Shown here piece by piece: positions 1-44,424 of a stretch of DNA of 44,424 nucleotides; the stretch's first letter is position 1; each line of letters opens with the position of its first letter. The stretch is from Rhodopseudomonas sp. (lineage in GTDB: Bacteria; Pseudomonadota; Alphaproteobacteria; Rhizobiales; Xanthobacteraceae), in NCBI GenBank assembly GCA_016124795.1, contig WGNB01000032.1, positions 1 through 44,424 of the forward strand, given 5' to 3'. Under the pieces are notes generated by a model that was given only the letters and a program-made list of their open reading frames with translations, was not told the origin of the DNA and ran no database searches. A program made the translations under genes and the position numbers.

Positions 1-290
1 CCATACGCGCCGCACCGAGCGATTTCACAAAATCGAAGAAACCTTGCACTGGCTTATCCTACCCGGCGGCGGCAGTCGTCGCGTCCCACCCGGCAAGTTT
101 TGCCCAGTATATGGTTAGCGTCTGGTTAACGACTTTAACGGGCCGCCTCTGTTATTTGATTGCGGATCGACGCCACCGGCTGTAGCGCCGTCCGTTGCAC
201 TCATTCCGAGTAACTCCCTGGGTCGAATGGGCGCGATGCGCCGCGTCTGTCGAGAGGCCGCGACCGTTCGGTCGGCAAGGGTCGCCTCAA
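1..290. other. Non-coding left-edge region with a CtrA-type site
   Basis: I see no convincing gene here. The stretch lies downstream of sciP (transcribed leftward) and reaches the window edge. Its one notable element is the TTAG-N7-TTAAC motif listed separately, which is followed at once by a further TTAAC (134-138). The motifs may belong to the promoter of a leftward gene outside the window. In several Hyphomicrobiales sciP lies near ctrA, so ctrA is a possible neighbour, but nothing in the window shows this. Confidence 0.4.
115..130 (+). promoter_or_regulatory. CtrA-like box TTAG-N7-TTAAC
   Basis: The sequence reads TTAG, seven bases, then TTAAC. The established CtrA full site is TTAA-N7-TTAA, usually continued by C, so there is one mismatch in the left half. 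The site sits near sciP, whose product antagonises CtrA, which makes CtrA control plausible. The controlled gene is not identified, and one match to a short degenerate motif is weak evidence. Confidence 0.4.
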
Positions 291-293
291 ACG

Positions 294-325
294 AAAAAGC
301 GCCGGCCTCAGGTGAGCCGGCGCTT
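294..325 (-). terminator. Rho-independent terminator of sciP
   Basis: Read on the minus strand there is a perfect 10-bp stem (AAGCGCCGGC at 297-306 pairing with GCCGGCGCTT at 316-325), a 9-base loop, and a run of five T directly after the stem (the A-run at 294-298 on the plus strand). It begins 23 bases past the sciP stop codon. This is the clearest intrinsic terminator in the window. Confidence 0.9.
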
Positions 326-348
326 CGAAATGCGGTCGATGATCACGG

Positions 349-624
349 CTACTGCCGGTATTGCTGAATGCGCGTGGTGCGCAGCCCGGCCAGACCGTGC
401 TGGTCGATCGAATATTGCCAGGACAGAAATTCTTCAACGGTTAAAGTATAACGAGCGCAAGCTTCTTCGAGCGATAGAAGGCCGCCGCGGACGGCTGCAA
501 CCACCTCGGCCTTGCGGCGGATGACCCAGCGTTTGGTAGTTGGCGGCGGTAGATCCGCAATGGTGAGCGGACTGCCATCGGGCCCGATGACGTATTTGAC
601 CCTCGGGCGGTGGGGTTCGGTCAT
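349..624 (-). CDS. sciP: SciP-type CtrA inhibitor (DUF1153)
   Basis: This is a 91-residue protein of the DUF1153 family, whose Caulobacter member SciP binds CtrA and blocks activation of CtrA-dependent promoters in G1. It is a compact helical DNA-binding-like domain. The diagnostic stretches VKYVIGPDG, KRWVIRRKAEVV, LSLEEAC and EEFLSW are all present and the length is typical. I chose the ATG at 624 because family members begin close to the PRVKYVIGPDG segment; a GTG at 636 is the in-frame alternative. Its terminator follows directly. The upstream region, shared with a divergent histidine kinase, holds a TAACC-TTTT-GGTTA palindrome. Inferred role: timing of motility and cell-cycle genes, in line with the flagellar genes a few kilobases away. 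The family assignment is firm; function in this organism is inferred from Caulobacter. Confidence 0.92.
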   Translation of the reverse strand: MTEPHRPRVKYVIGPDGSPLTIADLPPPTTKRWVIRRKAEVVAAVRGGLLSLEEACARYTLTVEEFLSWQYSIDQHGLAGLRTTRIQQYRQ

Positions 625-743
625 TGGTGTACTCACAAAGACTCGACTGACACAGACTGTTACTGAGCGAAAAACTACAGGCTGCGACTTAAAATTTGCC
701 TAAGCTTGCTCAGCGGAAGAGGAAAAGTTTGCCTGGTTTTTGC

Positions 744-757
744 TAACCTTTTGGTTA
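744..757. promoter_or_regulatory. Palindrome TAACC-N4-GGTTA between sciP and the kinase gene
   Basis: A perfect 5-4-5 inverted repeat (TAACC, TTTT, GGTTA) lies in the divergent region, about 120 bases upstream of the sciP start and 95 bases upstream of the kinase start. It resembles CtrA half-sites (TTAACC) but has neither the TTAA-N7-TTAA spacing nor a second TTAA. It may be an operator for one or both divergent genes. Confidence 0.35.
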
Positions 758-807
758 CGAATGGGATTCTGGACAAGGGATCCGGACTGGCAGCGTAACA
801 AGCGATC

Positions 808-827
808 GGACCATAATGCTTTGGTCC
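808..827. repeat. Inverted repeat GGACCA-N8-TGGTCC upstream of the kinase gene
   Basis: A perfect 6-bp inverted repeat with an 8-base spacer ends 24 bases before the GTG start of the hybrid kinase gene. It could be an operator half-site pair or a small 5' leader hairpin. No T-run follows, so it is not an intrinsic terminator. Confidence 0.35.
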
Positions 828-851
828 ATCGAGTCTTCTTGAGGGTCGCGG

Positions 852-3764
852 GTGGAAAAGTTCACAGCAACACCGGCGCCGGATTGGCGCGCTCGAGGTT
901 ACTACGTCGTCGCCCTCATCATTGTCGGGCTGGCTTATTTCGTTTTGGCCAAGCTGGGTTTGCAACTCGCTTCAATCAATCCGAGCGCCAGTCCGATCTG
1001 GCCGCCGAGTGGCCTGGCCTTGGCCGCGGTGTTGTTAGGCGGTCCGAAATTCTGGCCGGCCATTTTTATCGCCGCCTTTGCCGCCAATGCGACCACCGCC
1101 GGTACTTTGGTCACTTCGACGATCATCGCGCTCGGCAATACGCTGGAAGCCGTGGTCGGCGGCGTGTTGATCGCGCGCTGGTCGGGCGGCAGCGACACCT
1201 TCGCCAGTCCGGCGCGGGTGGCGAAATTCGTTGCCGTCAGTGTCGGCGCCGCCACCGTCATCAGCGCCAGCATTGGCGTTGCAACTTTGTGCGCGACCGG
1301 TCTGGCGGCGTGGGGGAACGCCGGACCGATCTGGATCACCTGGTGGCTTGGTGACGTCGCCGGTGTGCTGGTGGTGACGCCGGTCGTTGTCTTATGGGCT
1401 CGTGCGGATTGGCGGCAGTTTGACGGCCGTGAATGGCGTGAGGTTGTGGCCGTGCTCGGGCTTGCCATTGCCGTCGGCCTGTGCGCGTTCAGCCCACTGC
1501 TGCCGCTGTCGGAATACACCAGCCCGCTCGGCTTCCTGGCGATCCTGCCTCTGGTCTGGGCCGCGCTCGGGCGCGGGCCGCGCGACACCGCGACAGTCGG
1601 TTTAATTCTGACCGGCTTTGCGATCTGGGCCACCATTCGTCACGCCGGGCCGTTCGGCCAATTGGGCCTGAATGAGTCCTTCCTGCTGTTATTGACGTTC
1701 ATGATCAGCGTGTCGGTGCCGAGCCTGGCGCTCAGCGCCGACGTCGCGATGCGTCGTCGCACCGAGGACGACCTGCGCCGGGCTCAGGCCGATCTCGATG
1801 CCCGCGTCAAGGATCGCACCGCCGAACTGGCTGACGTCAATATTCATCTGATCGAGGCGCAGCGTCTGGCCAATCTGGGCAGTTGGTCCTGGGACGTTAT
1901 CGAGGACCGCTTGTCCTGGTCGGCGCAACTGGCCGAGATTTATGGTGTCAGCCTTGAGACCGCGCCGACCCGGGTCGAGGATTTCGTCAGCTTCTTGCAT
2001 CCCGACGACCGGGCCACCGTGCAGGCCAGTATCCGCGCCGCGCTCGAAGGCGGCGCCGATTTCAGCCATGAGGAGCGCATCATCCGTCCCGATGGCGGAC
2101 TGCGTTATCTTCACAGCGTCGGCGAGGTCGTGCGTGACGAGCATGGTGCGCCGGTCCGGATGCTCGGCATTTGTCTCGACGTTACCGCGCGCAAGCAGGC
2201 GGAAGCCGCCCTGCGCGACAGCGAAATGAATTACCGTTTTCTGCTCAAGGGCGTGCGCGACTACGCCATCTATATGCTGGATGCCGATGGATTGGTGCGG
2301 TCGTGGAACGACGGCGCGACAAATCTGAAAGGTTACAGTGCCGACGAGATCGTCGGCCGCCATTACGATGTGTTTCTTACCGACGATGTCCGTGCATCGG
2401 GGCTCGCCGGACAGGCGCTGGCCATCGCCGCGCGCGACGGTCAGTTCGAAGGCCAGACCTGGGTGGTGCGCCGCGACGGCAGTCAGTTCTTTGCCAGCGT
2501 GGTGCTGGATGCGATCCGCAATGAAGACGGCGCCCTGATCGGCTTTGCCAAGCTGGTACGCGACATCACCGCCCAGCACGAAGCGCAACTCGCGTTGGAA
2601 GCGACCCGCGAGCAGCTTGCCCAATCGCAGAAGATGGAGGCGCTCGGTCAACTCACCGGCGGCATCGCTCATGACTTCAACAATCTGCTGATGATTGTAT
2701 CGGGCTATGCGCAAATCCTGCAAAAGCGGCTCGATGAGCCCAAGCAGGTTCAGGCCGTCGAGGCCATTCGCGCAGCGGCCAGCCGCGGCGAACGGTTGAC
2801 GCGCCAATTGCTGACCTTTTCGCGTCGCCAGCAATTGACGTCGGTCACGGTCGACCTGCGCTCCCGCATTGGCGCGGTCCGTGACATGTTGGCGCCGTCG
2901 CTTGGCGGCACTATCGAATTTGTCTGCGACGTCGAGGATGACATCTGGCCGATTGCGACCGATCTCGGCGAGCTGGAACTGGCTTTGGTCAATATGGCGG
3001 TGAATGCCCGCGACGCCATGCCGGAAGGCGGCACCATGACCTTGCAGGCGCGCAACGTGGTGTTGAAGCCGGGCTCGGCGGTTGGCACGTTGTCCGGTGA
3101 TTTTGTTGCGCTGGCGATCATCGATACCGGCACCGGTATTGCACCGGATGTGCTGGCCCGGGTGTTCGAACCGTTTTTCACCACCAAACCGGTCGGCAAG
3201 GGCACTGGCCTCGGTTTGTCGCAAATCCACGGCTTCGCCAATCAGACCGGCGGCACGGTGACGGTGGACAGTGAGGTTGGTCGCGGCACCGCCGTCACAC
3301 TTTACTTGCCGCGTGCCAGCGGCGTCACCGCCGAAGCCGACAATGCGGCCGGCGAGGCGGTCGCGAGCCAGGCACAGGGCACGGTGTTGCTGGTCGAGGA
3401 CAGTCGGGAGGTTGCGGCGGTGACTTCGGCTTTGCTGGAGACACTCGGTTATCGCGTGGTCCGGGCCGAGAATGCCAATGAGGCGCTGCGGCATTTGCAG
3501 CAGGGCATCGCCTTTGACCTGCTGTTTTCCGATATCGTGATGCCGGGCGCGCTCGACGGGCTGGCGCTGGCCCAGCATTGCCGCGAGCGCTATCCGGCGC
3601 TGCCGGTGCTTTTGACCAGTGGCTTCAGCGAAGCCGCGCGAATGGCTGAGCCCGGCTTCGATATTCTGCGCAAGCCATTTGAACTTTCGGCCCTGGAACG
3701 GGCGCTCGATCGGGCCCTGGGTTCCGGGCACGACGGCCGGATGACCCGATCGGCGCAGCAGTAG
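852..3764 (+). CDS. MASE1-PAS-PAS hybrid histidine kinase
   Basis: A 970-residue membrane sensor kinase. The N-terminus (about residues 12-300) is a MASE1 integral-membrane sensor with repeated hydrophobic helices and the SPIWPPSGLALA segment typical of that domain. A coiled linker follows, then two PAS domains (about 335-450 and 460-580). The HisKA dimerisation domain carries the phospho-acceptor His607 in GGIAHDFNNLL. The ATPase has its N box (NMAVNARDAMP) and G boxes (DTGTGI, GKGTGLGLS). A C-terminal receiver domain has phospho-acceptor Asp894 in FSDIVMPG and the conserved Lys in ILRKPFE. The start is GTG at 852, with GAGGG at 841-845 as ribosome binding site. No stand-alone response regulator is adjacent, so output probably goes through a phosphotransfer protein elsewhere. 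The gene meets flgD tail to tail with 7 bases between the stops. The stimulus is unknown. Confidence 0.93.
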   Translation: MEKFTATPAPDWRARGYYVVALIIVGLAYFVLAKLGLQLASINPSASPIWPPSGLALAAVLLGGPKFWPAIFIAAFAANATTAGTLVTSTIIALGNTLEAVVGGVLIARWSGGSDTFASPARVAKFVAVSVGAATVISASIGVATLCATGLAAWGNAGPIWITWWLGDVAGVLVVTPVVVLWARADWRQFDGREWREVVAVLGLAIAVGLCAFSPLLPLSEYTSPLGFLAILPLVWAALGRGPRDTATVGLILTGFAIWATIRHAGPFGQLGLNESFLLLLTFMISVSVPSLALSADVAMRRRTEDDLRRAQADLDARVKDRTAELADVNIHLIEAQRLANLGSWSWDVIEDRLSWSAQLAEIYGVSLETAPTRVEDFVSFLHPDDRATVQASIRAALEGGADFSHEERIIRPDGGLRYLHSVGEVVRDEHGAPVRMLGICLDVTARKQAEAALRDSEMNYRFLLKGVRDYAIYMLDADGLVRSWNDGATNLKGYSADEIVGRHYDVFLTDDVRASGLAGQALAIAARDGQFEGQTWVVRRDGSQFFASVVLDAIRNEDGALIGFAKLVRDITAQHEAQLALEATREQLAQSQKMEALGQLTGGIAHDFNNLLMIVSGYAQILQKRLDEPKQVQAVEAIRAAASRGERLTRQLLTFSRRQQLTSVTVDLRSRIGAVRDMLAPSLGGTIEFVCDVEDDIWPIATDLGELELALVNMAVNARDAMPEGGTMTLQARNVVLKPGSAVGTLSGDFVALAIIDTGTGIAPDVLARVFEPFFTTKPVGKGTGLGLSQIHGFANQTGGTVTVDSEVGRGTAVTLYLPRASGVTAEADNAAGEAVASQAQGTVLLVEDSREVAAVTSALLETLGYRVVRAENANEALRHLQQGIAFDLLFSDIVMPGALDGLALAQHCRERYPALPVLLTSGFSEAARMAEPGFDILRKPFELSALERALDRALGSGHDGRMTRSAQQ

Positions 3765-3771
3765 GGTCAGT

Positions 3772-4479
3772 TTAGTTCAGCGTCGTCCCGGTATAGCCGG
3801 GCCGTATGATCTGTTTGACCTTGTCCATGGTGTAGTTCTGGCCGTTGATCGACAGCAGCGGCGGTGATTGCGTCAGATCGACGGAATCGACCACCGACTG
3901 CACCTGGGTCGAGATCGTGGTTGATTGACCGCTGGCGTCGACGCCGGTGACCGTCATCTTGTAGGTGCCGTCCGGCCACTGCTTGCCGTCGTTGCCCTTG
4001 CCGTCCCAGACGAAGTTCTGAGCGCCGGCATTGACCGAGAAAGTGCCGGTATAGACGTTCTGGCCGGTTGAATCGGAGATGTTGACGGTGGCGCTGGCCG
4101 GCTTGGTCGCGGTCATCGTCCAGGTCGCCGAGCCGTTGGTAAGTTGAGTGCTCGATCCGTCGACGACGACGGTGGCGCCGACATAGGCCAGCGCCGTGGT
4201 CGATTGTGCCGATTTTTCGAGTGTAACCAGACTTGCGAGTTGATCGTTCTGTTTGATCTGCTGTTCGACCGACGCGAACTGCACCAATTGTGCCGTGAAC
4301 TGGTTGGTGTCGAGCGGATCGAGCGGACTCTGGTTCTTGAGCTGGGTCGTCAGCAAGGTCAGAAAAGTCGTGAAGTTGCTGGCGATCATGGTCTGATCGA
4401 CGCCGGCCGAGCTGGTCGTCGAGCTGGTTGAACTCGTTGAGGTGTTCGTAACCGGCGTCGCGGTGATCGGTGTCGTCAT
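3772..4479 (-). CDS. flgD: Flagellar hook assembly scaffold FlgD
   Basis: A 235-residue FlgD. This protein caps the growing hook outside the cell, lets FlgE subunits polymerise and is later replaced. A Thr/Ser-rich lead of about 30 residues precedes the conserved N-terminal motif with FLTLLTTQLKNQSPLDPLD and LVQFASVEQQ, the hallmark of the family. The middle and end show the beta-rich FlgD Ig-like/tudor region (VWDGKGNDGKQWPDGTYKM). Length is normal for alphaproteobacteria. It lies 21 bases downstream of fliK on the same strand, so the two are almost certainly co-transcribed; FliK and FlgD act together in hook building and length control. The C-terminus ends 7 bases from the convergent kinase gene and no terminator is visible between them. 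Confidence 0.95.
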   Translation of the reverse strand: MTTPITATPVTNTSTSSTSSTTSSAGVDQTMIASNFTTFLTLLTTQLKNQSPLDPLDTNQFTAQLVQFASVEQQIKQNDQLASLVTLEKSAQSTTALAYVGATVVVDGSSTQLTNGSATWTMTATKPASATVNISDSTGQNVYTGTFSVNAGAQNFVWDGKGNDGKQWPDGTYKMTVTGVDASGQSTTISTQVQSVVDSVDLTQSPPLLSINGQNYTMDKVKQIIRPGYTGTTLN

Positions 4480-4500
4480 GGCTTGTTCCTTGGCCTACGC

Positions 4501-6171
4501 TTACACTTTGATGTCGAGACCGCCGGTCTGGCTGACGTAGCGCGCATAATTGCGCTGCATCGGCTCGACCGCGGGGGATTGGTTATCTTCGACGACCAGA
4601 CGGGCGGTGTTGCCGCCGTTGTTGGAGCCGCCGCTCTGCTGTTGATTGGCGGACTGGTCGCTTAATGAGAATTGCAGGCTGTTGTTCGATGTCTTGAGGC
4701 CGGCGTCCTGCAAGGCGCGATCGAGGCCAACGGAGTCGCGGCGCAGCATATCGAGCGTATCGGTGCGGTCGGCGACCATGTGTGAAATGACATTGCCGTC
4801 CTTGTCGACGTCGAGCTTGACGTGGATGCGGCCGAGATCCGGCGGATCGAGCCGGATGTCGAACTGGTGCTTGCCGGACAAGGCCTTGCTGGTGATCTCG
4901 AAAGCGACCCCGGCCAACGGCACGGCATCGCTCTGTCGGCTCTGCGTGGCCGCGGCGGCGGCCGTGGCCGAACTGGCGCCGGAAACGCTGTTGGCCGCGC
5001 CGGCAGTTGTGCCGCTGGTGGCACCGGCGGCCAAGCCGTTATTCAGGCCGTTCGCCGTACCGTTGCTGGCATCGTTGACCGGACCGACCGTCGGCGAAGC
5101 GGCAGTGGCCGTCGCGTCGACGCCAGTCTTGGTCGTGGCGGTCTTGTCGGTCGCGGTGGTCTTGGCGTCGCTATCGGCGGTTACGCCGCGATGCTGGTCG
5201 GCGACCGCCTTGGCTTCGGCGTGGCTGATGCCGTTCGTGTCGGGCGCATTGACGCCGGCCTGAGCCGTTGCCGTGGCGTCGGTCGTGGTGGTGGGGGACG
5301 TCGATTGGGCGGTCTTGGTCGTCTTGCTGTCGGCTTTGCCGTCGGCCTTGGTATCGGCCTTGTCGACGAGCGCGGCCTTGGCCGCCGTCCCGGTATCGGT
5401 CTTGCCGTCGGTTGCACCGCTGGCCGTATCGTTGGTGGCACTATCCTGGGTCGCGGCTTTTGCGTCGCCTTTGGCCGTCTTTCCGGTCTTGCCGGCCTGA
5501 GCGGCTTGGGCGGCGAGCACATTCGGCTGCGCCGCCTTGGCGTTGGCCGCGGCGATAGCGGCGGCCGAGCCTGCGCTGGCGTCCGAGGTGTCCTTTTCGG
5601 TCGTCGTGGCGCCATCCAGAGGGGTGGAAACGGCAAGGGCGACCGCAGCCGGCGTTGCCGTAGTCTGGGTTGCGGTCGCGGTCGCGGCGGCGGCCTGTTG
5701 GCTGCCATCGGTCGCGGTTTTGGTATCGTCGACGGTGGGTGCCTTGTCGTCCGACTTCTTGCTGTCGGCCTTTTGGGTCGATTTTCCGTCGGTCTTGCCG
5801 GAATCCTTGGCTTGTGACGACGATTTCGGCTGGGTCGCATCGGCCGCCGCCGCATCGGCCTTGGCGTTGTCGCTTTTCGAGCTGTCGTTATTGGCCGCCG
5901 CCGCGCGATTGCCGGAGGCGTCGTCGGGCCGGCTCGGACGGCTTGAATCGGAGCGGGCGCTGGAGGACGCGGAGGCTGAATCGTCGCGGGCGGGACGTTG
6001 CGCCGGCTGCGGGCGCTCCGCCGGGGTCTGCGGCAGCGAGTCGTCGACCAGGCTGGCAAAGGAGGGGCTCGTCGACGCGCGGTCGCTCGCGTTCGCGTAA
6101 GTCGACCGGGCATTGCTGCTCAGCGCGCGGTTCAGGGCAAAAGTACTGGTGTCAGACGCAACTTGCGGCAC
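4501..6171 (-). CDS. fliK: Flagellar hook-length control protein FliK
   Basis: A 556-residue FliK, the secreted molecular ruler that measures the hook and switches export specificity. Recognition rests on the C-terminal Flg_hook domain (about the last 140 residues), with FDIRLDPPDLGRIHVKLD, GNVISHMVADR and LRRDSVGLDRALQDAG. The preceding 380 or so residues are a low-complexity linker built from Ala, Thr, Lys, Asp and Ser, as expected of the ruler part, which evolves quickly. No ATG occurs near the N-terminus. I chose GTG at 6171 because GGAGGT stands 6 bases upstream on the minus strand; TTG at 6207 would add 12 residues but lacks such a site. It precedes flgD by 21 bases. Assignment of the C-terminal domain is secure. 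Confidence 0.9.
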   Translation of the reverse strand: MPQVASDTSTFALNRALSSNARSTYANASDRASTSPSFASLVDDSLPQTPAERPQPAQRPARDDSASASSSARSDSSRPSRPDDASGNRAAAANNDSSKSDNAKADAAAADATQPKSSSQAKDSGKTDGKSTQKADSKKSDDKAPTVDDTKTATDGSQQAAAATATATQTTATPAAVALAVSTPLDGATTTEKDTSDASAGSAAAIAAANAKAAQPNVLAAQAAQAGKTGKTAKGDAKAATQDSATNDTASGATDGKTDTGTAAKAALVDKADTKADGKADSKTTKTAQSTSPTTTTDATATAQAGVNAPDTNGISHAEAKAVADQHRGVTADSDAKTTATDKTATTKTGVDATATAASPTVGPVNDASNGTANGLNNGLAAGATSGTTAGAANSVSGASSATAAAAATQSRQSDAVPLAGVAFEITSKALSGKHQFDIRLDPPDLGRIHVKLDVDKDGNVISHMVADRTDTLDMLRRDSVGLDRALQDAGLKTSNNSLQFSLSDQSANQQQSGGSNNGGNTARLVVEDNQSPAVEPMQRNYARYVSQTGGLDIKV

Positions 6172-6450
6172 AGGCGGACCTCCGGCTTTCCGCCGCTTGA
6201 TGTGCAATCGTCAGGCCAGCCGCGTGGAACTTGAAAAGCGTAAATATTTCAGTTGCTTGGTATGAAAGTGCGGTGCCCGAAGCGATGCCCGACCCGGCAT
6301 CTCATGCTGGCCTGGCGGCAGGATTTGCCGGCCTGAACCGGGTTCCGCGCCCGTATTGGGGCCCGATCGGCGGTCTTTAAACCGCCTCCAATCTGCATTG
6401 CGTCCGCTTTCATTGCGCGCCATGGGCCGGCACATATAGTAAGAGGAGCC

Positions 6451-7668
6451 ATGCCAAACAGCGTCAGTCTCAATTCGCTCGATCTGAAGTCCCGCCCGCA
6501 GGACACCCGCGTCGTCGTCGCCATGTCCGGCGGCGTCGATTCATCGGTGACCGCGGCCCTGCTCAAGGCCGAGGGCTATGACGTCGTCGGCGTCACCTTG
6601 CAGCTTTACGATCACGGCGCGGCGACCCACCGCAAGGGCGCTTGCTGCGCCGGTCAGGACATCCACGACGCTCGCCGGGTCGCCGAGCGGATCGGCATTC
6701 CCCATTACGTGCTCGATTATGAAAGCCGCTTCAAGGAAGCGGTGATCGACAGCTTCGCGGCGAGCTATATCGCCGGCGAAACGCCGGTGCCCTGCGTCGC
6801 CTGCAACATGTCGATCAAGTTCCGCGATCTGCTGTCGACGGCGCGCGAACTTGGCGCCGACGTTCTGGCGACAGGACATTACATCGCGTCGCGTGCCTTG
6901 CCGGACGGCGGCCGCGGCCTGTTCCGCGCCCGCGAGGAAGAGCGCGACCAGAGCTACTTCCTGTTCGGCACCACGCAGGAACAGCTCGAGATCCTGCGTT
7001 TTCCGCTCGGCGACAAGACCAAGGCGGAAACCCGCGAATTGGCGCGTGCCTATGGGCTGGCGGTCGCCGACAAGCATGACAGCCAGGACATCTGCTTCGT
7101 GCCGACCGGGCATTACGCCGATATCATCGAGCGGCTGAAGCCGGGTGCCGCGGAACCGGGTTCGATCGTCGATCTCGACGGCAAGGTGCTCGGTAGCCAT
7201 GCCGGCATTATTCATTACACCGTTGGCCAGAGGCGTGGTCTTGGCCTTGCCGGCGCGTCGCCGCTATATGTGGTGCGGCTCGATGCCGAGGCCCGCCGCG
7301 TCGTGGTCGGGCCGCGCGAGGCGCTGCGCACCAGCGGCATCGTGCTGCGCGACGTCAACTGGATCGGCGACGGCGATCTCGATGACGTGCTGGCTGACGA
7401 CAAGCTCGAAGTCTTTGTGAAGGTCCGCTCGTCGCGGCCGCCTCAGGCTGCCTGGTTGCGTCATGGTCCGTCGGGGCGCGGCGCTTACGAAGTGGAACTG
7501 GTGGACGGCGAACATGGCGTCTCGCCGGGGCAGGCTTGCGTGTTTTATGATGCGCGTGACGGCCAGGCGCGCGTGCTGGGCGGCGGTTTCATCAAAAGCG
7601 CGGTGGCGGCAGTCGACAGGAGCCGCCGTGACGATGAAATGCTCGCTGTGGCCGCCGCGCGCGGTTAA
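6451..7668 (+). CDS. mnmA: tRNA-specific 2-thiouridylase MnmA
   Basis: A 405-residue MnmA, which thiolates U34 of tRNA-Lys, -Glu and -Gln using ATP and persulfide sulfur. The PP-loop SGGVDSSV lies near residue 28. The two catalytic cysteines match E. coli Cys102 and Cys199: Cys118 in ACNMSIKF and Cys215 in [16 protein letters not shown] and [12 protein letters not shown] are further family signatures. The extra segment KGACCAGQD, which follows the uridylase start region, is common in alphaproteobacterial copies. The start is ATG at 6451 with AAGAGGAG just upstream. It is transcribed away from fliK across a 243-base gap in which I see no other gene. A hairpin follows the stop codon. Confidence 0.96.
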
Positions 7669-7685
7669 GCTGAGCCAATGAGAAT

Positions 7686-7706
7686 GCCGGACCTCAATCG
7701 TCCGGC
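7686..7706 (+). terminator. Hairpin downstream of mnmA
   Basis: A perfect 7-bp stem (GCCGGAC and GTCCGGC) closes a 7-base loop, 17 bases past the mnmA stop codon. No T-run follows, so this is a possible Rho-assisted or weak terminator, or a transcript-end stabiliser. Confidence 0.4.
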
Positions 7707-7751
7707 GGGGAATGCGGTACAGAACGATGCGTGGCGATTAGAAGAAAAGTC

Positions 7752-8423
7752 ATGGGGGGCGAACTTAATAAGCACGGCGTGGAGCGCGCCTACGCGCGCT
7801 GGGCGCCGATTTACGATTTCGTATTCGGACAGGTGTTCGCGCCCGGCCGGAGCGAAGCGATCATTGCCGCCGAGAAAGTGTGCGGACCGCAGGGCGGTCG
7901 CATTCTCGAAGTCGGCGTCGGCACCGGCATTTCCCTGCCGGCTTATGCGCGGCGTAACCGGATTGTCGGCATCGATCTGTCCGAGCCGATGCTGCGCAAG
8001 GCGCAGGAACGCGTCGCCGAATACAAGCTCGACAATGTCGACGTGCTCTCGGTGATGGATGCCGAGCGCATGGCGCTGCCGGACCGGTCGTTCGACGTGG
8101 TCGTGGCGCAGTTCGTCATCACCGCAGTGCCGCATCCGGAAGCGACGCTCGACGAGTTCGTGCGTGTGCTCAAACCCGGCGGCGAGATCATTCTGGTCAA
8201 TCACATCGGCGCTGAAAGCGGTCCGCGCCGGATCTTCGAAATGTGCTTCTCGCCGCTGGCGCGGCGGCTCGGCTGGCGGCCGGAATTCCGTTTCGCTCGT
8301 CTGCACGACTGGGCCGCGCGCCACGGCGGCGTGCGCGTTCTGGAGCGGCGCGCCTTGCCGCCGACCTATAACTTCACGCTGATCCGCTTCGAACGGCTGG
8401 CGGCGACGGAACAGGCCGCCTGA
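7752..8423 (+). CDS. pmtA: Phosphatidylethanolamine N-methyltransferase, Rhodobacter type
   Basis: A 223-residue class I SAM-dependent methyltransferase. The motif I region ILEVGVGTGISLP, the preceding YARWAPIYDFVFG and the later VITAVPHPEATLDE and FVRVLKPGGEI match the soluble Rhodobacter-type PmtA. That enzyme makes phosphatidylcholine from phosphatidylethanolamine in three methylation steps at the inner membrane surface. Length fits the family. I chose ATG at 7752, which follows a purine-rich GAAGAAAAG; a GTG 21 bases earlier (7731) is possible. It stands alone between mnmA and a small secreted-protein gene. Close relatives such as UbiE/COQ5-like enzymes cannot be fully excluded, but the WAPIYD...VFG start and the GWRPEF segment favour PmtA. 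Confidence 0.82.
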   Translation: MGGELNKHGVERAYARWAPIYDFVFGQVFAPGRSEAIIAAEKVCGPQGGRILEVGVGTGISLPAYARRNRIVGIDLSEPMLRKAQERVAEYKLDNVDVLSVMDAERMALPDRSFDVVVAQFVITAVPHPEATLDEFVRVLKPGGEIILVNHIGAESGPRRIFEMCFSPLARRLGWRPEFRFARLHDWAARHGGVRVLERRALPPTYNFTLIRFERLAATEQAA

Positions 8424-8514
8424 GCGGCATTTCGTCCCCCGTCGGAACTCTCCCTTCGATCGATCCGTTGTCCCGGCGATCGCGCTGTGAATGCGCGGAA
8501 CAACGGAGGTGACG

Positions 8515-8880
8515 ATGTCACGGATGTTGAAGTTTATCGGGCCGGCGGCGATGGCCGCCGCGATGGCGATGCCGGTTGTGGCCGCCGCCCAGTCGCCGCC
8601 GACGCCGAAGGCGCCGGTCGCGCCGAAAGTCGAGCAGCTCGATCCGAATGCCTGTGCCGGTCGTGGCGCGCCCGCGACGGTCGGACAGGGGGGCGACATT
8701 GAAGTCAAAAAGCCCAATGACCGGACCCTGAGCGACCGCCTGGCGCGGGCCGATGGCGTGATCTGTCCGCCGGCCCGGGTCGATCCCGAGATCAAGGCGC
8801 CGACCCCGCCCGGCGGACCGATGCCGGTCATCCCGCCGCCCGGCAGCCCCGGCGGCAATCCGGCGGTCCGGCCGAAATGA
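8515..8880 (+). CDS. Small secreted proline-rich protein, function unknown
   Basis: A 121-residue protein that I do not assign to a family with known function. It begins with a clear signal peptide (hydrophobic core AAMAAAMAMPVVAAA, probable cleavage after the AAA or AQ). The mature part is short, has two cysteines (in DPNACAG and GVICPP) that could form a periplasmic disulfide, and ends in a Pro/Gly-rich tail. I chose ATG at 8515 because GGAGGTGAC immediately precedes it; an earlier in-frame ATG at 8491 would put charged residues before the signal sequence. It is followed by about 190 bases leading to the tRNA promoter. Probably periplasmic. Confidence 0.75.
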   Translation: MSRMLKFIGPAAMAAAMAMPVVAAAQSPPTPKAPVAPKVEQLDPNACAGRGAPATVGQGGDIEVKKPNDRTLSDRLARADGVICPPARVDPEIKAPTPPGGPMPVIPPPGSPGGNPAVRPK

Positions 8881-8989
8881 CCGAGGGCTGGCGGCGCGGT
8901 TTGTCCGTCACGGAGCGGGGGCGGGCAGGGAAAAATTCGGCATTTTTACCGAAGCGGCAGAGCAATAAGGACAATTCGGGCAAGCTTGC

Positions 8990-9018
8990 TTGACAGGCTT
9001 GCCTCGCCCTTCCTATAC
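8990..9018 (+). promoter_or_regulatory. Sigma-70 promoter of the tRNA-Met gene
   Basis: A perfect -35 TTGACA (8990-8995) and a -10 CTATAC (9013-9018) are separated by 17 bases. The tRNA begins 53 bases downstream. Such a near-consensus promoter is usual for stable RNA genes in alphaproteobacteria. Confidence 0.75.
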
Positions 9019-9071
9019 CCGCGCATCCTGATGGATGCCGCAGGCCCGCCTGCGGTGTTGCCGGGATCGGT

Positions 9072-9148
9072 GGCGGGGTAGCTCAGTTGGTTAGAGCGGC
9101 GGAATCATAATCCGTAGGTCGGGGGTTCAAATCCCTCCCCCGCTACCA
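9072..9148 (+). tRNA. tRNA-Met (CAT), elongator type
   Basis: A 77-base tRNA with encoded CCA. The acceptor stem GGCGGGG pairs with CCCCGCT (one G-U). The D arm contains GCTCAGTTGGTTAGAGC. The anticodon loop ATCATAA gives anticodon CAT, and the T arm has GGTTCAAATCC. A CAT anticodon also occurs in initiator tRNA-Met and lysidine-modified tRNA-Ile. The paired first position and lack of the initiator's three-GC anticodon stem argue against initiator, and the acceptor and T-stem sequence matches elongator Met of Hyphomicrobiales better than tRNA-Ile2. Confidence 0.92.
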
Positions 9149-9276
9149 AAGCAACGCAGATCATTGAAATCATGCGATTTGGTGTTCGGCGGCGCGGCAT
9201 TGGCGCGGGCCGACGGTCGATGCGCGGGCAAAGGTCGCCGGACGCGCCAGCTGTCAGTCCCGGATGTCCGTGTCGC

Positions 9277-9822
9277 TTAGCCAAGCCAGACGCGCCGCGC
9301 CTGATCGACGATCTGGGCGACGCGGGCTTCCACTTCCTCCGCCGTGATCGACGACACCGGATGGTCGACCACCACCGGTTTGAGCCCCGGCATGCCGATG
9401 GCCTGGCGCGTCAGTTCGGTCTCGTGGACGAATTCGGTGGTGATGATGGCGGCCGCGGGCACGCCCATGCGCTCCAGCGCGACCGCGTCGCGGACGCAGC
9501 ACGAGCAGCACGAGCCGCAATCGCCGATCGCGGTCAGCACGATGTCGTTCTCCCGCGCGATCTTCTCCAGCAACTCGGGGGCGGCGTCCTTGGAGAAATT
9601 GTGTTTGACGTAATAATTCACCGCCGCGAAGCCGGCATCGGCAAGCGCGGCTTGCGAACCGCGCAGCAGCTTGTTGGCGTTCCATTTAGAGTTGTCGAGG
9701 ATGCCAAGCCGCAGGCCGGCCAGCGCCCTGACGCGCGGTGCGATCGGGTCGGACTGGCTCGCGACCTGGCCGCGCGGATCGTAGACATAGGCGGTGCGTT
9801 CGAGGTTGCGCTGGATGTTCAT
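9277..9822 (-). CDS. UGSC-family protein, cysteine form
   Basis: A 181-residue protein of the UGSC family, named for a U-G-S-C motif first noticed in selenoprotein surveys. In this copy the selenocysteine position is an ordinary Cys: Cys102-Gly-Ser-Cys105, followed by Cys106, Ser107, Cys108 and Cys109 (DCGSCCSCC). The fold looks Rossmann-like, with alternating strands and helices (LRLGILDNSKWNANKLL, DIVLTAIGDCGS, AAAIITTEFV). The CxxC arrangement suggests a thiol redox or metal/sulfur-handling site. It starts with ATG at 9822 after AGAGGA. It lies 70 bases downstream of the 371-residue gene on the same strand, so the two are probably co-transcribed. The biochemical reaction of this family is not established to my knowledge. 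Confidence 0.8.
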   Translation of the reverse strand: MNIQRNLERTAYVYDPRGQVASQSDPIAPRVRALAGLRLGILDNSKWNANKLLRGSQAALADAGFAAVNYYVKHNFSKDAAPELLEKIARENDIVLTAIGDCGSCCSCCVRDAVALERMGVPAAAIITTEFVHETELTRQAIGMPGLKPVVVDHPVSSITAEEVEARVAQIVDQARRVWLG

Positions 9823-9892
9823 CGGAGGGTTCCTCTTTCTTCGCGCGTATTCTTTGCCGAATGCCGGTTGCGGCTAGTCGGGATCGTGCGGA

Positions 9893-11008
9893 TCAGATGG
9901 TGCAACTGCCGTCGGTGCAGGTCTCGTCGACAGGCATGGCGCCGCCGTCGATGGCGCGCAGCACCGGCGAACTCATGTGTCCCCAGCCCGGAATGAAGGC
10001 CGAGAAGCGGCCGGCATGGCCGCCCATGACGAACAGGTGAATGAGATCGGGCGAAGCGACGATCGGAATGAAGCTGTCCGGCTCTCGTTTGTACCATTTC
10101 GGCAGATTGCGGTTATAGACCTTGCCGTAGCGATGGCCGCGCGAATGTTTGGCGAAGAGATTGCCGGCATGCATCGCCAGGTAGTTCTTGACGTCGGCGC
10201 GGTTCCAGCCGGCCTTGGCGATGGTGCGGGCGTGCTCGAGTCCCAGCACGACCGCGCAATGGCCGCTGAGCACCGAAGTGTTGGACGCGATCGTGCTCAT
10301 GGCCGACACCATGGTGTCCAGAATGCCTTCCGGGTCGTTGCAGATATGGTCGGTGACGCTGTGCGGGGCTTCCGCGGCCATCGTAAACACCGTCGAATCG
10401 GTGGCGGCGAAGCCCTGCTCGACGTGATAGGGCGCCAGCGGCGAATCCGCTTCGTTCTCGGCGACGCAATAAGTGTATTTCGACGGGTTACCGAGCGTGC
10501 TCTTGTCGAGGTCGGGCGGAAAGCCGCCGCCGACGTTGAGCATGATCAGCCGCACCGCGCGGCCGATCGTGGCATTGGCGCGGTTGCCGGAGCCGAAGCA
10601 GTTGGCGCCGCCGTTCATGCCGACCTGCTTCGCCAGCGGTCCGTTGACCACGATCAGGGGCGAGGCCATGTGGGTGGTCGCCTGCACGCCGTTGAGGTTG
10701 AAGGCGCGGTCGGTCAGGGCCAGCATCGCGGCGCGCACGATCGGCGCATAATCCGGCTTGCAGCCGGCCATCACCATGTTGATCGCCAGCACCTCTCGGG
10801 TCAGCAGGCCCCAGCGCGGCGCGACCTTGCATTCGACGAAGGCGGGATCGCCGCCGAGCGCGGCGACGCAGGCCGCGACTTTTTCGGGCGTCGGCGGCAC
10901 CACCGGCAGGCCGTCGGTCCAGCCGCGCTCGTAATAAAGCTCGATCAGATCGGCGTGGCTGTCGGCGACTTCCAGTGCGTCGCGCTCGAGCTGTTGCAGG
11001 GCCGTCAT
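9893..11008 (-). CDS. Uncharacterised protein with TDGLPVVPPT motif and Cys-containing tail
   Basis: A 371-residue protein with no function I can name. It has no signal peptide or membrane segment. Near the N-terminus is the striking WTDGLPVVPPTPEKV, which I associate with proteins found beside UGSC-family genes, though I cannot verify that association here. A Gly/Asn-rich block follows (VGMNGGANCFGSGNRANATIGRA). The protein ends in a flexible tail, ETCTDGSCTI, with two cysteines five residues apart, three residues from the end. Such a tail can act as a swinging redox pair, as in thioredoxin-reductase-like systems; that is inference. It starts at ATG 11008. Upstream by 106 bases on the same strand is a LysR gene, and downstream by 70 bases is the UGSC gene. 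Confidence 0.72.
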   Translation of the reverse strand: MTALQQLERDALEVADSHADLIELYYERGWTDGLPVVPPTPEKVAACVAALGGDPAFVECKVAPRWGLLTREVLAINMVMAGCKPDYAPIVRAAMLALTDRAFNLNGVQATTHMASPLIVVNGPLAKQVGMNGGANCFGSGNRANATIGRAVRLIMLNVGGGFPPDLDKSTLGNPSKYTYCVAENEADSPLAPYHVEQGFAATDSTVFTMAAEAPHSVTDHICNDPEGILDTMVSAMSTIASNTSVLSGHCAVVLGLEHARTIAKAGWNRADVKNYLAMHAGNLFAKHSRGHRYGKVYNRNLPKWYKREPDSFIPIVASPDLIHLFVMGGHAGRFSAFIPGWGHMSSPVLRAIDGGAMPVDETCTDGSCTI

Positions 11009-11114
11009 GGCGGTTCTCCCGTTTGGCGCTTCTTCCCTTAGTTGTGGGAAGCATAACGCCGCCGGGGTTTATGCCAAGGAAATTCTGATAGCGGCGATTA
11101 TTGCACCAAGCGTA

Positions 11115-12023
11115 TTAATCGCGGAACCGTCGCCGCAGCAAAGCCAGCATGCCGCTCGCCGCCGGCGACAAGCTGCGGTCGCGCAGGGTGATGACGCCGA
11201 GTTCGCGGCGCAAGGCCGGCGCGGTCAAGGGCCGCGCCACCAGCCCGAGATGCGGCAGGTCGGTCGCGACGCTGCCCGGCACGATGGCGAGCCCGACGCC
11301 GGCCCGCACCAGGCTCATCGTCGTGGCGAACTGGGTGACGGTGACGGCATGGCGTAGTGCGATGCCGGCATGGGCTGCGGCCGCGTCGATGATCCGGCGG
11401 GTTCGCGATTCATTGGGCAGCGAGACCAGCGCGATGCCGTCGAGCGCGGCGAGCGGCAGGGTCCGGCGCTTCGCCAGCGGATGATGCTTCGGCAACACGA
11501 CGGTGAAAGCCTCGCGGCCGAGCGCGATGGCGTCGATGCCGTCGGGCAGGTCCTCGACATAGCTGATGCCGAAATCGGCAAGACCCGAGCGGACGTCTTC
11601 CAGCACGGTACCGTGCACGCCTTCACGGATATGAAGTTCGATGCCCGGCCGGTCCTTGCGGTAGAGCGCGGCGATGCGCGGCAGCGTGCCGTTGGCGACC
11701 GACATGATCGACGAGACGATGACCTGGCCGCGCTGTTCGTCGGCGATCTCGCGCATGCTGCGCACGGTGATGCGCAAGTCGTTGAGCATGCGTTCGGCGA
11801 CGGCGATGAATTCGCGACCGGCGGCAGTGATGTGCACCCGCCGCGTCGAGCGTTCGAACAGCGCGACGCCGAGCAGATGTTCGACCCGTTTGATGGTGCG
11901 GGTCAGCGCTGGCTGCGAGGTCTTCATCAAGGCCGCGGCGGCGATGAAGCTGCCGTAATCGGCGACCGCGAGCACGGCCTGCAATTGCCGCGCGGTCAGG
12001 TCCGGAATGGGGGCGGGCGGCAT
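11115..12023 (-). CDS. LysR-family transcriptional regulator
   Basis: A 302-residue LysR regulator. The N-terminal winged helix-turn-helix is plain (LTARQLQAVLAVADYGSF, TSQPALTRTIKRVEHLLG, LFERSTRRVHIT). The effector-binding domain spans about residues 90-300. It is transcribed in the same direction as the 371-residue and UGSC genes and divergently from the GlcG/HbpS-like gene. The 267-base divergent region carries an extended inverted repeat. LysR proteins usually control the divergent gene and their own expression, so the HbpS-like gene is the likeliest target and the downstream pair a second candidate. The effector is unknown. Confidence 0.92.
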   Translation of the reverse strand: MPPAPIPDLTARQLQAVLAVADYGSFIAAAALMKTSQPALTRTIKRVEHLLGVALFERSTRRVHITAAGREFIAVAERMLNDLRITVRSMREIADEQRGQVIVSSIMSVANGTLPRIAALYRKDRPGIELHIREGVHGTVLEDVRSGLADFGISYVEDLPDGIDAIALGREAFTVVLPKHHPLAKRRTLPLAALDGIALVSLPNESRTRRIIDAAAAHAGIALRHAVTVTQFATTMSLVRAGVGLAIVPGSVATDLPHLGLVARPLTAPALRRELGVITLRDRSLSPAASGMLALLRRRFRD

Positions 12024-12216
12024 GAGGCGGCGTGCTGCGTTGGGAGCGAATGAAACGGGTTAGAGACTGGCGCGGATTTCGCTTATTGAAAGACCGGCGC
12101 TTTGTGGCGCTGCCACTATAAACGTGCAGCGCCGGATCCGGTCATTTGTTTATACGCGCACGAACGTGAATCCCATTGCGTGCCCATCGGCGCGCGCCCA
12201 TACTTTGATGGTATCG

Positions 12217-12245
12217 CGTGCTATCTCACATCGTGGGATAGCGCG
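12217..12245. promoter_or_regulatory. Extended inverted repeat in the LysR-hbpS-like divergent region
   Basis: Thirteen pairs (12217-12229 with 12233-12245) flank a 3-base centre; eleven are Watson-Crick and two are T-G. The core is CTATCTCAC-atc-GTGGGATAG. It ends 45 bases before the ATG of the secreted heme-binding-like gene. As DNA it would suit a dimeric regulator such as the adjacent LysR; as RNA it could form a leader hairpin closed by a 3-base loop. Confidence 0.45.
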
Positions 12246-12290
12246 TCGAAACCGAAGACGTCATAAAAAATCAAATCCGGGAGGAACTAG

Positions 12291-12779
12291 ATGCGTTACG
12301 TCGTACTCGCGTCGGCGCTGCTTGGCGCCGGTTGGCTGGCTGTCGCGCCGGCTCAGGCGCAGCAGAAGCCGCTGCCCTATGGCACGCCGATCACCTTGAA
12401 GCAGGCCGAGACCATTGCCGCGGCGGCGCGCGCGCAATCGACCAAGATGGGAATCGAAGAGTCGATCGCGATCGTCGAGCCGACCGGCGAACTGGTCTAT
12501 TTCGCCAAGATGGATGACACGCAATACGGCTCCACACTGGTCGCGATGAACAAGGCGGTTTCCACCGCGCAGTTTCGCCGGCCGACCAAAGTGTTCCACG
12601 ATCTGATCGCGAAGGGCGCCGACTTCAACTATCTGCTGCAATTGGGCAAGGCCAATTCGGTGCCGGGCGGTCTGCTGGTGGTGTCCGGCGGCAAGATCAT
12701 TGGCGCGGTCGGCTGCTCTGGCGGCACCGGCGCCGAGGATATCGAGATCTGTCAGGCCGGTCTCAACGCATTGAAATAG
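12291..12779 (+). CDS. Secreted GlcG/HbpS-like (DUF336) protein
   Basis: A 162-residue protein of the GlcG/HbpS family (DUF336), some members of which bind heme or act with glycolate or diol utilisation. A signal peptide is clear (LASALLGAGWLAVAPAQAQ, probable cleavage after AQA). The mature protein shows the family core: LKQAETIAAAARAQ, SIAIVEPTGELVYFAKMDD, KAVSTAQFRRPT and GGLLVVSGGKIIGAVGCSGG. The C-terminal half has a possible disulfide pair (Cys in AVGCSGG and in EICQAG). ATG at 12291 follows GGGAGGAACTAG, a strong ribosome binding site. It is divergent from LysR and ends in a strong hairpin, so it is a single-gene transcript. Ligand unknown. Confidence 0.87.
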   Translation: MRYVVLASALLGAGWLAVAPAQAQQKPLPYGTPITLKQAETIAAAARAQSTKMGIEESIAIVEPTGELVYFAKMDDTQYGSTLVAMNKAVSTAQFRRPTKVFHDLIAKGADFNYLLQLGKANSVPGGLLVVSGGKIIGAVGCSGGTGAEDIEICQAGLNALK

Positions 12780-12795
12780 AATCGATGGTTCTCCG

Positions 12796-12819
12796 CCACG
12801 CGATCGGTTGATCGCGTGG
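12796..12819 (+). terminator. Hairpin terminator after the HbpS-like gene
   Basis: A perfect 10-bp stem (CCACGCGATC with GATCGCGTGG) has a GGTT tetraloop and begins 17 bases past the stop codon. No strong T-run follows, but the stem is stable and well placed. Confidence 0.6.
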
Positions 12820-13165
12820 TGGTCCTCGGCGCGGCGAGAGCCATCGCCGGCGCAACATTATTGCAAAGACTTTGGTATGACGGCGGCGTGAATTTAGGGA
12901 TTCGGCGCCAATTGACGTCCGGTCACGCCAATTTCGACGTCATTTCCGGTTCACAGCCGCGTGAGCGCCACGACACTTATACACAAATCCCCGTCGGTAT
13001 GGTTGCCCCGGCCATCCGGCGATGGAACAATCGCTTCCATTATTCGTATCCATCCCTAGATGTGATGGTGCATTCGCCCGCGAAGGACAATGCAAAGGGG
13101 CTGACCGTTTCGACCCGAACGATTGCTGGCGGGTTCTGCTTCAAATCTGGTGATGGAGACGAGTG
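12820..13165. other. Intergenic region upstream of egtB, no gene seen
   Basis: A 116-codon open frame crosses this stretch, but it has no ribosome binding site, no recognisable family and poor composition for this genome (scattered Trp, Asn and Tyr, and no alternating third-position GC bias). I treat the region as the egtB promoter and leader. I could not find a convincing -35/-10 pair. Confidence 0.4.
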
Positions 13166-14416
13166 ATGGCGCTGAGCGCGATTTCATCGACTGAGCGCGG
13201 CCCGGCCTTTGGCGCTTCGACCCGGACTCACTGGCGCGATGCTTTCCGTCGCGTTCGTGGCGAGACCGAGCGGCGGGCGTCGCATCTGTCGGCCGAGGAT
13301 CAGATCGTTCAATCGATGGCCGATGCGTCGCCGACCAAGTGGCATCGTGCCCATGTCACCTGGTTCTTCGAACAATTTCTGCTGGTGCCGAACGATCCCG
13401 GTTACAGGATTTACGACGAACGCTTTCCGTTCCTGTTCAATTCATATTATGTCGCCGCCGGGCCCCGTCATGCCCGCCCGCAACGCGGCCTGATCACGCG
13501 GCCGAATGGCGAGGAGGTTGCCGGCTATCGCGCCCATGTCGATGCCGCGGTCGAACGGCTGATCGAGACCGTCGCCGACGACAAGGCCGCCGAGGTGTTC
13601 TCGATTCTCGAGATCGGTCTGCATCACGAACAGCAGCATCAGGAATTGCTGCTCACCGATATCCTGCATGCCTTCGCGCAGAACCCGACGCATCCGGCCT
13701 ATGACGCCGACTGGCGGATGCCGCGTCGCGCCGCCGGTCCGCGCGCGGTCGACGGTTCCGCCTTTGTCGAAGTGCCGGCGGGGATTCAGGCCATCGGTCA
13801 TGATGGCAAGGGCTTCTGCTTCGACAACGAGACGCCGCGTCATGAGGCCCTCATTCCGAAGATGCGGATCGCGCGCGATCTCGTCAGCAATGCGCAGTGG
13901 CTGCAATTCATCGAGGCCGGCGGCTACAGCACGCCATCCCTGTGGTTGTCGGATGGCTGGGCCACGGTGCAGGCCGAAGGCTGGGAGGCGCCGGGCTATT
14001 GGCGTCAACAGGATGGAACCTGGCACGTCATGACGCTGGCGGGGCTGAGGCCGGTTGATCCTGCTCAGCCGGTAACGCATGTCAGCTATTACGAAGCGGA
14101 TGCCTTTGCCCGCTTTGCCGGTAAAGATCTACCGAGTGAGCAGGAATGGGAGGTAGCCGCGCGCGCCGGGCTGTTGAACGACGCCTTCGGGGTTGCTTGG
14201 CAGTGGACACGCAGTGCCTATCTGTCCTATCCGGGCTACCGCGCGGCCGAAGGAGCGCTCGGCGAATATAACGGCAAGTTCATGGTCAGCCAGATGGTGC
14301 TGCGGGGCTCGTCGTCGGCGACACCGGAAGGTCACGAACGCATCAGCTATCGCAATTTCTTTTATCCGCCGGCGCGCTGGCAGTTCAGCGGCTTGCGGCT
14401 CGCGGAATTTATCTGA
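13166..14416 (+). CDS. egtB: Ergothioneine biosynthesis sulfoxide synthase EgtB
   Basis: A 416-residue EgtB, the non-heme iron enzyme that joins a thiol donor to hercynine with O2 to give the sulfoxide intermediate of ergothioneine. The N-terminal DinB-like domain has PTKWHRAHVTWFFEQF and the iron-site helix with HHEQQHQELLLTD. The C-terminal half is a formylglycine-generating-enzyme-like domain (FVEVPAGIQAIGHDG, FDNETPRHEAL, PVTHVSYYEADAFARFAG, EQEWEVAARAG, ending in YRNFFYPPARWQFSGLRLA). Length is normal. I chose ATG at 13166, preceded by GGAGACGAG, over the overlapping GTG at 13163. egtD follows after 65 bases. egtA, egtC and egtE are not in the window, so the thiol donor (cysteine or gamma-glutamylcysteine) cannot be told from context. 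Confidence 0.95.
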   Translation: MALSAISSTERGPAFGASTRTHWRDAFRRVRGETERRASHLSAEDQIVQSMADASPTKWHRAHVTWFFEQFLLVPNDPGYRIYDERFPFLFNSYYVAAGPRHARPQRGLITRPNGEEVAGYRAHVDAAVERLIETVADDKAAEVFSILEIGLHHEQQHQELLLTDILHAFAQNPTHPAYDADWRMPRRAAGPRAVDGSAFVEVPAGIQAIGHDGKGFCFDNETPRHEALIPKMRIARDLVSNAQWLQFIEAGGYSTPSLWLSDGWATVQAEGWEAPGYWRQQDGTWHVMTLAGLRPVDPAQPVTHVSYYEADAFARFAGKDLPSEQEWEVAARAGLLNDAFGVAWQWTRSAYLSYPGYRAAEGALGEYNGKFMVSQMVLRGSSSATPEGHERISYRNFFYPPARWQFSGLRLAEFI

Positions 14417-14481
14417 CGGCGGTCCATCGACAGGCGACCGTCGCCCGAAGTCCTGAAGCCAAGTGGAAGTAAGAGGTTCTT

Positions 14482-15474
14482 ATGGTTGCGCTTGCTCGCT
14501 CGACAGTCATGCCGTCGCCGTCCGACGAGACGTCGGAATTCGCAGTCGATGTGCTGAAAGGTTTGAGTGCGACCCGCAAACGGGTGTCGCCGAAGTATTT
14601 CTATGACGCCGTCGGCTCGCAATTGTTCGATCAGATTACCGAACAACCGGAATATTACCCGACGCGCTGCGAGATGCGTATTCTTCAGGATAACGCGGCC
14701 GACATCGTCAAGCTTATTCCGGAAGGCGCGGCGTTGGTCGAATTCGGTTCGGGCTCGAACAAGAAAGCGCGCATTCTGCTCAAGAGCGCACCGCACCTTG
14801 CGGCCTATGTGCCGGTCGATATTTGCGGCGAAATGGTCGAACAGGAAGCCGCCGAACTGCGGCCCGACTTCCCCGGTCTGAATATTCATCCGGTGACCGC
14901 CGATTTCACCCAGGAATTCGAACTGCCGGAAGAAGCCCGCAATGCGCCGGCGCGGATCGGCCTGTTTCCCGGTTCCACCATCGGCAATTTCGAGCCGCAT
15001 GAGGCTGCCGCTTTCCTGCGTAACGCCGCCAAGATTCTCGGACCCAATTCGAAGCTCATCATCGGCGCCGACCTGGTGAAGCCGGCCGAGGTGCTTAACG
15101 CCGCTTATAACGACGCGGCCGGCGTCACCGCCCGGTTCAACCTCAATGTGCTGGTGCGGATGAACCGCGAGCTCGGCGCGACCTTCGATCTCGACACTTT
15201 CGAGCATCACGCCTTCTTCAACCGCGAACGCAATCGCATCGAGATGCATCTGGCCAGCCTGAAGCGGCAGAAGGTCAAGGTCGCGGGCGAATGTTTCGAG
15301 TTCCGCGCCGGCGAGACCATCCATACCGAGAGCAGCTATAAATATTCGGTCGAGTCGCTGGGCGCCCTGGCGCGTGGCGTCGGCTGGGCCCCGTCCGGTG
15401 TCTGGATGGACGAGGACAAATATTTCTCGATCCAGGCCTTCACGCTCACCGAGGCCGGCAGCCCGAAGCCCTGA
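14482..15474 (+). CDS. egtD: L-histidine N-alpha-methyltransferase EgtD
   Basis: A 330-residue EgtD, which trimethylates histidine with three SAM molecules to make hercynine, the substrate of EgtB. Family markers are KYFYDAVGSQLFDQITEQPEYYPTR (split here as KYFYDAVGSQLFDQI and PEYYPTR), the SAM loop FGSGSNKKARILL, FPGSTIGNFEP and the C-terminal SYKYSVESL. Length matches the family. ATG at 14482 follows AAGAGG. It lies 65 bases after egtB and ends with a strong hairpin, so egtBD is one operon. Product confidence is high because both core enzymes occur together. Confidence 0.95.
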   Translation: MVALARSTVMPSPSDETSEFAVDVLKGLSATRKRVSPKYFYDAVGSQLFDQITEQPEYYPTRCEMRILQDNAADIVKLIPEGAALVEFGSGSNKKARILLKSAPHLAAYVPVDICGEMVEQEAAELRPDFPGLNIHPVTADFTQEFELPEEARNAPARIGLFPGSTIGNFEPHEAAAFLRNAAKILGPNSKLIIGADLVKPAEVLNAAYNDAAGVTARFNLNVLVRMNRELGATFDLDTFEHHAFFNRERNRIEMHLASLKRQKVKVAGECFEFRAGETIHTESSYKYSVESLGALARGVGWAPSGVWMDEDKYFSIQAFTLTEAGSPKP

Positions 15475-15522
15475 GCGTTTCCGGTATCCGAAAACACGGC
15501 GTTTTCCGCATCGTGCGAAGAT

Positions 15523-15549
15523 CGCCGGCCGACCTTTCGTCGGCCGGCG
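15523..15549 (+). terminator. Terminator hairpin after egtD
   Basis: A perfect 11-bp GC-rich stem (CGCCGGCCGAC with GTCGGCCGGCG) has a CTTTC loop, 48 bases past the egtD stop. A smaller GAAAAC/GTTTTC hairpin precedes it. There is no T-run, but the stem is among the most stable in the window. Confidence 0.55.
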
Positions 15550-15640
15550 GCCTGCGCTATGCCTTGCGCGCGCCCGCGCCCATCCGGCCGCGGGACCGTG
15601 ACATTCGGGTAAAGGTAGTCAGGCGAGGAAATAACAGCAC

Positions 15641-16513
15641 ATGAAAATCGTGAATTTTGAAACGGCCAACGGCGTTCGCATGGGTGTGGTCGATGGCGAT
15701 ACCGTCATCGACGTGCAGGCGGTCAACGCCAGCCTGCCGGGCGAACTCGGCGCCTTCCTGCGCGCCAACGGCGACATGAACGCGCTGGCCGCGGCCGTGA
15801 AATCGGCGCCGGCGTCGGCCCGCCTGCCGCTCGCCGGCCTCAAGCTGGCCTTGCCGATCACCCAGCCCGGCAAGGTGATCTGCCTCGGCCTCAATTATCT
15901 CGATCACGTCAAGGAAGGCGGCTACAAGGACAACATCCCGAAATTCCAGAGCATCTTCTTCCGGGTGATGACCTCGATGGCCGGCCCCGGCCATCCGCTG
16001 ATCCGGCCGAAGAAGTCGGTGCAATTCGATTACGAGGCCGAACTGGTCGTCGTCATCGGCAAGCGCGCCAAGCACCTGACGCTCGAGAACGCCGCCGATT
16101 GCGTCGCCGGCTATTGCTGCGGCATGGAAGGCTCGATCCGCGAATATCAGCGCCATACCACCCAGTGGGGCATGGGCAAGAACTTCGACGAGACCGGCAG
16201 CTACGGCCCGTGGATGGTGACCGCCGATGAGGTGCCGCGCGCCGCCAAGGGTCTCAAGATCGAAAGCCGGCTCAACGGCACGACCATGCAGTCGTCGAAC
16301 ACCGATCACTTCATGTTCCCGGTCGCCGAATCGCTGGTCTACCTGACCGAAGGCATGACCCTGGAGCCGGGTGACATCATCTTCACCGGCACGCCGTCCG
16401 GCGTCGGCCACGCGCGCAAGCCGGAACCGGTCTGGATGAAGGCTGGCGACACCATCGAGGTCGAGATCGAAAAGCTCGGCGTCCTGAGCAACCCGATCGC
16501 CGACGAGAAGTAA
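15641..16513 (+). CDS. Fumarylacetoacetate hydrolase (FAH) family protein
   Basis: A 290-residue FAH-family enzyme. The family splits C-C bonds of acylpyruvates or acts as hydratase or decarboxylase in aromatic catabolism. An N-terminal domain of about 75 residues precedes the catalytic core, which contains VICLGLNYLDHV, the metal-ligand segment FDYEAELVVVIG, CGMEGSIREYQ, GKNFDETGSYGPWMV and the C-terminal GDIIFTGTPSGVG. ATG at 15641 follows GCGAGGAAATAAC at a slightly long spacing. The substrate cannot be read from sequence. A gentisate-dioxygenase-type gene lies 6 kb away, and a fumarylpyruvate hydrolase would fit that route, but the two are not in one operon. The next gene on the same strand encodes a Bug binding protein, 134 bases on, past a hairpin. 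Confidence 0.9.
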   Translation: MKIVNFETANGVRMGVVDGDTVIDVQAVNASLPGELGAFLRANGDMNALAAAVKSAPASARLPLAGLKLALPITQPGKVICLGLNYLDHVKEGGYKDNIPKFQSIFFRVMTSMAGPGHPLIRPKKSVQFDYEAELVVVIGKRAKHLTLENAADCVAGYCCGMEGSIREYQRHTTQWGMGKNFDETGSYGPWMVTADEVPRAAKGLKIESRLNGTTMQSSNTDHFMFPVAESLVYLTEGMTLEPGDIIFTGTPSGVGHARKPEPVWMKAGDTIEVEIEKLGVLSNPIADEK

Positions 16514-16534
16514 CGCCCGGTCGCGGGCCGACGT

Positions 16535-16557
16535 CCCCGCGCTTAAAAAGCGCGGGG
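16535..16557. terminator. Hairpin between the FAH gene and the first Bug gene
   Basis: A perfect 10-bp stem (CCCCGCGCTT with AAGCGCGGGG) closes a 3-base loop, 21 bases past the FAH stop. No T-run follows. It probably separates the FAH transcript from the binding-protein gene. Confidence 0.5.
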
Positions 16558-16647
16558 GCTGCCCGTTGACAAATGGCGTCCCGCTCGACTTCCCTGTGAC
16601 GATAACAAAGGCAGCCGTAAAGGCCTGCCACATCACGGGGAGAGTCC

Positions 16648-17631
16648 ATGAAACGCACCATCGTTGCGGCCGTTACCGGTTTGTGCGCCGCCGGCTTTAT
16701 CATCGGCAATCTGTCGACCGCCGCGGCCGAATGGCCCAATGACCGGCCAATCCATTTGATCGTCGCCTTCGGCGCCGGCGGTGGAACCGACATCGCCGCC
16801 CGCATCGTCGCCGATCCCCTGAGCAAGCTGCTCAACCAGAGCATCGTGGTCGAGAACAAGCCGGGCGGCGGCGGCACCATCGGCACCGAATATGTCGCCC
16901 GCGCCGACAAAGACGGTTACACCGCCTCGATGATTTCGACCGGCCACACCGTCGGTGCGGCGATGCTGAAGGCGGCCTCGCGTTACGATGCGGTCAAGGA
17001 TTTCGCCCCGGTGGCCGTGGTGGCCAACTCCACCTTCGTCGTCGTCGCCAACAAGAACTTCGCCGCCAACGACATCAAGGGCTTGATTGCACTGGCCAAG
17101 GCCAGTCCCGGCAAGCTGAACTTCGCCAGTGTCGGGGTCGGGTCGACCCAGCATATCGCTGGCGAGTTGCTGGTGCAGAAGGCCGGCATCGACGTCAAGC
17201 ATATCCCTTATCGCGGTTCGCCGGCGCTGGTCGCCGCGCTCCTCGCTAACCAGGTCGATTACGCGGTCGAAACCTTTCAGGCGGTGCAAGGGCAGGTGCT
17301 GGCCGGCAAGCTGAAACTGCTGGCGGTCGGTTCGGCGACCCGGTCGCCCAATGCTCCCGATGTCCCGACTGTCGCCGAGTCCGGTGTGCCCGGATATAAT
17401 GTCAGCGGCTGGTATGGCTGGGTTTATCCGGCTGGCGTGCCGCAGGCGATTATCGACAAGACCAATGCCGCCTTGAAAAAGGTGCTGGCGGAGCCGGATA
17501 TTCGCGAGAAGCTGAGCAAGATCGGCGCCGTCGCGTCGATGTCGACCCCGGCTGAATTCCACGCGATTCTGGCCGACGACGTCGCGAAATGGATCGCGGT
17601 GCGCGACAAGGCCGGCCTCACGGCCAAATAG
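16648..17631 (+). CDS. Bug/TctC-family periplasmic binding protein
   Basis: A 327-residue substrate-binding protein of the tripartite tricarboxylate transporter (Bug) family, which capture carboxylates or aromatic acids in the periplasm. A signal peptide is visible (TIVAAVTGLCAAGFIIGNLSTAAA). The family signature follows: PIHLIVAFGAGGGTDIAARIV, VVENKPGGGGTIGTEYVA, IPYRGSPALVAALL and VPTVAESGVPGY. No TctA or TctB membrane subunit is adjacent, so this is an orphan, as is usual for Bug proteins. ATG at 16648 follows GGGGAGAGTCC. A strong hairpin ends the gene. Ligand unknown; the FAH neighbour suggests an organic acid of aromatic breakdown. Confidence 0.93.
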   Translation: MKRTIVAAVTGLCAAGFIIGNLSTAAAEWPNDRPIHLIVAFGAGGGTDIAARIVADPLSKLLNQSIVVENKPGGGGTIGTEYVARADKDGYTASMISTGHTVGAAMLKAASRYDAVKDFAPVAVVANSTFVVVANKNFAANDIKGLIALAKASPGKLNFASVGVGSTQHIAGELLVQKAGIDVKHIPYRGSPALVAALLANQVDYAVETFQAVQGQVLAGKLKLLAVGSATRSPNAPDVPTVAESGVPGYNVSGWYGWVYPAGVPQAIIDKTNAALKKVLAEPDIREKLSKIGAVASMSTPAEFHAILADDVAKWIAVRDKAGLTAK

Positions 17632-17646
17632 CACTGGTACGGATTG

Positions 17647-17677
17647 GCCGCCTTTGGACATTTCGTCCAAGGGCGGC
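17647..17677 (+). terminator. Terminator hairpin after the first Bug gene
   Basis: A 13-pair stem with one T-G (17647-17659 with 17665-17677) and a 5-base loop is followed by CTAACTGTTTTCC, which is modestly T-rich. It begins 16 bases past the stop codon. Confidence 0.65.
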
Positions 17678-17752
17678 TAACTGTTTTCCGGACACGGCGT
17701 GGCGCGGGCGTCAGGGATGGCCCGCCGCGCGCTATACACCCATGAGGAAAAA

Positions 17753-18319
17753 ATGGCCGACAAGCTGAACGTCGTTACGATTTGCGGTTCGCTGCGCAAG
17801 GGATCTTATAACCACGCTTTGATCCGGGCCTTGCCGGCGCTGGCGCCGTCGAACATGGCGCTGACCGAAGCGCCGTCCTATGCCGGCTTTCCGCTTTATA
17901 ATGACGACGTTCGCGCCGCCTCCGGCGCGCCGGCCGATGTCGCCGCCTGGGCCGCCGCGATTGCCGCCGCCGATGGCATCATCATCGTCTCGCCGGAGTT
18001 CAACTGGTCGATTCCCGGACCGCTGAAGAACGCCATCGACTGGGTGTCCAAGCTCAAGGACGTGCCGTTCAAGGACAAGCCGGTGGCGCTGCAATCCTGT
18101 TCGACCGGCCAGATGGGCGGCGGCCGGATGCAGTATCACCTGCGCATGGCGTTGCAGGCGATCGATGCGCAGTTGTTCGGCAAACCGGAAATCTTCGTCA
18201 ATTTCGCCGGCAAGAAGTTCGACGAAAAGACGCTCGAACTGACCGATCAGGCGGTCAAGGACATTGTCACCACCCAGCTTGCCGGCTTCGCCAAGTTCAT
18301 CGCGCGGATGAAGGTCTAG
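17753..18319 (+). CDS. NADPH-dependent FMN reductase / quinone reductase
   Basis: A 188-residue flavodoxin-fold enzyme of the NADPH-dependent FMN reductase family (ChrR/YieF-like), which reduces quinones, flavins or metals using NAD(P)H. The FMN phosphate loop is ICGSLRKGSYNHAL at the N-terminus, and the family motif SPEFNWSIPGPLKNAIDWVS lies near residue 80. I chose ATG at 17753 because GAGGAAAAA stands just upstream and the protein then begins right at the flavodoxin fold; an earlier start at 17699 would add 18 unlikely residues. It stands alone after a terminator and converges on a gene of the opposite strand. Probable cytosolic role in quinone or oxidative-stress defence. Confidence 0.9.
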   Translation: MADKLNVVTICGSLRKGSYNHALIRALPALAPSNMALTEAPSYAGFPLYNDDVRAASGAPADVAAWAAAIAAADGIIIVSPEFNWSIPGPLKNAIDWVSKLKDVPFKDKPVALQSCSTGQMGGGRMQYHLRMALQAIDAQLFGKPEIFVNFAGKKFDEKTLELTDQAVKDIVTTQLAGFAKFIARMKV

Positions 18320-18392
18320 GCTCCGGCCATCCGGTCGGGCTTCAGCCTGCCTGCCTTCCCGGTGAAATATCCGACTTCGACATGAATGCGTT

Positions 18393-18423
18393 TTCAGGCG
18401 GGCCGTTGACGGCTTCGCCTGAA
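18393..18423. terminator. Nested hairpin between convergent genes
   Basis: An outer perfect 8-bp stem (TTCAGGCG with CGCCTGAA) encloses a second GCCGT/ACGGC pairing. It lies between the stop of the FMN reductase gene and the stop of the convergent gene, 9 bases from the latter, and could serve both strands. No T-run on either side. Confidence 0.45.
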
Positions 18424-18431
18424 GACGCGGG

Positions 18432-18776
18432 TCACCGCTTGCGACCCATCTTGATCCGGTTGCCTTGCGGATCGGTCAGATAAACGACGCCGCTTTCAAC
18501 GATCAGCGCGCCGCGCCAGCCCGACGACAGACAGACCGCGCTGCCGCAGGGCCGCCACCTCGATTCGTGAACCTTGCCGCCGCGAATGGCGAAGCGTTGC
18601 CGGCCGTCTTTGTAATATGTGGCGGGACCGCGGTTCATCTGAAAGGTCCGGCCGGCCAGAAAGCGATAGACCTCCGCTTCCGTCATCGTGCTGGATTGCG
18701 CTTGCGCCATGGCCGCGGGTGCAAGCGCGATGGTCAGACATGTCGCCGCAAGGGCGGTCATGATGGTTTGTTTCAT
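18432..18776 (-). CDS. Small secreted protein, function unknown
   Basis: A 114-residue protein with a clear signal peptide (TALAATCLTIALAPAAMAQAQ). I do not recognise a named family. The mature 90 residues begin with a short helix (MTEAEVYRFLAGRTFQ) and continue as a beta-rich segment with aromatic and Gly residues. One likely disulfide joins two Cys five residues apart (CGSAVC), and the basic end is IKMGRKR. It begins 12 bases downstream of the small Cys-rich protein gene on the same strand, so the pair is one transcript. Probably periplasmic or extracellular. Confidence 0.72.
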   Translation of the reverse strand: MKQTIMTALAATCLTIALAPAAMAQAQSSTMTEAEVYRFLAGRTFQMNRGPATYYKDGRQRFAIRGGKVHESRWRPCGSAVCLSSGWRGALIVESGVVYLTDPQGNRIKMGRKR

Positions 18777-18788
18777 CGTTCGTCACGC

Positions 18789-19022
18789 CTATCTTTTGCA
18801 GATGTTCTTGTGGGTGCGTCCGCTCGGCATGCCGGCGTAAACGCCGGTCTTCAGGCATTGCGAATAGCCGGCCGAACACTGTGCGGAATTGCCGCCGGCG
18901 CTAATGCAGCCGTTCTTGAGCGCGGTGCAGCTCTTATTACATGCGGCAAGAGCAATGCCCGGCGCTGCGCAGATCAGCACCAAGGCCATGGAGGCGGCGC
19001 AAAACAACCGACGACGTGGCAT
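18789..19022 (-). CDS. Small cysteine-rich secreted protein
   Basis: A 77-residue precursor. The signal peptide (FCAASMALVLICAAPGIALAA) is followed by a mature peptide of about 50 residues with six cysteines in the pattern CNKSC, GC, QC, QC, IC, enough for three disulfides. I chose ATG at 19022 because GGGAGGAA lies 8 bases upstream; the longer frame from 19043 adds residues that contain the ribosome binding site. The function is unknown. Six-Cys secreted peptides include toxins, inhibitors and metal binders, but no such assignment can be made here. It precedes the 114-residue secreted protein by 12 bases. Confidence 0.7.
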   Translation of the reverse strand: MPRRRLFCAASMALVLICAAPGIALAACNKSCTALKNGCISAGGNSAQCSAGYSQCLKTGVYAGMPSGRTHKNICKR

Positions 19023-19069
19023 AGCGAGTTCCTCCCGCTGCAATCCTAGCGCGAGGGCGCCAAAGCGAC

Positions 19070-19099
19070 AAGGCGCCCGCCTTCGCGGGCGGACGCCTT
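19070..19099 (-). terminator. Hairpin downstream of the old yellow enzyme gene
   Basis: An inner 5-bp stem CCCGC/GCGGG with a CTTC loop is extended by AAGGCG/CGCCTT after a short bulge. It lies 23 bases past the stop of the oxidoreductase gene on the minus strand and upstream of the Cys-rich gene, so it probably separates the two transcripts. Confidence 0.5.
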
Positions 19100-19121
19100 G
19101 CCGGATGTCGTCGGGTCCGGA

Positions 19122-20231
19122 TCAGGCTTGAGCCCGGTTCGGGAAAATCTGCGGCCGCATCTTGGGATGGCACGGCATGGTACGTGGCGCGTAAGGCGTT
19201 TCGGCGCCGAGTTCTTCCGCCGCGTGCCAGGCCCAGCGCGGGTCCCACATCGCGCCGCGACCGATGACGATGAAGTCCGACTTGCCCGAGGCGACGATGT
19301 CTTCGGCTTCGCGCGCGCCGGTGATCAGACCGACCGACATGACCGGCAGGCCGGTGGCTTTCTTGATCGCGTCGGCGAAGGGCACGTTATAGGCCTTGGC
19401 GAAGGGAATCTGCTGGCGGGCGTCGAGCTGGCCGCTGGAGACGTCCATATAGTCGCAACCGAGCGCCTTGAGTTCGGCGGCGAACTTGATGGTGTCCTCG
19501 ATGGTGGTGCCACCGTCGACCCAGTCGACGGCCGAGATGCGAACGCCGAGCGGCTTGTCGGCCGGCCAGGCCTTGCGCATCGCCGCGAACACTTCGAGCG
19601 GGAAGCGCATCCGCTTTTCCAGCGAACCGCCATATTCGTCGCTGCGCTGGTTCGATAGCGGCGACAGGAACTGGTGGATCAGATAGCCGTGGCCGCCGTG
19701 CATTTCGAGGAGGTCATAGCCGACACGCTCGGCGCGTTCGACCGATGAAATGTAATCGGCCAGCGTCGCCTTGATCTCGGCGGCGGTCATTTCCTTCGGT
19801 ACATGCCAGCCGTCGCCGAACGGGATCGCCGACGGCGCCAGCGTTTCCCAGGCGCCTTCTTCCGGCTTGAGCGGCTTGCCGCCGACGGCCGGCGGCGCGG
19901 TCGAACCCTTGCGGCCGGCGTGGCCGATCTGGAGGCCATGCTTGGCGACGCCATACTGCTTGCAGAAGTCGATGACCCGCTTCATCGCCTTCTCGTTGTC
20001 GTCGGAATACATGCCGGCGCATTTCAGCGAGATGCGGCCGACGGGATTGATGTCGGTCATCTCGGTCATCACCAGCCCGGCGCAGCCGAGCGAGAACTGG
20101 CCGTAATGCATCAGGTGCCAGTCGTTGGCCGAGCCGTCGGTTGAATTGTACTGGCACATCGGCGACACCACGACGCGGTTCGGCAGAGTCATGCCGCGCA
20201 TGGTGATCGGTGAAAACAGAACGCTAGCCAT
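19122..20231 (-). CDS. NADH:flavin oxidoreductase (old yellow enzyme, YqjM/NamA-like)
   Basis: A 369-residue FMN-binding ene-reductase of the old yellow enzyme family. It has the N-terminal FSPITMRGMTLPNRVVVSPMCQY (Cys-containing YqjM-type start, split here as FSPITMRG and NRVVVSPMCQY), the substrate-anchoring His pair region HGGHGYLIHQFLSP, RSDEYGGSLEKR, and the FMN phosphate site in SDFIVIGRGAM. Length is right for the class. Such enzymes reduce activated C=C bonds of enones or aromatic intermediates with NAD(P)H. The gene is 21 bases downstream of the DoxX-like gene, so the two form an operon. Substrate unknown; the setting among catabolic genes suggests xenobiotic or aromatic intermediates. 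Confidence 0.92.
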   Translation of the reverse strand: MASVLFSPITMRGMTLPNRVVVSPMCQYNSTDGSANDWHLMHYGQFSLGCAGLVMTEMTDINPVGRISLKCAGMYSDDNEKAMKRVIDFCKQYGVAKHGLQIGHAGRKGSTAPPAVGGKPLKPEEGAWETLAPSAIPFGDGWHVPKEMTAAEIKATLADYISSVERAERVGYDLLEMHGGHGYLIHQFLSPLSNQRSDEYGGSLEKRMRFPLEVFAAMRKAWPADKPLGVRISAVDWVDGGTTIEDTIKFAAELKALGCDYMDVSSGQLDARQQIPFAKAYNVPFADAIKKATGLPVMSVGLITGAREAEDIVASGKSDFIVIGRGAMWDPRWAWHAAEELGAETPYAPRTMPCHPKMRPQIFPNRAQA

Positions 20232-20252
20232 GATCGAAGGGTCCTTGTGTCT

Positions 20253-20651
20253 TTACAGGAACGGGAAGGGCGAACCGGCGTGATAGGCGTGCATCGCGAC
20301 GACCAGGCAGCACAGCGCCCAGAACACGCAGAACTCGATGCCGCCGATCACCCAGATCCAGCACCGGGTGAGCTTGTAGGTGGCCGCCGCCGCGACCAGC
20401 AGATGGATGAAGCCGAGGAAGCCGGCGATCGCGGTGTAGATGCCGAAGAACAGGCCGATCGTCAGGAAGCATTCGATGGTGCCAGCCAGATACATCCAGA
20501 ACTTCGGCGGCTTGAAGCCGACATCGACGTAGAACTTCAGCGCCTGCGGCACCGTGAATTTCGCGACGATATGCGGGACGAAGAACAGTGCGCAGATGAT
20601 GCGCAGGATGTTGAATTCGTTAAACAGGTTGAAATTATCGGCAAGTGACAT
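20253..20651 (-). CDS. DoxX-like inner membrane protein
   Basis: A 132-residue integral membrane protein with four hydrophobic segments, consistent with the DoxX/DoxD-like superfamily (ILRIICALFFVPHIVAKF, FWMYLAGTIECFLTIGLFF, IAGFLGFIHLLVAAAA, FCVFWALCCLVVAM). DoxX-like proteins often accompany oxidoreductases and quinone-linked enzymes. I chose ATG at 20651, preceded by AGGGGAAAC; a longer frame from 20726 contains that site within the coding part and has an implausible start. It precedes the old yellow enzyme gene by 21 bases. Function unproven. Confidence 0.8.
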   Translation of the reverse strand: MSLADNFNLFNEFNILRIICALFFVPHIVAKFTVPQALKFYVDVGFKPPKFWMYLAGTIECFLTIGLFFGIYTAIAGFLGFIHLLVAAAATYKLTRCWIWVIGGIEFCVFWALCCLVVAMHAYHAGSPFPFL

Positions 20652-20801
20652 TTTGTTTCCCCTAGACCCCGTCGCGGTCGCCGGCTTGTTGTTGTGGTGC
20701 CCGCGGTCGTGGCCGGAAACTGGCATTTCCTGACGCGCGCGCCAAGACCGTTCTGGGTTTTCGGAGCTGTTCCTGGATATTAAGACGGCATCCGAACCGC
20801 G

Positions 20802-21401
20802 TCACAATGGCTTGCCGTTCAGCCAGCCCGCGCACTGCGCATAAAGCGCGTCGAGCGGCGGTCCGTCGAGGCCGGGCAATTCGTCCTTGATGGTGTAGCC
20901 GATCCGGCTCTGCAAATAGGCCAGGTGACGGTACCCTTCAGGGAACTGCCCCAGCAGTTGCTTGTCGAGCTTGAGCACGGCGCCGGGTTCGACCGGATCG
21001 ATGCGGTCGCGTTCGTAAGCCAGCCGCAACAGCACGATGCCCCATTGGCCGTCACGTTTTTCGACGAAGTGAAAAAATCGTCCGGCGCAAACCACATCGC
21101 ACAATACGCCTTCGACCCGCGCGCGCTGGGTGATTGTCATCTTGGTTTGCGCCAGCCCTCGGCTGCCCGCGATCTCGATCGTGCTGCCGCCGAGCATATG
21201 CATGATGCGGGCGCCTTTGGCGTAACCCTCCTGGCTGACGGTGATGAACTCCTCGAAGGAGCCCTGAAACCAGGTGGCCCACATTTGCCCTTCGGGATGC
21301 CAGAGGGTGCGGAAGCGGTCCCACTGGCGGGCGTCGCGCCATAGCACCCAGTTTTCGATCAGATCGCGGATTGCCGATCGGTCCTCGGTCGGGATGGGCA
21401 T
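20802..21401 (-). CDS. NTF2/SnoaL-like protein
   Basis: A 199-residue protein with a nuclear-transport-factor-2/SnoaL-like cone fold (RSAIRDLIENWVLWRDARQWDRFRTLWHPEG at the start, split here as RSAIRDLIENWV and RFRTLWHPEG). The family includes small-subunit ring-hydroxylating dioxygenase partners, ketosteroid isomerase relatives and dehydratases. A C-terminal extension of about 50 residues (GYRHLAYLQSRIGY, LDALYAQCAGWLNG) is longer than the bare domain. It is divergent from the SDR gene; the 168 bases between their starts probably hold both promoters. Its reaction cannot be told from sequence. Confidence 0.78.
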   Translation of the reverse strand: MPIPTEDRSAIRDLIENWVLWRDARQWDRFRTLWHPEGQMWATWFQGSFEEFITVSQEGYAKGARIMHMLGGSTIEIAGSRGLAQTKMTITQRARVEGVLCDVVCAGRFFHFVEKRDGQWGIVLLRLAYERDRIDPVEPGAVLKLDKQLLGQFPEGYRHLAYLQSRIGYTIKDELPGLDGPPLDALYAQCAGWLNGKPL

Positions 21402-21569
21402 GGTTCTTCCTCTCCGTCATATCCGGCATTCGCCGCCGGCCATTGTTGGCCCGAGCATAAACCTTGTGCCGGGCTTCCACGTCTTTATACACAGTGGCAA
21501 TCAACAGAGACGTGAATGGCCGGGACCGGTCCGACAGGGACAGGGCAGGCCACGACAGGGGAGACAGGC

Positions 21570-22349
21570 ATGGCCGCATCGACAGGCACACGGCTGCAAG
21601 GAAAGACCGCCATCGTCACCGGCGGCGCCAAGGGCATCGGCCGGCATTACTCGATGGCCCTGGCCGCCGAAGGCGCGCGGGTGATGGTCGCCGACATCGC
21701 CGACGGTTCGGCAGTCGCCGCCGACATCGTCGCCAGCCATGGCGCCGGCAGCGCGGCGAGCTTCACCTTCGACGTCGCTGACGAAAGCGCGGTCAAGGCG
21801 CTGGTCGCCGAGACCGTGAAGCAGTTCGGTCAGATCGATATTCTCGTTAACAACGCCGCGCTTTACGCCACGCTGACGCCGCGCAATTACGACGAATGGG
21901 ACATCGAGACCTGGGACAAGGTGATGGCGATCAACGTGCGCGGGCCGTACCTGATGGTCCGGCATGTTGCACCGCACATGAAGTCCCGCGGCGCCGGCAA
22001 GATCATCAACATCGCCTCGGGCGCCGCCTACAAAGGCATCCCGCGCATGCTGCCTTATGTCACGTCCAAGGGCGCGATGCTGGCCTTCACCCGATCGCTG
22101 TCGCGCGAGCTCGGCGCGTTCGGTATCGGCGTCAATTCGCTGTCGCCGGGTTATATCCTGTCCGATACCGGCCTCGACAATTCCACCCATGTCGAGGAGG
22201 AGCGGATTCCGGTCCGCAATTCCCGCGCTTTCAAGCGCGACGGCTATCCGGAAGACCTGCTTGGCGCGCTGGTGTTCCTCGCCTCGGGCGACAGCGATTT
22301 CGTCACCGGCCAGTCGCTGGTGGTGGACGGCGGCTCGGTCAATAACTAA
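21570..22349 (+). CDS. Short-chain dehydrogenase/reductase
   Basis: A 259-residue classical SDR. The cofactor loop is TGGAKGIGRHYS near residue 15, NNAALYA is the NNAG-type motif, and the catalytic Ser and YxxxK are in NIASGAAYKG and YVTSKGAM. The C-terminal PxG region is SLSPGYILSDTG, and the end LVVDGGSVNN is typical. ATG at 21570 is preferred because GGGGAGACAGG precedes it; an earlier start would add a low-complexity Gly/Thr stretch. The bicupin dioxygenase follows 105 bases later on the same strand. The substrate is not predictable; a hydroxy or keto intermediate of the aromatic or alicyclic route is a guess. Confidence 0.93.
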   Translation: MAASTGTRLQGKTAIVTGGAKGIGRHYSMALAAEGARVMVADIADGSAVAADIVASHGAGSAASFTFDVADESAVKALVAETVKQFGQIDILVNNAALYATLTPRNYDEWDIETWDKVMAINVRGPYLMVRHVAPHMKSRGAGKIINIASGAAYKGIPRMLPYVTSKGAMLAFTRSLSRELGAFGIGVNSLSPGYILSDTGLDNSTHVEEERIPVRNSRAFKRDGYPEDLLGALVFLASGDSDFVTGQSLVVDGGSVNN

Positions 22350-22454
22350 CTCTGCGGCAGGCGGGGGACAGCCCTTACCGGGGGTTGTTCCGCTTGACCC
22401 GCAATTGAGCTATAAAGTTACAAAATCAACCATCCCGTCCCAAGGAGCAGGCTC

Positions 22455-23522
22455 ATGGCGGTCGCAACCGCATCCCAGCAGACCAACCCGGGTTCCAAGC
22501 ATAATATCGAGGGCTCGCGGCAGGCCTATTACGAGAAGATCGCGAAATTCAACATGGCGCCGCTCTGGGAGGTGCTCAAGGGTCTGGTGACTCCGGAGCC
22601 CAAGACCAAGTACCTGCCGGCGGTGTGGAAATTCGCCGACGTCAAGCGGCTGATCCTGGAAGCCGGCGGCGTCATCAGCGCCGAGGAAGCCGAGCGCCGC
22701 GTGCTGGTGCTGGAAAATCCCGGCATGCCGGGCAAGTCGCGCGTCACCAATTCGCTGTTCGCCGGCGTGCAACTGATCCTGCCGGGCGAAGTCGCCGAAG
22801 TGCATCGTCACTCGGCCTCGGCGATCCGCTTCATGCTGGAAGGCGAAGGCGCCTACACCGCCGTCGAGGGTGAAAAGTCGCAGATGCGTCATGGCGACTT
22901 CATCATCACCGCCAACTGGGCCCCGCACGATCACGGCAATCCCGGCAACCAGCCGGCGATGTGGCTCGACGTGCTCGACATGCCGACCGTCAATCACTTC
23001 GAAGCGTCGTTCTCCGAGCACTTCGAAGACAAGATGCAGAAGACCAATCACGAGGACGGCGACTCGTTCGAGCGCTTCGCCTCGGGCGTGCTGCCGGACG
23101 GCATGCCGGCGACCACCAACCGCACGCCGGTCATCAACTATCCTTATTCGAAGATGCGGCCGATCCTCGAGCGGCTGAAGAACACCGGCGACATCGACAA
23201 ACGTCACGGCGCGCGCGTGCGTTACGCCAACCCGATCAATGGCGGTCCGGTGATGCCGACGATGGGCGCGCACCTGGCGTTGCTGCCGGCCGGCTTCAAG
23301 GGCGAGCCCTACCGCTCGACCGACGGCACCGTCTTCGCCTGCGCCGAAGGGCACGGCTACACGCTGGTCGATGGCGAGAAGCTCGAATGGGGCGTCAACG
23401 ACGTTTTCGTGATCCCGCCGTGGAAGCGCTACCAGCACATGCCGGCGGTGGAATCGGTGCTGTTCTCGATCTCCGACCGGCCGGCGCAGGAAGCGCTCGG
23501 CATCTGGCGCGAAGGGAACTGA
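22455..23522 (+). CDS. Gentisate 1,2-dioxygenase-type bicupin
   Basis: A 355-residue double cupin matching gentisate 1,2-dioxygenase, an Fe(II) enzyme that opens the ring of 2,5-dihydroxybenzoate or related aromatic acids. The three iron ligands are visible in the first cupin: His117 and His119 in EVHRHSASAIRF, and His158 in WAPHDHGN, with the spacing of 39 between the second and third ligand as in characterised enzymes. The second cupin (about 250-340) has no such triad, as is normal. Length is typical. ATG at 22455 follows AAGGAGCAGG. It lies between the SDR and an unusual alpha/beta-hydrolase on the same strand. Relatives act on 1-hydroxy-2-naphthoate and salicylate, so gentisate itself is not proven. 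Confidence 0.88.
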   Translation: MAVATASQQTNPGSKHNIEGSRQAYYEKIAKFNMAPLWEVLKGLVTPEPKTKYLPAVWKFADVKRLILEAGGVISAEEAERRVLVLENPGMPGKSRVTNSLFAGVQLILPGEVAEVHRHSASAIRFMLEGEGAYTAVEGEKSQMRHGDFIITANWAPHDHGNPGNQPAMWLDVLDMPTVNHFEASFSEHFEDKMQKTNHEDGDSFERFASGVLPDGMPATTNRTPVINYPYSKMRPILERLKNTGDIDKRHGARVRYANPINGGPVMPTMGAHLALLPAGFKGEPYRSTDGTVFACAEGHGYTLVDGEKLEWGVNDVFVIPPWKRYQHMPAVESVLFSISDRPAQEALGIWREGN

Positions 23523-23618
23523 TTGGCGCCCAGCCGCGTTTTATGACTGAATACGGCTGCGCCGCGTCGGCGCAGCCGTTTGTTTATGCGCGCTAAGACA
23601 GGCGCGACGGAGGACGTG

Positions 23619-24407
23619 ATGCAATTCGAGCAACTGACCGCCGGTCATGGCGCACTCAAGGCGGTGCGCACCGGCCAGGGCCGCGATCTGGTGGTGCTGC
23701 ATTCGTTGCTGGCCGACCGCCACGCCTTCGATCCGGTGCTGACGACGCTGGCCGCAAAGCATCGCGTCACCTTGATCAACCTGCCGGGTTTTCACGGTTC
23801 GCAGCCGCCGCTGCTGCCGCTGATGGATGCTTATGTCGCGGCGATCGAGGACGGCTTTGACGAATTCGGCATCGACGGCGACTCGATCCTGATCGGCAAT
23901 GGCTTCGGCGGTACGGTGGCGCTCGCCTTCGCGCTGGCCCATCCCGAGCGTATCGCCCGGCTGGTCATCAGCGATGCCGCGGCCGCCTTTCCCGAGGAAG
24001 GTCGCCAGCAGTTCGCGGCGATGGCCGCCCGGGTCACCGAAGGCGGTCTTGGCGCGATCGCCGAGATCGCGGCCAAGCGGGTGTTCTCGCCGGCTTATCT
24101 TGCCGCACACCCGGAGAAGATCGAGGAGCGCAAGCAGGTGCTGCTCGGCATCGAGCCGAAAGCCTTTCACGCCGCCTGTACGATCCTGCAGAAGGCCGAC
24201 CTGACGCCGCTGCTGCACCGGCTGGAGCTGCCGACGCTGGTGGTCTGCGGCGAATTCGATCAGGCGACGCCCCCGGTGCTCAACAAGCAGATCGTCGAGA
24301 AAGTGGCGGGCGCGAAATATATCGAACTGCCCGGCTGCGGCCATTGTCCGCCGCTCGAACAGCCCGAGGCCTTTATCGCCGCGATCAAGGAATTTTGCGG
24401 GCTGTAG
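23619..24407 (+). CDS. Alpha/beta-hydrolase lacking the nucleophilic serine
   Basis: A 262-residue alpha/beta-hydrolase fold protein. The core is complete: oxyanion region VVLHSLLADRHAF, LINLPGFHGSQP, nucleophile elbow ILIGNGFGGTVAL, Asp214 in CGEFDQATPP and His242 in CGHCPPLEQPEAF. At the elbow, where G-x-S-x-G is expected, the sequence reads G-N-Gly95-F-G, so the nucleophile is missing; the codon is GGC. The acid and base are kept, so either a non-covalent mechanism or a non-hydrolytic role is possible. ATG at 23619 follows CGGAGGACG. It is 96 bases after the dioxygenase gene and converges on a GntR gene. A role on the ring-fission product is a context-based guess. Confidence 0.88.
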   Translation: MQFEQLTAGHGALKAVRTGQGRDLVVLHSLLADRHAFDPVLTTLAAKHRVTLINLPGFHGSQPPLLPLMDAYVAAIEDGFDEFGIDGDSILIGNGFGGTVALAFALAHPERIARLVISDAAAAFPEEGRQQFAAMAARVTEGGLGAIAEIAAKRVFSPAYLAAHPEKIEERKQVLLGIEPKAFHAACTILQKADLTPLLHRLELPTLVVCGEFDQATPPVLNKQIVEKVAGAKYIELPGCGHCPPLEQPEAFIAAIKEFCGL

Positions 24408-24429
24408 CGTAACCGCAAGACGAGCGCGG

Positions 24430-25119
24430 CTAGCGCCAGTCGGTATGTTCGCCGGCGTGACGCAGGATGCCGTCGACGCGGCGGGCGATATGATGTTCGG
24501 TCAGCCGGCAGGCACGCAGGGCATTGCGGTCGATCGTCGCCTCGAACAGCGAAACGTGCTCCTCGTGCACATCGCGTTCGAACTTGCGCGCCACCCGGCG
24601 ATAGCGTTCGGCGCGCCGGTATAGCGTGGCGCGGATGTTGAGATAAGTCGGCGAGCCGCAAGCGGCGATCAGCGCCGAATGGAAGCGCTCGTTGCAGGCT
24701 TCCCATTCGTCGGCATGGGGCGAGTCCATGATCGCGCCGCGGTGAAGAATGTCCTGCTCGATGCTCGCCAGCGCGGTGAATGCGTCGCGCACGTCGCGCT
24801 CCCAGGCCTCGTCGCCGAGCCTGATCGAATCCTGCAAGGCTTCGACCTCGACCAGCGTACGCAGGCGGTTGACCGAGTGCAGCTCTTCCAGCGACAGCGG
24901 CGCGACCCAGAAACCGCGCTGGCCTTCCGAGACCACCAGAAATTCGCCGACCAGCCGCGCCAGCGCTTCGCGCAACGGTGCGTGGCCGACCTCGTAGCGG
25001 CTGCACAACTCGTCCAGCTTGAGCTTGGCGCGCGGTTGCAGCGCGCCGATCACGATGTCGTGGCGCAAGGCGCGATAGGCCTTCTCGGTCAGCGTCCGGC
25101 TGCTTTGATCGTGCTCCAT
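24430..25119 (-). CDS. GntR-family regulator, FCD subfamily
   Basis: A 229-residue GntR regulator. The N-terminal winged helix is seen in LTEKAYRALRHDIVIGAL, LKLDELCSRYEVGHAPLREALARLVGEF. The all-helical FCD effector domain (about 95-220) carries metal or ligand histidines in CNERFHSALIAACGS and LTEHHIARRVDGIL. FCD regulators typically sense small carboxylates or sugar acids and repress catabolic genes. It is divergent from the CocE-type hydrolase gene across a 280-base AT-rich region holding two copies of a 12-bp repeat, a likely operator. It converges on the nucleophile-less hydrolase gene. Confidence 0.93.
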   Translation of the reverse strand: MEHDQSSRTLTEKAYRALRHDIVIGALQPRAKLKLDELCSRYEVGHAPLREALARLVGEFLVVSEGQRGFWVAPLSLEELHSVNRLRTLVEVEALQDSIRLGDEAWERDVRDAFTALASIEQDILHRGAIMDSPHADEWEACNERFHSALIAACGSPTYLNIRATLYRRAERYRRVARKFERDVHEEHVSLFEATIDRNALRACRLTEHHIARRVDGILRHAGEHTDWR

Positions 25120-25237
25120 GCCGCTTTCTAAACCGATTCCGAGGCCCTTGGCGTTGGCCGCCAGCGGCCCTGGCCGTGCCGCCGGTGGTCAGTCCTGGCT
25201 GTGCCGCTTTTTCGCCGCCGCTGGGCAGGGCGTCGAG

Positions 25238-25249
25238 ATAAAATATCGA
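25238..25249. promoter_or_regulatory. AT-rich 12-bp repeat, copy 1
   Basis: ATAAAATATCGA occurs here and again, identical, at 25311-25322, 73 bases apart, in the divergent region between the GntR and CocE-type genes. The surrounding DNA is markedly AT-rich compared with the rest of the window. Direct repeats of this kind suit an operator for the adjacent GntR/FCD protein. Confidence 0.45.
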
Positions 25250-25310
25250 CGAAAATTGGCTATTAAAAGGAAAATTGTCACTTATTGGTCATTATGTGAG
25301 CCGGCGGGAT

Positions 25311-25322
25311 ATAAAATATCGA
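25311..25322. promoter_or_regulatory. AT-rich 12-bp repeat, copy 2
   Basis: This second identical ATAAAATATCGA is flanked by GGGAT on the left and TTTTTTATTGAC on the right. It lies 77 bases upstream of the hydrolase start, and the -35-like TTGACT just after it (25329-25334) would put the repeat next to a promoter of that gene. Confidence 0.45.
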
Positions 25323-25399
25323 TTTTTTATTGACTCGAAGCGGTTCCGTTCCTACCCAAGGGCTCCAGGTCTCGATCAAGGGCGGAACAAGGGGGAGCG

Positions 25400-27157
25400 A
25401 TGGGGCAGGCGGTGGACGGGTCGGAGACGATCGAACGCGACGGCATGCGCATTCTGATCGATGTGCCGTTTCCGGCGCGCGACGGCACGACCCTGCGCGC
25501 CGACGTCTATCTGCCCGCCGCGTCCGGCCGCTATCCCACCATCCTGAGCTACGGTTGTTACGCCAAGGGGCAGTCGTTCCAGCAGGCTTATGCCGGCCAG
25601 TGGGACCGGATGGTCGAGGATTTTCCCGCCATCCACGACATGAGTTCGAACGTCTATCAATCCTGGGAGCTGACCGATCCGGAGATCTGGACGCGCGCGG
25701 GCTACGCGGTGGTGCGCGTCGATTCACGCGGCTCCGGTTCGTCGGAAGGCGTGCAGGACGTTTTCTCCTACCGCGAGGCGCTCGACTATTACGACAGCAT
25801 CGAGTGGGCCGCCGCGCAGCCCTGGTCGTCGGGTCGCGTCGGTCTGCTCGGTATCTCCTATTATGCCGTCAACCAGTGGATGGTCGCGTCGCTGCAGCCG
25901 CCGCATCTCGCGGCGATGATTCCATGGGAAGGCGCCGCCGACTCCTATCGCGACATGTATTACCACGGCGGCATTCGCTGCCAGTTCCTCGATGCCTGGC
26001 TGCCGCGCCAGTTGCCGATGCAATACGGCTATGGCGACCGCGGCCGCAAAAGCATCGTGAGCGGCCGGAACGTCGCCGGCGCGGTCACCTTGTCCGATGA
26101 CGAACTCGCCGCCAATCGCACCGACAAGGTCGCGATGATCAAGGCGCATCCGACCGACGACGAGTCTTATGACGGCATCGCCGCCGACTGGTCGAAGATC
26201 ACGATTCCATTTCTATCGGCCGGCAACTGGGGCGGCGCCGGTCTGCATCTGCGCGGCAATGTCGAAGCTTTTGCGCAAGCCGCGTCGACACAGAAATGGC
26301 TCGAGATCCACGGCATGGAGCACTGGTCGCACTTCTACACGCCTTATGGCGTGGGCCTGCAAAAGCGCTTCTTCGATCACGTACTCAAGGGCGAGGCCAA
26401 TGGCTGGGATCGCCAGAAGCCGGTCATTCTGCAAATCCGCACCGTCGACGGCTTCGTCGAGCGTCACGAGGACGCCTGGCCGCTGCCGCGCACGCAATGG
26501 ACCGAGCATTATCTCGATTGCGGCTCGCATTTCATGTCGACCGCCAGGCCGGCCGTTGCCGCTGCCAAGACCTTCGACGCCACCGGGCCGGGACTGACCT
26601 TCGAAACCGTGGCGATGACGCAGGACACCGAGATTACCGGTCCGGTCGCGGCGACGCTCTATGTCAGTTCCGACACGATCGATGTCGACCTGTTCGTGAT
26701 GCTACGCCTGTTCGATCCCGACGGTCGCGAGGTCGTGTTCCGCGCCGCGATGGATGCCCATGCGCCGGTCGCGCAGGGCTGGCTGCGCGGTTCGCACCGC
26801 AAACTCGATGACAAAAAGAGTCTGCCGTACCGGCCCTACCACGTTCACGACACGCCCGAGCCGCTGACGCCGCATCAGGTCTATCGCATGGATGTCGAGA
26901 TCTGGCCGACCTCGATCGTCGTGCCGAAAGGCTATCGGCTCGCGCTGACGGTGAAGGGCTCCGATTACGTCTATGCCGGTTCGAGCCATCCGGCCGCGAG
27001 CTGCCATCGTTATCCGTCGCGCGGCTGCGGGCCATTCCTGCACAACGATCCGGACGACCGACCGGCGTCGGTCTTTGCCGGCAAGACCACCATTTACTCC
27101 GGCGCGGCGCATGCCTCGAAGCTGCTGCTGCCGGTGATTCCGACGCTCAAGGCCTGA
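25400..27157 (+). CDS. CocE/NonD-family hydrolase
   Basis: A 585-residue hydrolase of the CocE/NonD (X-Pro dipeptidyl-peptidase S15) class. The nucleophile elbow is GLLGISYYAVNQW (Ser in G-I-S-Y). VRVDSRGSGSSEG is the conserved oxyanion and loop region, and HGMEHWSHFY may hold the catalytic His. The last 230 or so residues form the jelly-roll PepX_C domain (GPVAATLYVSSD, DVDLFVMLR, VYRMDVEIWPTS). Length is right. ATG at 25400 follows GGGGGAGCG. Known relatives cleave cocaine esters, glutaryl side chains or peptides; the substrate here is not known. A Bug protein gene follows after 39 bases, so uptake and hydrolysis may be coupled. Confidence 0.9.
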   Translation: MGQAVDGSETIERDGMRILIDVPFPARDGTTLRADVYLPAASGRYPTILSYGCYAKGQSFQQAYAGQWDRMVEDFPAIHDMSSNVYQSWELTDPEIWTRAGYAVVRVDSRGSGSSEGVQDVFSYREALDYYDSIEWAAAQPWSSGRVGLLGISYYAVNQWMVASLQPPHLAAMIPWEGAADSYRDMYYHGGIRCQFLDAWLPRQLPMQYGYGDRGRKSIVSGRNVAGAVTLSDDELAANRTDKVAMIKAHPTDDESYDGIAADWSKITIPFLSAGNWGGAGLHLRGNVEAFAQAASTQKWLEIHGMEHWSHFYTPYGVGLQKRFFDHVLKGEANGWDRQKPVILQIRTVDGFVERHEDAWPLPRTQWTEHYLDCGSHFMSTARPAVAAAKTFDATGPGLTFETVAMTQDTEITGPVAATLYVSSDTIDVDLFVMLRLFDPDGREVVFRAAMDAHAPVAQGWLRGSHRKLDDKKSLPYRPYHVHDTPEPLTPHQVYRMDVEIWPTSIVVPKGYRLALTVKGSDYVYAGSSHPAASCHRYPSRGCGPFLHNDPDDRPASVFAGKTTIYSGAAHASKLLLPVIPTLKA

Positions 27158-27196
27158 TCCACTGGCCTGACAACGAAGCCAACATGGGAGTGAACA

Positions 27197-28198
27197 ATGG
27201 CAAGGCACTGCGTTTCCACACTGCTTAAGGCGGCCGCAATCGCGGTGGCGATCACCGGCGCGCTGGCCGCGCCGTCTCATGCCGGCGACTATCCGGAGCG
27301 TTTCGTGACGCTGATCGCGGCGACCGCCGCCGGCGGTCCGGGCGATGCGGTGGCGCGCACCGTTGCCAGCCGGATGTCGACCATTCTCGGCCAGCAGGTC
27401 GTGGTTGAAAACGTCGCCGGCGGCGGCGGCACCATCGGCGCCTCCCGGGTCGCCCACGCCAAGCCCGACGGCTACACGATGCTCATGCACCAGACCGGCA
27501 TCACCATCGCGCCGGCGCTCTACTCCAATCTGCCGTTCGATCTGGAAAAGGATCTCAAGCCGGTCGGCATGGTCAATGTCACCTACACGTTTCTGATCGG
27601 CCGCAAGTCGCTGCCGGCCAACAACATCAACGAACTGGTCGCGTGGATGAAGGGTCCCGGCAAGCCGGCCAAATTCGCGCATCCCGGCGTCGGCAGCATG
27701 GGTCATCTGGCCACCGTGTCCTTCGCCAAGGATGTCGGTGCCGAGATCGCGCCGGTGCCTTATCGCGGCATCGGGCCGGCGATGGGTGACATCATCGGCG
27801 AGCACGTCGATATTCTGTGGGCCGGACCGGCGACGGCGGTGCCGCAGATCAAGGCCGGCGCGGTGAAGGTGTTTGCTTTCAACGGCAACAAGCGTTCGCC
27901 GGTCCTGCCCGACGTGCCGTCGACCGGCGAACTCGGCTACAAGGACATGGATATTCCGTTCTGGCAGGCGCTGTTCGTGCCGGCCGGGACGCCGCAGCCG
28001 ATCGTCGACAAGTTGAATGCGGCGCTGCGTGAAACGCTGGCCGACCCGCATGTCCTGAAGGTGTTCCACGACACCGGCGCGGAAGCTTATCCGGCCGACA
28101 TGCAGACCACGGCGGCGGCGACGACCTTTATCCACGAGCAGGTCGCTCACTGGGCCGCGGTGGTCAAGGAACACAATATCAAGCTCGACCGGAAATAG
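27197..28198 (+). CDS. Bug/TctC-family periplasmic binding protein, second copy
   Basis: A 333-residue binding protein of the same family as the one at 16.6 kb but clearly diverged. A signal peptide is present (AAAIAVAITGALAAPSHAG). The family signatures are RFVTLIAATAAGGPGDAVART, VVVENVAGGGGTIGAS, VPYRGIGPAMGDIIG and VPSTGELGYKDM. The ATG at 27197 follows GGGAGTGAAC. It begins 39 bases after the CocE-type gene, so the two are likely co-transcribed under the GntR regulator. No TctAB genes are present. A hairpin begins 2 bases past its stop codon. Confidence 0.93.
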   Translation: MARHCVSTLLKAAAIAVAITGALAAPSHAGDYPERFVTLIAATAAGGPGDAVARTVASRMSTILGQQVVVENVAGGGGTIGASRVAHAKPDGYTMLMHQTGITIAPALYSNLPFDLEKDLKPVGMVNVTYTFLIGRKSLPANNINELVAWMKGPGKPAKFAHPGVGSMGHLATVSFAKDVGAEIAPVPYRGIGPAMGDIIGEHVDILWAGPATAVPQIKAGAVKVFAFNGNKRSPVLPDVPSTGELGYKDMDIPFWQALFVPAGTPQPIVDKLNAALRETLADPHVLKVFHDTGAEAYPADMQTTAAATTFIHEQVAHWAAVVKEHNIKLDRK

Positions 28199-28200
28199 AG

Positions 28201-28233
28201 CCGGCCGGAACCAGATCCAACCGTTCCGTCCGG
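28201..28233 (+). terminator. Hairpin after the second Bug gene
   Basis: An 11-bp stem with one mismatch (CCGGCCGGAAC with GTTCCGTCCGG) and an 11-base loop starts 2 bases after the stop codon. No T-run follows. Confidence 0.45.
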
Positions 28234-28470
28234 CGCTGTGACGCGCCGGGCGGGGAGCGGAACAACCGGGTTCCGGGCGTTGGTCTCACCGAAAAAGTGG
28301 GCCTTCAACGGCCGATATCGACGATCGATGGACACCAGGGCGTCGCCATCCCGCATGGCGGCGCCTTGACGTTGGCGACGCGCCCAGGACCGGCTTGACC
28401 GCCGCCGTCATCGCCGCCATCAAGGATGCTGTCGGGCTCTCGTTTTAGCGCCGCCATCCGGAAAGGCGTC
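28234..28470. other. Intergenic region before the DHA2 transporter gene
   Basis: No complete gene. Short open stretches occur (for example a frame ending at the TAG at 28446 just before the transporter), but none has a start with ribosome binding site or a recognisable domain. The transporter promoter presumably lies here; I could not pick a convincing -35/-10 pair. Confidence 0.35.
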
Positions 28471-30003
28471 ATGCCCGAACCTTATCAGACAGACAGCGCG
28501 TCGCCGAGCACCTGGATCGGCTTTGCCATGATGTGCCTCGGCATGTTCATGGCGATCCTCGATATCCAGGTGGTCGCCAGTTCGCTGCCGACGATCCAGG
28601 CCGCGTTGCATATCGGCCCGGAGGGGATGAGCTGGGTGCAGACCGCTTATCTCGTCGCCGAGATCGTCGCTATTCCGCTGACCGGCTATCTGACCCGGCT
28701 GATGACCATGCGCTGGCTGTTCGTGGCCGCGGTGTCGGTCTTTACGCTGGCCTCGGCCGGCTGCGCCGCCAGTTACAATTTCGAGATGCTGATCGGCTTC
28801 CGGGTGTTGCAGGGCTTTGCCGGCGGCACGCTGATCCCGGCGGTGTTCTCCGCCGTCTTCCTGCTGTTTCCCGAACGGTCGCAGGGCATCGCCACCACCA
28901 TTGCCGGCGTGGTCGCGGTGTTCGCGCCGACCGTCGGCCCGGTGGTCGGCGGCTGGCTGACCCAGACTTATTCATGGCACTGGCTGTTCCTGATCAACAT
29001 CGTTCCGGGCATTGTCGCCGCCGCCGGCGCGGCGCTGATGCTGCCGCGCGAGCGGCTCGATATGGCGCATCTGCGCGGTCTCGATGTGACGGCGCTGGTG
29101 ACGATGGCCGCCGGCCTGACGGCGCTGGAAATCGGCTTGAAGGAAGCGCCGGACCGCGGCTGGACCTCGCCCGTCGTGGCAGCGCTGCTCGCCTTCGCCG
29201 CCGTCGCCGCGCTGGCCTTCGTTGGCAAGACCTTGTGGTCGTCGCGCCCGATCGTGAACCTGCGCCATTTCGCCGACCGCAATTTTGTCATCGGTTGCGT
29301 GCTCAGCTTCGTCCTCGGCGTCGGGCTGTTCGGTTCGGTCTACCTGATGCCGTTCTTTCTTGGTCTGGTGCGTGGCCATGGCGCGCTTGAGATCGGCGAA
29401 ATCATGCTGGTCACCGGTCTGGCGCAGCTCATCGCCGCGCCGGTCGCGGTGGCGCTGGAGCGCCGGGTCGATCCGCGGTTCCTGTCGGCATTCGGCTTTG
29501 CTCTTTTCGCGCTGGGGCTCGGGATGAGTGCCTGGCAGACCAAGGACACCGACTTTGCCGGCATGCTGGTGCCGCAGATTTTGCGTGGTGCGGCGATCAT
29601 GTTCTGCCTGTTGCCGCCGACCCGGCTGGCGCTCGGCCATCTCGCGCCCGACGATGTCGCCGACGGCAGCGGCTTGTTCAACCTGATGCGCAATCTCGGC
29701 GGCGCCATCGGTCTGGCGCTGATCGACACCACGATCTTTGGCCGCGCGCCGGTGCACGCCACCGCGATCATGGATCGGCTGAAGGCCGGCGATGTCGCGA
29801 CCGCGACCTCGCTCGATATTCCCAAGGAAATGTTCCTGGCTCAGGTCGGTCAGCCGCTCGATCCGGGGATGGCGGCGATGCTCAAGCCGATGGTCGAGAA
29901 GCTGGCGCTGGTCGATGCGATCAACGACGCCTGGTTATTGGTCGCGATCATCACCGCCGTCGCGCTGCTGCTGTTGCCGTTGGTGCGGCGCCTGCCGCGC
30001 TGA
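28471..30003 (+). CDS. DHA2-family (EmrB/QacA-like) MFS drug exporter
   Basis: A 510-residue inner membrane proton antiporter with about 14 hydrophobic segments, as in the DHA2 family. LDIQVVASSLPTIQ in the first helix is the family motif, WVQTAYLVAEIV lies in helix 2, and motif C is GVVAVFAPTVGPVVGGW. It would expel hydrophobic or cationic compounds. No membrane-fusion partner gene (emrA type) is next to it. I chose ATG at 28471, preceded by GGAAAGG; an upstream ATG at 28426 would add 15 residues. It converges on the PsiE-like gene, with 18 bases between the stops. Confidence 0.92.
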   Translation: MPEPYQTDSASPSTWIGFAMMCLGMFMAILDIQVVASSLPTIQAALHIGPEGMSWVQTAYLVAEIVAIPLTGYLTRLMTMRWLFVAAVSVFTLASAGCAASYNFEMLIGFRVLQGFAGGTLIPAVFSAVFLLFPERSQGIATTIAGVVAVFAPTVGPVVGGWLTQTYSWHWLFLINIVPGIVAAAGAALMLPRERLDMAHLRGLDVTALVTMAAGLTALEIGLKEAPDRGWTSPVVAALLAFAAVAALAFVGKTLWSSRPIVNLRHFADRNFVIGCVLSFVLGVGLFGSVYLMPFFLGLVRGHGALEIGEIMLVTGLAQLIAAPVAVALERRVDPRFLSAFGFALFALGLGMSAWQTKDTDFAGMLVPQILRGAAIMFCLLPPTRLALGHLAPDDVADGSGLFNLMRNLGGAIGLALIDTTIFGRAPVHATAIMDRLKAGDVATATSLDIPKEMFLAQVGQPLDPGMAAMLKPMVEKLALVDAINDAWLLVAIITAVALLLLPLVRRLPR

Positions 30004-30021
30004 CCGGAAAACGCCTTCGGC

Positions 30022-30492
30022 TTATTCCGGCGGTTGCGCTGGCTGCGCGGACCGGGGCAAGTGGCCGCCGATCAGCCAGTACAGCGCGCCGAGCGCCAGC
30101 GCGAGCCCGCCGATGCCGAGAAATGTGTCGAGCGTGGCGGTCTTGAAATCGAGCAGGATGATCTTTCGCGCGACCACCAGCACGGCGATGAGCACCACGG
30201 TGCGGGCCTGGATGATGCCGGACTTGTTTTCAATCGCCAGCGCGATCGAGTGATTGAATTCGAGCAGGATCAGGATCGTCAGGATCGATCCGAAGACGTC
30301 CTGCAACAGTTCCTTCTCCATGAAGTCGAGACCGAGCTTGAAATCCTTCAGCAGTTCGAGCGCGGCGAGCACGATTGAGTAGACGATGATGACGCAAATC
30401 AGCAGCATGATCGCGCGCGACACGATCTGCTCGAAGCGTTCGTAGGACGTCAGTTCCTTCCAGTCGCGCTTGAGTGCCGCCAAATTCAGCAT
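30022..30492 (-). CDS. PsiE-family membrane protein
   Basis: A 156-residue inner membrane protein with four predicted helices (AIMLLICVIIVYSIVLAALELL, FGSILTILILLEFNHSIALAI, VVLIAVLVVARKIILLDF, FLGIGGLALALGALYWLIG). The family is called phosphate-starvation-inducible PsiE after the E. coli protein, whose function is unknown. The signatures are EFNHSIALAIE and VARKIILLD. A Pro-rich short tail (AQPAQPPE) ends the protein. It lies alone between convergent and codirectional neighbours; no Pho box was identified. Confidence 0.87.
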   Translation of the reverse strand: MLNLAALKRDWKELTSYERFEQIVSRAIMLLICVIIVYSIVLAALELLKDFKLGLDFMEKELLQDVFGSILTILILLEFNHSIALAIENKSGIIQARTVVLIAVLVVARKIILLDFKTATLDTFLGIGGLALALGALYWLIGGHLPRSAQPAQPPE

Positions 30493-30556
30493 CTGTCACA
30501 TTCCCGCATTGAGTCGCCTGCTCGTATCCGCAGGCTAGCATAATCGGCGCGGCCGG

Positions 30557-31468
30557 TTAGGCGCTCGCCGCGCCACGCAGGTTGTCGGCGAGGAAGTCTA
30601 CCAGCACCCGCACCCGCGCTGGCATGGTCGGGCCGCCGATAAAGACGGCATGGATCGCCTCGCGGTCCTGCGGGTTGAAGGCTTCGAGCAACGGCACCAG
30701 CCGGCCGTCGGCCAGATGCGCGCCGATGTGAAAATTGCCGACGCGGGTAATGCCGACGCCATCGACCGCGAGTTCCACAAGCGTCTCGCCGTTATTGGCC
30801 GTCATGTTGCCGCTGACCGACACCATGCGGTCGTGGCCGTCCTCGCGGAACGGCCAGCCCGGTTCGACGCGGCGGAAGTTGAAGTCGAGGCAGTTGTGCC
30901 GGGCCAGATCGTCGGGCGTCAACGGCGTGCCGGCGCGGGTGAGATAATCCGGCGACGCGACGACGGTGCGTCCGGTGTCGCCGAGCCGCCGCGCGGTCAA
31001 CGGGCTGTCGGCGAGCGGTCCGAACCGGATTGCGACGTCGGCGCGCCCGCCGAGAATATCGGCAAGCTCGTCGCTGAGGTCGATATCGATCGCGATGCCG
31101 GGATAGAGCGTCACGAAGCGCCGCAGTAACGGCACGATCACCATCCGGCCATGCGCCGAGGCCATGCTGATGCGCACCCGGCCGCGCGGCGAGGCCTGGT
31201 CGGCGATGGCGCTTTCGGTCTCGGCGATGTCGGCGAGGATGCGCCGCGCCGCCCGGGCATAAGCCTCGCCTTCGGCGGTCAGCCGCAGCGAGCGCGTGGT
31301 ACGCACGACCAGCCGCACGTTCAACCGGGATTCGATGCGGGCAAGGATGCGGCTGACCGCCGAAGGGGTCAAAGCAAGGGCGCGGGCGGCGGCCGACAGG
31401 CTGCCCTCGCGCGCCACCGCGACGAAGGCGACCATCTCGCCCGCCCGGTCGATGCCGTCGCGTTCCAT
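30557..31468 (-). CDS. LysR-family transcriptional regulator
   Basis: A 303-residue LysR protein with the helix-turn-helix at residues 10-70 (MVAFVAVAREGSLSAAARAL, TPSAVSRILARIESRLN) and the substrate domain after residue 90. The pattern VVRTTRSLRLTAEG and DEL...GRADVAIRFG is of the large AaeR/PA0477-type group. It is divergent from an MFS exporter gene, with 133 bases between the starts, a common arrangement in which LysR controls the exporter in response to a substrate of the pump. Confidence 0.93.
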   Translation of the reverse strand: MERDGIDRAGEMVAFVAVAREGSLSAAARALALTPSAVSRILARIESRLNVRLVVRTTRSLRLTAEGEAYARAARRILADIAETESAIADQASPRGRVRISMASAHGRMVIVPLLRRFVTLYPGIAIDIDLSDELADILGGRADVAIRFGPLADSPLTARRLGDTGRTVVASPDYLTRAGTPLTPDDLARHNCLDFNFRRVEPGWPFREDGHDRMVSVSGNMTANNGETLVELAVDGVGITRVGNFHIGAHLADGRLVPLLEAFNPQDREAIHAVFIGGPTMPARVRVLVDFLADNLRGAASA

Positions 31469-31601
31469 TTGTGATCTCCACGCACAGATCTTGGTCCGAC
31501 GAGCCTACTAGCGCGAATTGCGGCAGTGCACCATGTCTGTCCGAGCAAAAATCAGCGCCGCCGGATTCGGTCGGCCCAGCCTTCCACGTCAGGACCATGC
31601 C

Positions 31602-32774
31602 ATGAAGCTCAACCCGCCTTTGCTGGCTCTCGCGCTCGGTGCTTTCGGCATCGGCGTCACCGAATTCACGCCGATGGGCATGCTGCCGCTGATCGCCAAC
31701 GATCTCGGTGTCTCGATCCCGGCTGCCGGGCTGCTGGTCAGCGCCTATGCGATGGGCGTGCTGGTCGGCGCGCCGCTGATGACGCTGGGCTTTGCCCGGG
31801 TGTCGCGGCGGACCTTGCTGGTCGGGCTGATGGGCATCTTCACGCTCGGCAATCTGCTGGCGGCGCTGTCCGGCAGCTACACCATGCTGTTGATCGCGCG
31901 GCTCGTCACCTCGTTCAACCACGGCGCTTTCTTCGGCGTTGGTGCGGTGGTGGCGGCGAGCGTGGTCGCGCCGGAACGGCGGGCCACCGCGGTGGCGGCG
32001 ATGTTCTCCGGCCTGACCATTGCGACCGTCGGCGGCGTGCCGCTGGCGGCCTGGCTCGGCGAAGTGCTGGGCTGGCGCGCGACCTTCTGGGGCATTGCCG
32101 GCATCGGCGCGATCGTGATGGTGGCGCTGCGCTTTGCCTTGCCGCCGCTGCCGGTCGAACGCGGCGCCGACATGCGCGCCGAGTTGCGCGTGCTCGGCCG
32201 CGCGCCGGTGCTGTTTGCTTTGGCGCTGACGGTGATCGGCGCCAGCGCGATGTTCACGGTCTTCACTTATATCGTGCCGATCCTGCGGGTCGAGACTGGA
32301 GCGGCGACGCCTTTCGTGACGGCGATGCTGGTCGTCTACGGCCTCGGCCTGACGGTCGGCAACTGGGCCGGCGGCCGTTTCGCCGATCGCTCGGTCGACG
32401 GCACGCTGATCGTATCGCTCGGCGGACTGGTCGTGCTGCTGCTGCTGTTCGCCGCGGGCATGCGTTTCGAGGCGAGCGCGGCGGTGCTGATCTTCTTGTG
32501 GGGCATCGGCAGTTTCGCGGTGGTGCCGCCGTTGCAGATGCGGGTGATGCAGGCGGCCCATGAAGCGCCGAACCTCGCTTCGGCGATGAACATCGGTGCG
32601 TTCAATCTCGGCAATGCGATCGGCGCGGCGCTCGGTGGCGGCGTGATCGATGCCGGGCTCGGGCTGCCGATGGTGTCGGTCGCGGGTGCCGCGATGGCCG
32701 CCGCCGGTCTCGTGATGGTGCTGGCGTCGCGGCGCTCGAAGAAGGCGGCGGCGGTCAAGCCGGCCGCCTGCTGA
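31602..32774 (+). CDS. MFS exporter (DHA1, AraJ/YdhP-like)
   Basis: A 390-residue, 12-helix major facilitator of the DHA1 family. LGAFGIGVTEFTPMGMLPLIA at the N-terminus (split here as LGAFGIGVTEFTP and MGMLPLIA) is the signature of AraJ/YdhP-type exporters, and LVTSFNHGAFFGVG and GGVPLAAWLGEVLGWRATFW are further matches. I chose ATG at 31602 because the hydrophobic first helix begins right after it; an earlier start would add 28 polar residues. It is divergent from the LysR gene and ends 6 bases from the stop of a convergent dehydrogenase gene. Substrate unknown. Confidence 0.93.
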   Translation: MKLNPPLLALALGAFGIGVTEFTPMGMLPLIANDLGVSIPAAGLLVSAYAMGVLVGAPLMTLGFARVSRRTLLVGLMGIFTLGNLLAALSGSYTMLLIARLVTSFNHGAFFGVGAVVAASVVAPERRATAVAAMFSGLTIATVGGVPLAAWLGEVLGWRATFWGIAGIGAIVMVALRFALPPLPVERGADMRAELRVLGRAPVLFALALTVIGASAMFTVFTYIVPILRVETGAATPFVTAMLVVYGLGLTVGNWAGGRFADRSVDGTLIVSLGGLVVLLLLFAAGMRFEASAAVLIFLWGIGSFAVVPPLQMRVMQAAHEAPNLASAMNIGAFNLGNAIGAALGGGVIDAGLGLPMVSVAGAAMAAAGLVMVLASRRSKKAAAVKPAAC

Positions 32775-32780
32775 TCTGCG

Positions 32781-33878
32781 TTACCCCAGCGCCGTCATCA
32801 CCGCTTTCGAGATTGCCGCGGTGCCATCCTGTCCGCCATATTCCATCGGCTTCAAGCCCGATGCATAGGCCTTGTCGACGGCCTGTTCGATGCGCAGCGC
32901 GGCGTCGGCGGCCGGTTGATGATCGTGCTTGTCGGCGAGCCAGTCCAGCATCATGGCCGCCGATAAAATCATCGCCGTTGGATTGGCCTTGCCCTGGCCC
33001 ATGATGTCGGGCGCGGTGCCATGGCAAGGCTGGAACACCGCATGCGTATCGCCGATATCGGCCGACGGCGCGATGCCGAGGCCGCCGATCAGCCCGGCGG
33101 CGAGATCGGACAGGATGTCGCCGAACATGTTCTCCATCACCATGACGTCGAAGTCCCACGGCTTCTTGACCATCATCGCGGCGCAGGCGTCGACATAGAG
33201 CATGTCGGTCTTGACGTCGGCGAAGGCAGCCTTGCGTGCGTTGAAGATATCGCGCTGCCAGTTGAACGCCTTGAACACGTTGGCCTTGTCGACCAGCGTC
33301 AGCCGGCCCGGCTTGCCGCGCTTTTGACGCCGCTGAGCAAGCCGCAAGCAAAAGTCGAACAACCGCTCGGTGGTCTTGCGCGTTACCACCAAAGTCTCGC
33401 GCGCTTCATCGTGGGTGGTGATGCCTTTGCCCATCGAGGCAAACAGCCCTTCGGTCGATTCCCGCACCAGCACGAAATCGATGCCGTGCTTGTCGGCGCC
33501 GACGATCGGCGATGGCACGCCGGGGATCAGCCGCGCCGGCCGCACGCCGGCATAAAGGTCGTAGATGAAGCGCAATTCGACCTGCGGCATGATCTCGGTG
33601 TTGTCGGGATAGCGCACGCTCGGCAAGCCGCAGGCGCCGAGAAAGATCGCGTCGGCGTCGCCGCACAGCTTGATGGTCTGCTCCGACATCGACTTGCCGG
33701 TCGCCTGATATTCCTCAGCACCGGCCGGCGCTTCCGTGAAACGAAAGCCGAGCCCCGGCGTCGTCTGTTCGATCCGCCGCAGCACGTCGAGCGCCGGCGC
33801 GGTGACCTCATGGCCGATGCCGTCGCCCGGCAATACGGCGATGTGAAAAGACGAGTTGGCGGACGTTGAAGCCGACAT
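32781..33878 (-). CDS. Isocitrate/isopropylmalate dehydrogenase-family oxidative decarboxylase
   Basis: A 365-residue member of the beta-decarboxylating dehydrogenase family (LeuB, TtuC/tartrate dehydrogenase and homoisocitrate dehydrogenase relatives), which oxidise malate-type acids with NAD(P) and Mg2+. Features are VLPGDGIGHEV, the substrate loop LRFIYDLYAGVRPARLI, the active-site Tyr/Lys region and DVMVMENMFGDILSDLAAGL, where the metal-binding Asp residues lie. NAD binding is suggested by PCHGTAPDIMG. ATG at 33878 follows AAGGATCACGC; a longer frame from 33935 adds a poor N-terminus. It differs from ordinary leuB and stands alone, so leucine synthesis is not the likely role. The exact substrate cannot be assigned. 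Confidence 0.9.
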   Translation of the reverse strand: MSASTSANSSFHIAVLPGDGIGHEVTAPALDVLRRIEQTTPGLGFRFTEAPAGAEEYQATGKSMSEQTIKLCGDADAIFLGACGLPSVRYPDNTEIMPQVELRFIYDLYAGVRPARLIPGVPSPIVGADKHGIDFVLVRESTEGLFASMGKGITTHDEARETLVVTRKTTERLFDFCLRLAQRRQKRGKPGRLTLVDKANVFKAFNWQRDIFNARKAAFADVKTDMLYVDACAAMMVKKPWDFDVMVMENMFGDILSDLAAGLIGGLGIAPSADIGDTHAVFQPCHGTAPDIMGQGKANPTAMILSAAMMLDWLADKHDHQPAADAALRIEQAVDKAYASGLKPMEYGGQDGTAAISKAVMTALG

Positions 33879-34018
33879 GCGTGATCCTTGCGCGTTTCCC
33901 GGGGCTGGTCTTGGCGGTCTTTGGCCGCTAATCAATACGGCGGCGCGTTCCGGCGCAAGCGGTTACGTTGCAAGCGTTGACGCTGGAGGCGACCGCGTCG
34001 TCATTGGAAGGCTTTGTC

Positions 34019-34804
34019 ATGCCCCGTTTCTCCGCGCATATCGGTTATCTGTTCAAGGACCTGCCTTTGCTGCAACGCATCGACGCGGCGGCGGCCTGCG
34101 GCTTCAAGGCGATCGAGGGCCGGTTCCCGGATGGCATCGCCGCCGACGATTTCCGGCGCGCCGCCGAGCGCAACGGCGTCAGCGTGCTCGGCATCAATAC
34201 GCCGACCGGCGATGCCGGTGAGTTCGGCCTTGGCGCTGTGCCCGGCCGCGAGGAGGCATGGCGCCAGACCTTCGCGCAGGCGCTCGATTTCGTCACCGCT
34301 GTCAACGCCACGGCGATTCATTGTCTGTCCGGTCTTGTCGCGCCGGAACAGCGCGGCGAGGCCGAGCGTGTGTTCGTCGAGAACCTCAAGCGTGCCGCCG
34401 ATCAGGCCGCCGCGAAGAACATCAAGCTTTACATCGAGCCGATCAATCCACGCGACCAGCCCGGCTATTTTCTCAATTGGGTCGAGCATGCCGCCGACAT
34501 TATTCGTCAGGTCGGCAGCGCCAATGTCTTCATCCAGTACGATTTCTATCATGTGCAGATCGTCGGCGGCGATCTGATCACCCGGCTTGAAAAGCATCTG
34601 CCGATGATCGCGCATCTGCAATGCTCGCAGGTGCCGGTGCGGCATGAGCCGGATGGCGACGGCGAGATCAACTACCCCTTCGTCTTCGCCGAGGTCGACC
34701 GACTGGGTTACCGGGGTTGGATCGGTTGCGAGTACAACCCGCGCGGGCGGGTCGAGGATGGGCTGGCCTGGGCCCGCGCCTATGGTCTTGGGATACCAGC
34801 TTAA
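34019..34804 (+). CDS. hyi: Hydroxypyruvate isomerase-like TIM-barrel protein
   Basis: A 261-residue sugar-isomerase-type TIM barrel of the hydroxypyruvate isomerase (Hyi/OtnI) family, which convert hydroxypyruvate to tartronate semialdehyde or related two- and three-carbon acids. Family segments are FSAHIGYLFKDLPLLQRI, IHCLSGL, the metal and proton-transfer Glu in LYIEPINPRDQPGYFL, QYDFYHVQ and WIGCEYNP. I chose ATG at 34019, with GGAAGG upstream; the frame is open from 33968. It is divergent from the dehydrogenase-like gene with 140 bases between the starts, and the pair may act in one small-acid pathway. The symbol is by family, not by proof of substrate. Confidence 0.82.
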   Translation: MPRFSAHIGYLFKDLPLLQRIDAAAACGFKAIEGRFPDGIAADDFRRAAERNGVSVLGINTPTGDAGEFGLGAVPGREEAWRQTFAQALDFVTAVNATAIHCLSGLVAPEQRGEAERVFVENLKRAADQAAAKNIKLYIEPINPRDQPGYFLNWVEHAADIIRQVGSANVFIQYDFYHVQIVGGDLITRLEKHLPMIAHLQCSQVPVRHEPDGDGEINYPFVFAEVDRLGYRGWIGCEYNPRGRVEDGLAWARAYGLGIPA

Positions 34805-34811
34805 ACTTCGA

Positions 34812-34819
34812 TTAACCAT
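34812..34819 (+). promoter_or_regulatory. TTAACCAT motif (CtrA half-site form)
   Basis: TTAACCAT is the common Caulobacter CtrA half-site form, lying 77 bases upstream of the start of a small membrane protein gene. The partner TTAA at the usual spacing is missing. One 8-mer can arise by chance, so this is weak. Confidence 0.25.
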
Positions 34820-34895
34820 CAATCGTCTTGATAAGCCTGCCGTTTTCGCTTTTTGCGCTTTGCGCCGACGCAGCTCCTTTGCTAGACACGGAGCC

Positions 34896-35465
34896 ATGTG
34901 GGGACGCCGCAAAAAGGTCGAGACACCTGAGCCGCCGAACATGCTCAAGGTCGCGTTGCGCGAAGCGCGCATCGAAGCGGCCGAGCGCTCGGCGGTTGTC
35001 GTCGATCTGCATGATGCCGATCTCGCCCGCCTCGAACTGATGAACGAGGCGCTCGATCCGGTGTTCGACGACGTCCCGGCCAGCGTCGAATTGTTCGATC
35101 GCGGCGTCAGTAAGGGCGAGATCCCGCGGCTGTGGATCGACGTCATCGCCCATATCGAGATGGGCCGCGACAAGCGGCAATATCGCTTCTTGCAGGATAC
35201 CCGTTACGGCCGCGCCGTGCTCGCCGAAAGCTACGAAGTGCCGGAGATGGTGCGCGCGGTCACCCGCTATGTCGCGCGCCGGCTGGTCGAGCGTGAACGG
35301 GCCTTGGCCGACGATGCGCCGTTCGGTCAGGCGACGGCGCAGAAGCTGGTCGAACACGAAGAGCGTCGTGGCCGGTTGCGTGCGATCCGCACATTTATCT
35401 ACGGCGCGGTGCTCGCGGTTGTGGCGATGTTCGCGTTGGCGCTGGCCTATCACCCCGGGCCGTAA
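34896..35465 (+). CDS. Uncharacterised protein with C-terminal membrane anchor
   Basis: A 189-residue protein I do not assign to a known function. The N-terminus is basic (MWGRRKKVETPEPP). The centre is a helical soluble domain (REARIEAAERSAVVVDLHDADLARLELM, FDDVPASVELFDRGV, IPRLWIDVIAHIEMGRDKRQY). The C-terminus has one hydrophobic helix (FIYGAVLAVVAMFALALAY), so the bulk faces the cytosol. ATG at 34896 follows ACGGAGCC; the frame is open far upstream within the hyi gene, but those upstream residues belong to that gene's other frame. A CtrA-like 8-mer lies in its upstream region. It ends 86 bases from the convergent metallophosphoesterase gene. Confidence 0.75.
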   Translation: MWGRRKKVETPEPPNMLKVALREARIEAAERSAVVVDLHDADLARLELMNEALDPVFDDVPASVELFDRGVSKGEIPRLWIDVIAHIEMGRDKRQYRFLQDTRYGRAVLAESYEVPEMVRAVTRYVARRLVERERALADDAPFGQATAQKLVEHEERRGRLRAIRTFIYGAVLAVVAMFALALAYHPGP

Positions 35466-35551
35466 GTTCTTCAGCGGGCTCCTGGCGTCATTCGCCGTTC
35501 ATCCCGCTCCGGCGGGGCCGAACGATGCCGGGCCGCTGCCGCAATCGCCGC

Positions 35552-36448
35552 TTAGTGATCGAACAACGCGAACCGCTTTTCTTCCACGACGCCGCCTTCG
35601 GCGGTGACGCCGCGCGACACGACCTCGCAGGTCCAGGCGCCGGGCGCGCCGCCGATCCGGTAGAGGTGATAGGCGGCATTGTCCTTGTCCATGCCGGGTC
35701 TGGCCGAGGCCGACGGCACGCCGATCGCCGGCACGCGGCCGCCGTCCGGTCCGGCCAGCCAGTTGAGCATGTGGACATGATCGTGGCCGTGCAGAATGAG
35801 TTCGGCGCCCTGCATGGCGATGACGCGCATGAACACATCGGCATCAAGCAATCGCTTGTGGCGGCTGGCCTGGCTGAGCGGCGGGTGATGGATCATCACG
35901 ACGCGGAACAGGTTCTCGTCGCGTAGCGTTTTGAGCATGTCGGTCAGCGCGATCATCTGCCGGGTGCCGAGCCAGCCGGTGGCGAGAAACGGCGCGGTCG
36001 GTACGCCGCTCGACAGGCCGATCAGCGCGACCGGCCCGCGCCGCCTGATGTAGGGAAAGCCCGTCCTGCCATCATCGTCGGCCATGTAGGCGGCCCATTC
36101 CTGGGCGGCCAGGCGCGCGCCGTCCGCGACATAGATGTCATGATTGCCGGGCACGAAGCTGACGTCGCGCGCGGGACCGACGGCTTCGAGAAAGTCGCGG
36201 CCATGCCGGAATTCGTCGCGCAGCGCGATGTTGACGATGTCGCCGGTGACGGCGATGTGGTCGGCGGCTTGCGACTTCAGGTCGGCGATAAGCGTGGCGA
36301 GCGTCGCCGGATCGTGGATGAAACGCCGCTTGCGCCGCCAGTTGATATAGCCGGTCAGCCGCTTGCCGATCAGGTCGGTCCAGCGCGGTGGCGGCAAGGG
36401 CGCCAGATGGATGTCGGACAGGTGAGCGAGGGTGAACATGAAGTTCAT
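35552..36448 (-). CDS. Calcineurin-like metallophosphoesterase
   Basis: A 298-residue binuclear metallophosphoesterase. All five metal-binding signatures are present in order: D-x-H in LAHLSDIHLAP, GD in VTGDIVN, GNHD in FVPGNHDIY, the His of MIHHPP, and GHDHVH. Length and order resemble cyclic-nucleotide phosphodiesterase CpdA-type and related enzymes, but no specific substrate can be assigned. Two in-frame ATG codons (36448 and 36439) are both possible; neither has a strong ribosome binding site. Upstream is an REP-like palindrome and then the mbfA gene on the same strand, 104 bases away. A separate promoter is therefore not excluded. Confidence 0.9.
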   Translation of the reverse strand: MNFMFTLAHLSDIHLAPLPPPRWTDLIGKRLTGYINWRRKRRFIHDPATLATLIADLKSQAADHIAVTGDIVNIALRDEFRHGRDFLEAVGPARDVSFVPGNHDIYVADGARLAAQEWAAYMADDDGRTGFPYIRRRGPVALIGLSSGVPTAPFLATGWLGTRQMIALTDMLKTLRDENLFRVVMIHHPPLSQASRHKRLLDADVFMRVIAMQGAELILHGHDHVHMLNWLAGPDGGRVPAIGVPSASARPGMDKDNAAYHLYRIGGAPGAWTCEVVSRGVTAEGGVVEEKRFALFDH

Positions 36449-36469
36449 CTAGCGGATTTTGCCTGTCGC

Positions 36470-36519
36470 CGTCACCCTCGGGCGCGCGCATGATCGTGCG
36501 CTCGCACCTCAGGATGACG
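36470..36519. repeat. REP-like dispersed palindromic repeat
   Basis: A roughly 50-bp imperfect palindrome begins CGTCACCCT and ends AGGATGACG, with a GCGC-rich centre (GCGCGCGCAtgatcgTGCGC). Elements with ends CGTCATCCT/AGGATGACG are widespread intergenic repeats in Bradyrhizobium, Rhodopseudomonas and relatives. It sits in the gap between mbfA and the metallophosphoesterase gene. No second copy is in this window. Confidence 0.65.
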
Positions 36520-36552
36520 GATAGAGCCTCGGCGACGACAGCGGCGCGGGCG

Positions 36553-37512
36553 TCATGAACTGCCGATCAAAATCCCGGCGATGAACACCAGCGCGCCGCC
36601 GAAGGCGATCTGGAAGGTGGCGGCGAGGAATGGCGTGTCCATGTAGCGGTAGCGGATATAGGAGATGATGCCGAGTTCGAGCGCCACGACGATCACCGCT
36701 ACCACGGTCGCGGTCCAGAAATCGGGAATGAGATAAGGCAGCGTGTGGCCGAGCCCGCCGAGCACGGTCATCAGGCCGCAGACGGTGCCGCGCAGCCAGG
36801 GCGTGCCGCGCCCGGTCAGCGAACCGTCGTCGGACAGCGCCTCGGCAAAACCCATCGAGATGCCGGCGCCGACCGAAGCGGCCAGCCCGACCAGGAAGGT
36901 TTCCCACGGCATGTGGGTGGCGAAGGCCGCGGCGAACAGCGGCGCCAGCGTCGACACCGAGCCGTCCATCAGGCCGACGAGGCCCGGCTGGACATATTGC
37001 AGCAGGAACATCCGGCGGGCGGTTTCGTCTTCCGCCTTGCGCGCGCCTTCGGTCAGAATGCTTTCCGACAGCTTGTGCGCCAGGCTTTCATGGCCGGCTT
37101 CCGCCTCGGCCAGCCGCACCAGCAATTCGCGCACCGAAACGTCGCGGGCGTTTTCCGCCGCCTTGCGGTAATAGCGCTCGGCCTCGAACTCCATGTTCTC
37201 GGCGAATTTGCGCACTTCCTCGAGCCCGAGCGGCCGCATCAGCCACAGCGGTTGTTCGTGATGCAGGAAGCCCTTGACGTCCTGACGCCGGATCAGCGGC
37301 AGATATTCGCCGAATTTCTCGCGATAAAGGTCGTAGAGCATGGTTCTGTGGGTGATTTCCTCGTCGGCCATCTCGTCGAAGACCTTGGCCGAGGCGGGGA
37401 ACTGCTCGCGCAGACCTTCGGCGAAGCCGCGGTAAATCCGGCTGTCTTCCTCTTCGTTAGTGATGGCCAAAGCCAGCACTTCCTGTTCGGTCAGGTCGGA
37501 AAATCGCTTCAC
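36553..37512 (-). CDS. mbfA: Membrane-bound ferritin-like iron exporter MbfA
   Basis: A 319-residue protein made of an N-terminal ferritin-like (erythrin) domain of about 150 residues and a C-terminal VIT1/CCC1-type membrane transporter. The ferritin part has di-iron ligands in EEEDSRIYRGFAE, DEMADEEITHRTML, FEAERYYRKAAENA and EAEAGHESLAHK. The membrane part has about five helices (VGLMDGSVSTLAPLFAAAFA, FLVGLAASVGAGISMGFAEA, LALELGIISYIRYRY and others). This matches MbfA, which exports iron and protects against iron and H2O2 stress in Bradyrhizobium and Agrobacterium, where Irr controls it. An Irr-type box stands 39 bases upstream of the start. The gene is divergent from the NUDIX hydrolase gene. 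Confidence 0.93.
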   Translation of the reverse strand: MKRFSDLTEQEVLALAITNEEEDSRIYRGFAEGLREQFPASAKVFDEMADEEITHRTMLYDLYREKFGEYLPLIRRQDVKGFLHHEQPLWLMRPLGLEEVRKFAENMEFEAERYYRKAAENARDVSVRELLVRLAEAEAGHESLAHKLSESILTEGARKAEDETARRMFLLQYVQPGLVGLMDGSVSTLAPLFAAAFATHMPWETFLVGLAASVGAGISMGFAEALSDDGSLTGRGTPWLRGTVCGLMTVLGGLGHTLPYLIPDFWTATVVAVIVVALELGIISYIRYRYMDTPFLAATFQIAFGGALVFIAGILIGSS

Positions 37513-37550
37513 GATGGGGCCTTTCGCAGAAATCCGGTCCGCAGACCTAT

Positions 37551-37567
37551 ATTAGAAAGATTCTAAA
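37551..37567 (-). promoter_or_regulatory. Irr-type iron control element (ICE) upstream of mbfA
   Basis: The palindrome TTAGAA-AGA-TTCTAA (37552-37566), continued by A at 37567, matches the iron control element of Hyphomicrobiales (TTTAGAA-N3-TTCTAAA type). It lies 39 bases before the mbfA start, where a bound Irr would overlap the promoter. Known Irr behaviour predicts repression in iron-poor cells and release when iron is plentiful. Confidence 0.82.
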
Positions 37568-37647
37568 GAAAAAAGGGCCAATTTGACACGGGCTACCGCC
37601 GCCTGTTGGTAACGGCTCGCTTACATCCGCCGTGCGACAGACAAATC

Positions 37648-38130
37648 ATGCGTTTTCACAAGCTTCGCCAGAAATTCGAGCCGCTGCTGCGCCGTGGCTT
37701 CCATTTATACTTCCGCTTCTCGCGCGGCGCGACCTTGGGCGCCTTCGGCATGGTGATCGACGGCCAGGGCCGGATTTTCCTGATCAAGCACTCTTATGTC
37801 AGCGGATGGCATCTGCCCGGCGGCGGCGTCGAGACCGGCGAGACCCTGCTGACGGCGCTGGCCCGCGAACTCAAGGAAGAGGGCAATATCCGGTTGACCG
37901 CCGAGCCGAAGCTGCATGGCGTTTTTCACAATGTCAGGATTTCGCGCCGCGACCACGTCGCACTCTATATCGTGCGCGACTTCGTGCAGGACGCGCCGCC
38001 GACGCCCGATCATGAAATCATCGCGCACGGTTTCTTCGCGCCGGATGAATTGCCCGAAGACACCGGCCGCGCCACCCGCGCCCGCATCGCCGAGGTGCTG
38101 AACGGCGTGCCGCTGAGCGAATTGTGGTGA
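37648..38130 (+). CDS. NUDIX hydrolase
   Basis: A 160-residue NUDIX-fold hydrolase, which cleaves a nucleoside diphosphate linked to another group. The NUDIX box is in GGGVETGETLLTALARELKEEGNI (split here as GGGVETGETLL and RELKEEGNI): the Glu and Arg-Glu-Leu-x-Glu-Glu metal ligands are kept, but the canonical Gly after EE-x is Asn. WHLPGG precedes it, and DHEIIAHGFFAPDELP is the usual C-terminal Pro-Glu region. I chose ATG at 37648; an ATG-equivalent start at 37606 would add 14 residues and neither has a strong ribosome binding site. It is divergent from mbfA, and its stop lies 6 bases from the convergent CobW-family gene. Substrate unknown. Confidence 0.88.
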   Translation: MRFHKLRQKFEPLLRRGFHLYFRFSRGATLGAFGMVIDGQGRIFLIKHSYVSGWHLPGGGVETGETLLTALARELKEEGNIRLTAEPKLHGVFHNVRISRRDHVALYIVRDFVQDAPPTPDHEIIAHGFFAPDELPEDTGRATRARIAEVLNGVPLSELW

Positions 38131-38136
38131 GCGGCG

Positions 38137-39339
38137 TCAGGCCTCCGAGCGCCGCCAGTCCGGAAATGGATCGCGCAGTTTCCGCCAGGCGGCGATATTC
38201 ATGCCCGGCTTGCCAGCTACCAGACAAGCGTCGAGGCGTTCGCGGATGCGATCCTCGTCCATGCCGGCGCCGATAAAGACCAATTCCTGCCGGCGGTCGC
38301 CATAAGCGTCGTGCCAGTTATTCTCGAGAATTCGCCGCCATTCCGGATCGCGAGGCCAACGCTCCGGCGGCACCGCCGCCCACCAGAAACCGAGGGCTCC
38401 AGTCCGCACGATCGTGCCGGCCTGGCTGAGTTCGCCGAGCCATTCCGGCCGCGTTGCCAGCCAGAAGTGTCCCTTGGCGCGGATCACGCCCGGCCACGGC
38501 TCGCTCAGAAACTGTTGAAACCGCTCGGGGTCGAACGGCCGGCGCGCGCGATAGACGAAATTCGCGACGCCGTATTCCTCGGTTTCCGGCACATGGTTGG
38601 CAAAGCCGTACAGTTCCTTAGCCCAGACCGGATGCTGTTGGGCCTTTTCGAAATCGAAGCGTCCGGTATCGAGAACGCGGTCGAACGGTACCTTGCCGAA
38701 ATTGGCGTCGACGATGTCGGCGGCGGGATTGAGCGCGCGGATGATCTGGCGCGCGGCCTCGCATTGCGCCGGCTTTGCATCGTCGACTTTATTGAGAACC
38801 ACAACGTCGGCGAACTCGATTTGATCGACCAGCAGATCGACCAAGGTGCGGGCATCGCCCTCGCCCAGTGACTCGCCGCGATCACGCAGGAAGTCGTTGG
38901 ACGAATAGTCCTTGAGCAAATTGACGGCGTCGACCACGGTCACCATGGTATCGAGCGTCGCTACGTCCGACAGGCTGTCGCCGGCTTCGTCGCGGAAATC
39001 GAAAGTGGCCGCGACCGGCAGCGGTTCGGCAATGCCGGTCGACTCGATCAGTAGATAATCGAAGCGCTCCGACTCCGCCAGCGTGCGGACTTCCTTGAGC
39101 AGGTCGTCGCGCAAGGTGCAGCAGATGCAGCCATTGGTCATCTCGACCAAGGTTTCATTCGTCCGCGACAGGTTCGCACTGCCATTGCGGATCAGGTCGG
39201 CATCGATGTTGACCTCGCTCATGTCGTTCACAATCACCGCAACCCGTAAGCCCTGGCGATTGTTCAAGACGTGGTTCATCAGGGTGGTTTTTCCGGCGCC
39301 GAGGAAGCCGGACAATACGGTGACGGGGAGCTTGTGCAT
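38137..39339 (-). CDS. CobW/COG0523-family GTPase (Zn metallochaperone type)
   Basis: A 400-residue G3E GTPase of the COG0523 family. The Walker A loop is [15 protein letters not shown], the metal-binding CxCC motif is [13 protein letters not shown], and the GTPase base-recognition region is VVLNKVDDA. The C-terminal CobW_C domain begins near residue 245. Members deliver Zn2+ (ZigA/ZagA type), Co2+ or Fe3+ to enzymes during metal shortage. A perfect Zur-type palindrome upstream points to zinc starvation, so the zinc branch is favoured over cobalamin biosynthesis, for which no other genes are present. The N-terminal start at 39339 fits the usual beginning ([14 protein letters not shown]). The NUDIX gene converges on it with 6 bases between the stops. 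Confidence 0.92.
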
Positions 39340-39394
39340 CGTGTTTCATTTTCGCTGCGGTTGGAGGGATGTGACCCATGGGGGAAGGGACGCG

Positions 39395-39415
39395 ACCCGC
39401 GGGTTTGTCGCGGGT
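39395..39415 (-). repeat. Leader hairpin of the CobW-family gene
   Basis: A perfect 7-bp inverted repeat (ACCCGCG with CGCGGGT, 7-base loop) sits between the Zur box and the start codon, within the likely 5' leader. No T-run follows on the minus strand. It could tune translation or transcript stability; no role is known. Confidence 0.35.
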
Positions 39416-39443
39416 GCCACATGACGCCTTCGTTCAGTTTGAT

Positions 39444-39460
39444 ATGTTATAACATAACAT
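39444..39460 (-). promoter_or_regulatory. Zur-type operator ATGTTAT-N3-ATAACAT
   Basis: A perfect 7-3-7 palindrome (ATGTTAT, AAC, ATAACAT) lies 105 bases upstream of the CobW-family start. It matches the alphaproteobacterial Zur box (ATGTTATA-type arms), which blocks zinc-starvation genes when zinc is sufficient. COG0523 GTPase genes are a classic Zur target. Confidence 0.8.
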
Positions 39461-39765
39461 AAAAGGAAGGCAAGTCGGGCAAAGCACGGCCAAATGTCGA
39501 TGCCGGCGCGACGTCCGCCGTTTCGACTTTATGAAAATTCTCCTGTCCGCGTTCGTGTCCGGTCCGGGCAGCCGCCTTGTCCTGCGGCGGCAGGGCGCTT
39601 GCCGACCCGCTCCGTGCAAGTGTCGCCGAAAATGAAGAATGTTCGTCGGCCTGAGCTGATGCCGGACTATCCGGCTGTTGCTTTTCGCGGTCGGCCCGGC
39701 GCAACTTGCTCCCGCTTGCGGCAAAAGATAAGGGACATGGACGCTGTTTGAGCCGGGGGCTGCCG
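39461..39765. other. Intergenic region upstream of the FAD monooxygenase gene
   Basis: I see no gene with a start, ribosome binding site and family match here. A GCCGC/GCGGC hairpin (near 39575-39592) lies in the middle. The 300-base gap separates the Zur-controlled transcript from the monooxygenase gene, whose promoter is presumably at its right end. Confidence 0.35.
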
Positions 39766-41052
39766 ATGCGCGATAATCTTGTCATCATTGCCGGCGGCGG
39801 CATTGGCGGACTGGCAACCGCGCTGACCTTGCAACAGATCGGCGTGCCTTGCGTGGTCTGCGAAGCGGTGCGCGAGATGCGCCCGCTTGGCGTCGGCATC
39901 AATCTGCAACCCAATGCGGTGCGCGAACTTTACGATCTCGGCATCGGCCCCGCCGATCTCGATCGCATCGGCGTGCCGGCCAAGGAATGGGCGCTGGTCG
40001 GCCTCAACGGCAACGACATTTATGCCGAGCCGCGCGGTCTGCTTGCCGGTTACAACTGGCCGCAATATTCGGTGCATCGCGGCCAGTTGCATATGCTGCT
40101 TTACGATACGGTGGTCGCGCGCATCGGCGCGCAGGCGGTCCGTCTCGGCCAGCGCGTCGCCGGTTATCGCAAGAACGCCAACGGCGGCGTCACCGTGTCG
40201 CTCGAAGGCGCCGATGGCGCGAGGTCGGAATTGACCGGCGCGCTGCTGATCGGCGCCGACGGCATTCACTCGGCGGTGCGGGCGCAGATGCATCCGACGC
40301 AGCCGCCGATCCATTGGGGCGGCGCGCTGATGTGGCGCGGCACCAGCTGGGCGAAGCCGATCCGCACCGGCGCGTCCTTCGTCGGCCTCGGCACCCATCG
40401 CGAGCGCATGGTGTTTTACCCGATCTCGCAGCCCGATCCGGCGACCGGCCTGTCGATGATCAACTGGATCGCCGAAGTGACGATGGACAACGCCGAAGGC
40501 TGGAAGCAGAGCGGCTGGTTCCGTCAGGTCGCGATCGCCGACTTCGCGCATCATTTCGACAACTGGGTGTGGGACTGGCTCGACGTGCCGGCGCTGCTGC
40601 GCGAGGCGGATGTCGCCTTCGAAAACCCGATGATCGACCGCGACCCGGTGCCGACCTGGCGCGACGGTCCGGTGGCGCTGCTCGGCGACGCAGCGCATGC
40701 GATGTATCCGACCGGATCGAACGGCGCGAGCCAGGCGGTGGTCGATGCCCGCGTGCTCGGCGCGGCGATGGTCGAACACGGCGTGACGCCGGAGGCCTTG
40801 GCGGCCTATGACGAGAAACTGTGCGGCCCGATTTCGCAGGTCATCCTGCGTAACCGTGGCGCCGGCCCCTTCGGTCTGCTCAACATGGTCGACGAACGCT
40901 GTGGCGGCACCTTCGACAATATCGACGACGTGATCCCGGCTGAGGAACGCTCGGCCTTCATGGCCGGCTATAAAGCGGCGGCCGGCTTTGCCGTCGAAAG
41001 TCTTAACAAGGCGGCGCCGACCATCGCGCCGGGCGCGCGGGTCGCGGGCTGA
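39766..41052 (+). CDS. FAD-dependent monooxygenase (PHBH-fold)
   Basis: A 428-residue flavoprotein hydroxylase. The FAD loop is LVIIAGGGIGGLATALTLQQ, the DG motif is LLIGADGIHSAVRAQM, and the second FAD/ribityl site is LLGDAAHAMYPTGSNGASQAV. Together these define the single-component PHBH-type group that hydroxylates aromatic rings (phzS-, salicylate hydroxylase- and 6-hydroxynicotinate monooxygenase-like). I chose ATG at 39766 because the FAD fold begins there and GGGGGC precedes it; an earlier start at 39706 would add 20 residues. It converges on the AraC gene, 15 bases between the stops. Substrate unknown; it may supply hydroxylated aromatics to ring-fission enzymes elsewhere. Confidence 0.92.
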   Translation: MRDNLVIIAGGGIGGLATALTLQQIGVPCVVCEAVREMRPLGVGINLQPNAVRELYDLGIGPADLDRIGVPAKEWALVGLNGNDIYAEPRGLLAGYNWPQYSVHRGQLHMLLYDTVVARIGAQAVRLGQRVAGYRKNANGGVTVSLEGADGARSELTGALLIGADGIHSAVRAQMHPTQPPIHWGGALMWRGTSWAKPIRTGASFVGLGTHRERMVFYPISQPDPATGLSMINWIAEVTMDNAEGWKQSGWFRQVAIADFAHHFDNWVWDWLDVPALLREADVAFENPMIDRDPVPTWRDGPVALLGDAAHAMYPTGSNGASQAVVDARVLGAAMVEHGVTPEALAAYDEKLCGPISQVILRNRGAGPFGLLNMVDERCGGTFDNIDDVIPAEERSAFMAGYKAAAGFAVESLNKAAPTIAPGARVAG

Positions 41053-41067
41053 GCCGGTCCGCCATGC

Positions 41068-42033
41068 CTAGAGCATGAAATTCTGTCGGGTTTCCGACGG
41101 CAGTTCGCCGAAGCGCGTTTTGTACAGCTTGGCGAAATGCCCCGTGTTCAGAAAGCCGCAAGCCAGCGCGATGGCCGTGACCGATCCGCCGGGCGGCGCG
41201 GTTAGCAGCATTTGCCGCGCCGCTTCCAGCCGCACTTTCTTCAGATAAGTCATCGGGCCATAGCCCCGGCTGTTCCTGAATGTCGCGAAGATGCTGCGCG
41301 CGCTTGCGCCCGACACCTGCACCAGCTTCTCGATCGTGACGTCTTCGCGCCAGTGAGCGTCGATCCACTCCTCGACCTGACGCACCTGCCAGGCCGACGT
41401 ATCTTTCTGCGGTGCGTTGAGGCGGTCGCTGAAATTATTTCGGATGGCGTAAAGCGCCTTGAGGCGCATGATCTGGTCCATCTCGCGCAGCAGCGGCGCC
41501 GGAATGGCTTCATTGCCGATATCGAGGCTGGCGGCCTGGTTGAGGATCTTGCTGCGGAAACGGGCCGCATAGCCGGCGCCGACATCGGTCGAGGCCGCGA
41601 ATTCGATATCCTGCTTCGGCCGGACTCCTAATAGCGCGGCGAGGTCGCGCTGAAGCGCCATCCGGTCTATGCGCAACACCAGTTGCTGGAACCCGTGTCC
41701 GAAGGTCAGGGTCGTTTCCGCCGGCGTTGAGATGATGACATCGGGCGCGACCTCGGCGCTGGTTCGGCTTGTCGCCGCCAGGCCGCCGCCTGAAATCGCG
41801 AACTGGAATCGGACATAGTTCTGGTCGCGGAACGCGACCTTGGATGTGCTGCCATAAGAGCAATAAGACAGGTTGCATCCGCCGAAGTTGAAGGCGCCGG
41901 CTTTCGATTTGAAGCGCGCCTGCTCATCGAGCAAGTCGAAAGACTTGGCGTCGAACACGTCGATCAACACCGCGCGAATGCGTTCGGGATTGTCGGTGTC
42001 GATCACCGTATGATTGTTCAGGTAGCCCACCAT
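41068..42033 (-). CDS. AraC-family transcriptional regulator
   Basis: A 321-residue AraC protein. The first 190 or so residues form an AraC_binding_2-type sensor domain (VRFQFAISGGG, TPAETTLTFGHGFQQLVLRID). The C-terminal double helix-turn-helix is plain (VTIEKLVQVSGASARSIFATF, TYLKKVRLEAARQMLL, IALACGFLNTGHFAKLYKTRFGELP). This arrangement resembles regulators of aromatic-acid catabolism (AndR/CbdS/BenR-like). It is convergent with the monooxygenase gene, so that gene is a plausible but unproven target. It is divergent from the chemoreceptor gene. Confidence 0.93.
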   Translation of the reverse strand: MVGYLNNHTVIDTDNPERIRAVLIDVFDAKSFDLLDEQARFKSKAGAFNFGGCNLSYCSYGSTSKVAFRDQNYVRFQFAISGGGLAATSRTSAEVAPDVIISTPAETTLTFGHGFQQLVLRIDRMALQRDLAALLGVRPKQDIEFAASTDVGAGYAARFRSKILNQAASLDIGNEAIPAPLLREMDQIMRLKALYAIRNNFSDRLNAPQKDTSAWQVRQVEEWIDAHWREDVTIEKLVQVSGASARSIFATFRNSRGYGPMTYLKKVRLEAARQMLLTAPPGGSVTAIALACGFLNTGHFAKLYKTRFGELPSETRQNFML

Positions 42034-42058
42034 ATAATACCCCGAATCGAGCTGTATT

Positions 42059-42064
42059 ATTATA
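42059..42064 (-). promoter_or_regulatory. Possible -10 element of the AraC gene
   Basis: On the minus strand a perfect TATAAT lies 25 bases upstream of the AraC start codon, in an AT-rich patch that stands out from the GC-rich surroundings. No -35 hexamer of quality is found at 16-18 bases, which may mean activator dependence. Confidence 0.35.
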
Positions 42065-42298
42065 CTCTCGCTTTTTCAATGGAAACTGGCTGCTGCGTTA
42101 TTTTGACGAGCCGTCTGCACTTTTGGCGACTTGATTGCAGTGACACGGCTAACGCCGCATAAAATCACTTAGTTTACTACCTATTTTTGCGCTGCGGTCG
42201 CGGCGCGTGGATTCAATTGATAAGCCGTCGCGCAAAGTAACCGTCATGGTTGTGGCCGGTATCGCTGCTCATGCCATCAATTCTCAGGAATGCCTTTA

Positions 42299-43969
42299 AT
42301 GAACGTCTCTGCGAATTATAAATCCAGCTTCAAATCGATGGCGACGCTTCTGGTGTTCGGCGCCGTAATGGCGATCGGCATCGGCGTCGCCATTACGATC
42401 AGCGCGGTGTCAATGAGCGCGGTCCGCATCGGCGGCACGACCTACAACCGCATCATTCAGACCAAGGATCTGGTCGCGGATATCCTGCCGCCGCCGCTGT
42501 ATATCATCGAGGCCTATCTGGAAGTCACCCGCGTTGTGCACCACGGCGCGCCTCTCAATGCGACCGTCAAGCGGATGGCGGAACTGCGCAAGGATTATAA
42601 TGAGCGCCGCGCTTTTTGGGCGGCATCCAACCTCGACCCGGCGATCAAGGACAAGTTGACCGGCGACTCCGACGTTTTCGTGGAGAAATTCTGGAGCGCC
42701 TTCGACCAGAAGCTGGTGCCGGTCTTGCGCAATGCTGACGACACCGGGGACGATAACGCGGTGCTGAATATCTATGCCGGAATGAGCGCGCTCTACGCGG
42801 CGCACCGCAAGGTGATCGACGGCATCGTCAAACAGGCCAATGCGCTCGGCGACAGCATCGAAACGGCCTCGTCGCGCGAGGGCCAAACCGCGCTGTGGTC
42901 GGTGGCCATCGTCGATGGCGCGCTGATCATACTGTTGCTCGTCGGAATCGTCGTGATCGTGCGGCGGCTGGTCAGCCCGCTCGCCATTCTCGGCGATGGT
43001 CTCGACCGCCTGTCGCATGGCGACTTGAGCCACACGATCGATGCTAAGATGCCGCCCGAGTATCAGGTGCTCCGGGAGAATTTCAATATCGCGATCGACA
43101 AGCTACAGGAAATCGTCGGGTCGGTGAAAGCCTCGGCGCGCGACGTCGCCAGCGCATCGTCGGAGATTTCCGCCAGCACGACCGATCTGTCGCAGCGCAC
43201 CGAGGAACAGGCCGCCAGCCTCGAACAGACGTCGGCCTCGATGGAAGAGATCGCGGCCACGGTGCGCCAGAATGCCGACAATGCCCGGCGCGCGGCGGCG
43301 TCGGCCGGCAACACCCAGAAGGTCGCCGATCAGGGCGGCGCGGTCGTCGCCAAGGCGGTCGCGGCGATGGCGCGTATCGAGGAGTCGTCGCGGGAAATTT
43401 CCGAGATCATCGGCGTAATCGACGAGATCGCCCGCCAGACCAATCTGCTGGCGCTTAACGCGGCGGTGGAGGCGGCGCGCGCCGGCGAGGCCGGTCGCGG
43501 TTTCGCGGTGGTTGCCTCCGAAGTGCGAAACCTGGCGCAACGCTCGTCGCAGGCGGCCAAGGACATCAAGGATCTCATCACCACGTCCAACGAACAGGTC
43601 AGGGACGGTGTCGATCTGGTCAATCGCGCCGGCGGGTCGCTCAACGAGATCATTACGTCGATCAAGGACGTGGCCGATATCGTCGGCGATATCGCCAACG
43701 CCAGCGTCGAACAGTCGACCGGGATTGACGAAGTCAATCGGGCGCTGACCCAGATGGACGAAGCGACCCAGCAGAATTCCGCGCTCGTCGAAGAGAACGC
43801 CGCCACCGCCAGAACGCTCGAGCATCAGGCGGTGGCGATGGACGGGCAGGTCGCTTATTTCCGCCTCGAATGCGAACTGGCGAACAACACCGGCCCGGTG
43901 TCCTCATTATTGCCGCCGCCGCCCGGCCGCGCCGCGATGCGTCGGTCGTCCATGTCTCGTGCCGCCTAA
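42299..43969 (+). CDS. Methyl-accepting chemotaxis protein
   Basis: A 556-residue transmembrane chemoreceptor. The first membrane helix is about residues 15-38 ([22 protein letters not shown]), then a periplasmic helical sensor of about 155 residues, the second helix near 205-225 ([20 protein letters not shown]), a HAMP domain, and a methyl-accepting signalling hairpin. The hairpin tip [41 protein letters not shown] is split here as [20 protein letters not shown] and [16 protein letters not shown]. The protein lacks the C-terminal CheR-tethering pentapeptide. I chose ATG at 42299, with AGGAA upstream; the ATG at 42290 overlaps that site. A short zinc-ribbon gene follows 18 bases later. The sensor ligand is unknown. 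Confidence 0.93.
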
Positions 43970-43987
43970 AGTCGGGCCGGGGGTGCA

Positions 43988-44149
43988 ATGACAGAAGACG
44001 TGGAACCGCCGAAATGCCCGGTTTGCGATAACGATATGGCGCTGGCCTTTATCGTGCCGCGGGTTGCGGGTCTCGATGAGATCCAGAGCTTCCGATGCGT
44101 TGAATGTCGCGAAGTCGTGACGCGGACGTGGCGAGCTAACGATCGCTAG
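43988..44149 (+). CDS. 53-residue zinc-ribbon protein
   Basis: A very short gene directly behind the chemoreceptor gene. The 53-residue product begins MTEDVEPPKCPVCDNDM and ends CVECREVVTRTWRANDR. Two Cys pairs, CPVC and CVEC, separated by 25 residues, form a four-Cys zinc ribbon. ATG at 43988 has GGGGGTG just upstream, and the stop is TAG at 44147. It begins 18 bases after the chemoreceptor stop codon, so both are on one transcript, which ends at the hairpin at 44171. Very small ribbon proteins of this kind are common near sensory genes in the order, but their role is unknown. Confidence 0.75.
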   Translation: MTEDVEPPKCPVCDNDMALAFIVPRVAGLDEIQSFRCVECREVVTRTWRANDR

Positions 44150-44170
44150 CCGTCTGGCGCCGTGCGCGAC

Positions 44171-44192
44171 GGCCGGCGGTCTGCCGCCGGCC
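44171..44192 (+). terminator. Terminator hairpin of the chemoreceptor transcript
   Basis: A perfect 9-bp stem (GGCCGGCGG with CCGCCGGCC) and a 4-base loop lie 21 bases past the zinc-ribbon stop. The following sequence is TGTTGACTTTG, mildly T-rich. It stands immediately before a strong promoter (-35 at 44195), so it insulates the next transcript. Confidence 0.65.
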
Positions 44193-44194
44193 TG

Positions 44195-44223
44195 TTGACT
44201 TTGATCCTAGACTAGACTATATT
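44195..44223 (+). promoter_or_regulatory. Strong sigma-70 promoter at the right edge
   Basis: TTGACT (-35, 44195-44200) and TATATT (-10, 44218-44223) are separated by exactly 17 bases. Inside the spacer a CTAGA unit is repeated (CTAGACTAGACTA). Together with the tRNA promoter this is the best consensus promoter in the window. Transcription would start near 44230. Confidence 0.75.
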
Positions 44224-44229
44224 CCTTCT

Positions 44230-44424
44230 CGTCCGTTCCGTTCGAGGGCGCTCTCATGAGGCGTCGTGTTGGGTGGGGCCGGACGCGGTGCCCGCGGGCG
44301 TGAGGAAACGCACCTCACGCGCTCGGGCGGCGCCGGGGCTCCGCTCGCAGGCACTAGGACCTGCCGCCAGGAGCTGGCTGATGGTGCGCGCTACCCGCGA
44401 AAGCGGATCAGCCGCCAGAAGCGC
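44230..44424 (+). ncRNA. Candidate structured RNA, unidentified, reaching the window edge
   Basis: The sequence after the strong promoter has no good reading frame but folds well. An 8-bp perfect stem GCGTGAGG/CCTCACGC is at 44298-44305 and 44313-44320. A nested pair of stems follows, GCTCC/GGAGC (44338-44342, 44370-44374) around GCAGG/CCTGC (44347-44351, 44360-44364). A third unit has GGCTGAT/ATCAGCC (44376-44382, 44407-44413) enclosing CCGC-GAAA-GCGG, a GNRA tetraloop hairpin. It does not match RNase P, tmRNA, SRP, 6S RNA or the cobalamin, TPP or SAM riboswitches by the conserved cores I know. It may be a small RNA or the 5' leader of the next gene. The 3' end may lie beyond the window. Confidence 0.42.

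Follow-up and report, generated by a model that had tools for sequence, protein, structure and literature searches.

RESULTS

The UGSC-family gene of a Rhodopseudomonas sp. contig (the window, here the whole stretch of 44,424 nucleotides that was analysed) stands beside a gene for a TDGLPVVPPT protein. The two products, U and T respectively, travel together almost constantly and are occasionally fused, and therefore very probably form one redox enzyme. Our preferred reading, to which we assign a probability of roughly 0.55, is that T-U is a two-subunit, thioredoxin-dependent seleno/thiol reductase encoded in catabolic cassettes, with a C-terminal tail of T re-reducing U in the clade of the window.

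A UGSC-family protein and its Cys-tailed neighbour

Re-reading of the sequence confirmed both open reading frames, the gap between them and the Cys-bearing end of T as given in the initial annotation of this DNA (Table 1). Its assignment of U to the UGSC family, in the Cys form, is equally sound, as both curated profile cut-offs are passed (207.1 bits against PF24696 in the Pfam profile search, cut-off 25; 159.1 bits against NF041046 in the NCBIfam search, cut-off 125). The [UC]GSC motif of the family is present as CGSC at residues 102-105, Cys replacing Sec102, and is followed not by two further cysteines, as had been stated, but by three (C106, C108 and C109). By comparison, T remained without a match in Pfam (E 0.001) and in NCBIfam (E 0.1), and a Pfam scan of 49 T members returned scattered weak matches only; a known Pfam family was thus rejected for T and for these 49 members.

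In ocean surveys UGSC is one of the abundant selenoprotein families of prokaryotes (PMC2398784), and surveys list it as a selenoprotein with a supposed thioredoxin-like fold and redox role (PMC2398784, PMC13188914). The open-licence literature on the family (PMC2398784, PMC13188914, PMC9312934, PMC7539508, PMC7435645, PMC5330540, PMC5029168, PMC9402790) consists of surveys, reviews and lists, whose available excerpts give no function, and no partner except in a UGSC/Unknown_1 fusion (PMC2398784). This fusion, from the Global Ocean Sampling survey, likewise joins UGSC to a conserved domain, and Unknown_1 may be T, although no pair, tail or mechanism is described in the excerpt (PMC2398784). The pair had initially been called possibly undescribed; that description holds in part only, UGSC being a known selenoprotein family and the fusion having been reported in 2008 (PMC2398784). 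What sets the present finding apart from the survey listings, as far as these excerpts go, is the near-constant partner T.

Table 1. Features of the T-U region in the window
Feature	Position	Strand	Basis
LysR-type regulator upstream of T	11115..12023	minus	PF03466, PF00126
T: TDGLPVVPPT protein, 371 aa; conserved D32, N77, C83, T112, R150, E184	9893..11008	minus	ORF list, alignment
T tail: CTDGSCTI, residues 364-371, CX4C like class Ia NrdA	9896..9919	minus	sequence; low pLDDT
T-U intergenic gap, 70 bases	9823..9892	minus	sequence
U: UGSC-family protein, Cys form, 181 aa	9277..9822	minus	PF24696 and NF041046 above cut-off, alignment
U codons 102-109, CGSCCSCC	9496..9519	minus	position computed from start at 9822

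T and U travel together across phyla

By profile search, 28 of 289 class genomes hold T, and these same 28 hold U; in a phylum sample the two again coincide, in 5 of 398 genomes, the genome of the window (G000) and G066 being present in both samples. Where loci had been selected by T alone, a same-strand U at no more than 500 nt accompanies 73 of 88 T copies in the GTDB set (best 80 of 588 stretches) and 13 of 14 in the plasmid set (12 records, out of 24 matching ones). Of forty class regions picked at UGSC places, covering about 43 of the 71 places listed, all but L073 held T; U was no further than 500 nt from 41 of the 48 T copies in these regions. All four same-genus loci found by U have an adjoining T. 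Either gene may come first, and in 17 copies the two are fused in frame (6 class, 3 plasmid and 8 GTDB, the last from the best 80 of 588 stretches). The pair is hosted by Alpha- and Betaproteobacteria, Mycobacterium, Arthrobacter, Chloroflexi, Rokubacteria, Sporomusa, Vibrio and haloarchaea, and several pairs can share one genome (class sample). Distances of T and U correlate (r 0.85, the highest value among 500 permutations being 0.09), a correlation that shared ancestry alone would also give.

Within the DNA covered, U was not seen in 7 of the 80 GTDB loci (L136, L142, L150, L151, L157, L173 and L194; best 80 of 588 stretches); L142 starts at the locus end, and four of the seven are Poribacteria with a short T. 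In the class genome G065, T and U sit on separate contigs. Many of the T copies further from U are the second or third T of a cluster that holds U. Loci L091, L095, L096, L183 and L191 each show one UGSC protein with two or three different T in a row, which suggests heteromeric T in these clusters.

Adjacency restricted to the genome of the window is rejected by these data, the pair being frequently adjacent across bacterial phyla and in haloarchaea. The proposal that T and U act together is strongly supported by their co-occurrence, this adjacency, the natural fusions and a confident joint model (see below).

Selenocysteine and cysteine alternate at position 102

As had been claimed for relatives of U, selenocysteine is common where the window has Cys102: codon 102 is TGA in 102 and Cys in 22 of the 124 pairs on our tree, a set of pairs at most 600 nt apart with T cores of at least 240 aa and U with [UC]G[SA][CS], from which L123 is left out. 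Across the 124 paired U rows, C102 is conserved in 100% and C105 in 98%, a conservation that is partly built in because rows had to match [UC]G[SA][CS]. Ser replaces Cys105 in the Sec102-bearing UGSC proteins of L162, L163 and L195. A further variant, in the UGSC gene beside T in Blastococcus, has an in-frame TAG exactly at the Sec position (L175, 7687-7689); Geodermatophilaceae are described with a tRNA-Sec of anticodon CUA and with UGSC selenoproteins (PMC5330540).

Of 18 genomes tested, 14 have a SelB above cut-off; the other four are G000 (the window, Cys form, 95% complete), G304 (Cys form), G291 (no UGSC) and G301. Because SelB above cut-off was not found in G000, the Cys at position 102 of its U agrees with a genome that does not decode Sec. 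G301 is a misfit, having the TGA form yet no SelB above cut-off at 85% completeness, and G246 has the Cys form yet SelB is present. SelB or SelB-like genes lie near the T/U pair in L112, L121, L132 and G057 (C1:741575-743452), so the pair may travel with the Sec machinery.

A C-terminal Cys tail is conserved on T in the clade of the window

All 21 T of the clade (L123, on the same contig as L061, being dropped) retain the end C-x-x-G-x-C-x-[LIV]; their U partners are of the Sec form in 13 and of the Cys form in 8 cases. The tail follows a linker of variable sequence, 15-21 residues long from PVL/PVM, and maps to one change on the T tree with a support of 100 (FastTree, T cores without the tail). 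Among 1108 neighbouring ORFs none has the CxxGxCx[LIV] tail and one has any CX4C end, so the retention of the tail goes beyond coincidence. A second tail type, CxDC, ends 17 further T, each of them partnered by a U with UGSCS[ST]CS, and its distribution on the tree takes three changes. The remaining 86 of the 124 pairs have a T without a Cys tail, which excludes the tail as the general mechanism of T-U: it is an add-on. An extra Cys at position 7 or 8 of the U motif accompanies 38 of 38 tailed T, against 28 of 86 untailed ones (58 of 86 without), an association of tail and extra Cys in the alignments that is suggestive and not significant, because only three independent pairs are available on the tree.

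The tail resembles that of class Ia ribonucleotide reductase (RNR), the E. coli NrdA ending in CESGACKI compared with CTDGSCTI of T. In class I RNR the active site is re-reduced by two cysteines on a disordered C-terminus, which themselves receive their electrons from thioredoxin or glutaredoxin (PMC5704485, PMC9669993); most such tails are CXXC, and a minority, e.g. in E. coli, are CXXXXC (PMC9669993, PMC5704485). T likewise has a C-terminal Cys pair in 21 of 21 members of the clade, predicted to be disordered with a pLDDT below 50 at residues 365-371, and its family shows both the CXXC and the CXXXXC version on an apparently unrelated protein. No RNR family, and hence no RNR catalytic domain, was matched in Pfam by the 49 T members, and unlike in NrdA the target of the T tail would sit on another subunit. 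The likeness of the two tails is probably convergent.

A joint model places T against U, and profiles suggest a remote kinship to selenoprotein B

T-U of Parapusillimonas, modelled as one chain through the T stop, reached a pLDDT of 91.5 and a pTM of 0.91, which implies that T and U are set in a definite position relative to each other. The pLDDT fell below 50 at residues 352-356 and 363-378, which surround and follow the tail, the artificial T-U linker of this model coming after the tail. Set against the complex prediction proposed with the initial annotation, to see whether the tail reaches Cys102, this Parapusillimonas chain gave a confident T-U model and a tail region of low confidence. 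A tail that is no shuttle, and forms a structural disulfide or a metal site instead, would agree with this low confidence and with no docking being seen; we judge it improbable, as an invariant CxxGxCx[LIV] terminus on a linker that varies in both sequence and length fits a mobile arm.

In a fold search the U part of the model aligned with common Rossmann-like alpha/beta folds, with neither thioredoxin nor GrdB among the best 50 matches listed, an outcome compatible with kinship to either. GrdB and PrdB, selenoproteins B of glycine/sarcosine/betaine reductase and of D-proline reductase (PF07355, TIGR01917, TIGR04483), are the families most often matched by U members after UGSC itself: weak NCBIfam matches among 43 members were to GrdB in 15, PrdB in 13 and GrdF in 9, and other weak matches of similar E-value included NapF in 5 of 43 (best 1.1e-4 versus 3.7e-4 for GrdB). 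Comparison of U with GrdB/PrdB by hhalign gave a probability of 71% and a score of 42.1, the Sec columns being aligned, compared with 28.0 for the best of 34 control comparisons. The GrdB motif is UxxCxxC (PMC13188914, PMC6778437), and at the aligned place U has its Sec/Cys in the same setting, CGSCCSC in the window. U nevertheless falls far below the NCBIfam family cut-offs (14.7 versus 602.2 bits for GrdB, 14.5 versus 300 bits for PrdB). Taken together, the profile comparisons support the view that the Sec segment of U is remotely related to selenoprotein B of the glycine and proline reductases, as it looks in the alignment. In L197-L208, GrdB/PrdB-like selenoproteins with UPxC/UPxD occur in the same, presumably alphaproteobacterial, genomes, one member scoring 86.5 bits against the PrdB cut-off of 300.

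T differs from this system in matching no known partner subunit: the Pfam scan of 49 T members, taken up to E <= 1, contained no pyruvoyl subunit GrdE/PrdA. T as a GrdB-like relative was rejected (hhalign probability 0.2%), as was a solved relative by sequence, weak chance matches only being obtained, and the T profile had no match to PDB sequences. Foldseek gave weak matches to T, the best to class I fumarate hydratases (E 1.2e-4, 368 columns), then to cyclic amide hydrolases of the Toblerone fold, and to chorismate mutase-like folds; judged from the model, no fold partner of T is convincing. These matches, and a Cys83 conserved in 98% of T, would suit a T that is itself a lyase or hydrolase of class I fumarase-like or Toblerone-like fold and performs the chemistry, U and the tail only keeping its cysteine or cofactor reduced, a reading to which we attach a low probability.

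Catabolic neighbours and a probable thioredoxin link

In 137 loci, some of them overlapping, the neighbours named by BLAST to annotated plasmid genes were CaiB CoA-transferase (23), TTT binding protein (21), SDR (17), LLM oxidoreductase (16) and ABC ATPase (13). CaiB lies directly 3' of U on the same strand in 8 of 137 UGSC entries. LysR proteins of the same cluster as that of the window accompany the pair in 12 of the 137 loci, and the LysR-type regulator of Table 1 likely regulates T/U.

Eight of the 137 loci (L095, L097, L100, L105, L109, L110, L120 and L183) encode TrxB, adjoining the pair or a few genes off, and in Arthrobacter trxB, trxA, T and U are consecutive. The glycine reductase operon also contains trx genes. 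Six of these TrxB were scanned and all matched TIGR01292, above cut-off in L105, L110 and L120 and below it in L095, L100 and L183; L109 was taken from the record annotation and L097 from BLAST. Only two of the eight loci have a tailed T (L105 and L120), and no TrxB was found near the pair of the window. These neighbours support a thioredoxin link of T-U, and thioredoxin takes part in glycine reductase (PMC13188914).

Electron or sulfur transfer between the two proteins had initially been suggested. A redox role is supported by the Sec/Cys exchange, the TrxB/TrxA neighbours and the NrdA-like tail; sulfur transfer found next to no support. A persulfide relay of sulfur or selenium between U and the T tail could draw on the reactive Cys/Sec of U, the paired Cys of the tail and a Paracoccus copy near cysteine desulfurase, TusA and DsrE genes. 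It is nonetheless very improbable, that context occurring in 1 of 11 annotated plasmid regions (L108 is without annotation) whereas TrxB recurs, and the tail being missing from more than half of the T.

Thioredoxin neighbours, the UxxC motif of U and the thioredoxin-like fold and redox role supposed in surveys (PMC2398784, PMC13188914) would also fit a U that is a general thiol-disulfide oxidoreductase or peroxidase, with T as its protein client or scaffold and the pair protective rather than catabolic. We consider this unlikely in view of the recurrent CaiB, TTT and LLM genes, the several pairs per genome, the Rossmann-like alignment of the U model and the frequency of GrdB and PrdB matches.

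Several features of the surroundings were also recorded. Aconitase X genes lie close to T/U in L113, L115 and L127, accompanied by DUF126 in the first two; some bacteria use aconitase X on hydroxyproline, and these neighbours are a possible hint at the T-U substrate. Rfam at gathering cut-off found only tRNA in positions 9000-12400 of the window, where a tRNA-Met(CAT) gene ends at 9148. Same-genus synteny stops there (window 9072-9172), similarity to relatives ending at about 9150-9172 in 7 of 9 loci (L210-L212, L214-L216, L218) and at 9112 in L213 and L217. Because synteny stops at the tRNA, T relatives 74-75% identical occur in Roseovarius and Parapusillimonas and other subfamilies are found in the same genus (L101-L104), the T/U region looks like an acquired block beside the tRNA. 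Positions 12291-15474 encode an HbpS-like protein (PF03928) followed by two ORFs that by eye resemble EgtB and EgtD of ergothioneine synthesis.

DISCUSSION

From the comparative evidence we infer reductase chemistry, electron transfer from tail to U and a role of T in the following scheme. The pair would belong to small catabolic cassettes with a LysR regulator, TRAP/TTT uptake and a CaiB CoA-transferase. T would dock onto U and probably shape the substrate site through its core D32, NxVMAGC83, R150 and E184, and the catalytic nucleophile, Sec or Cys102 of U, would attack a substrate held between the two subunits, with Cys105 as the resolving thiol. Each turnover would leave the U centre oxidised, to be restored by thioredoxin. 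In the clade of the window, the flexible CX4C tail of T would take electrons from the TrxB/thioredoxin system and pass them to C102/C105 of U, perhaps via C108/C109.

A wider and more tentative claim, which we place somewhat short of even odds, is that T-U represents a widespread, unrecognised seleno/thiol reductase akin to the glycine and proline reductases, made of two subunits that are sometimes fused and operating with thioredoxin outside Stickland fermenters, and that one of its branches independently gained an RNR-like swinging tail that reduces the centre of a partner subunit. The occurrence of T-U in Mycobacterium, Alcaligenaceae and haloarchaea is a point of difference from GrdB/PrdB.

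With a partner in T, a thioredoxin link, a remote kinship to glycine and proline reductases and a recurrent catabolic context, UGSC becomes a testable enzyme. If the proposed role of the tail is true, its likeness to NrdA would be a convergent case of the C-terminus of one protein recharging the active site of its partner.
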